From the NCBI GenBank assembly GCA_902780395.1, contig CACZFH010000008.1:1-64000 (forward strand): a stretch of DNA of 64,000 bases. The letters run 5' to 3'. The position numbers were made by a program, and so were the translations under genes. This stretch comes from an uncultured Erysipelotrichaceae bacterium. GTDB taxonomy: Bacteria; Bacillota_I; Bacilli_A; RF39; UBA660. Below the pieces are notes generated by a model. That model was not told where the DNA came from, searched no databases, and saw nothing but the letters and a program-made list of their open reading frames with translations. This document shows positions 1 through 64,000 of this stretch, piece by piece; the stretch's first letter is position 1, and each line of letters begins with the position of its first letter.

Positions 1-35
1 GAGTTGACCAGTACTAATAGATCGAGGATTTAATC
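1..35 (+). rRNA. 23S ribosomal RNA, 3' end (partial)
   Basis: The first 35 bases match the conserved 3' end of bacterial 23S rRNA (the segment reading ACTAATAGATCGAGG followed by TTAATC). The gene enters from the left edge, so only its tail is present. The 5S gene follows after about 60 nt, the usual Firmicutes order. Confidence 0.9.
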
Positions 36-95
36 ATAATTTAATAATTTGATGAACACAATATCTTAGTTTTCAGAGAATTATTTCTCTATATT
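36..95 (+). other. 23S-5S spacer with a short hairpin
   Basis: AT-rich spacer containing the inverted repeat AGAGAA-TTAT-TTCTCT (about 75-90), the kind of processing stem commonly found between 23S and 5S in Firmicutes. No tRNA is present in the spacer. Confidence 0.6.
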
Positions 96-203
96 TTCTA
101 CGTAACAATAGCTAGTGAGGTACACCTGTTCCCATCCCGAACACAGAAGTTAAGCCACTAAACGCCGACGATAGTGTATGCGAAAATAGGAAGTTGCGTA
201 GAA
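96..203 (+). rRNA. 5S ribosomal RNA
   Basis: About 108 nt. The ends TTCTACGTAAC (96-106) and GTTGCGTAGAA (193-203) are complementary and form helix I. Between them lie the conserved 5S blocks CACCTGTTCCCATCCCGAACACAG and GAAGTTAAGCC. Ends are approximate to 1-3 nt. This is the last gene of the rRNA operon. Confidence 0.95.
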
Positions 204-217
204 TTTTTTTTTGTTTT

Positions 218-249
218 AAAAGATTATTTACTAAATAATCTTTTTTTTA
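218..249 (+). terminator. Intrinsic terminator of the rRNA operon
   Basis: AAGATTAT and ATAATCTT arms around a short loop, followed by eight T. It lies directly after 5S. Confidence 0.85.
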
Positions 250-255
250 TATAAT
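250..255 (+). promoter_or_regulatory. -10 box, very short leader
   Basis: TATAAT only 15 nt before the ATG at 271. A start site about 7 nt downstream would leave roughly 9 nt of leader, beginning at the GGTGAT ribosome-binding site. Confidence 0.6.
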
Positions 256-270
256 GATTTTGGTGATAAT

Positions 271-1203
271 ATGAAAAGAAAACTATTAATAGCAAGTACT
301 CTAATAATTAGTATAGTATTAATATCCGTTATAGTAATAATAGGAAAATCAAAAAAAGAAACTGTCACAAAAGAGGTTTTAGAAAATCCAGAGGAGTCAG
401 TAGAAGTAAAATCTGAAAAAATAAAAGATGATGCAACATTACGAAAAGAGACTAAAGAGTTACTTAATACTTTATTAGAAGATAGTAATTATAAAGAATT
501 AAGCATAATTGATGAAAAATTAACATATAAATATAATTCTTTAAAAGGTCCTTTTATTTATTATTATAGTATTGATGCAATAGAAAAAGTATCAAATACT
601 TTAATATCATATGCAGTATTTTATAATATAAAAGATGAAGACATAATTGTAGATAAAAAAGAAGATAAATACACTTACGGATATATCAATAAGGAAAAAT
701 TAAACTATTCCATAAAGGAGCTATTTGGTAATAATGATATTCAATTTTCTCAAAAGAGTGGATGGAATTATTTAAATAATGGAGAGTTATCAAATACCAC
801 AAAAGAAAATTATTATCATGCGGATTTTATAGAAGAAAAAAATGGTCAATACTACTTTAAATTTTTTGGTATTACAGGTGATGGAACATGGGCGTATCCA
901 CAACCACAATCAGAACCTATCAAAATGATTAGTGCTAGAGATTATAAAGATTATATATTAGTTATATCAAAAGCTATTTATGCAAAACCAGATTCTTCAG
1001 AATCAGAAAATGGAACTAGAAAGATGAATATATGTGCAGACATAGCTTGCAACAAAAAAATAGGTGAATTACAAGTAAGTAGTCAAGAAAGATATTTTCC
1101 ATTAAATATTGATGATTACCTAGAAAATGCAGGGATAATTTATACCATTTTTAGGAAAAGTAATGATAACTATTATTATTATAAAAATATAATAGATAAT
1201 TAA
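271..1203 (+). CDS. Membrane-anchored protein of unknown function (paralogue 1)
   Basis: 310 aa, not recognised as a named family. Residues 4-25 form one hydrophobic segment after a basic MKRK start, with no lipobox cysteine, so the rest (highly charged, Lys/Glu-rich, with many Tyr) is probably an extracytoplasmic domain held by an N-terminal anchor. The middle contains YTYGYINKEKL followed by an LFG motif, and later a YYFKFFG stretch. The next gene has the same blocks in the same order, so the two are tandem paralogues. GGTGAT lies 3 nt before the ATG, and a TATAAT lies just upstream. There is no terminator between the two genes, but each has its own -10 box. Confidence 0.7.
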   Translation: MKRKLLIASTLIISIVLISVIVIIGKSKKETVTKEVLENPEESVEVKSEKIKDDATLRKETKELLNTLLEDSNYKELSIIDEKLTYKYNSLKGPFIYYYSIDAIEKVSNTLISYAVFYNIKDEDIIVDKKEDKYTYGYINKEKLNYSIKELFGNNDIQFSQKSGWNYLNNGELSNTTKENYYHADFIEEKNGQYYFKFFGITGDGTWAYPQPQSEPIKMISARDYKDYILVISKAIYAKPDSSESENGTRKMNICADIACNKKIGELQVSSQERYFPLNIDDYLENAGIIYTIFRKSNDNYYYYKNIIDN

Positions 1204-1235
1204 AAATAATTATTTACCATATGAGTATTTTCTTA

Positions 1236-1241
1236 TATAAT
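1236..1241 (+). promoter_or_regulatory. -10 box before the second paralogue
   Basis: TATAAT 16 nt before the ATG at 1258, followed by GGTGATGTT. No convincing -35 is visible. Confidence 0.5.
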
Positions 1242-1257
1242 ATAGTCTGGTGATGTT

Positions 1258-2106
1258 ATGAAAAATAAAAAACGAATTATTATTTTAATTTTATGTATAT
1301 TAGTGGCAATAATCTTTTGTTTGGTAGCTTTTTTTATTAAAAACAAAGCATCTAGTAATAATGAATCTGATAATCTATCAATAGAAGAACTAATAATAGA
1401 AAAAAAATATAAGAAAACAAGTGAAAATAATGAATTATTGAATATATTTAATTCTTTAAAAAAATATGTATATAATACAAATAGGAAGGGTACTAATAGT
1501 TTTTCTAAAATAGAATTATTTTCTATAGCAGGATATAACGTAAAAGAAAAAGATATTACTAATACAAAAGATGAAGGTGACTATACCTACGGATATATAA
1601 ACAAAGAATTATTAGATAAGCAAATTGCAGATGTATTTGGAAAAGGAAAATTTATAATTGGTCTTGATTCAGAAAATAGTAAAAAAACATTGAATTCAGG
1701 AGTTTTTGAAAATGCTGGTGATAAGTTTAAAAATGCATTATTAATGGAAGAAACAAAAAAACAGTATTACTTCAGATTTTATGCAAATGAAGGAACAAGT
1801 GCTTGTCCAAAGCTAAAAAATATTCCTATTAAATTAATAGAAGTTAGACAAATAGATAATAATATCTTATTAGTAGCTAAATCAGTTCAAACAAGAGTAC
1901 TTGAAACAGAAGATAATCAATGTTCAGTAGATGTTATTAACTATACTATCAAAGATCCACTTGATACTTTCAAAGTAGATATGGGAGAAGCATCATATAC
2001 TGTTGATATTGATAAATACATAGAAAACGCTATGGATGTATATGTTCTACTAAAGAAGGAAAATAACGGAAAATATGTTTTTGTTGAAAGCAAAATAGGA
2101 GAATAA
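1258..2106 (+). CDS. Membrane-anchored protein of unknown function (paralogue 2)
   Basis: 282 aa. A basic start MKNKKR is followed by one hydrophobic segment (residues 7-27) and a charged extracytoplasmic domain. It shares YTYGYINKELL, the following VFG turn, a YYFRFY strand and the C-terminal pattern VDIDKYIENA with the preceding protein (NIDDYLENA there). It is therefore a diverged tandem duplicate. It contains two cysteines (TSACPKL and NQCSVD). No enzymatic motif is visible. The stop codon sits in the loop of the following terminator. Confidence 0.7.
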   Translation: MKNKKRIIILILCILVAIIFCLVAFFIKNKASSNNESDNLSIEELIIEKKYKKTSENNELLNIFNSLKKYVYNTNRKGTNSFSKIELFSIAGYNVKEKDITNTKDEGDYTYGYINKELLDKQIADVFGKGKFIIGLDSENSKKTLNSGVFENAGDKFKNALLMEETKKQYYFRFYANEGTSACPKLKNIPIKLIEVRQIDNNILLVAKSVQTRVLETEDNQCSVDVINYTIKDPLDTFKVDMGEASYTVDIDKYIENAMDVYVLLKKENNGKYVFVESKIGE

Positions 2107-2117
2107 TCTCCTTTTTT
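2097..2117 (+). terminator. Intrinsic terminator
   Basis: AGGAGA-ATAA-TCTCCT stem-loop followed by TTTTT. The loop contains the stop codon of the upstream gene. Confidence 0.8.
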
Positions 2118-2120
2118 CTA

Positions 2121-2129
2121 TGGTATAAT
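2121..2129 (+). promoter_or_regulatory. Extended -10 promoter of tldD
   Basis: TGGTATAAT, a perfect extended -10, 15 nt before the ATG at 2145. The predicted transcript starts essentially at the GGTGAT ribosome-binding site. Confidence 0.7.
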
Positions 2130-2144
2130 ATAGATGGTGATTTT

Positions 2145-3518
2145 ATGAACAAAGAATTATTGACAAATTATCTTAATGTAGCATTAGAAACGGGAGCTGA
2201 TTTTGCTGAAATTTATTATGAGAAAACAAAAAACACTATATTCCGTTTAAATGATTCTAAATTAGATTCAATAGATACCAATGATGAAGAAGGATTAGGT
2301 ATTAGAGTTATCAAAAAAGATGAGAGTTATTATACTTCAACTACCAATTTTGATCCTGAAAACATTGAGAAAACAATAAGAAGATTATTAAAAAATATAC
2401 CTGTAGAAAAAGGTAGAAAAGTAGTTTTAAATGAATTAGTTGATAAAAGAAGAAAAGCACAAATACCACATGCTTCTTTTCCAGCCTCAGCAAAGAAAGA
2501 ACTACTATATAAAATAGATAAAATAGCTAGAGAACAAGCCAAAGAAGTAGTACAAGTATCAACTGGTATTGTTGAAAGTGATAAAGAATTCATAATAGCT
2601 AATTCAGATTCATTATTAATAACAGGTAATTCAATATTAACAAGAATAGTGGCAACAATTTTTACAGAAAAGAATGGAACAAAAGCTCACGAATTTGTAG
2701 ATTATGGTAAAGGTTTAGGCTATGAACTATTAGATGAAATAAGTATAGAGGACATGATAGAAAAAACAACTAAAACGGCTGTAGATAAATTAGCTGCCAA
2801 GGATTTTAAGGGTGGAGAACTACCAGTAGTAATTGCTCCTGGCTTTGGAGCAGTTATCTTTCACGAAGCTTGTGGACATGGTTTAGAAGCAACTTCAGTG
2901 GCACCTCATTTATCAGTCTTCTCAGATGACTTAGGAAAAAAGATTGCATCTCCTAAAGTTACCTTAATAGATGATGGAACAATAGAAGGTGCTTGGGGAA
3001 GTTCAATCATTGATGACGAAGGAAATCCTACTCAAAAAAACATATTAATAGAAAATGGTATCTTGAAAAGTTATTTAGTTGATCATTTTAACAGTAAAGA
3101 AATGAAACAAAAAATAAATGGTTGTGGAAGAAGACAAGACTATCATTATTCAACAACATCTCGTATGAGTAATACTTATTTAGCTCCAGGAACAGATAAA
3201 GTTGAGGACATGATAAAAAGCATTAAACTTGGGGTATATTGTGAAAGAATGAGTGGAGGTAGTGTTAACCCATCAACAGGAGATTTCAACTTTGCAGTAG
3301 ATACAGCAAGACTAATTAAAGATGGTAAATTAAAAGAATTATTAAAAGGGATAACCTTAATTGGTAATAGTAAAGAAATACTAAAAAATGTAGAAATGGT
3401 ATCTGATGATTTAAAAATATCTGCTGGATATTGTGGCAGTAAAAGTGGGACTATTCCTGTAACTATTGGACAGCCAACCATTAAAGTATCCAAAATAATT
3501 GTAGGAGGAAAAGAATAA
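2145..3518 (+). CDS. tldD: TldD-family metalloprotease
   Basis: 457 aa, normal for TldD. The zinc-binding HExxxH motif is present as HEACGHGLEA starting at residue 240, in the usual position for the catalytic subunit, and the C-terminal barrel has the family's SGGSVNPSTGDFNF-type stretch. TldD pairs with TldE to form a cytosolic protease that degrades unfolded or modified peptides and matures some RiPPs. The partner gene follows immediately, its ATG beginning at the last base of the tldD stop codon. No RiPP precursor is visible nearby, so a housekeeping role is more likely. Confidence 0.95.
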   Translation: MNKELLTNYLNVALETGADFAEIYYEKTKNTIFRLNDSKLDSIDTNDEEGLGIRVIKKDESYYTSTTNFDPENIEKTIRRLLKNIPVEKGRKVVLNELVDKRRKAQIPHASFPASAKKELLYKIDKIAREQAKEVVQVSTGIVESDKEFIIANSDSLLITGNSILTRIVATIFTEKNGTKAHEFVDYGKGLGYELLDEISIEDMIEKTTKTAVDKLAAKDFKGGELPVVIAPGFGAVIFHEACGHGLEATSVAPHLSVFSDDLGKKIASPKVTLIDDGTIEGAWGSSIIDDEGNPTQKNILIENGILKSYLVDHFNSKEMKQKINGCGRRQDYHYSTTSRMSNTYLAPGTDKVEDMIKSIKLGVYCERMSGGSVNPSTGDFNFAVDTARLIKDGKLKELLKGITLIGNSKEILKNVEMVSDDLKISAGYCGSKSGTIPVTIGQPTIKVSKIIVGGKE

Positions 3519-4795
3519 TGGAATATTCACAATTTTTTGAATTAGCTAAAGAAAAAGGAATTACGAATCTTCAAATTACAGAAAAACATACTATAAATAG
3601 TAGTGTTGAAATTATTGATGGAAGAATCGATTCATATGAAGATACCGACGACAAAAACTATTCTATAAAAGCAGAGTTCAATAATAAAACAGTAAAATCA
3701 AGAAGCAACTATTTATCAGCAGATATTATAGATACTATTATCATGAAAGCCAAAGAAACTGATTCAGAATACCAAGACGAATACTTAATAAAAAGAAAGA
3801 ATCACTTACCAAATAAACCATTAGAAATAGATATTAGTAATGAAATAAAAGAACTAAAAGAAATTAAGAAATGGAAAGAAAAATATCCATCATTAATGAA
3901 ATTAACTACATATTTTTCTGAAACGTATCAAAATACTAGAATTATTAATTCCAATGGAGTAGACATTTCAACAGATATGCATTTATGTAGTTTAATTGTA
4001 GAAGCAATCATTGAAAATGGAGAGAATAGAGTAAGTTTTGATAAAAAACTTTTAACTACTAATAAAAAAGAAATAAAGTTTGATGAATTTATCGAAAACA
4101 TAATAGAGAAAGCAATTATTCAAAGTACTAGAGAAAAACTAGAAACAAGAAAATATGATATTGTACTAGATTCATCTGTATCTGGAAACATTTTAGATAA
4201 AATAGTCACTATGCTTTCAGCAACTAGTATTAGAAACAAAGTATCTTGCTTGGAAAATGCTCTAAATGAACAAATATTTAATGAACAATTAACAGTAATA
4301 GAAGATCCTACAAATAAAAACTATCCTGGTTATCGATTATTTGATGATGAAGGGTCTATTACCAAGAAGAAAACCATAATAGAGAAAGGAAAAGTATTAT
4401 CATTTCTATATAATGTGAAAGAAGCTAAAATTAAAAATATAGATTCAACAGGTAATGGCTATAATGGAATAGAGACAAGAAATATGTATATATTACCAGG
4501 AAAAGTATCAGAAGAAGAAATCATAAAAAAAGTAAAGGATGGTATCTATATAACAGATTATATGGGAGCCAGTGGTACATCAATTAATTGTGTCAATGGA
4601 GGTATCTCTTTACAAGTATTTGGTTTCCGCATAAAAGATGGAAAAATAATATCTGGAATAGAACCAGCTATTATGACAACTACTATATTTGAATTATATT
4701 CCAATATAGCAGAGATAGGAAAAGAATTAATCTTTACAAATGTCTCTAGTGCTTCTCCAACCCTTTTAATTAAGAATATTTCAATAGTAGGTTAA
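3518..4795 (+). CDS. tldE: TldE/PmbA-family protease subunit
   Basis: 425 aa. Homologous in layout to TldD (N-terminal alpha/beta domain, C-terminal beta barrel) but without an HExxxH motif, as expected for the non-catalytic partner TldE/PmbA. Recognisable C-terminal features are NGYNGIETRNMYILPG and GASGTSINCVNGGISLQVFG. The start overlaps the tldD stop by one base, and an AGGAGG lies inside the tldD 3' end, so the two are translationally linked. It is less conserved than TldD, so the name rests on both position and motif pattern. Confidence 0.9.
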   Translation: MEYSQFFELAKEKGITNLQITEKHTINSSVEIIDGRIDSYEDTDDKNYSIKAEFNNKTVKSRSNYLSADIIDTIIMKAKETDSEYQDEYLIKRKNHLPNKPLEIDISNEIKELKEIKKWKEKYPSLMKLTTYFSETYQNTRIINSNGVDISTDMHLCSLIVEAIIENGENRVSFDKKLLTTNKKEIKFDEFIENIIEKAIIQSTREKLETRKYDIVLDSSVSGNILDKIVTMLSATSIRNKVSCLENALNEQIFNEQLTVIEDPTNKNYPGYRLFDDEGSITKKKTIIEKGKVLSFLYNVKEAKIKNIDSTGNGYNGIETRNMYILPGKVSEEEIIKKVKDGIYITDYMGASGTSINCVNGGISLQVFGFRIKDGKIISGIEPAIMTTTIFELYSNIAEIGKELIFTNVSSASPTLLIKNISIVG

Positions 4796-4831
4796 ACATA
4801 CTATACAGATAAACGTCAATCAAAATAGGAT

Positions 4832-4856
4832 AAGAGTTGTATAACTCTTTTTTTTT
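4832..4856 (+). terminator. Intrinsic terminator after tldDE
   Basis: AAGAGTT-GTAT-AACTCTT followed by a T run. It directly abuts the next promoter. Confidence 0.85.
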
Positions 4857-4864
4857 GGTATAAT
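4856..4864 (+). promoter_or_regulatory. Extended -10 promoter of the tsaE operon
   Basis: TGGTATAAT, 18 nt before the chosen ATG. It shares its first T with the preceding terminator's T run. Confidence 0.65.
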
Positions 4865-4882
4865 AAATTATAGGTGATAGAT

Positions 4883-5341
4883 ATGGAATACAAATTAACA
4901 ACATTTTCAGAAAGTGAGACTATAGAATTAGCCCAAAACATAGAATCAGAAAAATTTCCAAATATGGTAATTTGTTTAAGAGGAGATCTTGGTAGTGGGA
5001 AAACTGTTTTTACTAAAGGTTTTGCAGATGCTCTTGAAGTAAAAGAAGAAGTAACCTCTCCAACATTTACAATTATAAAAGAATATACTTCAGGAGAATT
5101 ACCTTTATATCACATGGATGTTTATCGTCTAGATGGAAAAGTAGGAGATTTAGGATTAGAAGAATACTACAATAAAAAAGGAATTACTATTATTGAATGG
5201 GCAGACATGATAGAAGACTATTTACCAGAAAAAAGATTAGATATAAAAATTAAAAATTCCTCAGAAGATGAAGATAAACGTATCATTACAATAATTCCAC
5301 ATGGTAAAAAATATGAAGAGTTATGTGAGGCAGTTTTATGA
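4883..5341 (+). CDS. tsaE: tRNA threonylcarbamoyladenosine biosynthesis ATPase TsaE
   Basis: 152 aa from the ATG at 4883. A GTG at 4874 would extend it by three codons, but that GTG is part of the AGGTGAT ribosome-binding site. Walker A GDLGSGKT is at residues 34-41, followed by the SPTF switch and the family's HMDVYRL and EWAD motifs. TsaE is the ATPase that resets the TsaB-TsaD complex making t6A37 in ANN-decoding tRNAs. It is first in an operon with tsaB and rimI; its TGA overlaps the tsaB ATG (ATGA). tsaD is separated from this operon by one gene. Confidence 0.95.
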   Translation: MEYKLTTFSESETIELAQNIESEKFPNMVICLRGDLGSGKTVFTKGFADALEVKEEVTSPTFTIIKEYTSGELPLYHMDVYRLDGKVGDLGLEEYYNKKGITIIEWADMIEDYLPEKRLDIKIKNSSEDEDKRIITIIPHGKKYEELCEAVL

Positions 5342-5961
5342 GATATCTATATATAGATACATCATCTAGCTATTTATATACAGCTATCGTTGAAGATAAT
5401 AGATTAATTGATAGCATCCATGAAGAGTATGGTCAAAGTCTATCAGAAGTAGCTTTACCAAAGATAGTAAGTATGTTTAATAATAACCAACTAGAAGCAA
5501 GAGATATTGATAAAATAATTGTGGTAAATGGACCAGGTAGCTTTACAGGAATAAGAATAGGAATAACAATTGCCAAAGTCTATGCTTGGAGCTTAAATAT
5601 TCCAATAACTACAATATCATCTTTAGAGGCAATGGCTATTTCTAGTGATAACCAAGTAGTACATATTCCTATGATAAATGCCCGAAGAGGGTATGTATAT
5701 GCCGCTATCTATGATGAAAATCAACATGAACTATTAAAACCACAACATATAAAGCAAGTTGATTTAGAAAAAGAATATCAAAAATATCCAAACAGAGAAA
5801 TAATAACAAATGATGAATTTGATAATCTAGAAAAGGTAACATCCTACACTCCTAATATGTTAAAAATAGTACAAAGATTCAAAGATAAAGAAAACATAAA
5901 TCCACATGCCGTAAATCCAGATTATTTAAAATTAACAGAAGCCGAAGAAAGTAAATTATGA
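5338..5961 (+). CDS. tsaB: t6A biosynthesis protein TsaB
   Basis: 207 aa. An ASKHA-fold N-terminus (YIDTSSSYLYTAIV) and the family motif GPGSFTGIRIG near residues 65-75 identify TsaB, the scaffold partner of TsaD in the t6A complex. The C-terminal part is short and diverged, as in other Firmicutes TsaB. It overlaps tsaE by 4 nt upstream and rimI by 4 nt downstream, so the three are probably translationally coupled. Confidence 0.93.
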   Translation: MRYLYIDTSSSYLYTAIVEDNRLIDSIHEEYGQSLSEVALPKIVSMFNNNQLEARDIDKIIVVNGPGSFTGIRIGITIAKVYAWSLNIPITTISSLEAMAISSDNQVVHIPMINARRGYVYAAIYDENQHELLKPQHIKQVDLEKEYQKYPNREIITNDEFDNLEKVTSYTPNMLKIVQRFKDKENINPHAVNPDYLKLTEAEESKL

Positions 5962-6362
5962 TAATAGAAGTTACAAAAGACAACCTCAAGGAATTAAATG
6001 AGTCTTTTTTTTCAAAAAAATGGATAGAAGAAGAATTATCAAATAATCCATATGCAAAACTCTTACTATTAAAAGAACAAGAAGAAATAATAGGATATTT
6101 GTACTATAGTGACATTTATGAAAGAGCAGAAATAAATCAATTTGAAATTAATAATATCCACAGGAACTGTGGAAAAGGTAATTTATTATTAAAAGAATTT
6201 TTAAAAAGAGTCAAAAAAGACGTAACTCTAGAAGTTAAAGAAGACAATCTAGTAGCCATTAGACTATATGAGAAAAATGGCTTTATTAAAAAAGCTATAA
6301 GAAAAAATTATTATAAAGATAAAGATGGAATACTAATGGAAAGAAAATGGTCTGACTCATAA
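5958..6362 (+). CDS. rimI: GNAT acetyltransferase, RimI-like
   Basis: 134 aa with the GNAT pattern: a central beta strand (IGYLYYS), an HRNCGKGNLLL segment at the acetyl-CoA loop, and the RimI-type C-terminal LEVKEDNLVAIRLYEKNGF. The usual Q/RxxGxG/A appears as NCGKGN, a slightly degenerate pyrophosphate loop. At 134 aa it is shorter than typical RimI (about 150). Its place after tsaB is the classic tsaB-rimI-tsaD neighbourhood. RimI acetylates the N-terminus of ribosomal protein S18 in E. coli; the substrate here is not known. Confidence 0.8.
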   Translation: MIIEVTKDNLKELNESFFSKKWIEEELSNNPYAKLLLLKEQEEIIGYLYYSDIYERAEINQFEINNIHRNCGKGNLLLKEFLKRVKKDVTLEVKEDNLVAIRLYEKNGFIKKAIRKNYYKDKDGILMERKWSDS

Positions 6363-6378
6363 ATAATATAATTAAAAG

Positions 6379-6404
6379 AATATCAATCTAATTGATATTT
6401 TTTA
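6379..6404 (+). terminator. Intrinsic terminator after rimI
   Basis: AATATCAAT-CTA-ATTGATATT followed by T-rich sequence. Confidence 0.7.
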
Positions 6405-6474
6405 TTTATAAGAAATTTATAATTGATATTTAAAACAACCAAAAGTATTTCTTGAATTAATTATTTTTTGATTA

Positions 6475-6480
6475 TATAAT
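6475..6480 (+). promoter_or_regulatory. -10 box of the lipoprotein gene
   Basis: TATAAT 19 nt before the ATG at 6500. Confidence 0.5.
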
Positions 6481-6499
6481 GATAATAAGAGGTGTAAAG

Positions 6500-7012
6500 A
6501 TGAAAAAAAGAATAAAAATAATAATACCAGCAGTAATAATCCTAATATTAGTATCATTTTTTATAACTAGTTGTATAGGAGGACATAAGAATACAACAGG
6601 AAGAAACGACTATAGAACTTCAAAAATAGGCTTAAACTGTTATTTTGAGAAAAAAGATGATATAAGAACAACAAAAATATACGCTGATTTTACATTCAAT
6701 ACTAAAAGTAATTATAAAGCTATAGTATATTATAAAACAGTTTATATTTATAAAGAAAAAATATCAGATGAAAAATATTTAGATATGATGTGGCAATTAG
6801 ATTCATTAGAATGTCAAAATGGAGATACCTGTACCAAAGACCATATAAAACTAGGAGTTACTACTTTTGGAATGGATACAATTGCAGATAGAAAAGAAAA
6901 AGAAGTAACATTTACTTACTATAAAGAATTTGGACAAGGAGAAAAAGCTTCCAAAAAATTCATTAAGAAAACCAAAGAAGAATATATTAAAAATGGTTAT
7001 AAGTGCCAATAA
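6500..7012 (+). CDS. Small predicted lipoprotein with four further cysteines
   Basis: 170 aa from the ATG at 6500. An in-frame ATG at 6479 lies inside the promoter region, and AGAGGTG sits 5 nt before the chosen start. The signal peptide MKKRIKIIIPAVIILILVSF leads into ITSC, a plausible lipobox, followed by GG. The mature part contains four more cysteines (LNCYF, LECQNGDTC, and YKCQ at the C-terminus), consistent with two disulfides. No known domain is recognised. The protein at 23368 has the same overall plan, including a YKC end. It lies between the two t6A loci but has its own promoter and terminator. Confidence 0.65.
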   Translation: MKKRIKIIIPAVIILILVSFFITSCIGGHKNTTGRNDYRTSKIGLNCYFEKKDDIRTTKIYADFTFNTKSNYKAIVYYKTVYIYKEKISDEKYLDMMWQLDSLECQNGDTCTKDHIKLGVTTFGMDTIADRKEKEVTFTYYKEFGQGEKASKKFIKKTKEEYIKNGYKCQ

Positions 7013-7037
7013 GACTCTTTAAAAAAAGAGTCTTTTA
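7010..7037 (+). terminator. Intrinsic terminator
   Basis: AAGACTCTTT and AAAGAGTCTT arms followed by TT. It directly follows the lipoprotein stop codon. Confidence 0.75.
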
Positions 7038-7070
7038 TGTTAAAATGAGAATGAAATGAGTGTGATATCT

Positions 7071-8075
7071 ATGAAAGATGTTTTTATTTTAGGTATAGAA
7101 AGTAGTTGTGATGAAACAAGTGTTTCTATCGTAAAAAATGGGAGAGAAGAAATAGCAACCATAATATCTTCACAAATAGATATTCATAAAGATTTTGGTG
7201 GGGTTGTTCCAGAAATAGCTAGTAGACATCATGTAAAAAATATAACCATTGTATTAGAAGAATGCTTACAAAAAGCAAATATGAAAATAGAAGACATAGA
7301 TGCTATTGCTATAACTTATGGACCTGGCTTAATAGGATCTTTATTAATAGGCTTAGAAGCTGCTAAAACATTAGCTTTTATTTATAATAAACCATTAATT
7401 CCAGTTCATCATATTGCAGGACATATTTATGCAAATAGTTTAGTGAAAGAATTGTCATTTCCTCTTTTAGCCGTAGTAGTAAGTGGTGGTCATACTGAAT
7501 TGATAGAAATGGACAAACACTATCACTTTAAGAAATTAGGTGGAACATTAGATGATGCCATAGGTGAATGCTATGATAAGGTTGCCAGAGTAATAGGATT
7601 AGAATATCCTGGAGGTCCAAAAATAGACCAACTAGCTGCTACCGGAAGAGAAACCTATGCATTACCTGTTCCATTACGAGATGATAGCTATAATTTTTCT
7701 TTTAGTGGACTAAAAAGTGCTGTAATAAATCTTGCTCATAATGAAGAGCAAAGAGGTATTCCTCTTCGACAAGAAGATTTAGCAGCATCATTTCAGAAAG
7801 TAGCAATTGAATCTATAACTACAAAAGTAAAAAAAGCCATCATCGACAAAAAAATAGAACATGTAATTGTAGCAGGTGGAGTAGCAGCTAATAAAGGATT
7901 AAGAAAAGCCATAGAAGATTTATGCCAAGAATTAAAGGTTGATTTATCAATTCCTCCAATGAAATATTGCACAGATAATGGAACTATGATAGCAGCAGCA
8001 GGATATTATGCCTATTTAGATGGAAGAAAAGCAGATTTAAGCTTAAATTCAAAATCACAAGATCAATTAGTATAA
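7071..8075 (+). CDS. tsaD: tRNA N6-adenosine threonylcarbamoyltransferase TsaD
   Basis: 334 aa from the ATG at 7071; an ATG at 7056 is in frame but overlaps the GAGTGTGAT ribosome-binding region. ILGIESSCDETS opens the Kae1/TsaD ASKHA fold. The metal-binding HHIAGH is at residues 113-118, and GGVAANKGLR and CTDNGTMIA are family signatures of the C-terminal half. TsaD transfers the threonylcarbamoyl group from TC-AMP to A37 of tRNA, working with TsaB and TsaE encoded just upstream. Length is normal. A likely -10 (TGTTAAAAT) lies at 7038-7046. Confidence 0.96.
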   Translation: MKDVFILGIESSCDETSVSIVKNGREEIATIISSQIDIHKDFGGVVPEIASRHHVKNITIVLEECLQKANMKIEDIDAIAITYGPGLIGSLLIGLEAAKTLAFIYNKPLIPVHHIAGHIYANSLVKELSFPLLAVVVSGGHTELIEMDKHYHFKKLGGTLDDAIGECYDKVARVIGLEYPGGPKIDQLAATGRETYALPVPLRDDSYNFSFSGLKSAVINLAHNEEQRGIPLRQEDLAASFQKVAIESITTKVKKAIIDKKIEHVIVAGGVAANKGLRKAIEDLCQELKVDLSIPPMKYCTDNGTMIAAAGYYAYLDGRKADLSLNSKSQDQLV

Positions 8076-8103
8076 AAGAAACTGTCAAGGAGTTTCTTTT
8101 TTT
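8074..8103 (+). terminator. Intrinsic terminator after tsaD
   Basis: AAAAGAAACT-GTCAAGG-AGTTTCTTTT followed by further T. Confidence 0.85.
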
Positions 8104-8115
8104 ATAAAAAAGTTA

Positions 8116-8141
8116 TTGACTTGCAACAAATATGATATAAT
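8116..8141 (+). promoter_or_regulatory. Promoter of fucO
   Basis: Extended -10 TGATATAAT (8133-8141). A TTGACT at 8116 is only 14 nt away, so the extended -10 probably carries most of the activity. AGGGAGG follows at 8152. Confidence 0.6.
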
Positions 8142-8165
8142 AAAAAAGAATAGGGAGGCTAGAAT

Positions 8166-9317
8166 ATGATAAATAGAGTGGTTTTAAATGAAACGTCTTA
8201 TTTTGGACGTGGTTCACGTACAAAACTAGTAGATGAAATAAAAAACAGAGGATATCAAAATATTTTATTGGTATCAGACAAAGTATTAAAAGAAGCAAAT
8301 GTTGAAAGAATGGTTTCAGAAATATTAGATAATGCTGGAATTACTTATTTTGAGTATTTAGATATTAAACCAAATCCAACTGTAAAAAATGTTCAAGATG
8401 GTCTAAGAGTTGCTCATATGAATAATATAGATGCAATTGTGGCAGTAGGTGGAGGAAGTGTTATTGATACAGCCAAAGCTATATCTATTATTATGGCAAA
8501 TCCAGAACATTCAGGAGTGGTAAGTTTAGCAGGAGCTGTAGAAACAAGAAATAAAGGAGTACCTTTAATTGCTTTACCTACAACATCGGGAACAGCTGCT
8601 GAAGTTACCATTAACTATGTTATTACAGATGAATTAAACATGAAAAAAATGGTATGTGTAGATGTTCATGATATTCCAGTTTGTTCTATAGTTGATCCAG
8701 ATTTAATGCAAAAAATGCCGCAGTCTCTAGCAGCATCAACAGGAATGGATGCCTTAACACATGCAATGGAAGGCTATATTACCAAAGCAGGATGGCTAAT
8801 TCCTGATATGTTTCATATAAATGCAATGGCCCTAATCTATAAGAACCTAGAAAGTGCTGCTAATGAAAAAGATGAAATTGCTATAGAAAAAATGGCATAT
8901 GCTCAATATATCGCAGGTATGGGATTTTCTAATGTAGGATTAGGAATTGTTCATTCTATGGCTCATTCACTAGGAGCATTCTTTGACACTCCACATGGAG
9001 TAGCAAATGCCTTATTATTACCACATGTATTAAAATTCAATGGTCAAGTATGTCCAGAATTATATAAAAATATGGGTAGAGCCTTTGGTTTAGATATGAA
9101 TAATCTATCAGATGAAGAAGCTGTAGATAAAGTAGTAGAAGCCGTAAAAGAATTATCCATAAAATTAGGAATACCACAAACTTTAAGGGAAATAGGTATC
9201 CCTCAAGAAATGATTCCATCTCTCGCAAACCAAGCTATTAATGATCCTTGTACACCAGGAAACCCAAGAGATGTAACCGTAGAAGATATCATTTCAATCT
9301 ATAAAGAAGCATACTAA
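8166..9317 (+). CDS. fucO: Iron-dependent alcohol dehydrogenase, lactaldehyde reductase (FucO) type
   Basis: 383 aa, group III alcohol dehydrogenase. The cofactor motif GGGSVIDTAKA (GGGSxxD) and PTTSGTAAEVTINYVITDE follow the FucO pattern closely. The four Fe ligands fall at D195, H199, H263 and H277, nearly the same numbers as in E. coli FucO (D196, H200, H263, H277). FucO reduces L-lactaldehyde to 1,2-propanediol with NADH, or oxidises it in reverse, recycling NAD during deoxysugar fermentation. No fucose or rhamnose catabolic gene is beside it; it is a single-gene unit with its own promoter and terminator. Substrate could differ within the family. Confidence 0.88.
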   Translation: MINRVVLNETSYFGRGSRTKLVDEIKNRGYQNILLVSDKVLKEANVERMVSEILDNAGITYFEYLDIKPNPTVKNVQDGLRVAHMNNIDAIVAVGGGSVIDTAKAISIIMANPEHSGVVSLAGAVETRNKGVPLIALPTTSGTAAEVTINYVITDELNMKKMVCVDVHDIPVCSIVDPDLMQKMPQSLAASTGMDALTHAMEGYITKAGWLIPDMFHINAMALIYKNLESAANEKDEIAIEKMAYAQYIAGMGFSNVGLGIVHSMAHSLGAFFDTPHGVANALLLPHVLKFNGQVCPELYKNMGRAFGLDMNNLSDEEAVDKVVEAVKELSIKLGIPQTLREIGIPQEMIPSLANQAINDPCTPGNPRDVTVEDIISIYKEAY

Positions 9318-9345
9318 AAGAAGGAAATAATCCTTCTTTTTTTTT
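9316..9345 (+). terminator. Intrinsic terminator after fucO
   Basis: AAAAGAAGGA-AATAA-TCCTTCTTTT followed by a long T run. Confidence 0.9.
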
Positions 9346-9359
9346 GAATATACAAGTAT

Positions 9360-9434
9360 CTAGAAAACTAATCCTAAAATGATACAAAGAAGTATCATAA
9401 TGAATAGGTATAAAGACCAGCATTTATATTTCAT
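9360..9434 (-). CDS. Possible 24-aa hydrophobic membrane peptide
   Basis: A short minus-strand frame encodes MKYKCWSLYL followed by FIMILLCIILGLVF and a stop. A basic, aromatic N-terminus leads into a single 17-residue hydrophobic stretch. A strong AGAGGGGG ribosome-binding sequence lies about 8 nt before the ATG. It sits about 70 nt downstream of the ABC permease gene on the same strand, so it could be the last cistron of that operon or an independent small gene. No homologue is recognised; single-span peptides of this size include small-protein regulators of transporters and type I toxins. Coding status is unproven. Confidence 0.4.
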   Translation of the reverse strand: MKYKCWSLYLFIMILLCIILGLVF

Positions 9435-9503
9435 AGATAGAACCCCCTCTGTATATTCTAATATAATCTATGTAAAAAATGATTTATCATTAATTATAGA
9501 TAA

Positions 9504-10304
9504 CTAGTAATTTGACTTTTTAATAATGGAATAGAATATCTCCATAACAAAATACAATCCATAAGAAATTATTCCTAATAAAAAGATGCTACTAATAACT
9601 AAATCTAGTTGAAATACTTGAGAACCATACATTATAAGATATCCTAATCCTTGTTTAGATACTAATAATTCTCCCATAATAACCCCAGTTAAAGTAAGAG
9701 ATATATTTATTTTTAAAGTTGCCATAATAGTCTCAAAGGAACTAGGAAAGACTAAATAATAAAAAGTTTGCAATGGAGTAGCTTTAAAGCTTTTAAAAAG
9801 AGAAATAGTTGCCGGAGAAACCATTAAAAATCCATGATAGATAGAAAGGATAGAAGAGAATAAACTAATCAATAAAGCCATGAAGATAATAGAGGGTATT
9901 CCTGCTCCTACCCAAATAATTATAAGTGGACCTAAAGCAACTTTTGGTAGAGAATTTAAAATAGTTAAAAAAGGATCAATTATTTTCGCCAATCTAGGAT
10001 ATCGCCACAATAAAAAAGCTATAATAACACTTAATATTGTTGATAGAACAAAACTGATAAGTATTTCAAAAAGAGTAATACCAATATGTTGAAATAAAGA
10101 ATGGTCATGCAATAGGGAAAAAAGAGTATTAATAATATGACTAGGACATGAAAATAAAAAGGTATTAATAATGTGGCAAGAAGATAATAATTCCCATATA
10201 ATTAAAAAGAAACATAAGATAAGGATTCTACTAATCAAAATAAATAGTTTTTCTTTTCTTGTTTTCTTTAAAAAAAATATATGTTCTTCACTATATGGTA
10301 ACAT
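9504..10304 (-). CDS. ABC transporter permease, NitT/TauT (SsuC-like) family
   Basis: 266 aa, about six membrane segments, with the binding-protein-dependent permease signature near residues 160-190 (SLFKSFKATPLQTFYYLVFP in the EAA-loop position). The N-terminal region LIIWELLSSCHIINTFLFSCPS is typical of SsuC/TauC/ThiX-type permeases. It forms the channel of an importer with the ATPase immediately upstream (14-nt overlap) and presumably the substrate-binding protein at 11975-12979. The substrate cannot be assigned: the family takes sulfonates, nitrate, pyrimidine thiamine precursors and others. Confidence 0.85.
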   Translation of the reverse strand: MLPYSEEHIFFLKKTRKEKLFILISRILILCFFLIIWELLSSCHIINTFLFSCPSHIINTLFSLLHDHSLFQHIGITLFEILISFVLSTILSVIIAFLLWRYPRLAKIIDPFLTILNSLPKVALGPLIIIWVGAGIPSIIFMALLISLFSSILSIYHGFLMVSPATISLFKSFKATPLQTFYYLVFPSSFETIMATLKINISLTLTGVIMGELLVSKQGLGYLIMYGSQVFQLDLVISSIFLLGIISYGLYFVMEIFYSIIKKSNY

Positions 10305-11037
10305 CTAAATCCCTCCATATTTTTTCATAATAAGATGTAAATATTGGATTACTTCTACGTTCTACAGGGGTCATAGAAGAATCAAAAGAAATAGAATAAG
10401 TGCTTTTAACTGTTGCTGGATGTTTGGATAAAACAATAATTCTATCAGATAAACTAATGGCTAATGGAATATCATGAGTAACTATAATGGCTGTTTTTTT
10501 CTCTTTTTTGATAATTTTATAAATATCATTACTAATAATTAAACTAGATTGATAGTCTAGCGCCGAAGTAGCTTCATCTAAAAGTAAGATATCTGGCTTC
10601 AAAGCAAGAGTTCGAATAAGAGCACAACGTTGCCTCATTCCTCCAGATAATTGACTTGGATAGTGATGAAGAACATCTCCTAAGCCATATGTATTTAATA
10701 AATGAATAACATATTTCTTGGATTCATCTGTCAATGAATGAGTAATCTGTAATCCCAATAAACAATTATCAAGAACTGTTTTAAATGGTAAAAGACAATC
10801 TTCTTGTAACATATAAGCTATTTTAATATTTACAGGATATTCCACTCTTCCAGAAGAAGAAGATAAAAGACCACATAAAATAGATAAAATAGTAGATTTT
10901 CCACAACCACTAGGACCAACTATAGAAAGAATCTCTCCTGGATAAACAGAAAAACTAATATCTTTTAGAGCCATCATTTCCTTTTTTTTAGAATGATAAT
11001 ATTTTTTTAAATGACAAACTTCTAATATTGAATCCAT
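10291..11037 (-). CDS. ABC transporter ATPase, NitT/TauT (SsuB-like) family
   Basis: 248 aa. Walker A GPSGCGKST is at residues 41-49, the Q-loop is in MLQEDCLLPF, the signature is LSGGMRQRC, and Walker B is ILLLDEATSALD, followed by VTHDIPLAISLSD with the switch His. Walker B reads DEATSALD where many paralogues have DEPFSALD. It energises the adjacent permease. AGGAGGC lies just before the ATG. The 15-nt upstream sequence TTTTTACATAGATTA on the minus strand is repeated upstream of the small peptide frame at 9434. Confidence 0.9.
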   Translation of the reverse strand: MDSILEVCHLKKYYHSKKKEMMALKDISFSVYPGEILSIVGPSGCGKSTILSILCGLLSSSSGRVEYPVNIKIAYMLQEDCLLPFKTVLDNCLLGLQITHSLTDESKKYVIHLLNTYGLGDVLHHYPSQLSGGMRQRCALIRTLALKPDILLLDEATSALDYQSSLIISNDIYKIIKKEKKTAIIVTHDIPLAISLSDRIIVLSKHPATVKSTYSISFDSSMTPVERRSNPIFTSYYEKIWRDLDVTI

Positions 11038-11151
11038 ATAGCCTCCTCAAAGTAATCTATGTAAAAAAAAGAAAAAGGTTAAGTAAAAAAACTAAATTTT
11101 ACAGTAAAAAGTAAATATGCTACAATTTACTAGAAAGAGAAAGTGAAGAAA

Positions 11152-11907
11152 ATGATTAGAAAAATCGAACAAGCAAATCCTAAAAAGATAACAGAATTAT
11201 TAGAAATAATAAAAGAGGGAATAATCAGTGCCATAACTGATTATAGCTTTCTTTATAATGAACAGGGACAAAGTATCTTAATAAGGTCTTTAGATTATAT
11301 TAAGAAAGCTCTAGCAATAATAAGAGAAGGAAATATATCTTTAGAAGAACTACAAAAAGCATTTGGTTATGAAGAAATTTTAAAACCACTAATTTTTAAA
11401 ACTTGGGAGTTTGAATCAAGCAGAGGAGCAGAATTTATTTATTGGTTTAAGACAGATAATTATAAGTCATTTGAAAATGCTATCTCAACTACTTTTTCGA
11501 ACGATTCTACAGATTCATTTTGTGGTGCTAATTATGGAATAGCATTTGATATAACTATAGATGGTTTTTTAGGAGCTTGTAATAAAGATGCTGCTACTAT
11601 GATGCAAGATGAACAATTTTTATCAATTTATACCATTGGAAAAACAAATGATCATCAAGTTATTAACTCCTATAATCTAGCAACTCCTATCATAACTCCA
11701 AAACAAGTATTTGATAAAAAGGATAATACTTATCATTCTAAGCACAATGAAATAATTTTAGATGCTAGATTCATTAAACCAAAATATGTCATTTTTTTAG
11801 GAGATGATATCAGTGAATTTGGACAATCATTAACTGAGATCTATCATATCCCAGTAAAAAAGAAAGAAGAAGATATTTATTTAAAAACAGGACTAGCAAA
11901 AAGATAA
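11152..11907 (+). CDS. Orphan protein of unknown function
   Basis: 251 aa from the ATG at 11152; a GTG three codons earlier falls in the AAGTGAAG ribosome-binding region. No signal peptide, so probably cytoplasmic. Residues 1-90 are predicted helical (KKITELLEIIKEGI, LEELQKAFGYEEIL). The C-terminal 150 residues look alpha/beta, with CGANYGIAFDI and HNEIILDARFIKPKYVIF. That last block faintly resembles the NE(I/Y)IV...xKPKYL strand of ADP-ribosyltransferase-fold proteins, but I cannot confirm this. It lies between the divergent ATPase/permease pair and the converging binding-protein gene of what looks like one transporter. Confidence 0.6.
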   Translation: MIRKIEQANPKKITELLEIIKEGIISAITDYSFLYNEQGQSILIRSLDYIKKALAIIREGNISLEELQKAFGYEEILKPLIFKTWEFESSRGAEFIYWFKTDNYKSFENAISTTFSNDSTDSFCGANYGIAFDITIDGFLGACNKDAATMMQDEQFLSIYTIGKTNDHQVINSYNLATPIITPKQVFDKKDNTYHSKHNEIILDARFIKPKYVIFLGDDISEFGQSLTEIYHIPVKKKEEDIYLKTGLAKR

Positions 11908-11953
11908 TAAGAATAGAATCTATTGAAAAAAATATAACAATTAATAGAATTAA

Positions 11954-11980
11954 ATAAAAAGGATTAAATCCTTTTTATTT
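11954..11980. terminator. Bidirectional terminator
   Basis: AAAAAGGATT and AATCCTTTTT arms with A and T tracts on both sides, between convergent genes ending at 11907 and 11975. Confidence 0.75.
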
Positions 11981-12979
11981 TATAATATAGAATAAGTCAT
12001 CATAAGCTACTTTTTTATCTATTTCACCATAATCAATCATAATATCTTGTAAATGATCAAAACTCTCTCTAGAAAATGTAGTTGATACTGGCCATGCTTC
12101 AATACTTCGATATCGGTAAATTGCAGCTTCTAATTGCTTTAAAGATGAATCAGGGAATTGATTTTGAATGACTTTAGCAACTTCTATGTCAGAATGAGTA
12201 TGTACATAGTCTAAGCCCTTTTGAATAGCTTTATTAAAGTTTTGAATTATATCAGGATGTTTTTTTATATAACTCTTTCTTGCTGAAAAAGAAGTATAAG
12301 GAACAACCCCACCTAATTCACCAACGCTAGCAACTACATAGCCATATCCTTGTTCTTCTATCAAAGAAGCTGTTGGTTCAAATAAAGTAACAAAATCTCC
12401 TTGACCTCCTATAAAAGCTCCTCCCATAGCAGCAAAGCTAATAGAAGTATCAATAGATACATCATTTTGTGGATCAAGATTATGTTGTTTTAATGCATAT
12501 TCCAAAGTCATCTCTGGCATACCTCCAGCTCTACCACCAATAATACTGTGTCCAATTAAGTCTTTTAGGGTAAAATGACTAATCTTTTTTCTAGAAACAA
12601 TAAAACTACCATCTTTTTGCGTTAATTGAGCAAAAGTTTTTAAATAGTCTTTTTCGCCTCCATTATAGACATAAATAGTAGCTTCACTTCCAGAAAAACC
12701 AATATCCGCATCTCCTGATAAAACAGCTGCACTAACTTTATCAGCCCCATTAGAAAGAATTATATTTAAAATGATATTCTCTTTTTCAAAAAATCCCTTC
12801 TCATAAGCAACATACATAGGAGCATAAAAAATAGTATGAGCAACTTCAGCTAAAGTAACTTTTTCTAAAGAATAAGTAGAAGTATAATGATTTTTTTGAT
12901 AAATTTTAAAAGATGAAACACCAACCAATAAGCAAATAGCTCCTATAGACAACACATAAAATAATAAATTCTTTTTCAT
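11975..12979 (-). CDS. ABC transporter substrate-binding protein, NMT1/SsuA-like
   Basis: 334 aa. The hydrophobic N-terminus (residues 5-23) has no properly placed lipobox cysteine, so it is probably membrane-anchored rather than lipid-linked. The body has the NMT1/THI5-like pattern: VAHTIFYAPMYVAYEKGFFEKENI, then GADKVSAAVLSGDADIGFSGSEA, and a later GGRAGGMPEMTLEYALK. It presumably serves the permease/ATPase pair at 9504-11037, though an opposite-strand gene separates them. There is no room for a TPP riboswitch upstream, so thiamine-precursor uptake is not supported by regulation. AGGAGAG precedes the ATG. Confidence 0.85.
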   Translation of the reverse strand: MKKNLLFYVLSIGAICLLVGVSSFKIYQKNHYTSTYSLEKVTLAEVAHTIFYAPMYVAYEKGFFEKENIILNIILSNGADKVSAAVLSGDADIGFSGSEATIYVYNGGEKDYLKTFAQLTQKDGSFIVSRKKISHFTLKDLIGHSIIGGRAGGMPEMTLEYALKQHNLDPQNDVSIDTSISFAAMGGAFIGGQGDFVTLFEPTASLIEEQGYGYVVASVGELGGVVPYTSFSARKSYIKKHPDIIQNFNKAIQKGLDYVHTHSDIEVAKVIQNQFPDSSLKQLEAAIYRYRSIEAWPVSTTFSRESFDHLQDIMIDYGEIDKKVAYDDLFYIIK

Positions 12980-13023
12980 AAAACTCTCCTTACAATTATT
13001 AATATATGAATTATTATTAAATG

Positions 13024-13032
13024 TGTTATAAT
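13024..13032 (+). promoter_or_regulatory. Extended -10 promoter of the YfcE-like gene
   Basis: TGTTATAAT, 34 nt before the ATG at 13067, with AGAGGT as the ribosome-binding site. It is divergent from a minus-strand TATATT near 13003-13008 that could serve the binding-protein gene. Confidence 0.6.
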
Positions 13033-13066
13033 AAACCTAATTAAAAGAAAGAATAGAGGTATAATA

Positions 13067-13594
13067 ATGAAATATATAATCATTTCAGATATCCATGGTA
13101 TAGTAGACAATTTATCACTTATCAAAGAAAAATCAAAAGATTGTGAAAAAGTAATTGTTTTAGGAGATCTTTATTATACCGACTATTATCACCGTTTTTC
13201 AAATAGTTACAATAAAGAATATGTAGAAGAATTCCTAATAAGCATAAAAGATAAATTAATTTGTCTAAAAGGAAATTGTGATAGTGAAGAAGACGTTAAA
13301 AAGAGTAGTTTTCCAATTCAGGATGGATTAGTACAAATATCAAAAAAACCCTTAATATTTGCTACTCATGGTCATTTGTATAACGAAAAGAATTGGCAAC
13401 AAGCAAATGCTATCTTATTATTTGGACATTACCATATTCCTTTAATTCAAAAAAGAAATGATTGTATCTATGTTAATCCTGGTAGTATTTCCTTACCAAG
13501 AGGAAAAGAAAAACCATCATATGCCATCTTAACCGAAGAAGAAATAACGATATATGATATAGATAATAACGTTCTTGACTCGATAAGATTATAA
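13067..13594 (+). CDS. YfcE-family metallophosphoesterase
   Basis: 175 aa, calcineurin-like fold. Metal-binding motifs are in order: SDIHG (residues 8-12), VLGDLYY, LKGNCDSE (GNCD for the usual GNH/C-D), THGH, and FGHYH with NPGSISLPRG. This is the pattern of E. coli YfcE/MJ0936-type phosphodiesterases, which hydrolyse artificial and perhaps cyclic phosphodiesters. The natural substrate is unknown. Single-gene unit. Confidence 0.88.
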   Translation: MKYIIISDIHGIVDNLSLIKEKSKDCEKVIVLGDLYYTDYYHRFSNSYNKEYVEEFLISIKDKLICLKGNCDSEEDVKKSSFPIQDGLVQISKKPLIFATHGHLYNEKNWQQANAILLFGHYHIPLIQKRNDCIYVNPGSISLPRGKEKPSYAILTEEEITIYDIDNNVLDSIRL

Positions 13595-13599
13595 TATAC

Positions 13600-13713
13600 T
13601 ATTTACAAATTATACATTTCAAATTTTAGAAAGACAATTACAAAGGGAAGCAGATAATAATCTAGAAATAGTCCAATCAAAAGTAAAACAATTGAATCAA
13701 AATAGTAGCAATA
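13600..13713 (+). other. Start-less open frame, possible gene remnant
   Basis: Downstream of the phosphoesterase a frame reads FTNYTFQILERQLQREADNN and continues through QSKVKQLNQN to a TAA. It has coding-like, coiled-coil-like composition but no ATG/GTG/TTG and no ribosome-binding site. It may be the tail of a lost gene. A functional gene is not supported. Confidence 0.25.
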
Positions 13714-13733
13714 ACTAATTGCTACTATTTTAA
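13700..13733 (+). terminator. Intrinsic terminator
   Basis: AAATAGTAGCAAT-AACTA-ATTGCTACTATTT, a 13-bp perfect stem with a short T tail. Confidence 0.8.
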
Positions 13734-13754
13734 ATGATAAAGAAGAAGTAATAC

Positions 13755-13783
13755 TTGAAAAAAATAAGAAAAAATGATATAAT
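13755..13783 (+). promoter_or_regulatory. Promoter of the adhesin-sortase operon
   Basis: TTGAAA (13755-13760), 17-nt spacer, TATAAT (13778-13783) with an extended TG. Confidence 0.75.
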
Positions 13784-13814
13784 AGAGCCGATTTAAGTGG
13801 AAGGAGAATTAGAT

Positions 13815-15368
13815 ATGAAATATCTAAAAGGAATAGTTACATTTATACTATCATTTGTTTTAATAACTACCATGATAATACCTGTAAATGCAGCTTCAGA
13901 AACAATCCAATTAGGAAAAGCATATAAAACAAAAAGTTATATTGCTGGTGTAAATTTTTCCTATAAAGTAACAACAGATGGTAGATACTTATATTGTTTA
14001 AATAGACATAAGGATACTGCTCAAAATATTCAAGCAAAACTAGTAAGCAATAGTAAGTATATAAATGGAGGAGTAACTTATATATTAAAAAATGGATATC
14101 CTAACAAATCCATAACAGGAGATAAGGATAAGGACTATTATATTACCCAAACTGCTGTATGGTGGCTTATTGATTTAGTATCAGGCAGTACTAATCTTGG
14201 AGATAATTTTAAAGAAACCGGTTCAGATGAATATCAGTTAAGACAACATGTTAAAAGATTAGCATATGATGGTTATTCACATCGTAAAGATGCTTCATCA
14301 AACATCAAAGATATTTCAATTGAATTAGCAGCAGTAAATGGAACTGCCATGACTTTAAAAAATAATTATTACACATCAAGTTCTATAAAAGCTAATACAA
14401 AGAATATTAGTGATTATCAAGTAACATTAGAAAATGCTCCAGAAGGAACTAAAATATTGATTAATGATGTAGTGGAGAGTACTTATACTAAAGCCTTTAC
14501 ATTAAAACCAGAAGAAAGCTTTAAAGTAAAAGTTCCAGCAAGTAGCATTAATAATACTGAGGCAACAATAAAAGTAAATGCTACAGCAATGACAACTGGT
14601 TACGCTACTTATGAATATCAGCCAGTAAATACTAATATGCAAAATGTAGCTTTACTTGAAAAAGTTGAGAAGAAAGCTAACTCAAGTATTCAATTAAACA
14701 TTGATATAACAAGAGTTAGTATTAATAAAACTGATACAAATACAAAACAGAATATTGCCGGTGCTAAAATGGTTTTGAAAGACTCAAATGGAACTGTAAT
14801 AGCAAGTTGGGTATCAACAGTAAATGCCCACATTATCAAAAACTTGGCTTATGGATCATACACAATTGAAGAAACAGAAGCACCTAATGGATATATACTT
14901 AATAAGAATGTTACAAACTTTACGCTTAGTGAAAGTCAAAAAACCTTAACAGTTTATTTTGAAAATGCACCAAAAAAAGTTGTCGTAAATATTAGTAAAT
15001 TAGATCAAAACACCAATCAGCAACTAGCTGGAGCTGTACTAGTAGTTAAAAATTCCAGTGGAGTAGAAATAGCTCATTTTACTACTACAGAAAATTCTTA
15101 TGTAATAACCGACCTTCCAAACGATACTTATACTGTAGAAGAAATAACTGCACCAGCTGGTTATATGAAAAATAATGAAAAAATATCATTCACAATTGAT
15201 GATAATCATTTATCTCATCAAATAAACTTTTTAAATGCCAAAGAAGTATATGTTCCCGATACAGATGTATCCGCTGTATCATCTATTATCATAGCCATAT
15301 TAGGTATTAGTATAATTGGATTAGGATTAGGATTTATTGAATATAATGTTAAAGCACAAAAGATATAA
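13815..15368 (+). CDS. Surface adhesin with Cys-Gln thioester domain and SpaA repeats
   Basis: 517 aa from the ATG at 13815 (AAGGAG 8 nt upstream; a GTG at 13797 is in frame but precedes the Shine-Dalgarno). A signal peptide (residues 1-29, ending VNAA) is followed by a thioester (TQXA-type) domain: Cys61 in YLYCLN and Gln112 in ITQTAVWWLID are placed as in self-crosslinking Cys-Gln adhesins that bind host targets covalently. Two prealbumin-like SpaA domains follow (about 310-395 and 396-480, each with an ExxAPxGY motif). The C-terminus has VPDTD in the LPxTG position, a hydrophobic span and a short basic tail. The sortase gene overlaps its 3' end, which suggests dedicated anchoring. Confidence 0.85.
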   Translation: MKYLKGIVTFILSFVLITTMIIPVNAASETIQLGKAYKTKSYIAGVNFSYKVTTDGRYLYCLNRHKDTAQNIQAKLVSNSKYINGGVTYILKNGYPNKSITGDKDKDYYITQTAVWWLIDLVSGSTNLGDNFKETGSDEYQLRQHVKRLAYDGYSHRKDASSNIKDISIELAAVNGTAMTLKNNYYTSSSIKANTKNISDYQVTLENAPEGTKILINDVVESTYTKAFTLKPEESFKVKVPASSINNTEATIKVNATAMTTGYATYEYQPVNTNMQNVALLEKVEKKANSSIQLNIDITRVSINKTDTNTKQNIAGAKMVLKDSNGTVIASWVSTVNAHIIKNLAYGSYTIEETEAPNGYILNKNVTNFTLSESQKTLTVYFENAPKKVVVNISKLDQNTNQQLAGAVLVVKNSSGVEIAHFTTTENSYVITDLPNDTYTVEEITAPAGYMKNNEKISFTIDDNHLSHQINFLNAKEVYVPDTDVSAVSSIIIAILGISIIGLGLGFIEYNVKAQKI

Positions 15369-16005
15369 TAAAGAAACATCTCCTACGACAACTGCTTTTA
15401 TAGGAGCAGTACTTCTATTAATAGGAGGTTTCTTTCTTTTCTATAATTATATAGAAAGTAAAAAGATTATAGTCTATGATTATATGGCTAGTGTCTTTTA
15501 CAGTGAAAATGAAAGTAACAATGTTGAAGCAGAAATTGTTGAAGAGGATGAGCATCCAAAAGAAGTAGTAGAAGAACAATTGCCAGATGAAATATCTGAT
15601 GAATACATTGGTTACTTATCAATACCTAAAATTGGCTTAACAAAAGGATTTATGGATAAAAGATCTACAGAAAATGATGTAGAAAAAAACATTATGGTTG
15701 TAAATGGAAGTAGTTATCCAGATGTAGATAAAGGTAATCTTATACTAGCAGGTCATTCAGGTACAGGTTGGAAAGCCTTCTTTAATGACCTATATCAATT
15801 ACAAAATGGAGATATTGCTAGAGTTACCTATAAAGGAAAAACATACCAATATCAAATAATTAATATATATACCCAACCAAAAGTTGGAAAATTAGCAATC
15901 TATAGGAATTATGACAAAACGACATTAACATTAATTACCTGTACTAATTATGATTCAACAACACAGACAATCTATATTGCTGAATTAATAAATATCGAAG
16001 GATAA
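15346..16005 (+). CDS. Sortase with a non-canonical active site
   Basis: 219 aa from the ATG at 15346; a TTG at 15337 is also possible, and both overlap the adhesin gene. One N-terminal membrane span (about 13-35) and an acidic linker precede the sortase barrel (YIGYLSIPKIGLT onward). Catalytic His137 is in LAGHSGTGW and Cys199 in TLITC. Where the third catalytic residue, Arg, is expected just before the last strand (8 residues after the Cys in class B types), the sequence has Gln207 (DSTTQTIYIAEL). Either this is a subfamily using Gln or activity is altered. The likely substrate is the upstream adhesin; another candidate is the IPDTG protein at 20338. Confidence 0.87.
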   Translation: MLKHKRYNKETSPTTTAFIGAVLLLIGGFFLFYNYIESKKIIVYDYMASVFYSENESNNVEAEIVEEDEHPKEVVEEQLPDEISDEYIGYLSIPKIGLTKGFMDKRSTENDVEKNIMVVNGSSYPDVDKGNLILAGHSGTGWKAFFNDLYQLQNGDIARVTYKGKTYQYQIINIYTQPKVGKLAIYRNYDKTTLTLITCTNYDSTTQTIYIAELINIEG

Positions 16006-16031
16006 AAAATAAAAAAGGGGGGATTAGAAAG

Positions 16032-17090
16032 ATGAGTAGGACAACATTCTTACAAAAATTAGGAGTACTAATAGAAACAACCACAAGTTCTTATTTATTA
16101 CTACTAGGAATAGGAATTCTCTTAGCATTAGGTGTTATTCTCTTTACTAGTAATCGAAAAACAAAAAAACGTAACAAAATTGTCTATATAGTATACTCTC
16201 TAATAATATGTTTATTTTTATTATTAAATCATCATCAAGCTTTAAATAAAGTATTTGATTATTTAATGGAAAACTTATTCTTAGTATTTCTATTCCCAAA
16301 TTATGCCTTTTATTTTTTAGAAATAGTAATAACCAATATCATTATTTGGTTAAGCTTATTTCATTATAAGACAAGTGATGCTATAAAAAGATTAAACATT
16401 ATTGTTTATCTATTAATGAATTATTTATTAATGCTACTTTTATCAGTAGTAGATAGTAATAAACTAGATATCTTTTCTATAACCTCAATATATTCAGATG
16501 AAAAAGCAACTGCCTTAATGGAATTATCTAGTTCTATATTTGTTACTTGGATTATTTTCTTATTACTTTATAAAGGAATACTTATATATATAAGAAAAGA
16601 TTATAAAAAACCAGATAAGAAAACTCAAATAGTAAAAGAAATTAAAAAATTACCAACAAATTTTAAAGCAACAAAAATACCTGATTTAGTATATGGTAAT
16701 TTTAAAAAACAATCATCTAACTATCAGATGACAAAGATTCCAAATTTTGTACGAGGTAGTAAGAAAAAACAAACATCTAATTTTAAGACAACAAACATTC
16801 CAAATTTAGTACATGGAAAAATCAATAAGGAACCTATTAAAAAAGAATATTTAATAGAAAAAGTCTTAGATGATAGTTTTACCTTAGAAGAATACAAAGT
16901 ATTACGACATATGTTACAAGAAAAAGTCAAAGGAAAAAAACAATCATTAGAAGAAGCTCAATATAAGAAAATAAATAACCCAATTAAAGATTTGGAAAAG
17001 AATAGTATAGCAGAGATGAAAAGAAGAGAGCAAGAAAGAGACATAGCAAGATTTACAGAGTTAGATAGATTATTTAGAAGCATGAAATAA
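16032..17090 (+). CDS. Membrane protein with three 20-residue repeats
   Basis: 352 aa, unknown family. About five hydrophobic segments in residues 18-185 form a membrane domain. A basic cytoplasmic tail follows with three tandem 20-residue repeats at residues 209-268, each with the core (T)KIPxxVxG or NIPNLVHG. The end is a charged helical region with LEEYKVLRHMLQEKVKGKK (residues 288-306). It follows the sortase by 26 nt with a GGGGGG-type ribosome-binding site, so it is probably the third gene of the adhesin operon. A role in surface-protein handling is possible from context only. Confidence 0.65.
   Translation: MSRTTFLQKLGVLIETTTSSYLLLLGIGILLALGVILFTSNRKTKKRNKIVYIVYSLIICLFLLLNHHQALNKVFDYLMENLFLVFLFPNYAFYFLEIVITNIIIWLSLFHYKTSDAIKRLNIIVYLLMNYLLMLLLSVVDSNKLDIFSITSIYSDEKATALMELSSSIFVTWIIFLLLYKGILIYIRKDYKKPDKKTQIVKEIKKLPTNFKATKIPDLVYGNFKKQSSNYQMTKIPNFVRGSKKKQTSNFKTTNIPNLVHGKINKEPIKKEYLIEKVLDDSFTLEEYKVLRHMLQEKVKGKKQSLEEAQYKKINNPIKDLEKNSIAEMKRREQERDIARFTELDRLFRSMK
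16656..16835 (+). repeat. Three 60-bp coding repeats
   Basis: Three consecutive 60-bp units (16656-16715, 16716-16775, 16776-16835) encode 20-residue repeats of the type (S/T)N-aromatic-xxTxIPxxVxG. They are diverged at the DNA level, so they are not a recent expansion. Confidence 0.7.
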
Positions 17091-17106
17091 TATGCTTCTT
17101 TTTTAT
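17076..17106 (+). terminator. Intrinsic terminator
   Basis: AGAAGCAT-GAAATAAT-ATGCTTCT followed by TTTTTT. It overlaps the stop codon of the preceding gene. Confidence 0.85.
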
Positions 17107-17118
17107 TCCTTTTTAAGT

Positions 17119-17124
17119 TATAAT
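17119..17124 (+). promoter_or_regulatory. -10 box of pcrA
   Basis: TATAAT 24 nt before the ATG at 17149, with AGGAAG as the ribosome-binding site. Confidence 0.5.
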
Positions 17125-17148
17125 AAAAAAAGACAGGAAGTAGATAGT

Positions 17149-19248
17149 ATGAATTTAGAAGAATTAAATGAAAGACAAAAAGAAGCCGTACTCTATAATG
17201 ATGGGCCTCTTTTAATAATAGCCGGAGCAGGAGCTGGAAAAACCAAAACATTAACTACTAAAATAGCATATTTAATTGAAGAAAAAAAAGTCAGTCCCTA
17301 TAGTATTCTTGCTATTACTTTTACCAATAAAGCAGCTAAAGAAATGAAAGATCGTCTTTTTTTAACACTAGGAAGTGAAGTAAAGAAATTAACGGTTTCC
17401 ACCTTCCATAGTTTTGGTTTGAAACTTTTAAGAGAAAACTATGAAAGATTAGGATATGATCGAAATTTTGTCATCATGGATAGTGATGATTCCCTAACAG
17501 TTGTTAAAAAGATAATAAAGGATATGGGTTATGATCCCAAAATATATAATCCTAAAGCTATTAGGAATAAGATTAGTAGTTGTAAAAATGAAAGAATATC
17601 TCCAGAAGAATATGATAAATTTGCTGTAAGTGATTATGAGAAAGTAATTCAAGAAGTCTATAAAAAATATGAAGATAAGCTATATAAAAATAATTCAGTA
17701 GACTTTGATGATTTATTATTATTACCAATCAGATTATTTAAGAAGTATCCAGAAGTATTAGAAAGATATCAAGATTTATATAAATATATCTTAATTGATG
17801 AGTATCAAGATACTAATGAAGCTCAATATATTTTAACAAAACTATTAAGTGAGAAATATCGTAATATTACCTGTGTAGGAGATGACTCCCAAAGTATTTA
17901 TAGTTTTAGGGGAGCCAATTATAAAAATATCTTAAACTTTGAAAAAGACTATAAAGATGCTAAAGTCATTCTTCTAGAACAGAATTATCGATCAACTAGT
18001 ACAATTTTAGACGCCGCTAATAGTGTCATAAAAAATAACAAACAAAAAAAAGATAAGAATCTATGGACAGCTCGTGGAGTAGGAGAAAAAATACAATACT
18101 ATAGAGCTTATAATGAAAAGGATGAAACGGGCTTTGTAGTTCATAAAATAAATGAATTAATTAATAAAGGAATAGATTATAAAGATATAGCAGTTTTATA
18201 TAGAACAAATGCCCAATCTCGTGTATTAGAAGAAGAAATGTTAAAAGAAAACTTGCCATATCGTATTATTGGTAGTATCAATTTCTATTCACGAAAAGAA
18301 ATAAAAGACTTACTTGCCTATTTACGTTTAATCCATAATTCTAGAGATAATGTTTCTCTATTAAGAGTAATTAATACTCCTAAAAGAGGTATTGGTTTAA
18401 AAACAATAGAAAACTTAACATTAAAAGCCGATCAAGAAGATACTAGCATTTATGAAGCAATATCGTCAGGTAAAGAATTAGAATTTAAGAATTTAATAGA
18501 AAGATTAAAAGAAGTATCACAAAACATTACACTAACAGAGTTAATAGATAAAGTATTAGATGCCTCAGGTCTAAAACAAGAACTAGAAAGTGAAGGAACT
18601 TTAGAAGCAGAAGTAAGATTAGAAAACTTAGAGGAATTTAAATCAATTACTAAAAACTTTGAAGAGCAAGAAGGTTTAGTATCTCTAGAAGAATTTCTTT
18701 TAGAAACTACCTTAGTTAGTGATGTAGAAGAATATCGAAATGATCCTAATAGAATTAGCTTAATGACTGTTCATTCGGTCAAAGGCTTAGAGTTTAATGA
18801 AGTATTTGTAGTAGGTTTAGAAGAAGGAATCTTCCCTCATATGAATTCATTAATGGAAAGTAGTGATGTAGAAGAAGAACGCCGACTAATGTATGTTGCT
18901 ATTACAAGAGCCAAAGATCACTTGTATTTAGTAAATGCCAGAAGAAGAACACTATTTGGAAAAGAACAGATTAATCCAGTAAGCCGTTTCTTAGCAGAAA
19001 TTCCAGCAAGTCTTTTAGAAATAAAAGGAGAAGAAGAAAAGAAAGAAGAAGAGAAAAAAGTAGAAGCAGGAGAAATGTTTAGAGAAGAAGATGTAGATTA
19101 TCAAGTAGGTGACTTTGTCTACCATGAAACCTTTGGAACAGGAAAAGTTGTGGAAGTTACCAATACATTAGTCAGTGTCGCATTTAAACATCCTCATGGC
19201 ATTAAAAAATTAATGAAAAATCATAAGAAATTATCGAAAGTATCTTAG
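17149..19248 (+). CDS. pcrA: ATP-dependent DNA helicase PcrA (UvrD/Rep family)
   Basis: 699 aa from the ATG at 17149; an earlier in-frame ATG at 17092 lies in the terminator/promoter region. All superfamily 1A motifs are visible: Walker A AGAGAGKT (25-32), TFTNKAAKEMK, ILIDEYQDTN, GDDSQSIYSFRGA, QNYRST, TVHSVKGLEF, and YVAITRAK. The last ~50 residues form the PcrA-type C-terminal module (VGDFVYHETFGTGKVVEV). PcrA is a 3'-5' helicase acting in repair, replication restart and displacement of RNA polymerase or RecA. Slightly shorter than typical PcrA (720-740). Confidence 0.95.
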   Translation: MNLEELNERQKEAVLYNDGPLLIIAGAGAGKTKTLTTKIAYLIEEKKVSPYSILAITFTNKAAKEMKDRLFLTLGSEVKKLTVSTFHSFGLKLLRENYERLGYDRNFVIMDSDDSLTVVKKIIKDMGYDPKIYNPKAIRNKISSCKNERISPEEYDKFAVSDYEKVIQEVYKKYEDKLYKNNSVDFDDLLLLPIRLFKKYPEVLERYQDLYKYILIDEYQDTNEAQYILTKLLSEKYRNITCVGDDSQSIYSFRGANYKNILNFEKDYKDAKVILLEQNYRSTSTILDAANSVIKNNKQKKDKNLWTARGVGEKIQYYRAYNEKDETGFVVHKINELINKGIDYKDIAVLYRTNAQSRVLEEEMLKENLPYRIIGSINFYSRKEIKDLLAYLRLIHNSRDNVSLLRVINTPKRGIGLKTIENLTLKADQEDTSIYEAISSGKELEFKNLIERLKEVSQNITLTELIDKVLDASGLKQELESEGTLEAEVRLENLEEFKSITKNFEEQEGLVSLEEFLLETTLVSDVEEYRNDPNRISLMTVHSVKGLEFNEVFVVGLEEGIFPHMNSLMESSDVEEERRLMYVAITRAKDHLYLVNARRRTLFGKEQINPVSRFLAEIPASLLEIKGEEEKKEEEKKVEAGEMFREEDVDYQVGDFVYHETFGTGKVVEVTNTLVSVAFKHPHGIKKLMKNHKKLSKVS

Positions 19249-19270
19249 AATTGCCAATAACCTAGAATCA

Positions 19271-19279
19271 TGGTATAAT
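19271..19279 (+). promoter_or_regulatory. Extended -10 promoter of the nucleotidyltransferase gene
   Basis: TGGTATAAT, 27 nt before the ATG at 19307. AAAGGAG is the ribosome-binding site. Confidence 0.6.
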
Positions 19280-19306
19280 AATCAAAAAAATGATAAAGGA
19301 GATTAT

Positions 19307-20227
19307 ATGAAAAAAGATATTACTTTAGTTATTTTAGCTGCCGGTATGGGAAGCAGATTTGGAGGATTAAAACAAATAACTCCATTAGGACCAAACGATG
19401 AATTTATTATTGATTATTCTGTATATGACGCCATTCAAGCAGGTTTTACCAAAATTGTTTTTCTAATTAAGGAAGAAAACTATGATATTTTTAAAGAAAC
19501 CATAGGAGCTAGAGTAGAGCCTCATATTCCAGTAGAATATTGTTTCCAAAAAAATGACAATTTACCAACTGGTTATGAAATGCCTGCTGATAGAGTAAAA
19601 CCTTTAGGAACAGCCCATGCTATTCTTTGCTGTAAGAACAAAGTTCATGAACCATTCATGATTATTAATGCAGATGATTTCTACGGAAGAGATGCTTTTG
19701 TTAAAGGAGCTAATTATTTAAAAGAAATGATAGATGAGAAACCATATCCATATGGCTTAGTAGGATACCTAGTAAAAAATACTATTACGGAAAATGGTTC
19801 AGTTAAAAGAGGAGTATGTGAAATAGAACAAGATAATTTAAAAGGAATTATCGAGAGTTCAGTTGAAAGAAATTCAACAGGTAAAATAATAGCAACACCA
19901 TTAGATGAGACTATTCCAGCTTTTGAAGTACAAGAAGATGATACTGTATCAATGAATATGTTATTATTTACACCTAGTATATTTACATATATAGAAGATC
20001 ACTTTAAAGAGTTTTTAGATAAAAATCAAGATAATCTTGAAAAATGTGAATATCTAATCCCAGACGTATTATTCCAAACCATAGAAGAAAATTATGCAAC
20101 CTGTAAAGTAATATCAACGACTTCTACATGGTATGGAGTTACCTATAAAGAAGATGCTGATGGTGTCAAAAAAGCTCTAAAAGATATGGTAGAAAAAGGC
20201 GAATATCCAAATCACTTATGGAATTAA
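19307..20227 (+). CDS. Sugar-phosphate-type nucleotidyltransferase of unknown substrate
   Basis: 306 aa. The N-terminal signature LAAGMGSRFGGLKQITPLGP is that of NTP-transferase-fold enzymes (GxGxR with a downstream Lys), and INADDFYG supplies the metal-binding acidic pair near residue 125. A long C-terminal extension (KEFLDKNQDN to DMVEKGEYP) distinguishes it from GalU and RfbA. Such enzymes activate a phosphorylated sugar or alcohol as NDP or CDP derivatives. Given the choline-binding proteins in this window, CDP-choline synthesis is one possibility, but the motifs do not decide this. Monocistronic. Confidence 0.75.
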   Translation: MKKDITLVILAAGMGSRFGGLKQITPLGPNDEFIIDYSVYDAIQAGFTKIVFLIKEENYDIFKETIGARVEPHIPVEYCFQKNDNLPTGYEMPADRVKPLGTAHAILCCKNKVHEPFMIINADDFYGRDAFVKGANYLKEMIDEKPYPYGLVGYLVKNTITENGSVKRGVCEIEQDNLKGIIESSVERNSTGKIIATPLDETIPAFEVQEDDTVSMNMLLFTPSIFTYIEDHFKEFLDKNQDNLEKCEYLIPDVLFQTIEENYATCKVISTTSTWYGVTYKEDADGVKKALKDMVEKGEYPNHLWN

Positions 20228-20252
20228 GTTAACATGTAAATAAAAATGTAAA

Positions 20253-20284
20253 AGAATAAAACGATTGACAGTTTTATTCTTTTT
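20253..20284 (+). terminator. Intrinsic terminator
   Basis: AATAAAAC-GATTGACA-GTTTTATT followed by a T-rich tail. Confidence 0.75.
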
Positions 20285-20337
20285 ATTGTTGACTAAAAAT
20301 GTAAAGTATTTTAAAGTTAAAATAGAGAGGTGATAAT

Positions 20338-21318
20338 ATGAAGAAAAGAATATCAATCTTATTAATACTAGTAGTAGCATTTATGACAATAAATGTTCAT
20401 GCCGAAGGAGAAGCTTGGCCAAAGGATTATTCCCATGGAGATTTTACCTTTTCTGTAGAGGGAGTTTATTTAAATTTATATCAAATTAATGAGGCAGATG
20501 AAAAGATAACACTAGATGTTGATGAAGGAAATGGTCTTACATCAACAATGACAACAACACAATCTTGGCTAGATTATGCTAGATATAATTATATAAAGTC
20601 AGTTGATTTGATAGCAGATGACTTTACATTTGAGCCAACTTATTCAACAGGAAAGTTAGGAAGTGTGGATACATTATTTGTAAAAACAAATTTTAGTATC
20701 GTAGAAGAAGATTTTGAAGATGTCTTTTTAGACTATATGGATATGGTTGATGAAAATATTAGCTATGTAGTTGATATTTGTTTGAAATATAAGATTACTA
20801 ATTACCCATCTAATTATAATCATTTGTATCAACAAGATTTCCTTAGAATGCTTTCCTCAACATCAAGTGTAAATCCAGAGGCTTTTGAGATTAATCCAAC
20901 TGAAAGTAACTATTATGTAATGGATAGAGTAAAAATTGAATATAATCCTGAAACAGCTGAAGTAGAAGTAAATTATTTAAATTCATTAGAAGATGAAAAT
21001 CCAGTTCTAAAAACAACTATACTAGGATTAACAACAGAAGCCAAAACATTTAATATTGATTTGGATAAAGATGTATATAGAATCCTAATTCATAACTTTG
21101 ATAGTATAGAACCAATAGTAGAAGCATTTAAGGAACCAGAAAGCATTGATGATATGCCAGACAATCCATTCACAGGATCAAATCCAAATCAAACAGTAGC
21201 AATACCAGATACAGGAAAGACAGTACCATTCTTATTATATGGAATTAGTATTATTCTTATCTTAGCTGGTGCTGTTATGATTGTAAAGATTATGAAACAA
21301 CCTAAAAAAGAAGTTTAG
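20338..21318 (+). CDS. Secreted protein with IPDTG sortase signal
   Basis: 326 aa. Signal peptide (residues 1-22, ending NVHA-E), then an acidic extracellular domain of no recognised family. The C-terminus carries IPDTG, a hydrophobic span (about 297-315), then KIMKQPKKEV: the full LPxTG-type cell-wall sorting layout. It would be covalently attached to peptidoglycan by a sortase, possibly the one at 15346. GAGGTGAT precedes the ATG. The intergenic region upstream has TGTAAA hexamers at 20235, 20247 and 20300, but not at WalR spacing. Confidence 0.75.
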   Translation: MKKRISILLILVVAFMTINVHAEGEAWPKDYSHGDFTFSVEGVYLNLYQINEADEKITLDVDEGNGLTSTMTTTQSWLDYARYNYIKSVDLIADDFTFEPTYSTGKLGSVDTLFVKTNFSIVEEDFEDVFLDYMDMVDENISYVVDICLKYKITNYPSNYNHLYQQDFLRMLSSTSSVNPEAFEINPTESNYYVMDRVKIEYNPETAEVEVNYLNSLEDENPVLKTTILGLTTEAKTFNIDLDKDVYRILIHNFDSIEPIVEAFKEPESIDDMPDNPFTGSNPNQTVAIPDTGKTVPFLLYGISIILILAGAVMIVKIMKQPKKEV

Positions 21319-21332
21319 ATACTTCTTTTTTT
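21306..21332 (+). terminator. Intrinsic terminator
   Basis: AAGAAGT-TTAGAT-ACTTCTT followed by TTTTT, overlapping the stop codon of the sortase substrate. Confidence 0.8.
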
Positions 21333-21336
21333 GTGA

Positions 21337-23358
<2,022 letters not shown>

Positions 23359-23367
23359 GGAGATTAT

Positions 23368-23883
23368 ATGAAAAAAGATAGGAAATGGATTATAGCTAGT
23401 ATAGTAATTATATTTAGTCTTGTCATAATAATAACAACTAATGTTGCTCACAACGCTAACAAAAAAGAAGAAGAAATAAAAGAAATAGAAAAGAAGATTG
23501 CCGATACTATGACTATTACCTGCACCAATGAAAATGGCAATGATGGTGTAATAGAAACAGAAGAAGTCTATATTGAAAAAGGCATTTTAATAACAAGAAC
23601 CAATACCTATGAATGGTCTAAACCAGAACCAAAAGAAAAAACTTGTGAATACTACACTTTAATGGTAGAAAAACTAAATTCTTTGCCAGGAATTACAGGA
23701 ACAGTTTATTGTAATGAAGCTAAAACCAGTGGAAACGCCCAAATTATCTATACGATTGAAAATGTAAATAGAGAAGATGTCAAACTAAAACAATTTGATT
23801 ATTTAGATGATAATAATACTTTTGATGCTAATGCCTGGAAATATTACATGGAAAACAATAAATATAAGTGTACTTCTCAATGA
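23368..23883 (+). CDS. Small anchored protein with four cysteines
   Basis: 171 aa. One N-terminal membrane span (about 8-27), a coiled, Lys/Glu-rich linker, then an extracytoplasmic domain with exactly four cysteines (TITCTN, KTCEYY, VYCNEA, YKCTSQ). No lipobox. The layout, including a C-terminal YKC, resembles the lipoprotein at 6500, suggesting a shared small disulfide-stabilised fold. The family is not identified. AAGGAG 6 nt before the ATG, 10 nt after ligA. Confidence 0.65.
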   Translation: MKKDRKWIIASIVIIFSLVIIITTNVAHNANKKEEEIKEIEKKIADTMTITCTNENGNDGVIETEEVYIEKGILITRTNTYEWSKPEPKEKTCEYYTLMVEKLNSLPGITGTVYCNEAKTSGNAQIIYTIENVNREDVKLKQFDYLDDNNTFDANAWKYYMENNKYKCTSQ

Positions 23884-23887
23884 AACC

Positions 23888-23916
23888 TTTACAACAGAAA
23901 GAAAAAATGATATAAT
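23888..23916 (+). promoter_or_regulatory. Promoter
   Basis: TTTACA (23888-23893), 17-nt spacer, TATAAT (23911-23916) preceded by TGA. Confidence 0.7.
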
Positions 23917-23944
23917 AGGCAACATAAAAAAGGGAGATGTTGCC

Positions 23945-24676
23945 ATGTTTGACGAAAGATTTAATAAAAGTGAAGACCCTATTATGAATTTAGGAGAAAA
24001 AGAAGAAGAATTAATGGATTCTTATAATGCGACAGAAGATGAAGAAAATGAAGAATATGAAGAATTCGTTGAAGCTGATGTAGAAGATGAAAAAATTGCT
24101 AGAGCTAAAAAAATGATTAATATCTTCTTTACAGTTATTATTATCATTATTGTCGCTATATCAATTGATATAATTGCAGTCTCACGTTTTAATAAAGGGC
24201 CATTTTTTGCTTTACCACTTCATAACTATAATGATGGAGGATCAAAAGCTTACTATGGAATAGGATATAAAGTAATAAAATATCACCAATTACAAGGAAG
24301 AAGAGATAAAGAAATTGGTTTATGGAGTTTAAAATATGATACCGAACCAACTACCATGAAAGATGTTGATCTAGCTATTGAGTTTACCGGACATGAAGTA
24401 GAATCATTTGAAAAGTATTACAAGAAATTTGTCCGTATCATTTCTACTCTCCATAAAGTAGATGAAAAAAATCACAAGATTATCATGGGATATCAAGATG
24501 AAGATAATAAGTATTCTTTAGATGTAGTATGCCAAATAGTAAAAGATCAAGAGAATATAGCTTCATTTGAAGAAGAAAAACCAATTACCATAATTGGAAC
24601 AGTCTCAGATTTTGAATGGGGAACAGGAGAAGGGAACAATCAATTAATAATAACAAATTGTTTCGCAGAACAATAA
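23945..24676 (+). CDS. Membrane protein with acidic cytoplasmic N-terminus
   Basis: 243 aa from the ATG at 23945 (GGGAGATG upstream; an earlier in-frame ATG at 23807 lies in the previous gene and promoter). Residues 1-50 are strongly acidic (EENEEYEEFVEADVEDEK). One membrane span is at about 59-82. The extracellular part ends in a small beta-rich domain (PITIIGTVSDFEWGTGEGNN) that looks like an OB fold of the tRNA_anti-like type seen in secreted Firmicutes proteins. Function unknown. Confidence 0.65.
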   Translation: MFDERFNKSEDPIMNLGEKEEELMDSYNATEDEENEEYEEFVEADVEDEKIARAKKMINIFFTVIIIIIVAISIDIIAVSRFNKGPFFALPLHNYNDGGSKAYYGIGYKVIKYHQLQGRRDKEIGLWSLKYDTEPTTMKDVDLAIEFTGHEVESFEKYYKKFVRIISTLHKVDEKNHKIIMGYQDEDNKYSLDVVCQIVKDQENIASFEEEKPITIIGTVSDFEWGTGEGNNQLIITNCFAEQ

Positions 24677-24679
24677 AAA

Positions 24680-24706
24680 GAGAATGCAAGAAAAGCATTC
24701 TTTTCT
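24680..24706 (+). terminator. Intrinsic terminator
   Basis: GAATGC-AAGAAAA-GCATTC followed by TTTTCTT. Confidence 0.8.
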
Positions 24707-24716
24707 TATGAAATTA

Positions 24717-24725
24717 TGATATAAT
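24717..24725 (+). promoter_or_regulatory. Extended -10 promoter of gatCAB
   Basis: TGATATAAT, 28 nt before the gatC ATG. Confidence 0.6.
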
Positions 24726-24753
24726 AATGAATGTTATGAAAGGAGTTTTTTTA

Positions 24754-25062
24754 ATGAAAGATGAACTATCAAGAGAAGAAGTATTACATGTTGCAGAACT
24801 TGCACGTATTTCCTTAACTGAGGAGGAAATTAAAAAGTATCAAGTAGAATTAAAAAAACTTTTAAATGAAGTTGAAAAGATAAATGATGTAGAAGGATAT
24901 GACGATGAAATCTTAATAGCTAATTGGGATTCTAATGCTGAATTAAGAAAAGATATCGCAGGGGATATGTTAAATCCTAAAGAAGTGCTTGAAAATGCAC
25001 CTCGTCATGCAGGCAATTATATTGAAGTACCAGTAGTAATTAGTGATGGGGAGGGTGCTTAA
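24754..25062 (+). CDS. gatC: Asp-tRNA(Asn)/Glu-tRNA(Gln) amidotransferase subunit C
   Basis: 102 aa from the ATG at 24754 (AAAGGAG upstream; the ATG at 24727 sits in the promoter). The family opening VLHVAELARISLTEEEI and the mid-protein VEKINDVEGYDDE are typical, and the C-terminus ends EVPVVISDGEGA. GatC wraps around and stabilises GatA in the GatCAB complex. First gene of gatC-gatA-gatB, with one base between gatC and gatA. Confidence 0.95.
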   Translation: MKDELSREEVLHVAELARISLTEEEIKKYQVELKKLLNEVEKINDVEGYDDEILIANWDSNAELRKDIAGDMLNPKEVLENAPRHAGNYIEVPVVISDGEGA

Positions 25063-25063
25063 T

Positions 25064-26521
25064 ATGAAATATTTAAATAAAAGTATTACAGAAATACATG
25101 AATTATTAAAGAGTAAAAAGCTTAAGCCAATTGATTTAGTAGAAGAAGCCTTTGCAAATATTGAAAATAATAAAGAATATAATGCTTATATTACTTTAAA
25201 TAAAGAAGAAGCAATAAAGCAAGCTAAAGAGTTAGAATCTAAAGAAGTAGATAACTTATTATTTGGTCTTCCAATAGCAGTAAAAGATAATATTGTAACT
25301 AAAGGATTACTAACAACATGTGGTTCTCACATGCTAGATAATTTTGTACCTATTTATGATGCTACTGTAGTAGAAAAATTAAAAGAAAAAAATATGATTA
25401 TTATTGGTAAGACTAATATGGATGAATTTGGTATGGGTTCATCTTCTCGTACTAGTTATTTTGGTGCTCCTAAAAATCCTTGGGATAAAACCAAAATTGC
25501 TGGAGGTTCATCTGGTGGTTCTGCTACAACTATTTCCTGCCGTGATGTTTTATTTGCTTTAGGAAGTGATACTGGAGGTTCAATTAGACAACCAGCAAGT
25601 TATACAGGAATTGTTGGGATGAAACCAACATATGGTAGAGTATCAAGATATGGCTTAGTTGCTTTTGCCTCAAGTCTTGATCAAATTGGACCATTGACTA
25701 AAAATGTTTATGAAAATGCTGTCCTTTTAAATGCCATTGTTGGTAAAGATGAAAAAGATCTAACTTCAGCCAGAAAAAAAGAGGAAGACTTTACTAGATT
25801 AATAGGAGAAGATATTAAAGGTATGAAAATAGCTGTACCTAACTACTTAATGAGTGATATTGTCTCTCCTGAAATAATTTCTAAGATTAAAGATACTATC
25901 AAAGTATTAGAAAAGAATGGTGCTAAGGTTGATTATGTTGATGTAAAATATCTTGATAAAGCTATGACTCTTTATCAAATAATTGCTATGGGAGAAGCTA
26001 GTTCTAATTTAGCCAGATTTGATGGTATTAGATATGGCCATTCTAAAGAAAATCCTAAAGATATTCAAGAATTGTATTTTGAAACAAGAGCAGAAGGCTT
26101 TGGTGAAGAAGTTAAACGTCGTATAATGGTTGGTTCATACTTACTAAGCGGCGAAAATGCCAAAATCTATTATAATAAAGCCTTATCAATTAGAGATGAT
26201 ATGAAAAAGGAATTTATTAATGTCTTTAAAAATTATGATTTAATTATTGGCCCAACTACAACAACAACAGCTTATAACCTAGATGATCCAATGGATGATC
26301 CATTAAAATCATTCATGGATGATGTTTTAGTAATACCAGTAAATATGGCTGGATTACCTGGCCTAAATTTACCAGTTGGTTTTGATAAAAATCATATGCC
26401 TATTGGTATGCATATTATTGGTAATGCTTTTGAAGAAGCTAAAATCTATCAACTAGCAAGTTTTATTGAAAAAGAACTTAATTTAGATTTAGAACCATTT
26501 GGAGGTGAAAATAATGAGTAA
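25064..26521 (+). CDS. gatA: Asp-tRNA(Asn)/Glu-tRNA(Gln) amidotransferase subunit A
   Basis: 485 aa from the ATG at 25064, after GGGGAGGGTG. Amidase-signature enzyme: the catalytic Lys is in LPIAVKDNI, the cis-Ser and nucleophilic Ser are in AGGSSGGSATTIS and DTGGSIRQPAS. GatA releases ammonia from glutamine for transamidation of Glu-tRNA(Gln) and/or Asp-tRNA(Asn), showing that the organism uses the indirect route for at least one of these. It overlaps gatB by 8 nt. Confidence 0.97.
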   Translation: MKYLNKSITEIHELLKSKKLKPIDLVEEAFANIENNKEYNAYITLNKEEAIKQAKELESKEVDNLLFGLPIAVKDNIVTKGLLTTCGSHMLDNFVPIYDATVVEKLKEKNMIIIGKTNMDEFGMGSSSRTSYFGAPKNPWDKTKIAGGSSGGSATTISCRDVLFALGSDTGGSIRQPASYTGIVGMKPTYGRVSRYGLVAFASSLDQIGPLTKNVYENAVLLNAIVGKDEKDLTSARKKEEDFTRLIGEDIKGMKIAVPNYLMSDIVSPEIISKIKDTIKVLEKNGAKVDYVDVKYLDKAMTLYQIIAMGEASSNLARFDGIRYGHSKENPKDIQELYFETRAEGFGEEVKRRIMVGSYLLSGENAKIYYNKALSIRDDMKKEFINVFKNYDLIIGPTTTTTAYNLDDPMDDPLKSFMDDVLVIPVNMAGLPGLNLPVGFDKNHMPIGMHIIGNAFEEAKIYQLASFIEKELNLDLEPFGGENNE

Positions 26522-27935
26522 TTATATTCCAACGATTGGTGTAGAAGTCCATGTTGAATTAAAAACTAAAACCAAGATATTTTCTAATTCTACAAATGGT
26601 TATGGTCAAATGGCAAATTCTTTAACTAATGTTATTGACTTGGGCTATCCAGGAACTCTTCCAACCTTAAATGAAGAAGTAATTAACTTAGGTATTAAAG
26701 CTGCCACTATCCTTAATTGTAAAATAAGAAAAGTAATGCACTTTGATCGTAAAAACTATTTTTATCCTGACAATCCTAAAAATTATCAAATTACTCAGGC
26801 AAGAACTCCAATTGGTTATGATGGCTATGTTGAAATAAATGTTAATGGAGAAAGTAAAAAAATATATATTGAAGAGATGCACATTGAAGAAGATACTTGT
26901 AAAAGTGCTCATCGCGGAACAAAAACACTTCTAGACTTTAATAGAGCTGGAGTACCACTTATTGAGATAGTTACTAAACCATGTATAAGTAGTGGGGAAG
27001 AAGTAAAACTATACCTAGAAAAATTGAGAGAATTATTATCATATGGTGAAATCAGTGACTGCAAAATTGAGGAAGGCTCAATGCGTGCTGATGTTAACGT
27101 TTCAATTCGTAAGAATGAGACTGATCCATTTGGAACAAAAGCCGAAATTAAAAATATTGGCTCTATTTCCAATGCAAAATTAGGTGTTGAAAAAGAAATA
27201 GAAAGACAAACAAAGCTATATGATAATGGAGAAACATTCAAACCACAAACTAGAAGGTTTGATGATAAAATAGGTGATACAGTTTTAATGCGTATAAAAG
27301 AAACTGGAAATGATTATAGATATTTTCCAGAACCAGATATTCCTTTTGTCGTTTTAACAGATGAAATGATAAATAATGTAGTAGAGACTCTTCCAATGTT
27401 ACCAGATGAAAGACGAAAAAAATATCAGGAGCTTGGAATAAGCGAATTAAATGCTAATAAACTAGTTGCTAACAGACCATTAAGTGATTATATGAATACT
27501 CTTTTAACTGAAAAAACTAACCATAAAATAGCTAGTAATTTACTTTTAGGTGATATTTCAGCTTATCTAAATCGAACTGAAAAAGATATTAAAGAAACAA
27601 CTCTTACTAAAGAAAGATTCTTAGAATTAATTAGTTTACTAGAAAAAGAAACATTAACAAGTAAAAACCTAAAAGATATTTTAGATACAGTTATGGAAAG
27701 TGATACTTCAATTAAAGATATCATCAAAGAAAAAGGTATAGAAAATATTACAGATGATACTGAAATAAGAAATGTAATTAAAGAAATAATTTCAAATAAT
27801 CCAGATAGTGTTAATGACTATCATAATGGACATGATAGAGCCATAAAATACTTAATGGGACAGGTTATGAAAGAAACAAAAGGAAAAGCAAATCCTAAGT
27901 TAGCTATGGATATTTTAACGGAAGAATTGAACTAA
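26514..27935 (+). CDS. gatB: Asp-tRNA(Asn)/Glu-tRNA(Gln) amidotransferase subunit B
   Basis: 473 aa from the ATG at 26514, with GGAGGTG upstream inside gatA. The N-terminal IGVEVHVELKTKTKIF and the following LGYPGTLPTLN, MHFDRKNYFYPDNPKNYQIT and MRADVNVSIR motifs are the GatB kinase-like core that phosphorylates the aminoacyl-tRNA. The C-terminal YqeY-like tail domain is present (DILTEELN end). Last gene of the operon. Confidence 0.97.
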   Translation: MSNYIPTIGVEVHVELKTKTKIFSNSTNGYGQMANSLTNVIDLGYPGTLPTLNEEVINLGIKAATILNCKIRKVMHFDRKNYFYPDNPKNYQITQARTPIGYDGYVEINVNGESKKIYIEEMHIEEDTCKSAHRGTKTLLDFNRAGVPLIEIVTKPCISSGEEVKLYLEKLRELLSYGEISDCKIEEGSMRADVNVSIRKNETDPFGTKAEIKNIGSISNAKLGVEKEIERQTKLYDNGETFKPQTRRFDDKIGDTVLMRIKETGNDYRYFPEPDIPFVVLTDEMINNVVETLPMLPDERRKKYQELGISELNANKLVANRPLSDYMNTLLTEKTNHKIASNLLLGDISAYLNRTEKDIKETTLTKERFLELISLLEKETLTSKNLKDILDTVMESDTSIKDIIKEKGIENITDDTEIRNVIKEIISNNPDSVNDYHNGHDRAIKYLMGQVMKETKGKANPKLAMDILTEELN

Positions 27936-27965
27936 TTCTACATTGAAAAAGAATATTACTTATTG

Positions 27966-27971
27966 TATAAT
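27966..27971 (+). promoter_or_regulatory. -10 box
   Basis: TATAAT 22 nt before the ATG at 27994. GATGTGAT serves as the ribosome-binding region. Confidence 0.5.
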
Positions 27972-27993
27972 AAAAATACTAGGATGTGATATT

Positions 27994-28449
27994 ATGAAGT
28001 TTATCAAAAAAAATATAAAGAAAATTGTTGCATTAATGGCATTTATACTATTAGTAGCATTTTTATTAATAGCCAAAGAATTCTTTTACTCATCAGATGC
28101 TGGTGCTGTATATGGAAATCGTCTAGAAGGCATTGAAAAAGTAAAAATATCAGAAGAAACAAAAAATAAAGTAAAAGAATTAATGGGAGATGCATTTACT
28201 GATATTAACATTAGATTACAAGGAAGAATTGTCTATATTGATGCTAAAGCTGGAGGTGAATTAGCTCCAGGAGCAGCTAGAGAGCAAGGAAACAAAGCTT
28301 TAGAAGCTTTTTCCGCTGAAGAAAAAGCCTATTATGACATTCAATATATAATTGATAGTGATACTAATACAACAGAATATCCAGTTTTAGGTTATAAACA
28401 TCATTCAAAGGAAAGTATCAATTGGACAAGAGATAGAGCGGTGAATTAA
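27994..28449 (+). CDS. Small membrane-anchored protein of unknown function
   Basis: 151 aa from the ATG at 27994; an earlier in-frame ATG (27943) precedes the promoter. One N-terminal span (about 10-27) is followed by an extracytoplasmic domain with a conserved-looking core NRLEGIEKVKISEETKNKVK, a beta strand INIRLQGRIVYID, and a helix. The fold looks like a small alpha-beta (ferredoxin or Asp23-like) domain, but I cannot name it. Its stop codon abuts the next ATG, so it is co-expressed with the GGDEF protein. Confidence 0.65.
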   Translation: MKFIKKNIKKIVALMAFILLVAFLLIAKEFFYSSDAGAVYGNRLEGIEKVKISEETKNKVKELMGDAFTDINIRLQGRIVYIDAKAGGELAPGAAREQGNKALEAFSAEEKAYYDIQYIIDSDTNTTEYPVLGYKHHSKESINWTRDRAVN

Positions 28450-30489
28450 ATGAAGAAAAGACTATTAATCATAATACCCCTTTTAATAGCAGCTATAACT
28501 TTCTTTTTTGTATATCGATATTACAATAAAGAAGACAAAACAACAACCCTAACAGTAACAGAAAAAAGATGGGTAGAAGAAAACAAAGATAAATCTTATG
28601 ACTTTGAAATAATTAATGATTATCCCTTATATGGAATAAATGGAGAAGGAGTAATCTTTGACTTTATAGAAGACTTTGAAACCAAAGTAGGAATTGAATT
28701 TAATAAAATACCATATTTAAAAACATCTAAACCAACTACGACTAGTTATCGTATATCTATCTTAGATAATGATGAAAAACTATCTAAAAATGACTTATTT
28801 TTATTTAATGATAACTATGTAGCAGTAGGAAAAGTTTATCAAAGAATCAATCATATTGATGAGATGCAAAATATCGTCTTTGGAGTATTACAAACAGATA
28901 TCGAAGAAGTAAGCTTTTACTTAAAAAGTGGAACTAATTTATCATATAAAGCTTATGACACAATTACAGATTTGTACAAAGCTTTAGATAATGATGAAGT
29001 TAATATGATTGTAGTACCTAATATTATGTATTTAGACTATACAATTGAAAAGAATAAATATTCAATCAATTATTATTTCACAGAAATGAAAAAACAAATT
29101 GTATTAACATTATCAGATACTAATAAAAAGCTAAATACCATTATTACTAAATACTATAATAAATGGCGAAAAACAAACTATATCAAAGAATATAATGATG
29201 CTTATTTAAACTATTATATTGAAAAGAACCAACTAGACGCCAAAACAAAAGCATCTCTAGTATCAAAGAATTATGTATATGGATATGTAGAAAATCCTCC
29301 ATATGAATTAAAAGTAAATGGAAAAGTAGCAGGAATTGCTGGAGAATATATTAATCGTATATCTCGACTAGCCGATATTAACTTTAAATATAAAAAATAT
29401 AATACTAAAAAAGAACTACAAAAAGCTATTGATAAAGGAGAAATAGATGTTTACTTTGATTACTATAATTATAGTAATAATGAGTATTTAGAAACATTAT
29501 CTACCTTTATTGAAGACTATGTTGTCCTAGGAAGACAAGAAGATAATCATATTGTTAATTCCTTTGAAAGCTTAAAAGGACAAGAAATTGTTATGCTAAA
29601 AGGAGATTCACTTTATAATTATTTTTCAAACAACTCTAGAGCTGATATTAAAGAATATAATAGTTTAGATAAAATGATTAAAAATGCTAAAGATAGAATG
29701 ATTGTAGTAGATAGAGAAATTTATGCTTATTATCAAAATAATAAATTTAAAAATCTAAAATTACTATATCAAGATACCATGATGAATGATTATAAATTTA
29801 GAGTTAAAAATAATAATGAGGCTTTCTTTGACTTATTTAACTATATTATTAATACTAATTCATATTATAATTATCGTAATTCTGGAATAGCTAATATGAA
29901 AGCATCTATCTTAGAAGATTCTACTCTAGAGCAAGTATATACCATAACATTAGCCATGATATTTATTCCAATTATCGTGATTGCTCTAATTCTATTGTTT
30001 ATCAAGAAGAAAAAGCAAGTTAAAAAAGTAAAAATCCAAGATAGACATAAATATACAGACATGTTAACTTCTTTAAAGAATAGAAACTATTTAAATGCTA
30101 AAATGAAAGAATGGGAAGATTGTGAAGTATTCCCTCAATCAATTGTTATGGTTGATTTAAACAACGTAAAATATGTCAATGATAATTATGGTCATGAAGA
30201 AGGGGATCAATTAATAATTAAGGCAGCTGGCATATTAGTTAACACTCAATTAGAAAATAGTGAAATAATTAGAACTGATGGTAATGAATTCCTAATATAT
30301 TTGGTAGGATATAGTGAAAGGCAAATTAGCACATACACCAAAAAATTAGCCAAAGAAATGAAAGGTCTTCCACATGAATTTGGTGCAGCAGTTGGATTTA
30401 GCATGATTACCGATGAGATTAAAACACTAGATGACGCAATTAATGAAGCAACTCTAGAGATGATAACTAACAAAGAAGATTATAAATAA
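28450..30489 (+). CDS. Membrane sensor with two binding-protein-like domains and a GGDEF domain
   Basis: 679 aa. An N-terminal span (about 4-20) and two successive extracellular domains resembling type 3 solute-binding proteins (about 30-250, and 265-480 where YGYVENPPYELKVNGKVAGIAGEY is the clearest part). A second span is at about 493-517, then a cytoplasmic GGDEF domain (525-679). The signature reads DGNEF at residues 610-614 instead of GGDEF, and MVDLNNVKYVNDNYGHEEGD carries the metal- and base-contact region. GGDEF enzymes make c-di-GMP; the Gly-to-Asp and Asp-to-Asn changes make catalysis doubtful, so it may instead bind nucleotide. Co-transcribed with the 27994 gene and perhaps yihY. 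Confidence 0.82.
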   Translation: MKKRLLIIIPLLIAAITFFFVYRYYNKEDKTTTLTVTEKRWVEENKDKSYDFEIINDYPLYGINGEGVIFDFIEDFETKVGIEFNKIPYLKTSKPTTTSYRISILDNDEKLSKNDLFLFNDNYVAVGKVYQRINHIDEMQNIVFGVLQTDIEEVSFYLKSGTNLSYKAYDTITDLYKALDNDEVNMIVVPNIMYLDYTIEKNKYSINYYFTEMKKQIVLTLSDTNKKLNTIITKYYNKWRKTNYIKEYNDAYLNYYIEKNQLDAKTKASLVSKNYVYGYVENPPYELKVNGKVAGIAGEYINRISRLADINFKYKKYNTKKELQKAIDKGEIDVYFDYYNYSNNEYLETLSTFIEDYVVLGRQEDNHIVNSFESLKGQEIVMLKGDSLYNYFSNNSRADIKEYNSLDKMIKNAKDRMIVVDREIYAYYQNNKFKNLKLLYQDTMMNDYKFRVKNNNEAFFDLFNYIINTNSYYNYRNSGIANMKASILEDSTLEQVYTITLAMIFIPIIVIALILLFIKKKKQVKKVKIQDRHKYTDMLTSLKNRNYLNAKMKEWEDCEVFPQSIVMVDLNNVKYVNDNYGHEEGDQLIIKAAGILVNTQLENSEIIRTDGNEFLIYLVGYSERQISTYTKKLAKEMKGLPHEFGAAVGFSMITDEIKTLDDAINEATLEMITNKEDYK

Positions 30490-30500
30490 AAGGTGAGGAC

Positions 30501-31310
30501 ATGGAAAAAGCAAGAGATTTTATAGTAAAAGTACTCAAACTGTTAATGATGCCAGAAATGAGGATACTACCAGGCCATCTTGCTTTTTTTCTTGTCATTA
30601 CATTAATCCCTTTAATAGCCCTAATTGCTACAATTGCAGCATCATTATCTATTTCTACAGAAGCAATTAGATTAGCCATATTAGAATATGTCCCAAGTGG
30701 TATAGGTGATGTATTAAATAGTATTATTACAGGAGATGGAATAAACTTTAATATTATAGTATTTTTTATTTCGGCTTTTCTTTTAGCATCTAATGGTACC
30801 TACTCCATGATAAACTCTTCTAATGAGATTTATAAAGCTCATCCTAGAAACATGTTAAGTAGAAGACTAAAAGCTATTGTCATGACATTTATATTGGTAA
30901 GTCTATTTTTATTCTTATTTTTAATTCCTGTTTTTGGAAATACATTATTTGAAATAATCAATAAAATTACCGGTAATAATACAGTCATAAGAATAATCCA
31001 AGAAATGTTTAAAATATTAAAATATCCAATTATTTTTTTAATACTATATATTAATATAAAAATAATGTATGTTATGGCACCAGATCAAGAAATACCAGGA
31101 AAAACAACTAATAAAGGAGCTCTATTTACTGCTATTGGTTGGGTATTATCAACAGAAATATTTACCTTTTACATTGAAAGATTTGCCAGATATGATATAT
31201 TCTATGGAGGTATTTCTAATATCCTGGTACTATTATTATGGGTTTATTTATTATCATATATATTCGTCCTAGGAATGGTTATAAATGCCAGTAATTACAA
31301 AGAAGAGTAG
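30501..31310 (+). CDS. YihY/BrkB-family inner membrane protein
   Basis: 269 aa with about six membrane segments. Family features are PGHLAFFLVITLIPLIAL near the start, a SNGTYSMINSSNEIY-type segment, and a C-terminal RFARYDIFYGGISNILVLLLWVYL. The family was once called ribonuclease BN; that activity belongs to another protein, and the true function is unknown (transport or envelope integrity suggested). Starts 11 nt after the GGDEF gene with AGGTGAGG. Confidence 0.85.
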   Translation: MEKARDFIVKVLKLLMMPEMRILPGHLAFFLVITLIPLIALIATIAASLSISTEAIRLAILEYVPSGIGDVLNSIITGDGINFNIIVFFISAFLLASNGTYSMINSSNEIYKAHPRNMLSRRLKAIVMTFILVSLFLFLFLIPVFGNTLFEIINKITGNNTVIRIIQEMFKILKYPIIFLILYINIKIMYVMAPDQEIPGKTTNKGALFTAIGWVLSTEIFTFYIERFARYDIFYGGISNILVLLLWVYLLSYIFVLGMVINASNYKEE

Positions 31311-31318
31311 GATTTAAA

Positions 31319-31324
31319 TATAAT
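31319..31324 (+). promoter_or_regulatory. -10 box
   Basis: TATAAT 29 nt before the ATG at 31354; AAGGAG follows. Confidence 0.45.
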
Positions 31325-31353
31325 AAATAAAGTATAAAGAAGGAGAGAATAAT

Positions 31354-31731
31354 ATGAATAAAGAAGAAGCAAAAAAAATTGATATTTTATTTAGTAAAGG
31401 ATTAGATTCAGCAATTGAATATCTAGAAGAATGTAGACAAAGAGGAGAAAATGTTTACATAGATTTCAATGGACATTACCTATATTCTGCTGACATTACA
31501 GTAGATGGTGCTTATTTAGAAGTGGTAGGAATGACAAAAAAAGAAGACGAATCGATAAGAGAACAAATGAAGTATGCTACAACAAAAGAAGAACGAGACA
31601 GACTTATTAAAGAATGGGGAGACATCAAAAAAAGACATGCAGATGAAGCAAAAAAAAGAGAATTAAATGAAATGATGAATGATGCTTCTCAGGAAAAAAC
31701 GGATGAAAAAAGCAAAATAAGTAATTTATAA
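31354..31731 (+). CDS. Small cytoplasmic protein of unknown function
   Basis: 125 aa, no signal peptide or membrane span. The first half has an alpha-beta look (SAIEYLEECRQRGENVYIDFNGHYLYS, a strand pair, then AYLEVVGM). The second half is a charged helix, probably coiled coil (EREQMKYATTKEERDRLIKEW and onward). Strong AAGGAG ribosome-binding site. No family recognised. Confidence 0.6.
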   Translation: MNKEEAKKIDILFSKGLDSAIEYLEECRQRGENVYIDFNGHYLYSADITVDGAYLEVVGMTKKEDESIREQMKYATTKEERDRLIKEWGDIKKRHADEAKKRELNEMMNDASQEKTDEKSKISNL

Positions 31732-31739
31732 ATTGCAAA

Positions 31740-31771
31740 GACACTACAAAGGATAATGGTAGTGCCTTTTT
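31740..31771 (+). terminator. Intrinsic terminator
   Basis: CACTAC-AAAGGATAATG-GTAGTG followed by CC and a T7 run. Confidence 0.7.
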
Positions 31772-31780
31772 TTGATATCA

Positions 31781-31803
31781 CAGAAGAATAATCTTCTTTT
31801 TTA
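31781..31803 (+). terminator. Second tandem terminator
   Basis: AGAAGA-ATAA-TCTTCT followed by TTTTT, only 10 nt after the first terminator. Confidence 0.65.
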
Positions 31804-31852
31804 TTGTATTTATTATTTGTTAATAGTAAAATATTAAATCAGGTGACATAAT

Positions 31853-32566
31853 ATGATTAAAGATCTTTATAAAATAATTAATATTCACTCATTTGATAAT
31901 CCTAAAGAGAATCCTGAAATAATATCTTTATATGATTTAGCTATCATCTTAACAAAGAAAAAGGAAGAATTTGCGAATAAAGAAAAACAAAATAATTTGT
32001 TATTATATTATATAATTTGTGATAATTATAAATTATTTTTTGAAAGCTTTGATTTTACTAAAGAGAAAATAACTTTTAGAATTAGGCGTATAGGAGATAT
32101 GAGTAATATCTATGGACATATTAGCTTTACCAAGAACAATCAAGGATTAATTATGACAGACATAGATACACTTACCAAAATTAATATACATAATCCTTTT
32201 TTAAAAGAAACTATATCCCATTATTATGATTTTCTTTTAAATAATAAAGACTATTATCTAAGAACATATATAATTAGATTCTTATCTGCAAATATTCAAG
32301 TTTCCATATCAAAAGATGATATAACGATATTTGATGATAATTATAAGATAAAAGCAAATATTAATACAAATCGATATGAATGTAATTTTAATATAGTAGA
32401 AGCATTTGAGGATGAAAGTCATAATAGAGAAGTATTAAAAGACTTATTAATAAATAAAGATAAACTCTTTAAAAGTATCTATGTACCTATAGAAGGTTGC
32501 CCTAAATGGTGTCAAAAAGAGATAAAAGCTAGTCAAAAAGAATCAGTAAAGACTTATTCAAAATGA
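31853..32566 (+). CDS. Protein of unknown function
   Basis: 237 aa, no signal peptide or membrane span visible. Rich in Asn, Lys, Ile and Tyr; predicted alpha/beta with strands such as KITFRIRRIG and IQVSISKDDITIF. Contains a CPKWCQKEIK motif near the C-terminus (two cysteines three residues apart). No family recognised. AGGTGA precedes the ATG. Confidence 0.55.
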   Translation: MIKDLYKIINIHSFDNPKENPEIISLYDLAIILTKKKEEFANKEKQNNLLLYYIICDNYKLFFESFDFTKEKITFRIRRIGDMSNIYGHISFTKNNQGLIMTDIDTLTKINIHNPFLKETISHYYDFLLNNKDYYLRTYIIRFLSANIQVSISKDDITIFDDNYKIKANINTNRYECNFNIVEAFEDESHNREVLKDLLINKDKLFKSIYVPIEGCPKWCQKEIKASQKESVKTYSK

Positions 32567-32579
32567 ATGAGTCTTTTTC
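32549..32579 (+). terminator. Intrinsic terminator
   Basis: GACTTATTCA and TGAATGAGTC arms with a 3-nt loop, followed by TTTTT; it contains the TGA stop. Confidence 0.85.
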
Positions 32580-32588
32580 TTGTGATTA

Positions 32589-32617
32589 TTGAAAAAAACT
32601 TAAGAAAATGATATAAT
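32589..32617 (+). promoter_or_regulatory. Promoter of the LtaS-like gene
   Basis: TTGAAA (32589-32594), 17-nt spacer, TATAAT (32612-32617) with TGA extension. Confidence 0.75.
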
Positions 32618-32636
32618 GACTAAGCGAGGTATAAAT

Positions 32637-34721
32637 ATGAAATTAATGAAAAATATTCTATCTAAATTCATGAATAATACACAGAAAAAGATAATAAAAA
32701 TGAAAAGGGATCATTTTATTCGTGAATATTTTAAGAATAATATAATATTTGTCTCTTTCGTAATAACAACAGTATTAAATGCTACCTTATTACGTTTTTT
32801 CTGTATGCATTCCATAGAAAACTATCTATCATGGAAAGCTATTATTGCTGATACCTTTGTTGTAACATTCATAGGCTCTTTTGGTTATTTACTGAAACCA
32901 AAGAATAGATTTTATTATTATGGAATTGCTTGTGTATTTTTAACGGCAATTTGTATTATTAATTCAGTTTATTACACATTTTATACATCTTTTGCATCTA
33001 TTTCTATGATTTCTTTAACCCAATATATAGGAGATGTAGGAGATGCTGTTGTTGAAAACGTTTTACAATTAAAAGACTTAGTATATGTAATAGCACCAAT
33101 CTTTTTCTTATTTCTCCATTTACGATTAGTAAAAAAGAATTATTATAAGAGAATAGAATTAAAAGCTGATCGAAGAAAAATAATGTTTAAAACATTAAGC
33201 TTCTCTGCTATTCTTTTAGTAATATTCTTATTAACATTATCTTCTTTAGATGTATCTAGATTCATGAAACAATGGAATAAAGAATATATTGTAATGAGAT
33301 TTGGTATTTATGTATATCAAGTCAATGATTTATTCACTTCACTACAACCTAAAATAAATTCTATGTTTGGTTATGATAAAGCTAAAAAGTCATTTAATGA
33401 TTTCTTTACAGAAATAAGTGATACACCAACAACAAATGAAATGACAAATGCCTTTGCTGGAAAAAATATTATTGTTATTCATGCTGAAAGTATGATGACC
33501 AATGTAATTGATTTATCATTTAATGGAGAAGAGGTAACTCCTAATCTAAATCGTCTGTCAAAAGAAGGTATGTACTTTTCCAACTTTTATTCTCAAGTAA
33601 GTGTAGGAACAAGTAGTGATTCAGAATTAACATTTAATACTTCTTTATTACCAACAAAAAGTGGAACAGCTTTTGTTTCATACTCTGATAGAACTTATAT
33701 AGGAATACCAACTCTATTAAGAGAAAAGGGTTATTACACATTTAGTATGCATGCTAATAATGCTGATTTTTGGAATCGTAGAGCTATGCATAATAAATTA
33801 GGATATAATAGATTTTATAGTAAAGCAGACTATGAAGTTGAAAAAGAAAATGTGATAGGACTAGGACTTTCTGACAAAGAATTTTTCCGTCAATCTGTCG
33901 AAAAAATAGCAAAAGTTAATGAAGAACATGAAAAATGGTATGGACTACTAATCATGCTAACTAATCATACACCATTCTCTGATACAGATAAATATGGAGA
34001 TTTTGCAGTAGATATAAAAGAAACAATTACCAATGAAGCTGGCGAAGAAGAAACAATTAGTCACCCATACATGGAAGGAACAAAACTAGGAAACTATTTT
34101 AAATCTATCCATTATGCAGATGCCGCTTTAGGAGAATTTATAACCGGCTTAGATGAAAAAGGTTTATTAGAGAATACCATAATAGTCCTTTATGGAGATC
34201 ATGATGCCCGATTACCTAGAAAAGATTATGAGAGATTATATAACTATGATAAAGAAACAGATGATATTCTTGACAAAGAAGATCCAAATTATAGAGTATA
34301 TGATTCTTATCAGTATGAATTAGGAAGAAAAGTTCCCTTCATTATCTGGTCAAAAGATATGAAAGGAACAGAATATAACTTTGAAAATACAAATGTCATG
34401 GGAATGTATGATGCCTCTCCAACTTTAGGAAATATGATAGGATACTACAATAAGTATTCATTAGGGCATGACATCTTTAATATTAAAGATAATAATATTG
34501 TTATATTCCCTAATGGTAACTGGGTAAATAATAAAATATATTATAATAGTCAAAAAGCTACTTATTTGCCATTATCAGAAGAACCAATTAGTGAAGAATA
34601 TATAAATAGTAATACCGAGTATACTAATAAATTATTAGATATATCAAATGATATAATTGTATTTGATTTACTAAATAAAGAGAAAAACAAAGAAATAGGA
34701 AGTGGGGAAGAAAACAAATGA
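32637..34721 (+). CDS. ltaS: LtaS-like sulfatase/phosphoglycerol transferase
   Basis: 694 aa from the ATG at 32637 (GCGAGGT upstream). Five N-terminal membrane spans (about 35-205) and an extracellular sulfatase domain. The catalytic Thr325 lies in VGTSSDSELTFNTS, equivalent to the LtaS GxTSD(S/A)E motif; VIHAESMMTNVIDL and YGDHDARLPR are metal-site segments. LtaS-family enzymes polymerise glycerolphosphate from phosphatidylglycerol; the exact product is not proven here, as related enzymes make primers or modify other glycans. The TGA overlaps the next ATG by 4 nt. Confidence 0.85.
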   Translation: MKLMKNILSKFMNNTQKKIIKMKRDHFIREYFKNNIIFVSFVITTVLNATLLRFFCMHSIENYLSWKAIIADTFVVTFIGSFGYLLKPKNRFYYYGIACVFLTAICIINSVYYTFYTSFASISMISLTQYIGDVGDAVVENVLQLKDLVYVIAPIFFLFLHLRLVKKNYYKRIELKADRRKIMFKTLSFSAILLVIFLLTLSSLDVSRFMKQWNKEYIVMRFGIYVYQVNDLFTSLQPKINSMFGYDKAKKSFNDFFTEISDTPTTNEMTNAFAGKNIIVIHAESMMTNVIDLSFNGEEVTPNLNRLSKEGMYFSNFYSQVSVGTSSDSELTFNTSLLPTKSGTAFVSYSDRTYIGIPTLLREKGYYTFSMHANNADFWNRRAMHNKLGYNRFYSKADYEVEKENVIGLGLSDKEFFRQSVEKIAKVNEEHEKWYGLLIMLTNHTPFSDTDKYGDFAVDIKETITNEAGEEETISHPYMEGTKLGNYFKSIHYADAALGEFITGLDEKGLLENTIIVLYGDHDARLPRKDYERLYNYDKETDDILDKEDPNYRVYDSYQYELGRKVPFIIWSKDMKGTEYNFENTNVMGMYDASPTLGNMIGYYNKYSLGHDIFNIKDNNIVIFPNGNWVNNKIYYNSQKATYLPLSEEPISEEYINSNTEYTNKLLDISNDIIVFDLLNKEKNKEIGSGEENK

Positions 34722-35344
34722 AATTAAAAAAGAAAGTACGTAGAATATTAATAATAATCTTAATCGTATTAGCTTGCTTTGTAGGATTCTTAGTCTTTAG
34801 AGGACAGAAAGAAAAACCAAAAGAAGTAAAAGAAGTAAAAGTAATTAACGAAGTAGAAAAGTATGGTTATAAATTAAAAGAGAATAAACCCGAAGCCTAT
34901 AAAAAAATGTTTGAAGAATTAAAAGCAATTCTAAATAAAACACCAGTAGAGGAAGAAGAATATGCTAAAAAGATAGCAGAAATGTTTATCTATGATTTTT
35001 ATTCTTTAAATGATAAAGATGCTAAAACAGATATAGGTGGAGTAGATTTTGTTTATTCTCAAATATTAGAAAACTTCTTACAAAATGCCCAAGATACGTA
35101 TTATAAATATATTGAAAGCAATGTCTATAATAACAGAAAACAAAGTTTACCAGTAGTAAAAGATATTACAATTGATAATGTTGAAAAAGGTCCTTTTGCT
35201 TATGGTGATACTACTGATGAAAATGCCTATGTGATATCAGCATCATGGGACTATACAGATAGCCAATTCTCATCTTATCAAAAAAGTGCCAAGCTAATCT
35301 TTATTCATGAAGAAAATAAATTAAGCTTAGTAGAACTACAATAG
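34718..35344 (+). CDS. Membrane-anchored protein, partner of the LtaS-like gene
   Basis: 208 aa. Basic start, one membrane span (about 9-28), then a helical Lys/Glu-rich stalk and an extracytoplasmic alpha/beta domain (residues 60-208; FIYDFYSLNDKDAKTDIGGVDF, then VISASWDYTDS). Overlaps the LtaS-like gene by ATGA, so the two are translationally coupled and probably act together at the membrane. Not recognised as a named family. Confidence 0.65.
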   Translation: MKLKKKVRRILIIILIVLACFVGFLVFRGQKEKPKEVKEVKVINEVEKYGYKLKENKPEAYKKMFEELKAILNKTPVEEEEYAKKIAEMFIYDFYSLNDKDAKTDIGGVDFVYSQILENFLQNAQDTYYKYIESNVYNNRKQSLPVVKDITIDNVEKGPFAYGDTTDENAYVISASWDYTDSQFSSYQKSAKLIFIHEENKLSLVELQ

Positions 35345-35358
35345 TAGTTCTTTTTTTT
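35331..35358 (+). terminator. Intrinsic terminator
   Basis: GAACTAC-AATA-GTAGTTC followed by TTTTTTTT. Confidence 0.85.
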
Positions 35359-35363
35359 AGCAA

Positions 35364-35391
35364 AAAATAAAAGGCTAGATATACTAGCCTT
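35364..35391 (-). terminator. Intrinsic terminator of the LCP gene
   Basis: AAGGCTAG-ATATA-CTAGCCTT, with a T-rich tail when read on the minus strand. Confidence 0.8.
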
Positions 35392-37408
35392 AATCTTCAT
35401 CGCCATCTTTAGGTTGTTGACCATCATTAGGAGAATTATCACCTGTATCATCAGGTTTTTCAGAATTAGAACCACCATTTTCACCAGGTTCTTCAGGATT
35501 CTTTGGTTTTTCCTTTTCTTCTTCATCATCGTTGTCATCATCTTTATCATCATCTTTTTCTTTATCTTTTACATCTTTCTTATTCTTTTCATCATTCTCT
35601 TTTTTATCACCAGATAATGTCAAAGTAATACTTCCTTTCATTAAGTCTAGTCTTCTTTTTGCTGGCTCACTTTGGGAAACGACGGTTCCACTAGTTCCTT
35701 GGAAAGTAACACTAACTCCATAAGAAGCTGCTAAAGATCTAGCTTGATTTTCTGTTAGACCAGTAAAATCAGGTAATAGAGAATAACCAGATCCTGATTT
35801 ATAAGGACCTTCTCCAATAACTTTTTTCTCATAAGGCTTATTTACAGAAAAATGGAATTCTGTAATAGCTTCATGAGAAACTAATTCTAAGTTTTCTTTC
35901 ATAGCTTGAATAATATCTTTACGACTATTCTTATTTGGAATATAGTCCCAAAGAACCATTCTAGCTCTTTCATCATAAATCATTTGACCAGAACCTTGTA
36001 AATATAATTGTTGTATATTAACAAGATTAGCATCATCAGAACTTAAACTTTTCTTAACAATATCTTTTCCTACATCATAGAAAGATAAGATTTGCTTAGT
36101 AGTAAGATTGGTATCCATACTATTAGAAATAGTATTCATAATATTCATGAAAGTAGTAACATCTGAAATACCCTTCATCTTATTAATAAGAGCCATAACA
36201 ATTTCTTGTTGATGTTGACCACGTCCAAAATCTCCATTAGCTAAAGCTTTACGATTTCTAGCATAAACTAGGGCTTGTTCTCCATTAAGAACTTGAAGGC
36301 CTGGATGAATACAAACCTCACCAGTACGATTAGAATCATCAGTACATAAAGTCTGTTGAACATCAATTTCTACTCCATCAACAGCATCTACTAACTTAAC
36401 CAATCCTTTAAAATTAATCTTAGCATAATAATCAATTGTAACATCAAAATAGCTCTGAATAGTATTAATCATACAATCATTACCATAAGCTGCTGCATGG
36501 GTTATTTTATTTTCTGGATGACCACCCCAACACGCAATAGGCACATAACTATCACGTGGAATAGATAACATAGTAGCATTCAATGTTTTTGGATTAAATG
36601 TAATTAATATTAATGTATCTCCATTAGCAATAGCATTCTTTGTAAGCACTTCGTCAGTAGAATCAATTCCCATTAACAATATAGTAAATGGTTCAGTAAT
36701 ATTCTTACCAGCAGAAGCAGTTTCAATCTTAGAAGTAGCTGCTTTTTTCATTTCTTTATCTTTTTGAATAATTACTTTTGTATCAGTTTCAATATTTTCA
36801 TATCCCGTAATACCAGAGAACATAGAAACATAATTATCACTAACAAACATAGCCCCTAATTCATCAGAATACATATCTACTAACATAGTAGTATAATCAT
36901 CATATTCAACAATTTCATTATCATCTTGAAGATTATTCTCTTTGATAATTTCTTGAGGAATAATATATCCATCAGGAGATTTTGTATCAGCTAAAATACC
37001 AATTTTCATATCTTTGATATCATCAATCTTACTAGCAGAATTACTAGCCATAACTAATAAATCTGAAGTATAAATTACCGTATTTTTATTGATATTATCA
37101 ATTCTTCCATATACATAATTAATTACTAATCCAACCGAAGTACAAATAATTGTATATAGAATGATTAATATAAAAAATAGAACTTTCTTCTTATCCTTCT
37201 TTTTTCGATGAACATGTAATCTCCATAAGAACAATAAATCGATAAAAACTAATGCTCCCATAACAATTGTTCTTAATAAATTTTCAATAGAGCTCAATAA
37301 ATATATCTCATAAATTGCAAATAGAGAAGCTACTACTGCAATAATAAAAAACAATATCATAATATAATATTTAATTCCTAGTCCTTTTTTTTCTTTCTTT
37401 TTTGCCAT
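35390..37408 (-). CDS. LytR-CpsA-Psr (LCP) protein fused to binding-protein-like and PASTA domains
   Basis: 672 aa; start at the ATG 37408 with AGGAGGTG upstream. Three membrane spans (about 12-35, 38-57, 65-90), then a region like a type 3 solute-binding domain (about 95-230), then the LCP domain (about 235-480). LCP landmarks are LLMGIDST, LSIPRDSY, NKITHAAAYG, VDGVEIDV and YARNRKALANGDFGRGQHQQ. Near residues 545-605 comes one PASTA-like repeat (LLPDFTGLTENQARSLAASY). The end is a low-complexity Lys/Asp/Glu then Gly/Asn/Asp tail. LCP enzymes attach teichoic acids or capsule to peptidoglycan. Combining LCP with PASTA is unusual. Confidence 0.85.
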   Translation of the reverse strand: MAKKKEKKGLGIKYYIMILFFIIAVVASLFAIYEIYLLSSIENLLRTIVMGALVFIDLLFLWRLHVHRKKKDKKKVLFFILIILYTIICTSVGLVINYVYGRIDNINKNTVIYTSDLLVMASNSASKIDDIKDMKIGILADTKSPDGYIIPQEIIKENNLQDDNEIVEYDDYTTMLVDMYSDELGAMFVSDNYVSMFSGITGYENIETDTKVIIQKDKEMKKAATSKIETASAGKNITEPFTILLMGIDSTDEVLTKNAIANGDTLILITFNPKTLNATMLSIPRDSYVPIACWGGHPENKITHAAAYGNDCMINTIQSYFDVTIDYYAKINFKGLVKLVDAVDGVEIDVQQTLCTDDSNRTGEVCIHPGLQVLNGEQALVYARNRKALANGDFGRGQHQQEIVMALINKMKGISDVTTFMNIMNTISNSMDTNLTTKQILSFYDVGKDIVKKSLSSDDANLVNIQQLYLQGSGQMIYDERARMVLWDYIPNKNSRKDIIQAMKENLELVSHEAITEFHFSVNKPYEKKVIGEGPYKSGSGYSLLPDFTGLTENQARSLAASYGVSVTFQGTSGTVVSQSEPAKRRLDLMKGSITLTLSGDKKENDEKNKKDVKDKEKDDDKDDDNDDEEEKEKPKNPEEPGENGGSNSEKPDDTGDNSPNDGQQPKDGDED

Positions 37409-37443
37409 AGACACCTCCAAAACTTAAAAAAGTCTACTATAAG

Positions 37444-37449
37444 ATTATA
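37444..37449 (-). promoter_or_regulatory. -10 box of the LCP gene
   Basis: TATAAT on the minus strand, about 35 nt before the ATG. Confidence 0.5.
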
Positions 37450-37509
37450 CAAAAAAATAGGATATTAATCAAGTAAGCAATAACCTATAAAGAAATAAAA
37501 AACACACTT

Positions 37510-37526
37510 TGTAAATAAACTGTAAA
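37510..37526 (+). promoter_or_regulatory. WalR-type binding site
   Basis: Perfect direct repeat TGTAAA-N5-TGTAAA, matching the WalR (YycF) consensus TGTWAH-N5-TGTWAH. It lies about 60-75 nt before the predicted start site of the glucosaminidase gene and also upstream of the divergent LCP gene. WalR controls peptidoglycan hydrolases in Bacilli. Confidence 0.55.
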
Positions 37527-37571
37527 ATCCTAAAAAATAAAAGTAAATATCTTAGTTTACAAACTATTCAT

Positions 37572-37580
37572 TGATATAAT
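37572..37580 (+). promoter_or_regulatory. Extended -10 promoter of the glucosaminidase gene
   Basis: TGATATAAT, 35 nt before the ATG at 37616; AAGGTGAT is the ribosome-binding site. Confidence 0.65.
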
Positions 37581-37615
37581 ATAAGTACAAGAATAGGGAT
37601 AAAGAAGGTGATAAC

Positions 37616-40600
37616 ATGAAAAATCTTAAATACATATTATTTATAACAATAATAGGTATGATTTTTAGTGTAAAAAATGTTTTTGCCTTCGATATTAATA
37701 ATTATCGTTATAGAGGATTATGTGGAAATTATGAAGTAGCTAGATTCAGAGAAGATGGAGGAATAGATACTATTAGTTGCCATAATACTTATGAGCAAGC
37801 TAAAACTGCTATGATTCAAAATGGTGAAAACGGAACTGCTATTTTAGTAAAAATAGGGGGAGTAACCAAGATTATTGATGCCAATGTAGCTTTATTAGAT
37901 TTAAGTGTTAATCCAGAAACATTAACTTATTTCTATACCAATAAAGAATTAACTGGCTCTGCCTATACTTATATGGATACTGGTTCCTTATATGGAGGAG
38001 TAGATGGAGCTCATATAGAATCTGCTTATTCAAATACCTATGGAACTTGGGTTGCTAAAGTAAAAATAGGAAACTTTACTGGTTGGATTAGACAATCCGC
38101 TTATGAAATAGTACCAATTACTTGGGTAAAGTCTCTTAGTTCATATACCATAACTAATAATGATATACGTCATAATTATGTAGCTAAAATTCAAAACTAT
38201 TATAATGGCTCTAGTGGTAGAACAATTGGACCTAAACCAGCTATATTACCAGTAGGAACCTATTATAGTTATGATGGACATTATTTTTATCAAGACATAG
38301 AAACTTTAATAAAAGATTATAAAGCTGGAAATTACAATCATTCTGTAAATAAAGATAATCCTTACTACAATTATTATATGTATTTATCAAATCATACTAA
38401 AACATCCTACTCAAGTATTAATATTGATGAATATATAAGGAATAACCTAGGATATAAAATGAATGTCTATGGAAATGCTGCATCTTCTAAAACCTCTAGA
38501 TTATATGGTTCTGGAACATTCTTCTATTATGCTCAAGAAAAAAATGGAGTAAATGCCATTCTATCATTAAGCTTAAGTAGAAATGAAACAGGCAATGGTA
38601 CAAGCAGTTTATCTATTAATAAAAATAATGGATTTGGATTGAATGCAGTAGACTCAAATCCTACTCAAGCAGCTAATTGGTATCCAACATTTGCTAGTAG
38701 TATTTTAGGATATTCCTCTAAGTGGATTACTTATGGATATGCTCATCCTAGAGATTGGCGTTACTTTGGACCACAATTTGGTGATAAATGGATAGGAATG
38801 AATGTAAAATATGCATCTGATACTTATTGGTCTGAAAAAATGGCAGCCAATTACTATAGTTTAGATAAAGCTTTTGGTCTCCAAGATTATAATTACTATC
38901 AATTAGGAGTGGTAAAAGGACCAACTAATGCTTATCTACAACCATCTACTTCCGCGAAGTTTATCTATTCTTATCCAGAAAAAGAAGATGCTTTAGTCAT
39001 TATTGGTGAAGTAATGGTAAATAATCAAAAATGGTATAAAGTTGTAAGTGATATTAATTTAGATAGTAATGGAAATGAAATATCATCAGGAGACTATAAT
39101 TGGAATAGTGAAGTCTATGTTTTAGCGTCACATGTAGAAAAAATTAATACTCCTAAAAATGGATATCAAAATCCAAATCAAGTATATCAATATGCTGATT
39201 CAAAATATACCTATGATTTATATATTGAAAATGCCGAATTAAAACCAAAAGTTGCTATCACAACTAAAAATACTCAATATTACTATGATAGTTCTCTATC
39301 ATCAGCAACCGGAAAAACACTATTAAAAGATCGCTACGTAATGGTATTTACTACTGCCTATGAAAATGGTATGCCAGTAGCTTACTTAGTAACTAGTGAT
39401 TATTTCAAAGATCAAAAAGAATGGGTAAGTGCAGATTCTATTAAGTTCACATCTACTAACTATGGAAAAGTAAGTGTAACTGTATCTGGAAATCAATATA
39501 CTTGGGTGAACTATAATACAGTAGATGAAAAATACTCTCTAATTAGTGGTTTATATACTTATACTTATGTACCAGTCTTAGAACAAATTACAACAGGTGG
39601 AAATACTTGGTATAAAGTACCAGTAAGTCTAACAAATAATGATAATGTTTATGGATATACACTAGCATCTGCTCCAGGGGTATCTATCACAACAGCTACT
39701 CCAGTAATCATTAATCATAAACCAACTATCAGTGCCAAAGATCAAACTCTAGAAGAACAAGCTAATTTTGATCCAAAACAAGGAGTAGAGGCTAATGACC
39801 CAGAAGATGGTAATATTACCAACAAAATAGAAGTAATTGAAAATACTGTTAATACCAAAATACCAGGTACTTATAAAGTAACTTATAAAGTAGCTGATAG
39901 TATAGAACAAGTTGTAACTAAAACAATAACAGTAACAGTAAAAGAGAATAAAGCCCCTACAATTACTGCTTATGATAAAACAATAACAGTAGGTGATAAA
40001 TATAATCCAAAAGAAAATGTAACAGCTAAAGATGAAGAAGATGGTGATTTAACTAATAAAATAGTGATTAAAGAGAATACTGTAAAAGAAGATATATCTG
40101 GAACTTATAAAGTAATCTATGAAGTAACTGATTCTAAAAATAAAATGACCACCAAAGAAATCAAAGTTACAGTAAAAGAAAAAGTTGAAATAAACGAAGA
40201 AGATATAGATTTAGAAGAATTATTAGAAAAACAAGAAGATGGAGAATTCTACTTAGAAAGCCTAGATTGGGATAATAATATTAAAAAATATACTATGAGT
40301 GGTTATTGTATTATCCTTAATCAAAATAATACTAATAAAGAATATGCATTAGTATTCATTAATAAAAATACCGAAGAAGTATATGTATCAGAAATAAGTA
40401 GTTGGCAAAACAATGTTCCTTATGATTTAGGAAGTTCAAATGGTAATAGCTATTCAGATTCGTGGTTTAAAGGTGAAATTGACTTTTCAGATATTCCTAA
40501 TGGAGATTATGAAATCTATATGATTGCTGCTACGGATAATAATTATACAATTCAAATAGTAGATAATTTCTTCAACCAAGATATTAAAAGAAGGGCAGAA

Positions 40601-41140
40601 GATGACAAACATGGATATAGTTTCAAAGTTCTTGAAAGTTTAAAGACTCAACAACTAGAACTATCTGTCAGAGATGAATTATATACAACAAGTACCTCAC
40701 CAACTTATCGAAATATGGTAAATGAATTTGAAACTATGGAGTTTCAGAACAATAAACTACATATTCAAGGTTATTCTTATAATTATAAAGGATTATATAA
40801 AGAACAGTTAGGTATTACCAGAAAGATTATTTTTGAAAATACCGATAATTATACTCAATATATCATGGACTTAGGCTGTGCTGAAGGACCATATGAATTA
40901 AAAACAAAAGATAATCTAGATAAAAAATATGCTTGGTATGAAAAGAGCCTAGATATATCACAACTACCAAAAGGTACTTATAGTGTTCAAATCTATACAA
41001 AAACAACCAATGCAGAAGACTATGGAGAGTTATCAGATATGTTTGGAGAATTAGATGAAACAGTTAAAATGAACAATAAAACCTATCAAATAATTCATAA
41101 TAAAGATAGATTAGATCGAGTAGAGCTTATTATAGAATAA
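37616..41140 (+). CDS. Secreted cell-wall glucosaminidase with SH3b-like and Ig-like domains
   Basis: 1174 aa. A signal peptide (residues 1-24, ending VFAF) is followed by SH3-like regions, then a glucosaminidase (GH73/LytG-like) domain at about 255-440. Its acid residue is in LSLSRNETGNG, followed by NNGFGLNAVDSNP and the AANWYPTFASSI segment. More SH3b-like repeats follow (about 440-690), then two DUF5011-type Ig-like repeats (about 700-860, each with a PEDG/EEDG turn followed by NKI). The C-terminal beta domains are of unknown type (870-1174). No sorting signal or choline repeats: probably released or held by SH3b. The WalR-type site upstream fits a growth-coupled wall hydrolase. Confidence 0.82.
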   Translation: MKNLKYILFITIIGMIFSVKNVFAFDINNYRYRGLCGNYEVARFREDGGIDTISCHNTYEQAKTAMIQNGENGTAILVKIGGVTKIIDANVALLDLSVNPETLTYFYTNKELTGSAYTYMDTGSLYGGVDGAHIESAYSNTYGTWVAKVKIGNFTGWIRQSAYEIVPITWVKSLSSYTITNNDIRHNYVAKIQNYYNGSSGRTIGPKPAILPVGTYYSYDGHYFYQDIETLIKDYKAGNYNHSVNKDNPYYNYYMYLSNHTKTSYSSINIDEYIRNNLGYKMNVYGNAASSKTSRLYGSGTFFYYAQEKNGVNAILSLSLSRNETGNGTSSLSINKNNGFGLNAVDSNPTQAANWYPTFASSILGYSSKWITYGYAHPRDWRYFGPQFGDKWIGMNVKYASDTYWSEKMAANYYSLDKAFGLQDYNYYQLGVVKGPTNAYLQPSTSAKFIYSYPEKEDALVIIGEVMVNNQKWYKVVSDINLDSNGNEISSGDYNWNSEVYVLASHVEKINTPKNGYQNPNQVYQYADSKYTYDLYIENAELKPKVAITTKNTQYYYDSSLSSATGKTLLKDRYVMVFTTAYENGMPVAYLVTSDYFKDQKEWVSADSIKFTSTNYGKVSVTVSGNQYTWVNYNTVDEKYSLISGLYTYTYVPVLEQITTGGNTWYKVPVSLTNNDNVYGYTLASAPGVSITTATPVIINHKPTISAKDQTLEEQANFDPKQGVEANDPEDGNITNKIEVIENTVNTKIPGTYKVTYKVADSIEQVVTKTITVTVKENKAPTITAYDKTITVGDKYNPKENVTAKDEEDGDLTNKIVIKENTVKEDISGTYKVIYEVTDSKNKMTTKEIKVTVKEKVEINEEDIDLEELLEKQEDGEFYLESLDWDNNIKKYTMSGYCIILNQNNTNKEYALVFINKNTEEVYVSEISSWQNNVPYDLGSSNGNSYSDSWFKGEIDFSDIPNGDYEIYMIAATDNNYTIQIVDNFFNQDIKRRAEDDKHGYSFKVLESLKTQQLELSVRDELYTTSTSPTYRNMVNEFETMEFQNNKLHIQGYSYNYKGLYKEQLGITRKIIFENTDNYTQYIMDLGCAEGPYELKTKDNLDKKYAWYEKSLDISQLPKGTYSVQIYTKTTNAEDYGELSDMFGELDETVKMNNKTYQIIHNKDRLDRVELIIE

Positions 41141-41170
41141 AAAGAAGTGTAATATTTACATTTCTTTTTT
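41141..41170 (+). terminator. Intrinsic terminator
   Basis: AAGAAGTGTAA-TAT-TTACATTTCTT followed by T5, just after the glucosaminidase stop. Confidence 0.8.
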
Positions 41171-41177
41171 TAAATTA

Positions 41178-41206
41178 TTGCTAAAAAAGTAGAATAATAA
41201 TATACT
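41178..41206 (+). promoter_or_regulatory. Promoter of the structured leader
   Basis: TTGCTA (41178-41183), exactly 17 nt, TATACT (41201-41206). Predicted start near 41212, at the base of the first hairpin. Confidence 0.65.
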
Positions 41207-41211
41207 ATTTA

Positions 41212-41288
41212 TAGGAAGATACGTCTTTTTGGCAGACGAATTCCTTTCGAGTTCATCTGTAGCCTTTACGGCTCAGATGTTTTTTCTA
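41212..41288 (+). ncRNA. Candidate structured leader RNA or small RNA of unknown class
   Basis: GC-richer island in an AT-rich gap. Outer stem AGGAA/TTCCT (41213-41217 with 41241-41245) encloses hairpin CGTCT/AGACG (41222-41226 with 41234-41238). An 8-nt linker leads to a strong terminator hairpin: CATCTG and CAGATG (41254-41259 with 41274-41279) stacked on AGCC/GGCT, followed by TTTTTT. Segment CAGACGAA (41233-41240) could instead pair with TTCG and TCTG (41246-41249, 41256-41259), which would open the terminator: a riboswitch- or attenuator-like design. I do not recognise a known class. The aminopeptidase start is 45 nt beyond. Confidence 0.5.
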
Positions 41289-41332
41289 TTTTAATATATA
41301 TATTTAAAAAAAATTGAAAAGGAGGAAAAGAC

Positions 41333-42565
41333 ATGAATAAATTACAAGAAAAATATGCCAAAGTATTATTAGAAACTTGCTTGAAGATTGACAAAAATCA
41401 ACCACTATTTATCAGTTATAATATCGAAATAAGTGACTTTGTTAGAATTATTACCAAACAAGCTATAGAGATGGGAGTAAAAGACATTTACTTTGAAGGA
41501 TCTGATCCTTATTTAAAACATGAGTTATTAAAAAACTTAGAGGTAGAAGAATTAAAAAAACTATCATTTTGGAACAAAGAGATATGGAATGTATATGCTA
41601 AAAAGAATGCTGCTTTTTTGATGCTAGCAAGTGAGAATCCCGGCTTAATGAAAGATATTGATTCTGATAAAATGACAGCTATGACTAAGTATTCACTAGA
41701 AACAAGAAAAGAATTTGATAATTTACGTGATAAATCTATGCTTGCTTGGTGTATCGCAGCTGTTCCAACCAAAGACTGGGCTAAAACATTATACCCCAAT
41801 AGTGAAACACCAATTGATGATTTATGGAATGCTATTTTTGATATATGTAGTGTCAAAGAAAATGATCCAGTAAAAATATGGAATGAAAAAATTAAAAAAT
41901 TAGATATTAGAGCTAAAAAACTTAATGATTATCAATTTAAAACTTTAAAGTATAAAAGCAGTAATGGTACCGATTTTCAAATAGATTTACCAAAAAATCA
42001 TATATGGGCTTCAGGAAAATCTGTTCTAGCTAATAACAAAGAAGTATTGGTTAATTATCCAACTGAAGAAGTATTTTCCTCTCCTGATTGTCATAGTGCT
42101 GAAGGAATTGTTTACTCATCAAAACCATTATCCTATCAAGGAGTAATAATAGAAGACTTTTGGATTCGCTTCGAAAAAGGAAAAGCAGTGGAGGCTCATG
42201 CCAAGAAAGGAAATGAAACCCTTCAGAATATGATTAATATTTGTGAAAATTCTAACTTATTAGGAGAAGTAGCCTTAGTTCCATATGATTCTCCTATTTC
42301 TAACACGAATCAAATCTTTTTAGAGACATTGTTTGATGAGAATGCTGCCTGTCATCTTGCTTTAGGTGATTCATTCCCAGAATGTATAAAAGATGGGCCT
42401 AAAACATCAAAAGAAGTACTATTTAAAGAACATAATATGAATAAATGTGATTCTCATGTAGATTTTATGGTAGGAACAAAAGACATGAATATCATAGGAA
42501 TTACTGAAGATAAAAAAGAAGTTCCAATCTTTATCGAAGGAAACTTCACTGAAGAATTCAATTAA
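41333..42565 (+). CDS. M29-family aminopeptidase (AmpS/PepS)
   Basis: 410 aa, normal for the thermophilic-aminopeptidase/PepS family. Metal-site and family segments include NYPTEEVFSSPDCHSAEGIV (the NxPxGEvf-type motif), a later HLALGDSFPEC, and HVDFMVGT (aminopeptidase T: SxxHxDfMiG). Cytosolic metallo-exopeptidase removing N-terminal residues. Strong AAAGGAGG before the ATG. The upstream structured leader with terminator suggests control by premature termination. Confidence 0.9.
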   Translation: MNKLQEKYAKVLLETCLKIDKNQPLFISYNIEISDFVRIITKQAIEMGVKDIYFEGSDPYLKHELLKNLEVEELKKLSFWNKEIWNVYAKKNAAFLMLASENPGLMKDIDSDKMTAMTKYSLETRKEFDNLRDKSMLAWCIAAVPTKDWAKTLYPNSETPIDDLWNAIFDICSVKENDPVKIWNEKIKKLDIRAKKLNDYQFKTLKYKSSNGTDFQIDLPKNHIWASGKSVLANNKEVLVNYPTEEVFSSPDCHSAEGIVYSSKPLSYQGVIIEDFWIRFEKGKAVEAHAKKGNETLQNMINICENSNLLGEVALVPYDSPISNTNQIFLETLFDENAACHLALGDSFPECIKDGPKTSKEVLFKEHNMNKCDSHVDFMVGTKDMNIIGITEDKKEVPIFIEGNFTEEFN

Positions 42566-42590
42566 AAAGATCTCAAATGAGATCTTTTAC
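42564..42590. terminator. Bidirectional terminator
   Basis: AAAGATCTCA and TGAGATCTTT arms with flanking A and T tracts, between convergent genes. Confidence 0.8.
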
Positions 42591-44620
42591 TTTGCTAAAG
42601 TAATTGAAACAGTACTACAAGAATCAGTATTACCACCATTAAAGCCACTTAAGAATAATCCTGAACGTTTTCCAGAAGTATCATCTCCTGAAATATTAAC
42701 TTTAATTCCCGGACATTGACTCTTAATTTCAGCCGTTAAAGCATTTGCAACAGCTTGATATCCACCATCAAAATTAGTAGAAATAATACCTTTTATACCT
42801 GTAATAGTACATGGTTTACAACTAGGAGTATCATCATTATTAGTAACAGGATTAGTACTTTCATTATTATTGTTGTTTTTGTTATTATTGCTATTACTAT
42901 TACTATTACTATTATTAGAAGTATTATCATTTCTTGTTTCTTGTTTTTTACCATTACTTAAAGTTACTGTAACAGTAGTTCCACTAGATATTTCACTGCC
43001 TGCTCTAATAGATTGGGATAAAACCACATCTTTATCTTCACTACTATTACGATAGACAAAACTATATTTTAAACCAGCTTTTTCAAGCTTAGAAATAGCT
43101 TCTTTTTTAGCAAGACCAATAACATTAGGAACCGTTTTTTTCATACCATCACTTATAGTAACAGTAATAGTATCGTCATTATGAATAGCATCTCCTGTTT
43201 TATAAGAATAGGAAATAATCTCTCCAGCAGGAACACTATCACTAAATTCATGAACTTCTTCATAAGGAATATTATACTTACCAGCCCATTCAATAAATTC
43301 TTGATAAGATTCTAATTTAGGCATTTTTAAACTTCCTTTAGAAAGAACAATCGTAACAACACTACCTTGTTCTATAATATCACCTTTTGCATAATTAGCT
43401 TTAATAATATGGTTTTCTTTAACTGTATCATCATATTGATCTTCAAAAGTAATTTTAACTTTATTCTTAATAGCCCATTCAGCAATCTTTGTCATTGTAT
43501 AATCTGAAAAATCTGGTATTTTAATTTCTGGCCCCTTACTAATCGTAACAACTACTTCTTCATCATGAATTTTAACCTTTTCACCAGCTTTTATGTTTTG
43601 AGAAATAGCCAATCCTTTTTTTATTTTCTTGTGAAAATCTCTTTCTATTTTATAATTCAATTGATGTTGTTTCATATAAAACTCTACTTCAAATTGACTT
43701 TTTTTAGTAAAATCAATTAAACTAACTTCTTCAAATCCTAATTCTTCTCCATAAGAAAAAGTAAGTTTTAATTCATCATCTCTTTTAAAAGTACCAGTAG
43801 AGCTTTGAGAAATAACAGTATCTTGAGCTTTTTCACTCTCAACAAATTCAACAATGACATTACTTAGATAATTCTTTTTAACAAATTCTATAACAGCATC
43901 TCCATCCCATCCAATCATACTAGGAACCATAATTTCCTTAGATGGATTAGGACCATCACTGATAGAAATAGTAATTTCCTTAACCTCTTTTAACGGAGTA
44001 CCTGAATTAATATCTTGACTAATAACTATATATTCTGGAATCATATCACTATATTCATATTCTTGAGTAACAGATATTTTATTTTTATCAGCCCAATTTA
44101 ATACCTCAGTAATACTTTTACCACTAAAGTTAGGAGTAGCTTTAACACTTACTTTAAAATTAGAAGTAGTATCTTTCATTCCAAGTATAAATACTCCCAA
44201 TAGTAAAATAGAACTAATAAATATTAAAGATTTATTGTTTCTTCTATATGTAATAGCAACCACCGTAAATAGTATTGTAAAAATAGTAATAAATAAGTTT
44301 TGTACTAATGAAATAATAGAAGTATTTTGATTTACTAAATGAAAACCAAAAGATATAAAAGAAGCAATACAAACAAATAATAAAAAGCAATGAACAAAAA
44401 CATGAGAAACTTTCTTTTCCTTCTTTTCTTGACTAATTCCTAAATCTTCATCCATTAATTCTTTTAACTCTTGAGTATCAATAATAGATACAGATGTAGT
44501 ATCTGATTTAAATTCTTTTTCTTCAATCTCTTCTTCTTTTTCCACAACCTTAACAGGTTCTTTCTTAGTAGTTGTATTTTTCTTCTTACTAGTAGAATTC
44601 TTTTTCTTTTTCTCGCTCAT
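42587..44620 (-). CDS. Multi-PASTA membrane protein without a kinase domain
   Basis: 677 aa; start at the ATG 44620 with GGAGGTGT upstream. The N-terminal ~70 residues are Lys/Glu-rich and cytoplasmic; about three membrane spans follow (residues 75-150). The extracellular part holds about six PASTA-type repeats, the clearest being VPNVIGLAKKEAISKLEKAG, each ending in a VTISDG or VTLSNG-type strand. An Asn/Ser-rich linker leads to a C-terminal domain of about 75 residues with two cysteine pairs (CKPC and later C). PASTA repeats usually bind muropeptides on Ser/Thr kinases or PBPs; here there is neither, so it may be a wall sensor or scaffold. Confidence 0.8.
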   Translation of the reverse strand: MSEKKKKNSTSKKKNTTTKKEPVKVVEKEEEIEEKEFKSDTTSVSIIDTQELKELMDEDLGISQEKKEKKVSHVFVHCFLLFVCIASFISFGFHLVNQNTSIISLVQNLFITIFTILFTVVAITYRRNNKSLIFISSILLLGVFILGMKDTTSNFKVSVKATPNFSGKSITEVLNWADKNKISVTQEYEYSDMIPEYIVISQDINSGTPLKEVKEITISISDGPNPSKEIMVPSMIGWDGDAVIEFVKKNYLSNVIVEFVESEKAQDTVISQSSTGTFKRDDELKLTFSYGEELGFEEVSLIDFTKKSQFEVEFYMKQHQLNYKIERDFHKKIKKGLAISQNIKAGEKVKIHDEEVVVTISKGPEIKIPDFSDYTMTKIAEWAIKNKVKITFEDQYDDTVKENHIIKANYAKGDIIEQGSVVTIVLSKGSLKMPKLESYQEFIEWAGKYNIPYEEVHEFSDSVPAGEIISYSYKTGDAIHNDDTITVTISDGMKKTVPNVIGLAKKEAISKLEKAGLKYSFVYRNSSEDKDVVLSQSIRAGSEISSGTTVTVTLSNGKKQETRNDNTSNNSNSNSNSNNNKNNNNNESTNPVTNNDDTPSCKPCTITGIKGIISTNFDGGYQAVANALTAEIKSQCPGIKVNISGDDTSGKRSGLFLSGFNGGNTDSCSTVSITLAK

Positions 44621-44642
44621 ACAACACCTCCATACTATATTA

Positions 44643-44648
44643 ATTATA
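44643..44648 (-). promoter_or_regulatory. -10 box of the PASTA gene
   Basis: TATAAT on the minus strand, 22 nt before the ATG. Confidence 0.45.
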
Positions 44649-44728
44649 TAATAAAGATACAAAAAGAAAAAGAATTACCATCATTGGATTGTAAAGAATT
44701 GTCTATTATAGAAATAAAATAATATCTA

Positions 44729-44737
44729 TGATATAAT
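44729..44737 (+). promoter_or_regulatory. Extended -10 promoter of the polysaccharide cluster
   Basis: TGATATAAT, 35 nt before the ATG at 44773. Confidence 0.6.
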
Positions 44738-44772
44738 TTTCCTAGATTAATGAATAAGAAATGGAGAATGCT

Positions 44773-47073
44773 ATGGAAAAATTTTGGCAAAGAAATATTA
44801 ATCTATTGTTAGGACTTTTTTTATTGCTAGGTCCTATATTAGATGCTTTAACTGGAATGAATGTTCATTACTTTCATTTTAATGTAACAATTGGTATTAT
44901 GGTTCGCATCTTATTCTTAATAAGCATCATGATAATTGTCTTATTTGTCTTTAAGAAAAAGAAAGTGATTATACCTTATCTTATTATAGGAATATATGGA
45001 TTATTCTATATCATAGGAATGATTCAATTTAAGGGAAAAATTGGAATATTTGAAGAAATACAAGGACTTTTTAAATCATTTTATTATCCAATTCTTTTAA
45101 CTAGTCTCTATGCTATTAAAGAGGAAGTACATATTAGTAAACTAACTTTATTCACAACTTTGTTTTTATATTTAATATTTATATTTGTTCCCTTATTATT
45201 AGGAATAGGTTATAAAACCTATGAAATTACTAAAGCAGGAACTTTAGGTTTTTATAATTCAGCAAATGAAATAGGAGGTATTATTGCTATATTAACTCCT
45301 ATATTATGTATCATTATTCATAGTTCAAAAAAATGGCTTCCTAAAATAGCCTTTCTAATAATGTATTTAGTAGTAATTCTAATGATGGGAACCAAAACTC
45401 CATTATTATCACTAGGAATAACACTATTTGTAAGCTTTATTTATTTCATAATAATAGATATAAAAACAAAAAGGTATAAAAGAATCCTAATTTCATTTTT
45501 AATCGTCATAGTAGGAGTACTAGGAATACTTTCAATTCTTCCTAGAACCAATTTTTATAAGAATATAGAAACTCATCTAGATTATCTAAGAGTAGAAAAA
45601 ATAACCGATATTTTAGAAAAAGAAGAATTAGTTGATCATTTTATTTTTAGTCAAAGATTAACTTTTTTCCATAATAAAGCTCTTCTATATTATAATGCTA
45701 ATAATTATCAAAAATTATTTGGAATAGGCTATACACGTAGAGGAAAATCTATTAAAATGATTGAAATGGATTATTTTGATATCTTCTATAGTCATGGCAT
45801 AATAGGTTTTTTAATTTTCATGATTATAACATTTAGAATTATTTATAAAATATTAGAGCAAGAAGATACTTTATCTTATGAAAGATGCATGCTAGCTGTT
45901 AGTTTATTTTTAATATTAATTACCTCTTTATTAACAGGTCACATTATCATAGCTCCATCAGTAAGTTATATAGTTATAATAATAATATTATCTTTAAATA
46001 AGAAAGATAAAAAAGAATTATTTTTTGCTAGTAACACCCTAGAAATTGGAGGAATAGAAACAGCTCTTGTAAATTTATTAAATAGAATAGATGATTCTAA
46101 ATATAACATTACTCTTGTCTTAGAAGAACAAAAAGGAGCTTTACTAGATCGTTTAAATAAAAACATAATAGTTAAAGAACTAAAAGTAAGTAATAATAAG
46201 AATTTTATCTTAAGAAAAATTATCAATGCCTCAAGAAAACTATGGTTTAAAATTATGAATTATGAAAACTATGATTATAGTTGCTGCTACGCAACTTATA
46301 GCTATAGTAGTAATGTCTTGGCCAAAATAGCCAGTACAAATAATTCAATTTATGTTCATAGTGATTATAAAAAATTATATAAGAATGAAGAAGATTTTAA
46401 AGAATTCTTTGATAGTAGAAAAGTCCAAGATTTTAATAAAATAATATTTGTATCAAATGAATCTAAAAATTCATTTATAAAAAGTTATAAAGATTTACAA
46501 GAAAAATGCCTTGTCATTAATAATTTTGTAGATATTTCAATGATTAAAGAAAAAAGCCAAGAAAAAGTTAAGACAAAAAGACAAAAAGGCAAGACATTAT
46601 TTGTCTTCGTTGGTAGATTAGATGACTCATCAAAAAAATTAAAAAGGGCAATGAATTTAGTAAAGGAATTAAATATTGAATTATGGATTATTGGAGATGG
46701 ACCTGATAGAGCCATGTACGAAGAATACCAAAAAGAATTAAAATTAGAGAAAGATATAACCTTCTTTGGTATGAAGAAAAATCCATATCCATATATGAGG
46801 CAAGCTGATTATATAATCCTTACTTCGGATTATGAAGGCTTCCCAGTAATCTATTTAGAAGCCTTAATCTTAGAAAAACAAATTATCACAACCATACCTA
46901 CTAGTGATGATGAAATAGATATGAAAGATTATGCTTTTATCATATCAAAAGAAAACAATAAAAAAGAAGTAGAGAAAATCATTCGAAGTAAAAATAAAAA
47001 GAAAACTATTAACATGGAAATAGTGTATCAAAATAGAATGAAAAAATTAGAAACTCTATTTAATAATGAATAG
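44773..47073 (+). CDS. O-antigen ligase/polymerase-like membrane protein fused to a GT4 glycosyltransferase
   Basis: 766 aa from the ATG at 44773, GGAG 6 nt upstream (an ATG at 44761 is inside the Shine-Dalgarno region). Residues 1-415 have about ten membrane spans with the O-antigen ligase/Wzy look (periplasmic loop, MGTKTPLLSLGI, YSHGIIGFLIFM). Residues 420-766 form a GT-B, family 4 glycosyltransferase: ASNTLEIGGIETALVNLL, VFVGRLDDSSKKLKR, DGPDRAMYEEY, and the donor-site DYEGFPVIYLEAL (EGFPxxxxE). One chain would thus combine a sugar transfer step with polymerisation or ligation. Opens the cluster; the next gene starts 16 nt later. Confidence 0.85.
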   Translation: MEKFWQRNINLLLGLFLLLGPILDALTGMNVHYFHFNVTIGIMVRILFLISIMIIVLFVFKKKKVIIPYLIIGIYGLFYIIGMIQFKGKIGIFEEIQGLFKSFYYPILLTSLYAIKEEVHISKLTLFTTLFLYLIFIFVPLLLGIGYKTYEITKAGTLGFYNSANEIGGIIAILTPILCIIIHSSKKWLPKIAFLIMYLVVILMMGTKTPLLSLGITLFVSFIYFIIIDIKTKRYKRILISFLIVIVGVLGILSILPRTNFYKNIETHLDYLRVEKITDILEKEELVDHFIFSQRLTFFHNKALLYYNANNYQKLFGIGYTRRGKSIKMIEMDYFDIFYSHGIIGFLIFMIITFRIIYKILEQEDTLSYERCMLAVSLFLILITSLLTGHIIIAPSVSYIVIIIILSLNKKDKKELFFASNTLEIGGIETALVNLLNRIDDSKYNITLVLEEQKGALLDRLNKNIIVKELKVSNNKNFILRKIINASRKLWFKIMNYENYDYSCCYATYSYSSNVLAKIASTNNSIYVHSDYKKLYKNEEDFKEFFDSRKVQDFNKIIFVSNESKNSFIKSYKDLQEKCLVINNFVDISMIKEKSQEKVKTKRQKGKTLFVFVGRLDDSSKKLKRAMNLVKELNIELWIIGDGPDRAMYEEYQKELKLEKDITFFGMKKNPYPYMRQADYIILTSDYEGFPVIYLEALILEKQIITTIPTSDDEIDMKDYAFIISKENNKKEVEKIIRSKNKKKTINMEIVYQNRMKKLETLFNNE

Positions 47074-47089
47074 ATAGGAGATTAGATAT

Positions 47090-48010
47090 ATGCCTAAGTT
47101 TAGTATTATTATTCCTGTATATAACGTTGAAAAATACATAGGTAAATGCTTAGATAGTGTTATGAATCAAACATACCAGGATTATGAAGTAATTGTGGTA
47201 AATGATGGAACCAAAGATAGTAGTATGAATATAGTTAATAATTATGATGTAAAAGTAATTAATCAAAAAAATCAAGGATTAAGTGCCGCTAGAAATACAG
47301 GAGTAAAAGAAGCCAAAGGGGAATATATTTTATTCCTAGATAGTGATGACTCCATTGAAAAAGACTTATTAAAAGAACTAAATAAATCATTAAAGAATAA
47401 TCCAGATCTTGTAAGATTCCAAGTACAAGAAGAATTTGAAGACTCAACAGAAAAAAAAGAATATCCTGAAAAAGCTTTTACAAACAAAACAGGTGTAGAA
47501 GCCTTCTCTTTAATATGTAATTATCACTTTGTAGAAAATGCTTGGTGTTATTTATATAAAACAGAGTATTTTAAAAAGAATCATTTCTCTTTTAAAAATG
47601 GTACCATTCATGAAGATTATGGCTTAACTCCACTAGTAATAATTAAAGCTAGTAAAGTTAATTCAATTAGTTATATTGGCTATAACTATCTCCAAAGACC
47701 AAATAGTATTATGAGTCAAAATAATTACGAGAAAACTAAGAAAAAAGTAAATGATTTTTATAATCATTATCAATTTTTAATTAAAGAAATCAATCAGACT
47801 AAATTAGATTCAACACTATTTAAAAGCTTTATAGCAAACAGCTTAATATTAAAGATCTGTGAATTAAAAGGAAAAGACTATAAAGCATACAAAAAGAAAT
47901 TAAAAGAAGATAAAGTCTTTGATAATCTTTTAACAGATTCCCTAACCCACAGAATAAAAAAACTATGTATGATAATAAGCCCTAAACTAGCAAAACTATT
48001 AATCCAATAA
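47090..48010 (+). CDS. GT2-family glycosyltransferase
   Basis: 306 aa. GT-A fold: FSIIIPVYNVEKYIGKCLDS, VVNDGTKDSS, NQGLSAARNTG and the metal-binding FLDSDDSIE. A C-terminal helical half with HEDYGLTPLVIIKA (the general-base region) and a basic end, without membrane spans. Transfers a sugar to the growing surface glycan at the inner face of the membrane; donor and acceptor unknown. AGGAG precedes the ATG. Confidence 0.92.
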   Translation: MPKFSIIIPVYNVEKYIGKCLDSVMNQTYQDYEVIVVNDGTKDSSMNIVNNYDVKVINQKNQGLSAARNTGVKEAKGEYILFLDSDDSIEKDLLKELNKSLKNNPDLVRFQVQEEFEDSTEKKEYPEKAFTNKTGVEAFSLICNYHFVENAWCYLYKTEYFKKNHFSFKNGTIHEDYGLTPLVIIKASKVNSISYIGYNYLQRPNSIMSQNNYEKTKKKVNDFYNHYQFLIKEINQTKLDSTLFKSFIANSLILKICELKGKDYKAYKKKLKEDKVFDNLLTDSLTHRIKKLCMIISPKLAKLLIQ

Positions 48011-48018
48011 TCCTTAAG

Positions 48019-48047
48019 TTGCACAAAACACCAAGATAGCTTATAAT
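48019..48047 (+). promoter_or_regulatory. Internal promoter
   Basis: TTGCAC (48019-48024), 17-nt spacer, TATAAT (48042-48047). Confidence 0.7.
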
Positions 48048-48067
48048 TTGTATGAGAGGAGGAATCT

Positions 48068-49030
48068 ATGAAAAAGAATCCCGATATTAGCATTATCGTT
48101 CCTATTTACAATACTGGAACGTACATTAGAAAATGCTTAGACTCTCTAGTTTCCCAGCAAAAAAAAGAATTAGAGTTTCTACTAATCAATGATGGTTCAA
48201 CAGATAATTCCGAGGAAATCATAAAGGAGTATAAAGATAAGAGAATTAAATATTATAAAAATAAGAATCAAGGTATTGGTAAAACTAGGAATTTTGCAAT
48301 CGAACAAGCTACTGGTAAGTATATTATGTTTGTTGATAGTGATGACTATATTGCCAAAGATGCTTGTGAAAAAATGTATGATAGATGTGAAAAAGATGAT
48401 TTAGATGTAGGTGTTTGTGATTTTTATCGAGATTTTTCCAATGGTATAATAATAGAAGAAAAACTAGAAGACTTTGAAAATACTAACCTAAAAGACAATC
48501 CTCATTTGTTAAATATTATTAATCTATCTCCTTGGAATAAGATTTATAAAAGAGATTTATTAGTAAATAATAAGATTCAATTTATAGAAAATTTAAAGTA
48601 TGAAGATGCACCTTTTGTAATAGAAGCTTTATTTAAAGCATCTAAGATTGGTAAAATCAACGAAAGTTTGAATTATTATAGTATAAGAAATAATAGTGAA
48701 ACAACTGTAAGAGATAAAAAATGTTTTGATATTCTAAAAGTGATTGACATGATTAGGAATAAATTAAAAAAAGAAGAAATATTAAAACGAGAATTAAATA
48801 TTTTAACAGTAAGAATACTGACAAATTATACAATTCAACAAAGAGTTCAAAAAGACAAGCAAATTGCTATTGATTTTATAAATGAATCATTTCAATATTT
48901 AAAAAAAGAAGTGCCTGATTATAAAAAGAATAAATATTATCCAAACAGACCATTTTTAAAAAGAACGGTAGAGAAGAATAAGACATTAACAATACTATAT
49001 TGTAAGTTATATTGGTTATTTAAAAATTAG
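48068..49030 (+). CDS. GT2-family glycosyltransferase
   Basis: 320 aa. GT-A motifs ISIIVPIYNTGTYIRKCLDS, LINDGSTDNSE, NQGIGKTRNFAIE, and MFVDSDDYI (DxD). The C-terminal part has LSPWNKIYKRDLL and YEDAPFVIEALFK, typical of capsule and teichoic-acid GT2 enzymes. It has its own promoter within the cluster and is followed by a terminator. Related to, but clearly diverged from, the GT2 at 47090. Confidence 0.92.
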   Translation: MKKNPDISIIVPIYNTGTYIRKCLDSLVSQQKKELEFLLINDGSTDNSEEIIKEYKDKRIKYYKNKNQGIGKTRNFAIEQATGKYIMFVDSDDYIAKDACEKMYDRCEKDDLDVGVCDFYRDFSNGIIIEEKLEDFENTNLKDNPHLLNIINLSPWNKIYKRDLLVNNKIQFIENLKYEDAPFVIEALFKASKIGKINESLNYYSIRNNSETTVRDKKCFDILKVIDMIRNKLKKEEILKRELNILTVRILTNYTIQQRVQKDKQIAIDFINESFQYLKKEVPDYKKNKYYPNRPFLKRTVEKNKTLTILYCKLYWLFKN

Positions 49031-49051
49031 ACTTTAATTAGTCTTTTTTTT
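49026..49051 (+). terminator. Intrinsic terminator
   Basis: AGACT-TTAATT-AGTCT followed by TTTTTTT. Confidence 0.75.
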
Positions 49052-49071
49052 GTCCAATCTTATCTTAGCTC

Positions 49072-49100
49072 TTGGAAATTATTAAAAATTAGATTAAAAT
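49072..49100 (+). promoter_or_regulatory. Promoter of the choline-binding protein operon
   Basis: TTGGAA (49072-49077), 17-nt spacer, TAAAAT (49095-49100). Confidence 0.55.
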
Positions 49101-49121
49101 AAGATAGAAGAGGGTAAAAAA

Positions 49122-50840
49122 ATGAAAACAAGAAAATTAATTTTTAACTTATTAGTAATGCTTCTTTTTCTTTTTGTAATAGATACTTTTGCAGAAGAGA
49201 AAAATGGTTTAATTGAAGAAAATGGTAAGATATATTATTATATAGATGGCATAAAGCAAGATGGGTTTCAAACAATAGATGGGAATACTTACTTCTTTGG
49301 AAGGATAAATGATAATCCAATGCGTACTGGGACTATTCAAATAGATGGCTACACCTATCACTTTAATGAAGATGGAAAAATGCATAAAGGCTTTTTAACA
49401 GAAAATAATACTACTTATTATTTTGATGAAAAAGGAAAACGAGTAAGTGGTTTCCAAAAAATAGAAGCTGATACCTACTTCTTTGGCAGACTAAATGATA
49501 ATCCAATGCGAACAGGAACATTATATATCGACGGCTATTACTATCATTTTAATGAAGATGGAAAAATGCATAAAGGCTTTTTAACAGAAAATACTACTAC
49601 TTATTATTTTGATGAAAAAGGAAAAAGAGTGAGTGGTTTCCAAAAAATAGAAGATGATACCTACTTCTTTGGCAGATTAAATGATAATCCAATGCGTACT
49701 GGGACTATTCAAATAGATGGCTACACTTATCATTTTAATGAAGATGGAAAAATGCATAAAGGCTTTTTAACAGAAAATACTACTACTTATTATTTTGATG
49801 AAAAAGGAAAAAGAGTTAGTGGTTTCCAAAAAATAGGAGATGATACCTACTTCTTTGGCAGACTAAATGATAATCCAATGCGAACAGGCACATTATATAT
49901 TAATGGCTACACTTATCACTTTAATGAAGATGGAAAAATGCATAAAGGCTTATTAACAGAAAATAATACTACTTACTATTTTGATGAAAAAGGAAAAAGA
50001 GTAAGTGGTTTTCAAAAAATAGGAGATGATACTTATTTCTTTGGAAGACTAAATGATAATCCAATGCGTACCGGTTTACTATATATTGATGGCTATTACT
50101 ATCTTTTCAAAGATGATGGAAAAATGCTAACCGGCTGGAATGAAGAAGAACAAGGTAAGGCTTATTATGATAGTGAAGGTAAGAAAACATTTGGTGTCAA
50201 GATAATAGATGGCAAATACTATGCCTTTAGTAAAAAAGGATATCAATTTACTGAAACGACAACAGAAGGAAATAAAAAGTACTACATAACAGAAACTGGT
50301 GAATTAGAAAAAGTAGTAACAACTATACCAACTTATTACAACCAAAAAGATTCAAGATGGGCAAATATAAAATATGGAGCAAAGAAATTTGGACCAACAG
50401 GTTGTGCTCCTACTAGTATGGCTATGGCCTTTGAATCAATACTAGATAAAAAAGTATTGCCAACTACAATAGCTGACTATCTATATTACAAAACAAAAGA
50501 ATATAATAGAAAAGCAGCCGGCTCAAGTGGTTTAGCAATTATTAAAGCTTCTAATAATTATAATGTTAAATATGAAGGAATAAATAGTGAAAAAGAATTA
50601 ATAGAAAGATTAAAAGAAGGAAAAATCGTTTTTGCAGCAATGGGAAATGGAAAATTTGGAACAGAAAGATGGAATCATGCTATAATAGTAGTGAATTTAA
50701 ATGATTCAGGTGAAACATATGCTTATGATCCATTAGAAAAGTCTAATAATGGCTGGATTTCTCCTTCAAGAATCTGGCAAGAAAAAAGTAAGGATCCTGA
50801 TGATAAGTTAGGAGGAGCATTCTTATACGCTCTTTCATAG
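49122..50840 (+). CDS. Choline-binding-repeat protein with C39-like peptidase domain
   Basis: 572 aa. Signal peptide (residues 1-25, ending TFAEE). Residues 30-400 are cell-wall-binding repeats arranged in 62-residue super-units that contain GFQKI-TYFFGR, NPMRTG, GYYYHFNEDGKMHKG and YYFDEKGKRVSG. Residues 402-572 form a papain-like C39_2 domain: Cys428 in GPTGCAPTSMAM, His519 in WNHAIIVVN, and Asp in YAYDPLEKS. The repeats bind phosphocholine on teichoic acid; the enzyme would then act on peptide bonds at the wall, although its substrate is unknown. The next choline-binding gene starts 10 nt later. Confidence 0.85.
   Translation: MKTRKLIFNLLVMLLFLFVIDTFAEEKNGLIEENGKIYYYIDGIKQDGFQTIDGNTYFFGRINDNPMRTGTIQIDGYTYHFNEDGKMHKGFLTENNTTYYFDEKGKRVSGFQKIEADTYFFGRLNDNPMRTGTLYIDGYYYHFNEDGKMHKGFLTENTTTYYFDEKGKRVSGFQKIEDDTYFFGRLNDNPMRTGTIQIDGYTYHFNEDGKMHKGFLTENTTTYYFDEKGKRVSGFQKIGDDTYFFGRLNDNPMRTGTLYINGYTYHFNEDGKMHKGLLTENNTTYYFDEKGKRVSGFQKIGDDTYFFGRLNDNPMRTGLLYIDGYYYLFKDDGKMLTGWNEEEQGKAYYDSEGKKTFGVKIIDGKYYAFSKKGYQFTETTTEGNKKYYITETGELEKVVTTIPTYYNQKDSRWANIKYGAKKFGPTGCAPTSMAMAFESILDKKVLPTTIADYLYYKTKEYNRKAAGSSGLAIIKASNNYNVKYEGINSEKELIERLKEGKIVFAAMGNGKFGTERWNHAIIVVNLNDSGETYAYDPLEKSNNGWISPSRIWQEKSKDPDDKLGGAFLYALS
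49260..50110 (+). repeat. Tandem 186-bp repeats in the first choline-binding gene
   Basis: The marker TAAAGGC occurs at 49385, 49571, 49757 and 49943, exactly 186 bp apart. The units are nearly identical at DNA level, indicating recent duplication or gene conversion. Confidence 0.9.
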
Positions 50841-50850
50841 GAGGTGTAAA

Positions 50851-51459
50851 ATGAAAAAAAGGTCACTTCAAGTATTAATTTTAGCCTTTTTATTATCACC
50901 AATAACTGCTTTAGCAGCTCCTCAAATAGTAACTCAAGATGGAAAATCATATTGTTACGATAATGGAGTTAAACTTAAAGGTTTTCAAGTAGTAGATGGT
51001 GATACATACTTTTTTGGTAGAATAGGCGATAATCCAATGCGAACAGGAACATTATATATCGACGGCTATTACTATCATTTTAATGCTGATGGAAAAATGC
51101 ATAAAGGCTTATTAACAGAGAATAATAATACTTATTATTTTAATGAAGAAGGAAAAAGAGTGGGAGGTTTTCAAAAAATTGGATCAGATACCTATTTCTT
51201 TGGAAGATGTAATGATAATCCAATGCGTACTGGTACTATTCAAATAGATGGTTACACCTATCACTTTAATAGTGATGGAAAAATGCATAAAGGCTTATTA
51301 ACAGAAAATAATAAAACCTATTATTTTGATAATAATGGAAAAAGAGTAGGAGGTTTCCAAAAAGTAGGATCAGATACCTATTTCTTTGGCAGACTAGATG
51401 ACCATAGGAGGTTTCCAAAAAGTAGGATCAGATACCTATTTCTTTGGCAGACTAGATGA
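50851..51459 (+). CDS. Choline-binding GH25 lysozyme gene, 5' part (frame broken)
   Basis: 202 aa as read. AGGAGGTG precedes the ATG. A signal peptide (residues 1-23, ending ALAAP) is followed by the same 62-residue choline-binding super-units as the upstream gene. After LDDH (near residue 185) the frame runs into the non-homologous tail RRFPKSRIRYLFLWQTR and stops. The cause is a perfect 58-bp tandem duplication (51348-51463); with one copy removed, this frame runs straight into the 51398-53104 frame to give one protein of about 730 aa. In the present state it would produce a secreted, short choline-binding fragment with no catalytic domain. Confidence 0.8.
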   Translation: MKKRSLQVLILAFLLSPITALAAPQIVTQDGKSYCYDNGVKLKGFQVVDGDTYFFGRIGDNPMRTGTLYIDGYYYHFNADGKMHKGLLTENNNTYYFNEEGKRVGGFQKIGSDTYFFGRCNDNPMRTGTIQIDGYTYHFNSDGKMHKGLLTENNKTYYFDNNGKRVGGFQKVGSDTYFFGRLDDHRRFPKSRIRYLFLWQTR

Positions 51460-51780
51460 CCATCCAATGCGAACAGGAACTATTCAAATAGATGGTTACA
51501 CTTATCACTTTAATAGTGATGGAAAAATGCATAAAGGTTTATTAACAGAAAATAATAAAACCTATTATTTTGATAATAATGGAAAAAGAGTAGGAGGTTT
51601 CCAAAAAGTAGGAGAAGATACTTATTTCTTTGGCAGACTAGATGACCATCCAATGCGAACAGGAACCATTCAAATAGATGGTTACACTTATCACTTTAAT
51701 AGTGATGGAAAAATGCATAAAGGCTGGTATGAAGAAAATAAGAATAAGTATTATTATCAAGAAGATGGAAAAAGAGCCAC
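50980..51780 (+). repeat. 186-bp choline-binding repeats in the second gene
   Basis: The marker TAAAGG(C/T) occurs at 51102, 51288, 51532 and 51718. Two intervals are 186 bp, and the middle one is 244 bp, which is 186 plus the 58-bp duplication. Units are closely similar to those in the 49122 gene. Confidence 0.88.
51348..51463 (+). repeat. Perfect 58-bp tandem duplication causing a frameshift
   Basis: 51348-51405 is repeated without change at 51406-51463. 58 is not a multiple of three, so reading shifts at the junction. It begins AGGAGGTTTCC and ends GATGACCAT. Confidence 0.95.
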
Positions 51781-53104
51781 CAAGATTATAGAAATAGATG
51801 GTCTTAAATATTATTTCAATGAAAGCGGCAACAATGAAATGCGCACCGGTGAAATAAAAGTAGATAATAAGTATTATTTATTTCAAGAAGATGGACCGAT
51901 GTATACAGGAATATACACCAAAGATGGCAAAGAATATTATTATGATGAAATAACTGGAGAACGTCGTACCGGAATAGTAAAAATAAATGATAAATACTAT
52001 TTTTATAACAAAAATGGTATTAAAGAATATGGTTTTCAAAAATATAATAATCAAACCTATTTTTTTGGTAGATTAGATGACCATCCAATGAGAACAGGCT
52101 TCTTATATATAGATGACTATTATTATTATTTTAAGGATACTGGTGAAATGGTAACCGGTTTTTACCAAACACCAGATGGGATTAAAAGATTTTTTGGTAG
52201 ATTAAATGGTCAAATGCGAACAGGCTGGGTAAATATAGATGGTAATATGTACTATTTTGATCTTGAAACAGGAGAAATGGCAACTGGTGCTAAAACAATT
52301 GAAGAAGTTAATTACATATTTAATGAAAATGGTAAATTAAAAGATGGTTTTGTAACAGATACGGCTGGGAATATTAGATATTATTTCCCAGATGGAAGTT
52401 ATGCAAATGACTGGGTAACGATAGCCGGAGTAAAATATTTCTTTAATTCCTTAGGAATCATGGTTGCCAAAAATGCTAAAAAAGTAATAGATGTATCTTA
52501 TCATAATAAGGATATTGATTGGCATACTGTCAGTACTTTAGGCGGAGTTGATGCCGCTATGATAAGAGTTGCATATCGAGGCTACGGAACAGGAGCTTTA
52601 GTAAATGATACTTTATATGAGTCAAACATTTCCGGAGCAACCTCTCAAGGATTACCAGTAGGAGTTTATGTTTATTCTCAAGCCATTACCATAGCTGAAG
52701 CTATAGAAGAAGCTGATAGAGCCATAAATATAGTTAATAACTTAGGTGGAAAAGGAAAAGTAACTCTACCAATTGTAATAGATACTGAGTACACAGATGC
52801 TTGGGAAAATGGTCAAAGAGCTGGAAGAGCTGATTACTTATCAGTAAAACAAAGAACGGATATTGTGCTAGCTTTTATTGAAAGAGTTAAACAAGCTGGC
52901 TATGAACCAATGATATATGCTAGTAAGAATTTCTTTATCAATAATCTTGATATGAGTAGGCTTGGAAATTACAAACTATGGATAGCCCAATATAACCATT
53001 ATTGTACCTATACTGGAAATGGAGAAAAATTAATGTGGCAATACAGTTCAACAGAAACAATTCCAGGAATTAGTACTTATGTTGATGTAAGTGTTATGTT
53101 TTAA
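51398..53104 (+). CDS. Choline-binding GH25 lysozyme gene, 3' part
   Basis: 568 aa if read from the ATG at 51398, though that ATG lies within the duplicated segment; the AGGAGG just after it is coding sequence and not a usable ribosome-binding site. Residues 1-350 are choline-binding repeats, first in the 62-residue form and then more diverged (GLKYYFNESG, GIVKINDKYYFYNK). Residues 363-568 form a GH25 (Lyc-type) muramidase: VIDVSYHNKDIDWHTV with catalytic Asp, YVYSQAITIAEAIEEADRAI, PIVIDTEYTD with the DxE pair, and WQYSSTETIPGISTYVDVSV. It cleaves MurNAc-GlcNAc bonds. In this sequence it lacks a signal peptide; it is functional only if the upstream frame is restored. Confidence 0.85.
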   Translation: MTIGGFQKVGSDTYFFGRLDDHPMRTGTIQIDGYTYHFNSDGKMHKGLLTENNKTYYFDNNGKRVGGFQKVGEDTYFFGRLDDHPMRTGTIQIDGYTYHFNSDGKMHKGWYEENKNKYYYQEDGKRATKIIEIDGLKYYFNESGNNEMRTGEIKVDNKYYLFQEDGPMYTGIYTKDGKEYYYDEITGERRTGIVKINDKYYFYNKNGIKEYGFQKYNNQTYFFGRLDDHPMRTGFLYIDDYYYYFKDTGEMVTGFYQTPDGIKRFFGRLNGQMRTGWVNIDGNMYYFDLETGEMATGAKTIEEVNYIFNENGKLKDGFVTDTAGNIRYYFPDGSYANDWVTIAGVKYFFNSLGIMVAKNAKKVIDVSYHNKDIDWHTVSTLGGVDAAMIRVAYRGYGTGALVNDTLYESNISGATSQGLPVGVYVYSQAITIAEAIEEADRAINIVNNLGGKGKVTLPIVIDTEYTDAWENGQRAGRADYLSVKQRTDIVLAFIERVKQAGYEPMIYASKNFFINNLDMSRLGNYKLWIAQYNHYCTYTGNGEKLMWQYSSTETIPGISTYVDVSVMF

Positions 53105-53108
53105 AGAA

Positions 53109-53136
53109 TAAATAGAGAAATCTATTTATTTTTAAT
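53109..53136 (+). terminator. Intrinsic terminator
   Basis: AAATAGA-GAAA-TCTATTT followed by ATTTTTAATTTT, just after the GH25 stop. Confidence 0.75.
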
Positions 53137-53215
53137 TTTACAAACAATAAAATTTTATATATAATTATGGTAGAATTATGTAGAGAAATCTTATATATGG
53201 ATTGAGGGGATTCTG

Positions 53216-55450
53216 ATGAACTATAATTTTAATAAAGACTTATCAAATTTAGTAATAAGCAAAAAAAACAAAAGTGAGGCTTTCATCACCATTTTTATTA
53301 ATTGTAAAAGAAAAACAAATCAACAAATAATGGATACCTTACTAGTATCATGCAATCAAACTTTTGAAAACATAGAAATTTTACTATGCAATATTGGAAA
53401 ACAAAAATTATCCGAAAAAATAGGTCTTGATAAGCGTATAAAAATAGTAAGTGAAGAAATTACTAATATGAATCAAGTAAAAAAACATATGTCTAAAACA
53501 TCTCATTATTTTACCTGTATAGAAGCTGGAGAGTTGATAAATAAGACATACATTGAAACAAATCTACTATCTTTAGAATTTAAAGAAGATTGTTTAATAT
53601 CATTTACAGATTCAGTAAATTTAGAATTAAAAAAGACATATAATTATATCTTTGAAAACAAAGTGTTATCTAATACTAATATACCTGTTCCTAATTTATT
53701 TTTTCATAAAGATATTATTTCTCAAATAGAAGATGAAACAATAGATAATATTAGAACATGGAGTATAACTGCTAGTTTAATTAGTAACAACAAGACTATT
53801 CATCAATCATATTATGGATTTGCAACATCTAAAGATGTAGATTCCATACAAGAAGAGTATTTATCAATTGAAAGAGATATTTTTTCCAGTGATATAGTAA
53901 GTTTCCCTTATGACAATTATTACTATGACATAATAAAATCTAATCTAAATAAGTTGAAGATAATTCCAAAGAAAAAAGAAAAGAAAAATATATTATTAAT
54001 TATTCCTTGGATGGTAATAGGAGGAGCCGATAGTTTTAATCTGGATTTTGTTCGTTTAATTGACAAAAGCAAATATGAAGTAACAATAATTACTGATCAT
54101 CCTAAAGAATATGTACTAAGACAAAAATTTGAAAAATATACCGAATCTGTTATGGAAATGGCAACTTTTTTAGATCGCAAGGATTGGCCAACATTTTTAG
54201 AATATATGATACTTACTAGAAATATTGATTTAGTATTAGTATCTAATTCCATCACTGGCTATAATATGATTCCTTATCTAAAACTTAAATTTCCAAATAT
54301 TCCAATCATGGATTATATCCATAGTGTAGAAATATATAACAGAAATGGTGGTTATGGAAGAGACAGTAATATGATGAAGTCATTAATTGATAGAACTCTA
54401 TTCTGTAGTAAAAATGCTGAAAAGTCATATCACAATTTATTTGATACAAATGATACTGTTACTAAAACTATCTATATTGGAGTAGATTCAGAAAAATTTA
54501 AGCCATCTGAAAAATTAATAAAACAAGCCAGACAAAAATATAATGTAGATAATACAATAAATATAGGTTATTTATGTAGAATGGATTATCCTAAAAGACC
54601 ATTATTACTAGCTGAAATTATCAAAAAAGCAGTAGTAGATAATCCTCAAATAAAATTTATCATCGGAGGAGAAGGTACTTTACTAAAAGAATTAAAGAAT
54701 AAAATTGAAGAATATCATCTAGAAGAAAAAGTGTTATTCCTAGGAAATGTAACTAATCCACAAGAATTTTATTCTATGTGTGATATGACTATAAATTGTT
54801 CTATAAAGGAAGGACTTGCCCTTACTACTTATGAATCTTTATCAATGGGAGTACCAATTGTCTCAGCCGATGTTGGAGGGCACAAAGAATTAATAGATGA
54901 TAGTTGTGGAGTCATTGTTCCACTAATGCAAAAAGAAGAAGACATTAGAGAATTTGTATATCAAGAAGAAGAAATAGATAATTACGTAGTCGCAATCAAA
55001 AAAATAATAAATGATCTAGACAATTACAAAAAGAATAGTAGAAAAAGAATTGAAAATCAGTTTACTTTAAATAAAATGATTCATGAAATGGAAAATGAAA
55101 TAGAAAGCTGTATTCAAGAAAATAGAAGATTGAGTAATTCTATTCAAATTAAAAATAATGAAAATATCGTATATGAATATATCAATAATTATTTTATGGG
55201 TAGTCAATATGAGTATTGTACCTTAATTAATAGATATTATGATTTCTTCAATAGTTTAAAAGAAGCAAATGAAGAAACAGAACAAACAGAGGAAATAAAT
55301 ACTCCACCAGTAAAATGGTATTATTGTCAGGAATACTTTTTAATAAAAGATTTAATTAAATCTATAGTAAAGATTATTGTATTTCCACTAAGACTAATTT
55401 ACATAGAAATGAAAAGAGCAAGAAAAATATTAGGAGGTAGACATGAATAA
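53216..55450 (+). CDS. GT4 glycosyltransferase with a degenerate GT2-like N-terminal domain
   Basis: 744 aa. Residues 15-230 resemble a GT-A/GT2 fold (AFITIFINCKRKTNQQIMDTLLVSCNQ, ENIEILLCN) but lack DxD: the position reads CIEAGELIN. Residues 250-630 are GT-B, family 4: LLIIPWMVIGGADSFNLDFV, NIGYLCRMDYPKRPLLLAEII, IIGGEGTLLKEL and the donor motif IKEGLALTTYESLSMGVP (EGxxxxxxE). The end is helical with a hydrophobic patch near 715-730 that may contact the membrane. GAGGGG precedes the ATG. It overlaps the next gene by 8 nt. Confidence 0.85.
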   Translation: MNYNFNKDLSNLVISKKNKSEAFITIFINCKRKTNQQIMDTLLVSCNQTFENIEILLCNIGKQKLSEKIGLDKRIKIVSEEITNMNQVKKHMSKTSHYFTCIEAGELINKTYIETNLLSLEFKEDCLISFTDSVNLELKKTYNYIFENKVLSNTNIPVPNLFFHKDIISQIEDETIDNIRTWSITASLISNNKTIHQSYYGFATSKDVDSIQEEYLSIERDIFSSDIVSFPYDNYYYDIIKSNLNKLKIIPKKKEKKNILLIIPWMVIGGADSFNLDFVRLIDKSKYEVTIITDHPKEYVLRQKFEKYTESVMEMATFLDRKDWPTFLEYMILTRNIDLVLVSNSITGYNMIPYLKLKFPNIPIMDYIHSVEIYNRNGGYGRDSNMMKSLIDRTLFCSKNAEKSYHNLFDTNDTVTKTIYIGVDSEKFKPSEKLIKQARQKYNVDNTINIGYLCRMDYPKRPLLLAEIIKKAVVDNPQIKFIIGGEGTLLKELKNKIEEYHLEEKVLFLGNVTNPQEFYSMCDMTINCSIKEGLALTTYESLSMGVPIVSADVGGHKELIDDSCGVIVPLMQKEEDIREFVYQEEEIDNYVVAIKKIINDLDNYKKNSRKRIENQFTLNKMIHEMENEIESCIQENRRLSNSIQIKNNENIVYEYINNYFMGSQYEYCTLINRYYDFFNSLKEANEETEQTEEINTPPVKWYYCQEYFLIKDLIKSIVKIIVFPLRLIYIEMKRARKILGGRHE

Positions 55451-56642
55451 TAATAAATATGGAATTGTATTATTTAAAAATACAGCCAATTTAGGAGATG
55501 ATATTCAAGTATATGCTGCCTCTAGATTTTATCCTCAAATTGACTACATAATTGATAGAGAATCTATCTCAGAATTTGTTCCCAACCAAAAAGAAAAAGT
55601 CAAAGTGGTTATGAATGGTTGGTTCAATCATGATAAAACAGAGTTTTTAATATCACCATATATAGATCCTTTATATATATCTATTCACTTCACTGAAAAT
55701 GATTTATATTTAAGCCCCGGCTATTCTTTTTTAACAGATTATGCCAAAAAAGTAATGTCTAAATATAAAATAGGATGTCGTGATAATCATACATTGGAAG
55801 TATTAAAGAAACTAGGATACAAAGATGTCTATTTTAGTAGTTGTATGACCACAACCATTGATCCTATAGGAAATAAGAAAACAAAAGATTACATAGTAGC
55901 AGTAGATATGAACCCTAAGATAGTAGAGCATTTAAGAAAAATCACTAATAAAGAAGTTATCGAAACAACCCATTGGTTATTTTTAGAAGATAACATGACC
56001 TATGATGAACAAAGGAAAAAAAATGATGAGTTTGACAAAGCAAATTCTGAAAAAAGAGCAAAAATGATTCAAAAACATGCCAACTTATCTTTTGAAAAGA
56101 GAATGCAATTAGTGGAAAAACAATTAAAACTATATCAAGAAGCATCTTTAGTAATTACAGATAGAATCCATGTAGGCCTTCCATGTTTAGGTTTACAAAC
56201 CAATGTATTATTAATCTATTATGATTATAATAGTGATCGAATTGAAACTTTTAAAGAATTACTAGTCAATTGTACAGAAGAAGAATTTCTTCAAATGAAA
56301 GAAGAAGATTTACTTAAAATTAAAAATAAAAACACCTACAAAAAGTATCGTGAAAAGATTATAAAAGATACTCAAAAGTTTATTTCTGAAGAAACAAAAA
56401 ATAATGAGAAACTACCAGATATTAATATTTTTAAGGATATAAATATTGGAAGAGAAAAATATCTTAAGAAACTATATACAGAAAGAATCGATGAGTTAAA
56501 AAAAGAAAATGAAAAATTAAAAAATAAAAATAAATTATTAGAAAAGGATTTATCTTTTTATAAAAAAATCAAATATTCGAAAAGTTGGAAAATAATCGGA
56601 AAAATGTATAAACTAAAAGCCAAAGACAAATCCAACCCGTGA
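55443..56642 (+). CDS. Polysaccharide pyruvyltransferase-family protein
   Basis: 399 aa. N-terminal YGIVLFKNTANLGDDIQVYAA matches the opening of PS_pyruv_trans proteins, and VITDRIHVGLPCLGLQTNVLLI is the C-terminal family motif (H, glycine-rich). The last ~60 residues form a Lys/Glu coiled coil (DELKKENEKLKNKNKLLEKD) and a basic tail. Members add pyruvate ketals to sugars, although many cluster members lack proven activity. Overlaps the preceding gene by 8 nt and ends at a TGA 64 nt before the exporter genes. Confidence 0.82.
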   Translation: MNNNKYGIVLFKNTANLGDDIQVYAASRFYPQIDYIIDRESISEFVPNQKEKVKVVMNGWFNHDKTEFLISPYIDPLYISIHFTENDLYLSPGYSFLTDYAKKVMSKYKIGCRDNHTLEVLKKLGYKDVYFSSCMTTTIDPIGNKKTKDYIVAVDMNPKIVEHLRKITNKEVIETTHWLFLEDNMTYDEQRKKNDEFDKANSEKRAKMIQKHANLSFEKRMQLVEKQLKLYQEASLVITDRIHVGLPCLGLQTNVLLIYYDYNSDRIETFKELLVNCTEEEFLQMKEEDLLKIKNKNTYKKYREKIIKDTQKFISEETKNNEKLPDINIFKDINIGREKYLKKLYTERIDELKKENEKLKNKNKLLEKDLSFYKKIKYSKSWKIIGKMYKLKAKDKSNP

Positions 56643-56706
56643 ATTGACTATAAACGAAATACTATGTTATAATCTACATTGTAATATTGAACAGAGGGAG
56701 ATAAAA

Positions 56707-57519
56707 ATGAAGAGTTTAAAAAGAATTTTTATTAACTTTAAACACTACTGGTATTTAATGACACAATTAATAACTAGAGATTTTAAAAGAAAGTATAAAA
56801 GAAGTGTTTTAGGAGTTGTTTGGAGTTTACTATATCCAATTTTAATGATGACAGTTATGGCTATTGTTTTCTCACATATGTTTAGATTTAAAGTAGAGGG
56901 AACAAATTATCTTGTCTACTTAATGACTGGTATTATTATGTGGCAATATTTTGCTGAAGCTAGTAATAGTGCTATGACATCTGTTGTAGAGAATTTTGCT
57001 TTAATTAGTAAAGTGTATATTCCAAAATATATATTTCCTGTTGCTAAGTGTTTATTTGTAGGAATAAACTTCTTATTAACTCTTATTCCATGGATAGGTT
57101 TAATCTTATTAACTCAAATTGGCGTAGGAAAATATCCAGCTAGTATTAATATCTATTATTTAATAATTCCGTATATACTAGTATGTTTCTTTATGTTTAC
57201 TATTGGAGTAGGATTATTCTTATCATGTGTTTCAGTCTTTTTAAGAGATGTATTTTACATTTATGGAATAGTACTTACAATTTGGAATTATTTCACTCCT
57301 GTTTTTTATAGTATTCAAATATTACCAGAATCACTTCAAAAGGTATTTGGTTTTAATCCTATGTACCAATATATAACAAGTATCAGAAATATAGTTTTAT
57401 ATGGACAATGTCCTTCTATATCTTCTCTACTAATATTAGGATTAATCAGTTTAGTAACTTTATTATTTGGTTCTATTGTGTTTAAAAAGAATCAAGACAA
57501 ATTTATATACTACATATAG
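56707..57519 (+). CDS. ABC-2 polysaccharide/teichoic acid exporter permease (TagG-like)
   Basis: 270 aa from the ATG at 56707 (GAGGGAG upstream; the in-frame ATG at 56644 is before it). Six membrane spans with the ABC-2 permease layout; the N-terminal ITRDFKRKYKRSVLGVVWSLLYPI is the coupling helix signature of TagG/Wzm. It forms the membrane channel moving an undecaprenyl-linked polymer outward, with the ATPase 10 nt downstream. Confidence 0.92.
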   Translation: MKSLKRIFINFKHYWYLMTQLITRDFKRKYKRSVLGVVWSLLYPILMMTVMAIVFSHMFRFKVEGTNYLVYLMTGIIMWQYFAEASNSAMTSVVENFALISKVYIPKYIFPVAKCLFVGINFLLTLIPWIGLILLTQIGVGKYPASINIYYLIIPYILVCFFMFTIGVGLFLSCVSVFLRDVFYIYGIVLTIWNYFTPVFYSIQILPESLQKVFGFNPMYQYITSIRNIVLYGQCPSISSLLILGLISLVTLLFGSIVFKKNQDKFIYYI

Positions 57520-57529
57520 GAGATTAAAT

Positions 57530-58312
57530 ATGATTAATATAGAAAATGTATCAATGAGATTTAATTTAGGTATTGAAAAGAGTTTCACTATAAAGCAAGG
57601 CTTTGTGAACTTATTTGATCCTAAAATTAGAAAAAAGAATAAAGAATTAAAGAAAAAGAATTCTTTTTGGGCCTTAAAAGATATTTCTTTTCATATTGAT
57701 AAAGGAGAAGTAGTAGGACTAATTGGAAGTAATGGTGCGGGAAAAAGTACTTTATTAAAAGTAGTAAGTGGAGTCATGAAACCAACCAAAGGAAAAGTAG
57801 AAGTAAACGGTGTAATATCGCCTATGATAGAATTAGGAGCAGGTTTTGATGATGAATTAACTGCCCGAGAAAATATTTTCTTAAATGGTTCTATTTTAGG
57901 ATATCAAAAAGACTTTCTAGAAGAGAAATTCGATGAAATTGTAGAGTTCTCAGAACTAAAAGATTTCTTAGATGTTCCAGTAAAAAACTTTTCTTCTGGT
58001 ATGGTTGCTAAACTAGCTTTTTCAATTGCTACTATAGTTGATCCAGAAATACTAATTGTAGATGAGATATTATCAGTAGGAGATATAAAATTTCAAGAGA
58101 AAAGTAAAAATAAAATGTTAGAACTAATAAGAGGAGGAACAACTGTTTTATATGTTTCTCACTCTATAGCATCTATTAGAGAACTTTGCACAAAGGTAGT
58201 ATGGATAGAACATGGTGAAATAGTAGAAATAGGTGACCCCGAAGAAATATGTAATAAATACTATAAGAAACAATTAGGAAAAGAATACAAAAAAGAAAAA
58301 GACATTGCATAA
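57530..58312 (+). CDS. Polysaccharide/teichoic acid exporter ATPase (TagH-like)
   Basis: 260 aa from the ATG at 57530, after AGGAG. Walker A GSNGAGKST at 66-74, a Q-loop in SPMIELGAGFDDELTARENIFLNG (the Wzt/TagH hallmark), signature FSSGMVAKLAFS, Walker B ILIVDEILSVGD and YVSHS. It ends after the ATPase core, with no C-terminal carbohydrate-binding domain as in Wzt O9a, nor the extracellular extension of B. subtilis TagH. Substrate recognition must therefore not rely on such a domain. Confidence 0.93.
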   Translation: MINIENVSMRFNLGIEKSFTIKQGFVNLFDPKIRKKNKELKKKNSFWALKDISFHIDKGEVVGLIGSNGAGKSTLLKVVSGVMKPTKGKVEVNGVISPMIELGAGFDDELTARENIFLNGSILGYQKDFLEEKFDEIVEFSELKDFLDVPVKNFSSGMVAKLAFSIATIVDPEILIVDEILSVGDIKFQEKSKNKMLELIRGGTTVLYVSHSIASIRELCTKVVWIEHGEIVEIGDPEEICNKYYKKQLGKEYKKEKDIA

Positions 58313-58321
58313 TGTCTTTTT
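58296..58321. terminator. Bidirectional terminator
   Basis: AAAAAGACATT-GCAT-AATGTCTTTTT, between the convergent exporter ATPase and DUF2142 genes; the stem includes the 58310 stop codon. Confidence 0.85.
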
Positions 58322-59889
58322 TAAATTAAAAACTGATTAACTGCATAGAACAAAGTAATTAAATGTATAAATAACATTAAGTAAATAAAATAATCTTTTT
58401 TTACCAAAGGATTAAATCTTCTAGGTTGAATAATAAAAGGAAGTAAAAATATAACAGGAATAAAATATCTTCCTTGAATACCCATGATTAATCGATTACC
58501 AACTGCAAAGTATTGAGCAGTACATTGAACATAAATAGCTGTACCGATAAGGCCTATAATTACAATAGAAATGAAAGATAAAAGGATTATTTGAAATAGG
58601 GAATAATTCCATTTTTTATTTTCAAATTTACTTGATAATAAAACGAGTATTACATATGCTATAGAAATAATAGATGGAATAGCTAGTTGAGAATGATACA
58701 TAGTTGTACCAACAAATAAACATTCAACATAGGTAGTAAAATTGTTAAACATAGTTCTAATAAAAATAATAGCATATTCAATGATATGGTGAAGAATAAA
58801 TTCCTTTTGATATTGAGTTTGATCATATGTAATTGCAAAAATTCCACCTGTAGATTTCATCCATAATAAACTTACACAACAAGATATGATAAAGGTAATA
58901 ACTATAAACAGATATTTTTCTTTTTTACCATCTTGAAATTTATCTTTAGAAAGAAGAAATAATGAAAGAATAATTGGAAGATAAACAATCTTACATAATG
59001 CTATAACAAAAGATAAAATAAATAATAATAATTCTTCTTTTCTAGTAATTTTCTCAGTTCTAAAAATAATATTAAATAATAAAGCAATTATTAATAAAAA
59101 TATTCCATTAGTAAAAGCATCAGCAGATAAAGTAGAAGCACATTGAATCATATTAGGAGATAATAAAATTAATAAATAATACATTTTTCCTTTTGGTATT
59201 ATTTTTAAAGCCAAATAACCTAGCAAAATATAAAATAATAAATTAAATACTCTTCCCAGCATTCCTATGAAAAGAGGGTTAAAGTTTAATATTTTTCCAA
59301 TTATAAAACCAATTGCTTGTGGAAAATAAGTAATAGGGGAATATAAAGCAGTATTATCATAAATACTAACAGGAGAATCTCCATAAATAACTTTATTTTT
59401 CTTCTTTAAGGGAATCTTGTACATCTTTTTAATATCTTTATATTTAATAGTAGTATTTTTACCTGATGCAATATCATATGTTTTTTGTAAAGATTTAGGC
59501 ATTTTACTACCAACATATTTTCCTGTAGGTGTTAAAAAATTTCCCTCTGTTATTTCATAGATTCGGTAGTAATGATTTTGCTCATCACTCCCAGTAAAAA
59601 GAGGTGAAACCCCTAAAAATAAAAATCCAAGAACTAAACCCAAAACAACAAATAACTTTGGAATATTATCATAGTATTTTTTAGAATATTTTAAAAGCAA
59701 AACAATGAATATTGAAAGAATTATACAAATAATAAAATAAACAAAATAGTTTTTTCTTCCAGTAATATTTAAATCTATCATCTTATAATGTAAATCAAAA
59801 ATATTAATTAGAAAGAAAACTAATCCTACAATAATAGTAATAAATAAAAAATAATTTTTCTGAATCATCTTTTTAAAATTATAAAACAT
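58321..59889 (-). CDS. DUF2142 membrane protein, probable GT-C-type enzyme
   Basis: 522 aa with about 12-13 membrane spans. The motif PLFTGSDEQNHYYRIYEITEGN after the second or third span is the DUF2142 hallmark, with the acidic DEQNH in the position of the GT-C catalytic loop. A large extracytoplasmic loop follows. The family is found in surface-glycan clusters and is thought to transfer sugars from lipid-phosphate donors at the outer face. It is the only minus-strand gene in the cluster. AGGAGGT precedes the ATG. Confidence 0.82.
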   Translation of the reverse strand: MFYNFKKMIQKNYFLFITIIVGLVFFLINIFDLHYKMIDLNITGRKNYFVYFIICIILSIFIVLLLKYSKKYYDNIPKLFVVLGLVLGFLFLGVSPLFTGSDEQNHYYRIYEITEGNFLTPTGKYVGSKMPKSLQKTYDIASGKNTTIKYKDIKKMYKIPLKKKNKVIYGDSPVSIYDNTALYSPITYFPQAIGFIIGKILNFNPLFIGMLGRVFNLLFYILLGYLALKIIPKGKMYYLLILLSPNMIQCASTLSADAFTNGIFLLIIALLFNIIFRTEKITRKEELLLFILSFVIALCKIVYLPIILSLFLLSKDKFQDGKKEKYLFIVITFIISCCVSLLWMKSTGGIFAITYDQTQYQKEFILHHIIEYAIIFIRTMFNNFTTYVECLFVGTTMYHSQLAIPSIISIAYVILVLLSSKFENKKWNYSLFQIILLSFISIVIIGLIGTAIYVQCTAQYFAVGNRLIMGIQGRYFIPVIFLLPFIIQPRRFNPLVKKDYFIYLMLFIHLITLFYAVNQFLI

Positions 59890-59916
59890 AAAACCTCCTA
59901 ATAAACATCTAATAAA

Positions 59917-59922
59917 ATTATA
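59917..59922 (-). promoter_or_regulatory. -10 box of the DUF2142 gene
   Basis: TATAAT on the minus strand, 27 nt before the ATG. Confidence 0.5.
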
Positions 59923-59971
59923 CTATATAATTAAAAAAAACGCATTATATCAACAAAAAACACTATAAAAT

Positions 59972-60000
59972 TTGATTAAACAACTTTTACTTGTTATAAT
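59972..60000 (+). promoter_or_regulatory. Promoter of the GT32 gene
   Basis: TTGATT (59972-59977), 17-nt spacer, TATAAT (59995-60000) with an extended TG. Confidence 0.7.
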
Positions 60001-60019
60001 TATTTTAGGAGCTGATAGA

Positions 60020-61828
60020 ATGAAAAAGTATATACATTACTGTTGGTTTGGAGATAAGCCACTTCCCAAGCTAGCTAAGAAATGTATAGATAGTTGGAAA
60101 AAATATCTTCCCGACTATGAAATCATAAAGTGGAGTGAAGAAAACGTTGATTTAAATGAATGCCCTTTTATTAAAGAAGCCTATGCCAATAAAAAATGGG
60201 CTTTTGTAGCAGATTATACAAGAACAAAAGCTTTAAATGAAATGGGTGGAATCTATTTTGATACGGATATGGAAGTAACCAAAAATGTAGATGACCTTCT
60301 AGCTAAAGGATCATTTTTAGGTGTAGAAGATACTGGAAATGTTAATTCAGCAGTATGGTATGAAAAAGAACCAAATGGTTTTTTAAGCACAGAACTATTA
60401 AAAAAATATAGAAGTTTTAAAGGTTTTGATCCAGAAAATGCTTCTAATATTAGTATTCCTTTATTAATTACTGAAATACTAAATGAATTAGGTTTTGATA
60501 AAACAAAAAAAGAAATTCAAAAATTACCACATGATATTTATGTATATCCAAGAGATTATTTTTATCCATATTCTTTTAATTGGGATAATAATATTTTCAC
60601 AGATAATACCTGCATGATTCATTATTTTGATGCTAGTTGGATTCCTTTAAAAGATCGTATTGAAATCAATATGGTTAGGAAAATAGGCAGAAATAAGACT
60701 TTTAAAATTCTCCATTATTATCGAAAAACTAAAGACTATGCTAGAAAAACAGCAAAAGTTTTACTATTCCCAGTAGTAATCTTAAGAGATAGAAAAAGAA
60801 AAAAAGCAAGAATTACCGAAGAGTATTTAAATAGAATTAGTAACACGATAACAGAAATCAAGAAATATAAAAATAAAGAGTATATTGCTATCCATAATGG
60901 TGAATGGATGGGTGTTACTAGTGCTACTAAAGAATTATTTGATAATACTGTAGATTGTCGAGAGCTTTATCGAAAAGAAGATATCAAAAGTATTGGTGAT
61001 GCCATAATTGATAGTAATATAAAACAAGTTATTTTCAGTGCTATGAGTATCGGAGATAAAGATTTAGCAATCTATTTAAAGAAAAAAAATAAAGATATCA
61101 AAATTAAGTCTTTTTGGCATGGAAGTCATTCTCAAATTCATGATTATTATGGTTGGGCTAGAAATGTAGAAATCATAAATCTTCATAGAAAAGGAATTAT
61201 CGATGTAATGGGAACTTGTAAAAAAAGTTTGATGAACTTTTATGAAAACGAAGGTTTTAAAGCTCACTTTTTAACCAATAAAGTAACAACTCCTATAAAA
61301 CCTGAAAAGAAAGATAAAAACAATAAAGAAATTGTAATTGGCTTATATGCTGCCAAATGTGATGATTGGAGAAAGAATATGTACTGCCAGATGGCTGCTG
61401 TTTCTCTAATTGATAACGCAGTAGTGGATATGGTTCCTTTAAATGATTCAGCCATAGAATTTGCTAAAACAATAGGTTTAAAAATTCAAGGAGAAAAAAA
61501 ATCACTTTCTAGAGAAAAATTATTAAAAAGAATATCCAAAAATGATATTAATTTATATGTTACTTATTCAGAATGTGCTCCAATGTTGCCACTTGAAAGT
61601 TTTGAAATGGGAGTTCCCTGTATACTAGGAAATAATTGTCATTATTTTATGAATAGTGAGCTAGAAAAATATATCGTTGTCAACAACGAAGAAAGTCCAG
61701 AAAAAATAAAAGAAACAATTCTAAACTGCCTTAACAACAAAGAAAAAGTTTTAAAAATGTATGATAGTTTTCAAAAAGATAATTTGAAACAAGCCAAAAA
61801 AGCAGTAGATGAGTTTATAAAATTATAA
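60020..61828 (+). CDS. GT32-type glycosyltransferase fused to a GT-B-like domain
   Basis: 602 aa from the ATG at 60020 (AGGAG upstream; an earlier in-frame ATG at 59972 overlaps the -35). Residues 1-250 are a GT32/DXD sugar transferase: IHYCWFGDKPLPKLAKKCID, ADYTRTKALNEMGGIYFDTDME with D81-x-D83. Residues 290-602 look like a glycosyltransferase family 4 half: VIGLYAAKCDDW, then YSECAPMLPLESFEMGVPCILGNN, where two Glu are placed as in the GT4 donor motif. The second half is homologous to the first half of the next protein. The next start is 10 nt downstream. Confidence 0.85.
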   Translation: MKKYIHYCWFGDKPLPKLAKKCIDSWKKYLPDYEIIKWSEENVDLNECPFIKEAYANKKWAFVADYTRTKALNEMGGIYFDTDMEVTKNVDDLLAKGSFLGVEDTGNVNSAVWYEKEPNGFLSTELLKKYRSFKGFDPENASNISIPLLITEILNELGFDKTKKEIQKLPHDIYVYPRDYFYPYSFNWDNNIFTDNTCMIHYFDASWIPLKDRIEINMVRKIGRNKTFKILHYYRKTKDYARKTAKVLLFPVVILRDRKRKKARITEEYLNRISNTITEIKKYKNKEYIAIHNGEWMGVTSATKELFDNTVDCRELYRKEDIKSIGDAIIDSNIKQVIFSAMSIGDKDLAIYLKKKNKDIKIKSFWHGSHSQIHDYYGWARNVEIINLHRKGIIDVMGTCKKSLMNFYENEGFKAHFLTNKVTTPIKPEKKDKNNKEIVIGLYAAKCDDWRKNMYCQMAAVSLIDNAVVDMVPLNDSAIEFAKTIGLKIQGEKKSLSREKLLKRISKNDINLYVTYSECAPMLPLESFEMGVPCILGNNCHYFMNSELEKYIVVNNEESPEKIKETILNCLNNKEKVLKMYDSFQKDNLKQAKKAVDEFIKL

Positions 61829-61838
61829 GGTGATAAAT

Positions 61839-63848
61839 ATGTTAGAAAAAGATTTAGATATTATATATAACAAAGAGTACCTGGTAATTGTACCTAAAAT
61901 GACAGAACATTTATTGGATGCTTTTCAATATTCTTTTGGTAACGTAATATTAATGAATAATTCCGTTGAAGAAATAAGGAATGTGACAGAATTTATTAAT
62001 AAAAATAATTTTAAACAATTAATATTAGTAGATTACCAATTAGAATATGAAGAAGTAATTAATAACTTAATAAGACAACATGATATCAAAATAATATTTA
62101 CAAAATCATTAGGTTCATTATGTGAGGAATTTAGTACTTATGTTTTCAATAGTATACATAGTTTATATGAAAATGGTATTGCTAGTAAAATAGGATTTCT
62201 AGACAAAAATTTTTATGAAACCCTAAAACATAAAGGTGAGAATGTAGAGTTTATTCAATTAGACATAGAAAAAGTTGTCGAAGAGGAAGAATATGATGAA
62301 AGCAGAGTAGGTCTTTTAAATAATTCAGGTAATAGTAAGCATAGTTTTTATAATGAATTAAGTGGAATAAAATTATCTAATAAATATTCTGCTAAACTAT
62401 ATAATCCAGATAAAACTACCAAAAAATTTCTGAAATTATTTAATATTAATCACACTATTACAAGTAAAGAAGAATTATATAAAAATAATCTAGTAAACTT
62501 ATATGTTAATTTTACAGATAATAATAATTTAGAATTCATAAAAAGTATGGATTATGGAGTTCCATGTATATTAGGAAATAATCAGCTTTTGAATAATGAA
62601 AAAACACTACAAGAATTATTAGTAATGAAAAGTGATGATGATATAGATGAAATATCAAGTAGAATTTCCCTTGTAGCTAAGAATAGAAAAAAGATTATTG
62701 ATGAATATAAAAAGTTTAGAGAAAAATATACCAAAGAATCAAAAGAAAGTATAAAAAAATTTATAGGTATAAATGTCAAAAAAGAAGCAAAAGAAGATGA
62801 TGAATTACTACTAACAGTTGTAGTGCCAGCTTGGAATGTAGAAAAATATATTGCTAATACACTAGATTCCATTCTTGCAGCATCAATCGATAGTATGGAG
62901 ATATTAATCATTAATGATGGATCAACAGATGAAACAGAAAAAGAAATTAAACCATACTTAAAAAAATATCCAGAATTAATAAGATATATTTCCCAAGATA
63001 ATCATGGATTAGGAAATGTTAGAAATGTGGGGTTAAAAGAAGCAAGAGGAAAATATATAGCCTCAATTGATTCAGATGATACAATTAATATTGACTTTTT
63101 TAAAGATGCCGAAGAATATCTACAAAAAGATATAGACATTGTTATGTATGATTGGCTAACAGTTACCAATACTGATAGTTATGAAACATCAGCTAGCGAT
63201 TGGATCTTTAATAATAATCAGTGGAGTAGATATGAAGCATTACTTTATACAACAATAATGCCATCGGCATGTAACAAAATCATTAAAAAGAAGTTATATA
63301 AAGAATTAGATATTAATTATATTGAAGATAAATTTGAAGATCTAAGTACTACTCCTTTTATCATGTTAAAAGCAGAGACTATTAAATACTATAATAAACA
63401 ATACTATGAATATTATATTAGAAGTAATTCTTTAATGAGAACATCAGCTGGTTATAGCATGATTGATGTAATCAAATTAGTTAATGAAAGATTAGAAAAG
63501 TACAAAGAATACCTAAAGGTAGATATAGATGATTTCAAGTATTATACTTATTCCTGGAGAATAGAAGAATATGTTTTGAATCAATTATATACAATAGATG
63601 AAAAAGAAATTAATACTTTTCTGAAATATATAATGGATAATTTAAAAGATGTTATTATAGATATCTTTAATAATAAGAGATATAAAGAATTATTGTCTAA
63701 TCTTTCAGAAAAACATAAAACATATATTGAAGAGCGAAATAAAGCCTTTTTAAATAATGAATTAGAAAAATTTATTATTAAAGCAAGAAAAAAAGATGAT
63801 TACTTTAAGTTAACTCCACCAATTATTTATTATGGTGAAAATCAATAA
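61839..63848 (+). CDS. GT2 glycosyltransferase with a degenerate GT-B-like N-terminal domain
   Basis: 669 aa from the ATG at 61839, after AAGGTGAT. Residues 1-310 resemble the C-terminal half of the previous protein: DYGVPCILGNN here against EMGVPCILGNN there, but the acidic donor residues are replaced (FTDNNNLEFIKS). Residues 322-560 are an intact GT2 domain: TVVVPAWNVEKYIANTLDSI, IINDGSTDETE, NHGLGNVRNVG, ASIDSDDTI (DxD). The helical C-terminus is of the TagF/capsule GT2 type. Likely co-transcribed with the GT32 gene. Confidence 0.85.
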   Translation: MLEKDLDIIYNKEYLVIVPKMTEHLLDAFQYSFGNVILMNNSVEEIRNVTEFINKNNFKQLILVDYQLEYEEVINNLIRQHDIKIIFTKSLGSLCEEFSTYVFNSIHSLYENGIASKIGFLDKNFYETLKHKGENVEFIQLDIEKVVEEEEYDESRVGLLNNSGNSKHSFYNELSGIKLSNKYSAKLYNPDKTTKKFLKLFNINHTITSKEELYKNNLVNLYVNFTDNNNLEFIKSMDYGVPCILGNNQLLNNEKTLQELLVMKSDDDIDEISSRISLVAKNRKKIIDEYKKFREKYTKESKESIKKFIGINVKKEAKEDDELLLTVVVPAWNVEKYIANTLDSILAASIDSMEILIINDGSTDETEKEIKPYLKKYPELIRYISQDNHGLGNVRNVGLKEARGKYIASIDSDDTINIDFFKDAEEYLQKDIDIVMYDWLTVTNTDSYETSASDWIFNNNQWSRYEALLYTTIMPSACNKIIKKKLYKELDINYIEDKFEDLSTTPFIMLKAETIKYYNKQYYEYYIRSNSLMRTSAGYSMIDVIKLVNERLEKYKEYLKVDIDDFKYYTYSWRIEEYVLNQLYTIDEKEINTFLKYIMDNLKDVIIDIFNNKRYKELLSNLSEKHKTYIEERNKAFLNNELEKFIIKARKKDDYFKLTPPIIYYGENQ

Positions 63849-63873
63849 TAAAAAGAATAAAAAGATTATATCC

Positions 63874-63879
63874 TATAAT
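63874..63879 (+). promoter_or_regulatory. -10 box
   Basis: TATAAT 18 nt before the ATG at 63898, followed by TAGGTGAAG. Confidence 0.45.
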
Positions 63880-63897
63880 AATAAGTAGGTGAAGAAA

Positions 63898-64000
63898 ATG
63901 ACAATAAAAAAAAGTGAACGAAATTCAAATTTTGAGTTAATGCGAATCATATCAATGTTATTTGTAGTGATTTATCACGTTAGATTGCATAGTGGTTTTG
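63898..64000 (+). CDS. Acyltransferase family 3 protein, 5' end (partial)
   Basis: Only the first 34 codons are inside the window. RNSNFELMRIISMLFVVIYH followed by VRLHSG matches the N-terminus of acyltransferase 3 (OafA/WecH-like) membrane proteins, with the conserved His in the first membrane span. Such enzymes O-acetylate surface sugars, which fits the cluster. AGGTGAAG precedes the ATG. Confidence 0.75.
   Translation, partial: MTIKKSERNSNFELMRIISMLFVVIYHVRLHSGF

Follow-up and report, generated by a model that had tools for sequence, protein, structure and literature searches.

A promoter-hairpin-terminator unit ahead of an M29 aminopeptidase gene as the probable orphan antitoxin of a type I toxin-antitoxin module

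The unit and its aminopeptidase neighbour

A compact unit of promoter, hairpin and terminator stands ahead of an M29 aminopeptidase gene in the window (the 64,000-nucleotide stretch of DNA analysed here, from an uncultured Erysipelotrichaceae bacterium), and we asked whether it controls that gene or is a free-standing small RNA, both of which the original prediction had offered. From the comparison with related genomes, the unit is very probably an orphan antitoxin, that is, the antisense RNA left over from a type I toxin-antitoxin module after loss of the predicted toxin gene. The TTGCTA-17-TATACT promoter, the two hairpins and the T6 tract that had been described were all located at 41178-41285 (Table 1), and the higher GC reported for the unit was confirmed, with a G+C content of 42% against 26-29% in the flanks. 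Folding of the 79-nt RNA beat 200/200 dinucleotide shuffles (z -3.7); in the predicted folds, the 79-nt stretch slightly prefers a three-way junction to the two hairpins, and the two-hairpin form is the minimum for 41213-41285 (-22.2 kcal/mol). Taken alone, the promoter match of the window unit is at the level of chance, with 28 such sites in 4.5 kb and 28.2 expected; the call is supported by the homologous copies, since their alignment keeps the -10 and -35 boxes at the same place. The 5' ends of both RNAs of the module are guesses from the position of the promoters. A genome search found a single copy of the unit in its own genome.

Table 1. Coordinates of the putative antitoxin unit, the predicted toxin remnant and the neighbouring gene in the window
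Feature	Position	Strand	Description	Relation to relatives
Putative antitoxin promoter	41178..41206	+	-35 TTGCTA 41178-41183, 17 nt, -10 TATACT 41201-41206	Aligned with the promoters of homologous copies
Predicted antitoxin antisense RNA	41209..41285	+	About 75 nt, its 5' end placed by the -10 box	
Hairpin 1 of the antitoxin RNA	41213..41245	+	AGGAA 41213-41217/TTCCT 41241-41245 enclosing CGTCT 41222-41226/AGACG 41234-41238	Conserved and covarying across the family
Terminator hairpin	41254..41285	+	Hairpin 41254-41279 with T6 41280-41285	Inner pairs differ on both sides
Toxin gene remnant	41286..41332	-	Stop TAG 41288-41286; preceding codons decayed	Stop and A-run/hairpin junction align
M29 aminopeptidase gene	41333..42565	+	Neighbour, outside the module	Orthologues without the unit

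A riboswitch or attenuator sensing an amino acid or a peptide, and controlling the aminopeptidase through competition between hairpin 1 and the terminator, would agree with several features of the locus. The unit lies on the aminopeptidase strand, 48 bp before the start codon (45 bp when counted from the toxin stop remnant), and the competing pairing of the 3' arm of hairpin 1 with the 5' arm of the terminator, already pointed out in the original prediction, is real and family-wide, as 42/44 antitoxins beat shuffled arms (mean -8.0 vs. -3.7 kcal/mol). We take this pairing to be a likely consequence of repeats common to hairpin 1, the terminator and the toxin 5'UTR. From the unit terminator to the start region of the aminopeptidase gene (41286-41332), the + strand holds no further promoter-like site; with no promoter of its own found, therefore, the gene may live on read-through from the antitoxin promoter, a dependence that would also suit a leader. 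However, the unit was found before none of the aminopeptidase orthologues in 8 other species or in the genus genomes with a readable upstream region (L113, which begins inside the gene's contig end, was left out of this comparison), and its homologues stand before unrelated genes, namely deoD, a U32-peptidase gene and pilin-like genes. Rfam gave nothing credible for the unit at gathering and relaxed cut-offs, in line with the earlier failure to match it to a known class, so that neither conservation with the orthologues nor a known class marks it as a cis-acting riboswitch or attenuator. Missing covariation and missing conservation ahead of orthologous genes had been named beforehand as evidence against a regulatory leader: both stems do covary across the family, whereas the unit is not conserved upstream of the aminopeptidase orthologues. 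Because the orthologues lack the unit wherever their upstream region is readable, we do not regard it as an aminopeptidase leader, and control of this gene by a riboswitch or transcription attenuator is very improbable. The best Rfam match in the window, PyrR (E 0.25), reaches 24 bits where the cut-off is 54, lacks the fold and was rejected.

In most of the orthologues, the same surface-protein gene comes first and is followed by a terminator and then by a promoter immediately ahead of the aminopeptidase gene, and a few have other neighbours; the window gene carries no recognisable promoter of its own, such as most orthologues have right before the start. The nearest named records with this aminopeptidase are assemblies from gut metagenomes that carry the label Erysipelotrichaceae, Bacilli or Bacillales. 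Further along the window, 42587-44662 (- strand) encodes a protein of 691 aa that has five PASTA repeats and gave no match to a kinase domain, and a single gene at 44761-47073 combines a membrane part resembling an O-antigen ligase with a glycosyltransferase part.

Related units and the convergent peptide gene

A DNA search of 147 genomes gave clear copies of the unit in G031 (four), G001 (four), G015 and G034, and a fifth G001 copy was added by searching with the second half of the element; the genus thus holds up to five copies per genome. The aligned copies keep the -10 box, AGGAAGATA, CAGACGAATTCC, CATCTG...CAGATG and the T-tract. The genes that follow them, named from reading their translations, encode secreted proteins with a pilin-like start, a U32-peptidase-like and a deoD-like protein. 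Several window-type modules (L037, L040, L042, L043 and L044) immediately precede genes whose secreted products have a pilin-like start, and for two of these proteins tested no Pfam family was found. Most copies continue into a second half, conserved and about 130 bp long, which at its far end is complementary to the beginning of the unit. The 230-nt element of the relatives was considered as one large riboswitch with a closing stem, an idea that was dropped because the second half, read on the opposite strand, is a short gene made of GAAAGGTGGTG, a start codon and MT(C/Y/I)RE(K/R)SLYFIILLLFSLVFIILFK. This convergent gene has 25 codons, a strong Shine-Dalgarno (SD) sequence and one membrane helix, judged from the hydrophobic run (MTxREKSLYFIILLLF..LFK), and it ends a few bases from the complement of the unit T-tract.

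A profile of nine such peptides (E up to 0.001), whose single matches rest on context because it spans only 25 residues, found members in many genomes of the genus and in 68/291 genomes of the family (48/150 genera). With a 20-member profile, 110/337 genomes of the order (49/107 genera) gave members, and in samples of the class (16/395) and the phylum (3/295) every profile match fell within the same one family. Among 57 loci with enough flank, which are not independent counts because the units and the loci are related to each other, a hairpin (z < -2) follows right after the stop in 53, and the A-run that corresponds to the antisense T-tract follows the predicted toxin stop in 54. The antisense promoter scored 9.55, against 8.51 in shuffles. 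The pooled pN/pS was 0.37 over 799 pairs of peptide genes, and the subset nearest to the window had a pN of 0.154 and a pS of 0.440; by these values, the 25-residue peptide is under purifying selection. The relatives present two general features of type I systems, namely a small hydrophobic one-helix peptide with its own SD sequence, which is gone in the window, and a predicted antisense RNA that has a promoter and a terminator to itself and is by computation complementary to the toxin mRNA. The free-standing small RNA of the original prediction fits this picture as the probable antisense RNA of such a module, with two covarying stems.

In Pfam, NCBIfam, PHROGs and PADLOC, the peptide family had no match to a toxin model and no credible match of any kind, and Rfam likewise gave no family; weak Pfam matches to SNARE and SMIM43 look like helix composition only and were set aside. 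Searches with tblastn against phages and plasmids and two viral-contig scans gave no matches to the module, and a search of the open literature for the lineage together with toxin-antitoxin systems found nothing. As far as these searches go, this putative toxin-antitoxin family is previously undescribed.

Complete tandem modules, of two or three copies about 320-450 bp apart, were observed at L036 (G031 C18), L103 (G018 C25), G186 C10 and L134/L135 (G255 C6, G057 C15). An element present in multiple copies at unrelated loci, in tandem in G031, G018 and G186, and with palindromic repeats at both ends could also be a non-autonomous mobile repeat of small size, like a MITE or a REP, and its peptide would then be incidental. 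However, the peptide is under purifying selection by its pN/pS and has a strong SD sequence, the antisense promoter and terminator are conserved, and the hairpins are kept despite sequence change. We hold a mere mobile repeat to be highly improbable; mobility and a toxin-antitoxin role are, moreover, compatible with each other.

Predicted toxin loss and pairing of the putative antitoxin RNA

On the minus strand of the window, the toxin stop and the AAAAAACATCTGAG junction remain, from 41288 downward; the rest of the remnant contains an in-frame stop, and the start codon, the SD sequence and the 5'UTR with its 5' repeat are gone. A profile search found no toxin elsewhere in the 96%-complete genome, of which about 4% is missing. 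The toxin is also gone in G001 C1 (L041) and in G034 (L044). One locus is shared by G015, which carries the whole module there, and G034, in which the toxin half is gone and the promoter, the hairpins and the terminator are the same. In addiction modules, the toxin is expected to be lost first if prior loss of the antidote is harmful. Another stage of toxin loss was seen at L130 (G017 C6:85077-85200), where an intact antitoxin lies beside a shortened, decayed toxin reading.

The RNA fold is under selection by sequence comparison, as is the peptide. In the two-hairpin structure, 97% pairing is kept among 11 close antitoxins, and three pairs are changed on both sides; among 17 diverse ones, compensatory changes occur in 13 of the 18 predicted pairs of the 5' hairpin and the terminator, and hairpin 1 is present in the predicted fold of 45/53 antitoxins. 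A covariance model (R1), whose training set includes the window, gave four matches over 291 family genomes, the window and three others. Outside the training set, it matched an antitoxin beside an intact toxin (G214/L132) and the one beside the decayed toxin of G017 (L130); the match at L131 lies inside a coding sequence and is false. The matches are few because the antitoxin sequence changes too fast for the model.

The 5' end of the toxin mRNA pairs with its own 3' end at a median of -32.2 kcal/mol, against -23.1 kcal/mol for non-cognate ends, and in the predicted folds of five toxin mRNAs the two ends of the molecule are joined and most of the SD sequence lies within helices. In computed duplexes, the window RNA reaches -93 to -98 kcal/mol (z -14 to -19) with the 3' regions of the G031 toxin mRNAs. 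Computed pairing of antitoxins with toxin 5'UTRs across the family is -24.4 kcal/mol, against -18.0 kcal/mol with shuffled antitoxins, but for the window RNA the computed pairing with these 5'UTRs is not significant, which points to action at the 3' end.

From this architecture, we infer a transcribed module with a toxic peptide. In the intact relatives, the mRNA would encode the 25-aa single-helix membrane peptide, with its 5' and 3' ends predicted to be paired and the SD sequence largely paired. The antitoxin would be transcribed from the opposite strand across the 3' part of the mRNA, bind that part with full complementarity and perhaps also touch the repeat-like 5'UTR, and the duplex would lead to cleavage or to blocked translation. 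In the window, the convergent toxin gene would have been deleted or have decayed, and the antisense RNA, with its promoter and intrinsic terminator, would have been left behind. Some activity might remain to this orphan; that selection keeps it as an anti-addiction RNA against incoming modules, with its promoter and a leaky terminator now driving the aminopeptidase, seems unlikely.

The peptide might instead be a regulated small membrane protein and no toxin, with the RNA as its antisense regulator, and such a role would agree with the fact that toxicity is deduced here from sequence and that many chromosomal type I systems are of obscure function (PMC7472228). However, the multi-copy and tandem arrangement, the fact that four genomes (the window, G001 C1, G034 and G017) have lost the peptide and kept the RNA, and the predicted multi-layer silencing of translation would all be typical of toxins, so that a non-toxic peptide appears quite unlikely and a type I toxin with its antitoxin is the reading we prefer.

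The genes of type I toxin-antitoxin systems diverge fast and are shorter than routine annotation can handle, and for these reasons whole families go unseen. The present module family was found in roughly one in three of the genomes sampled from an order of uncultured gut Bacilli, often in several or tandem copies. To judge from their DNA, the window orphan and the other toxin-free copies would be antidotes that have outlived their predicted toxins. The paired intact and toxin-free loci (G015/G034, and the window) form a natural record of decay, in which the toxin goes first and the antidote is kept, and therefore it becomes directly testable whether antitoxin RNAs that stand alone are relics or shields.

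Comparison with known type I systems

The txpA/RatA and bsrG/SR4 systems of Bacillus subtilis resemble the present one in that RatA and SR4 act at the 3' end of the toxin mRNA, as the window RNA would according to the computed duplexes (PMC6562991). Their complementarity extends over 100-140 bp, whereas the antitoxin here is about 75 nt long with two hairpins, and BsrG has 38 residues whereas the peptide here has 25 and no Pfam match (PMC6562991). No toxin-family match in Pfam or NCBIfam places the peptide in the TxpA/BsrG family.

With par/fst of pAD1 and the Fst/Ldr family, the module shares short convergent RNAs with a terminator hairpin as their meeting point, a small single-helix peptide and repeats common to both RNAs (PMC7472228). 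In Fst/Ldr such repeats let the antitoxin pair at the toxin 5'UTR, a pairing for which the computed energies here exceed those of shuffles family-wide and are not significant for the window RNA. The Fst/Ldr signature consists of a tryptophan between the helix and a charged C-terminus and a P/D/S/TXXXG motif in the helix (PMC7472228); the present peptides have neither a post-helix tryptophan nor a PXXXG-type motif, and no Pfam match. Unlike in Fst/Ldr, the T-tract is found here on the antitoxin side only, and the charged residues are mostly N-terminal.

The aapA/IsoA systems of Helicobacter likewise have a cis-overlapping antisense RNA, several chromosomal copies and a small membrane peptide, as well as a long-distance 5'-3' pairing of the toxin mRNA, which is predicted here (PMC6733600). 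They belong to another phylum, and the likeness is one of architecture. What sets the present module apart from aapA/IsoA is that its two outer ends are near-copies of one palindrome.
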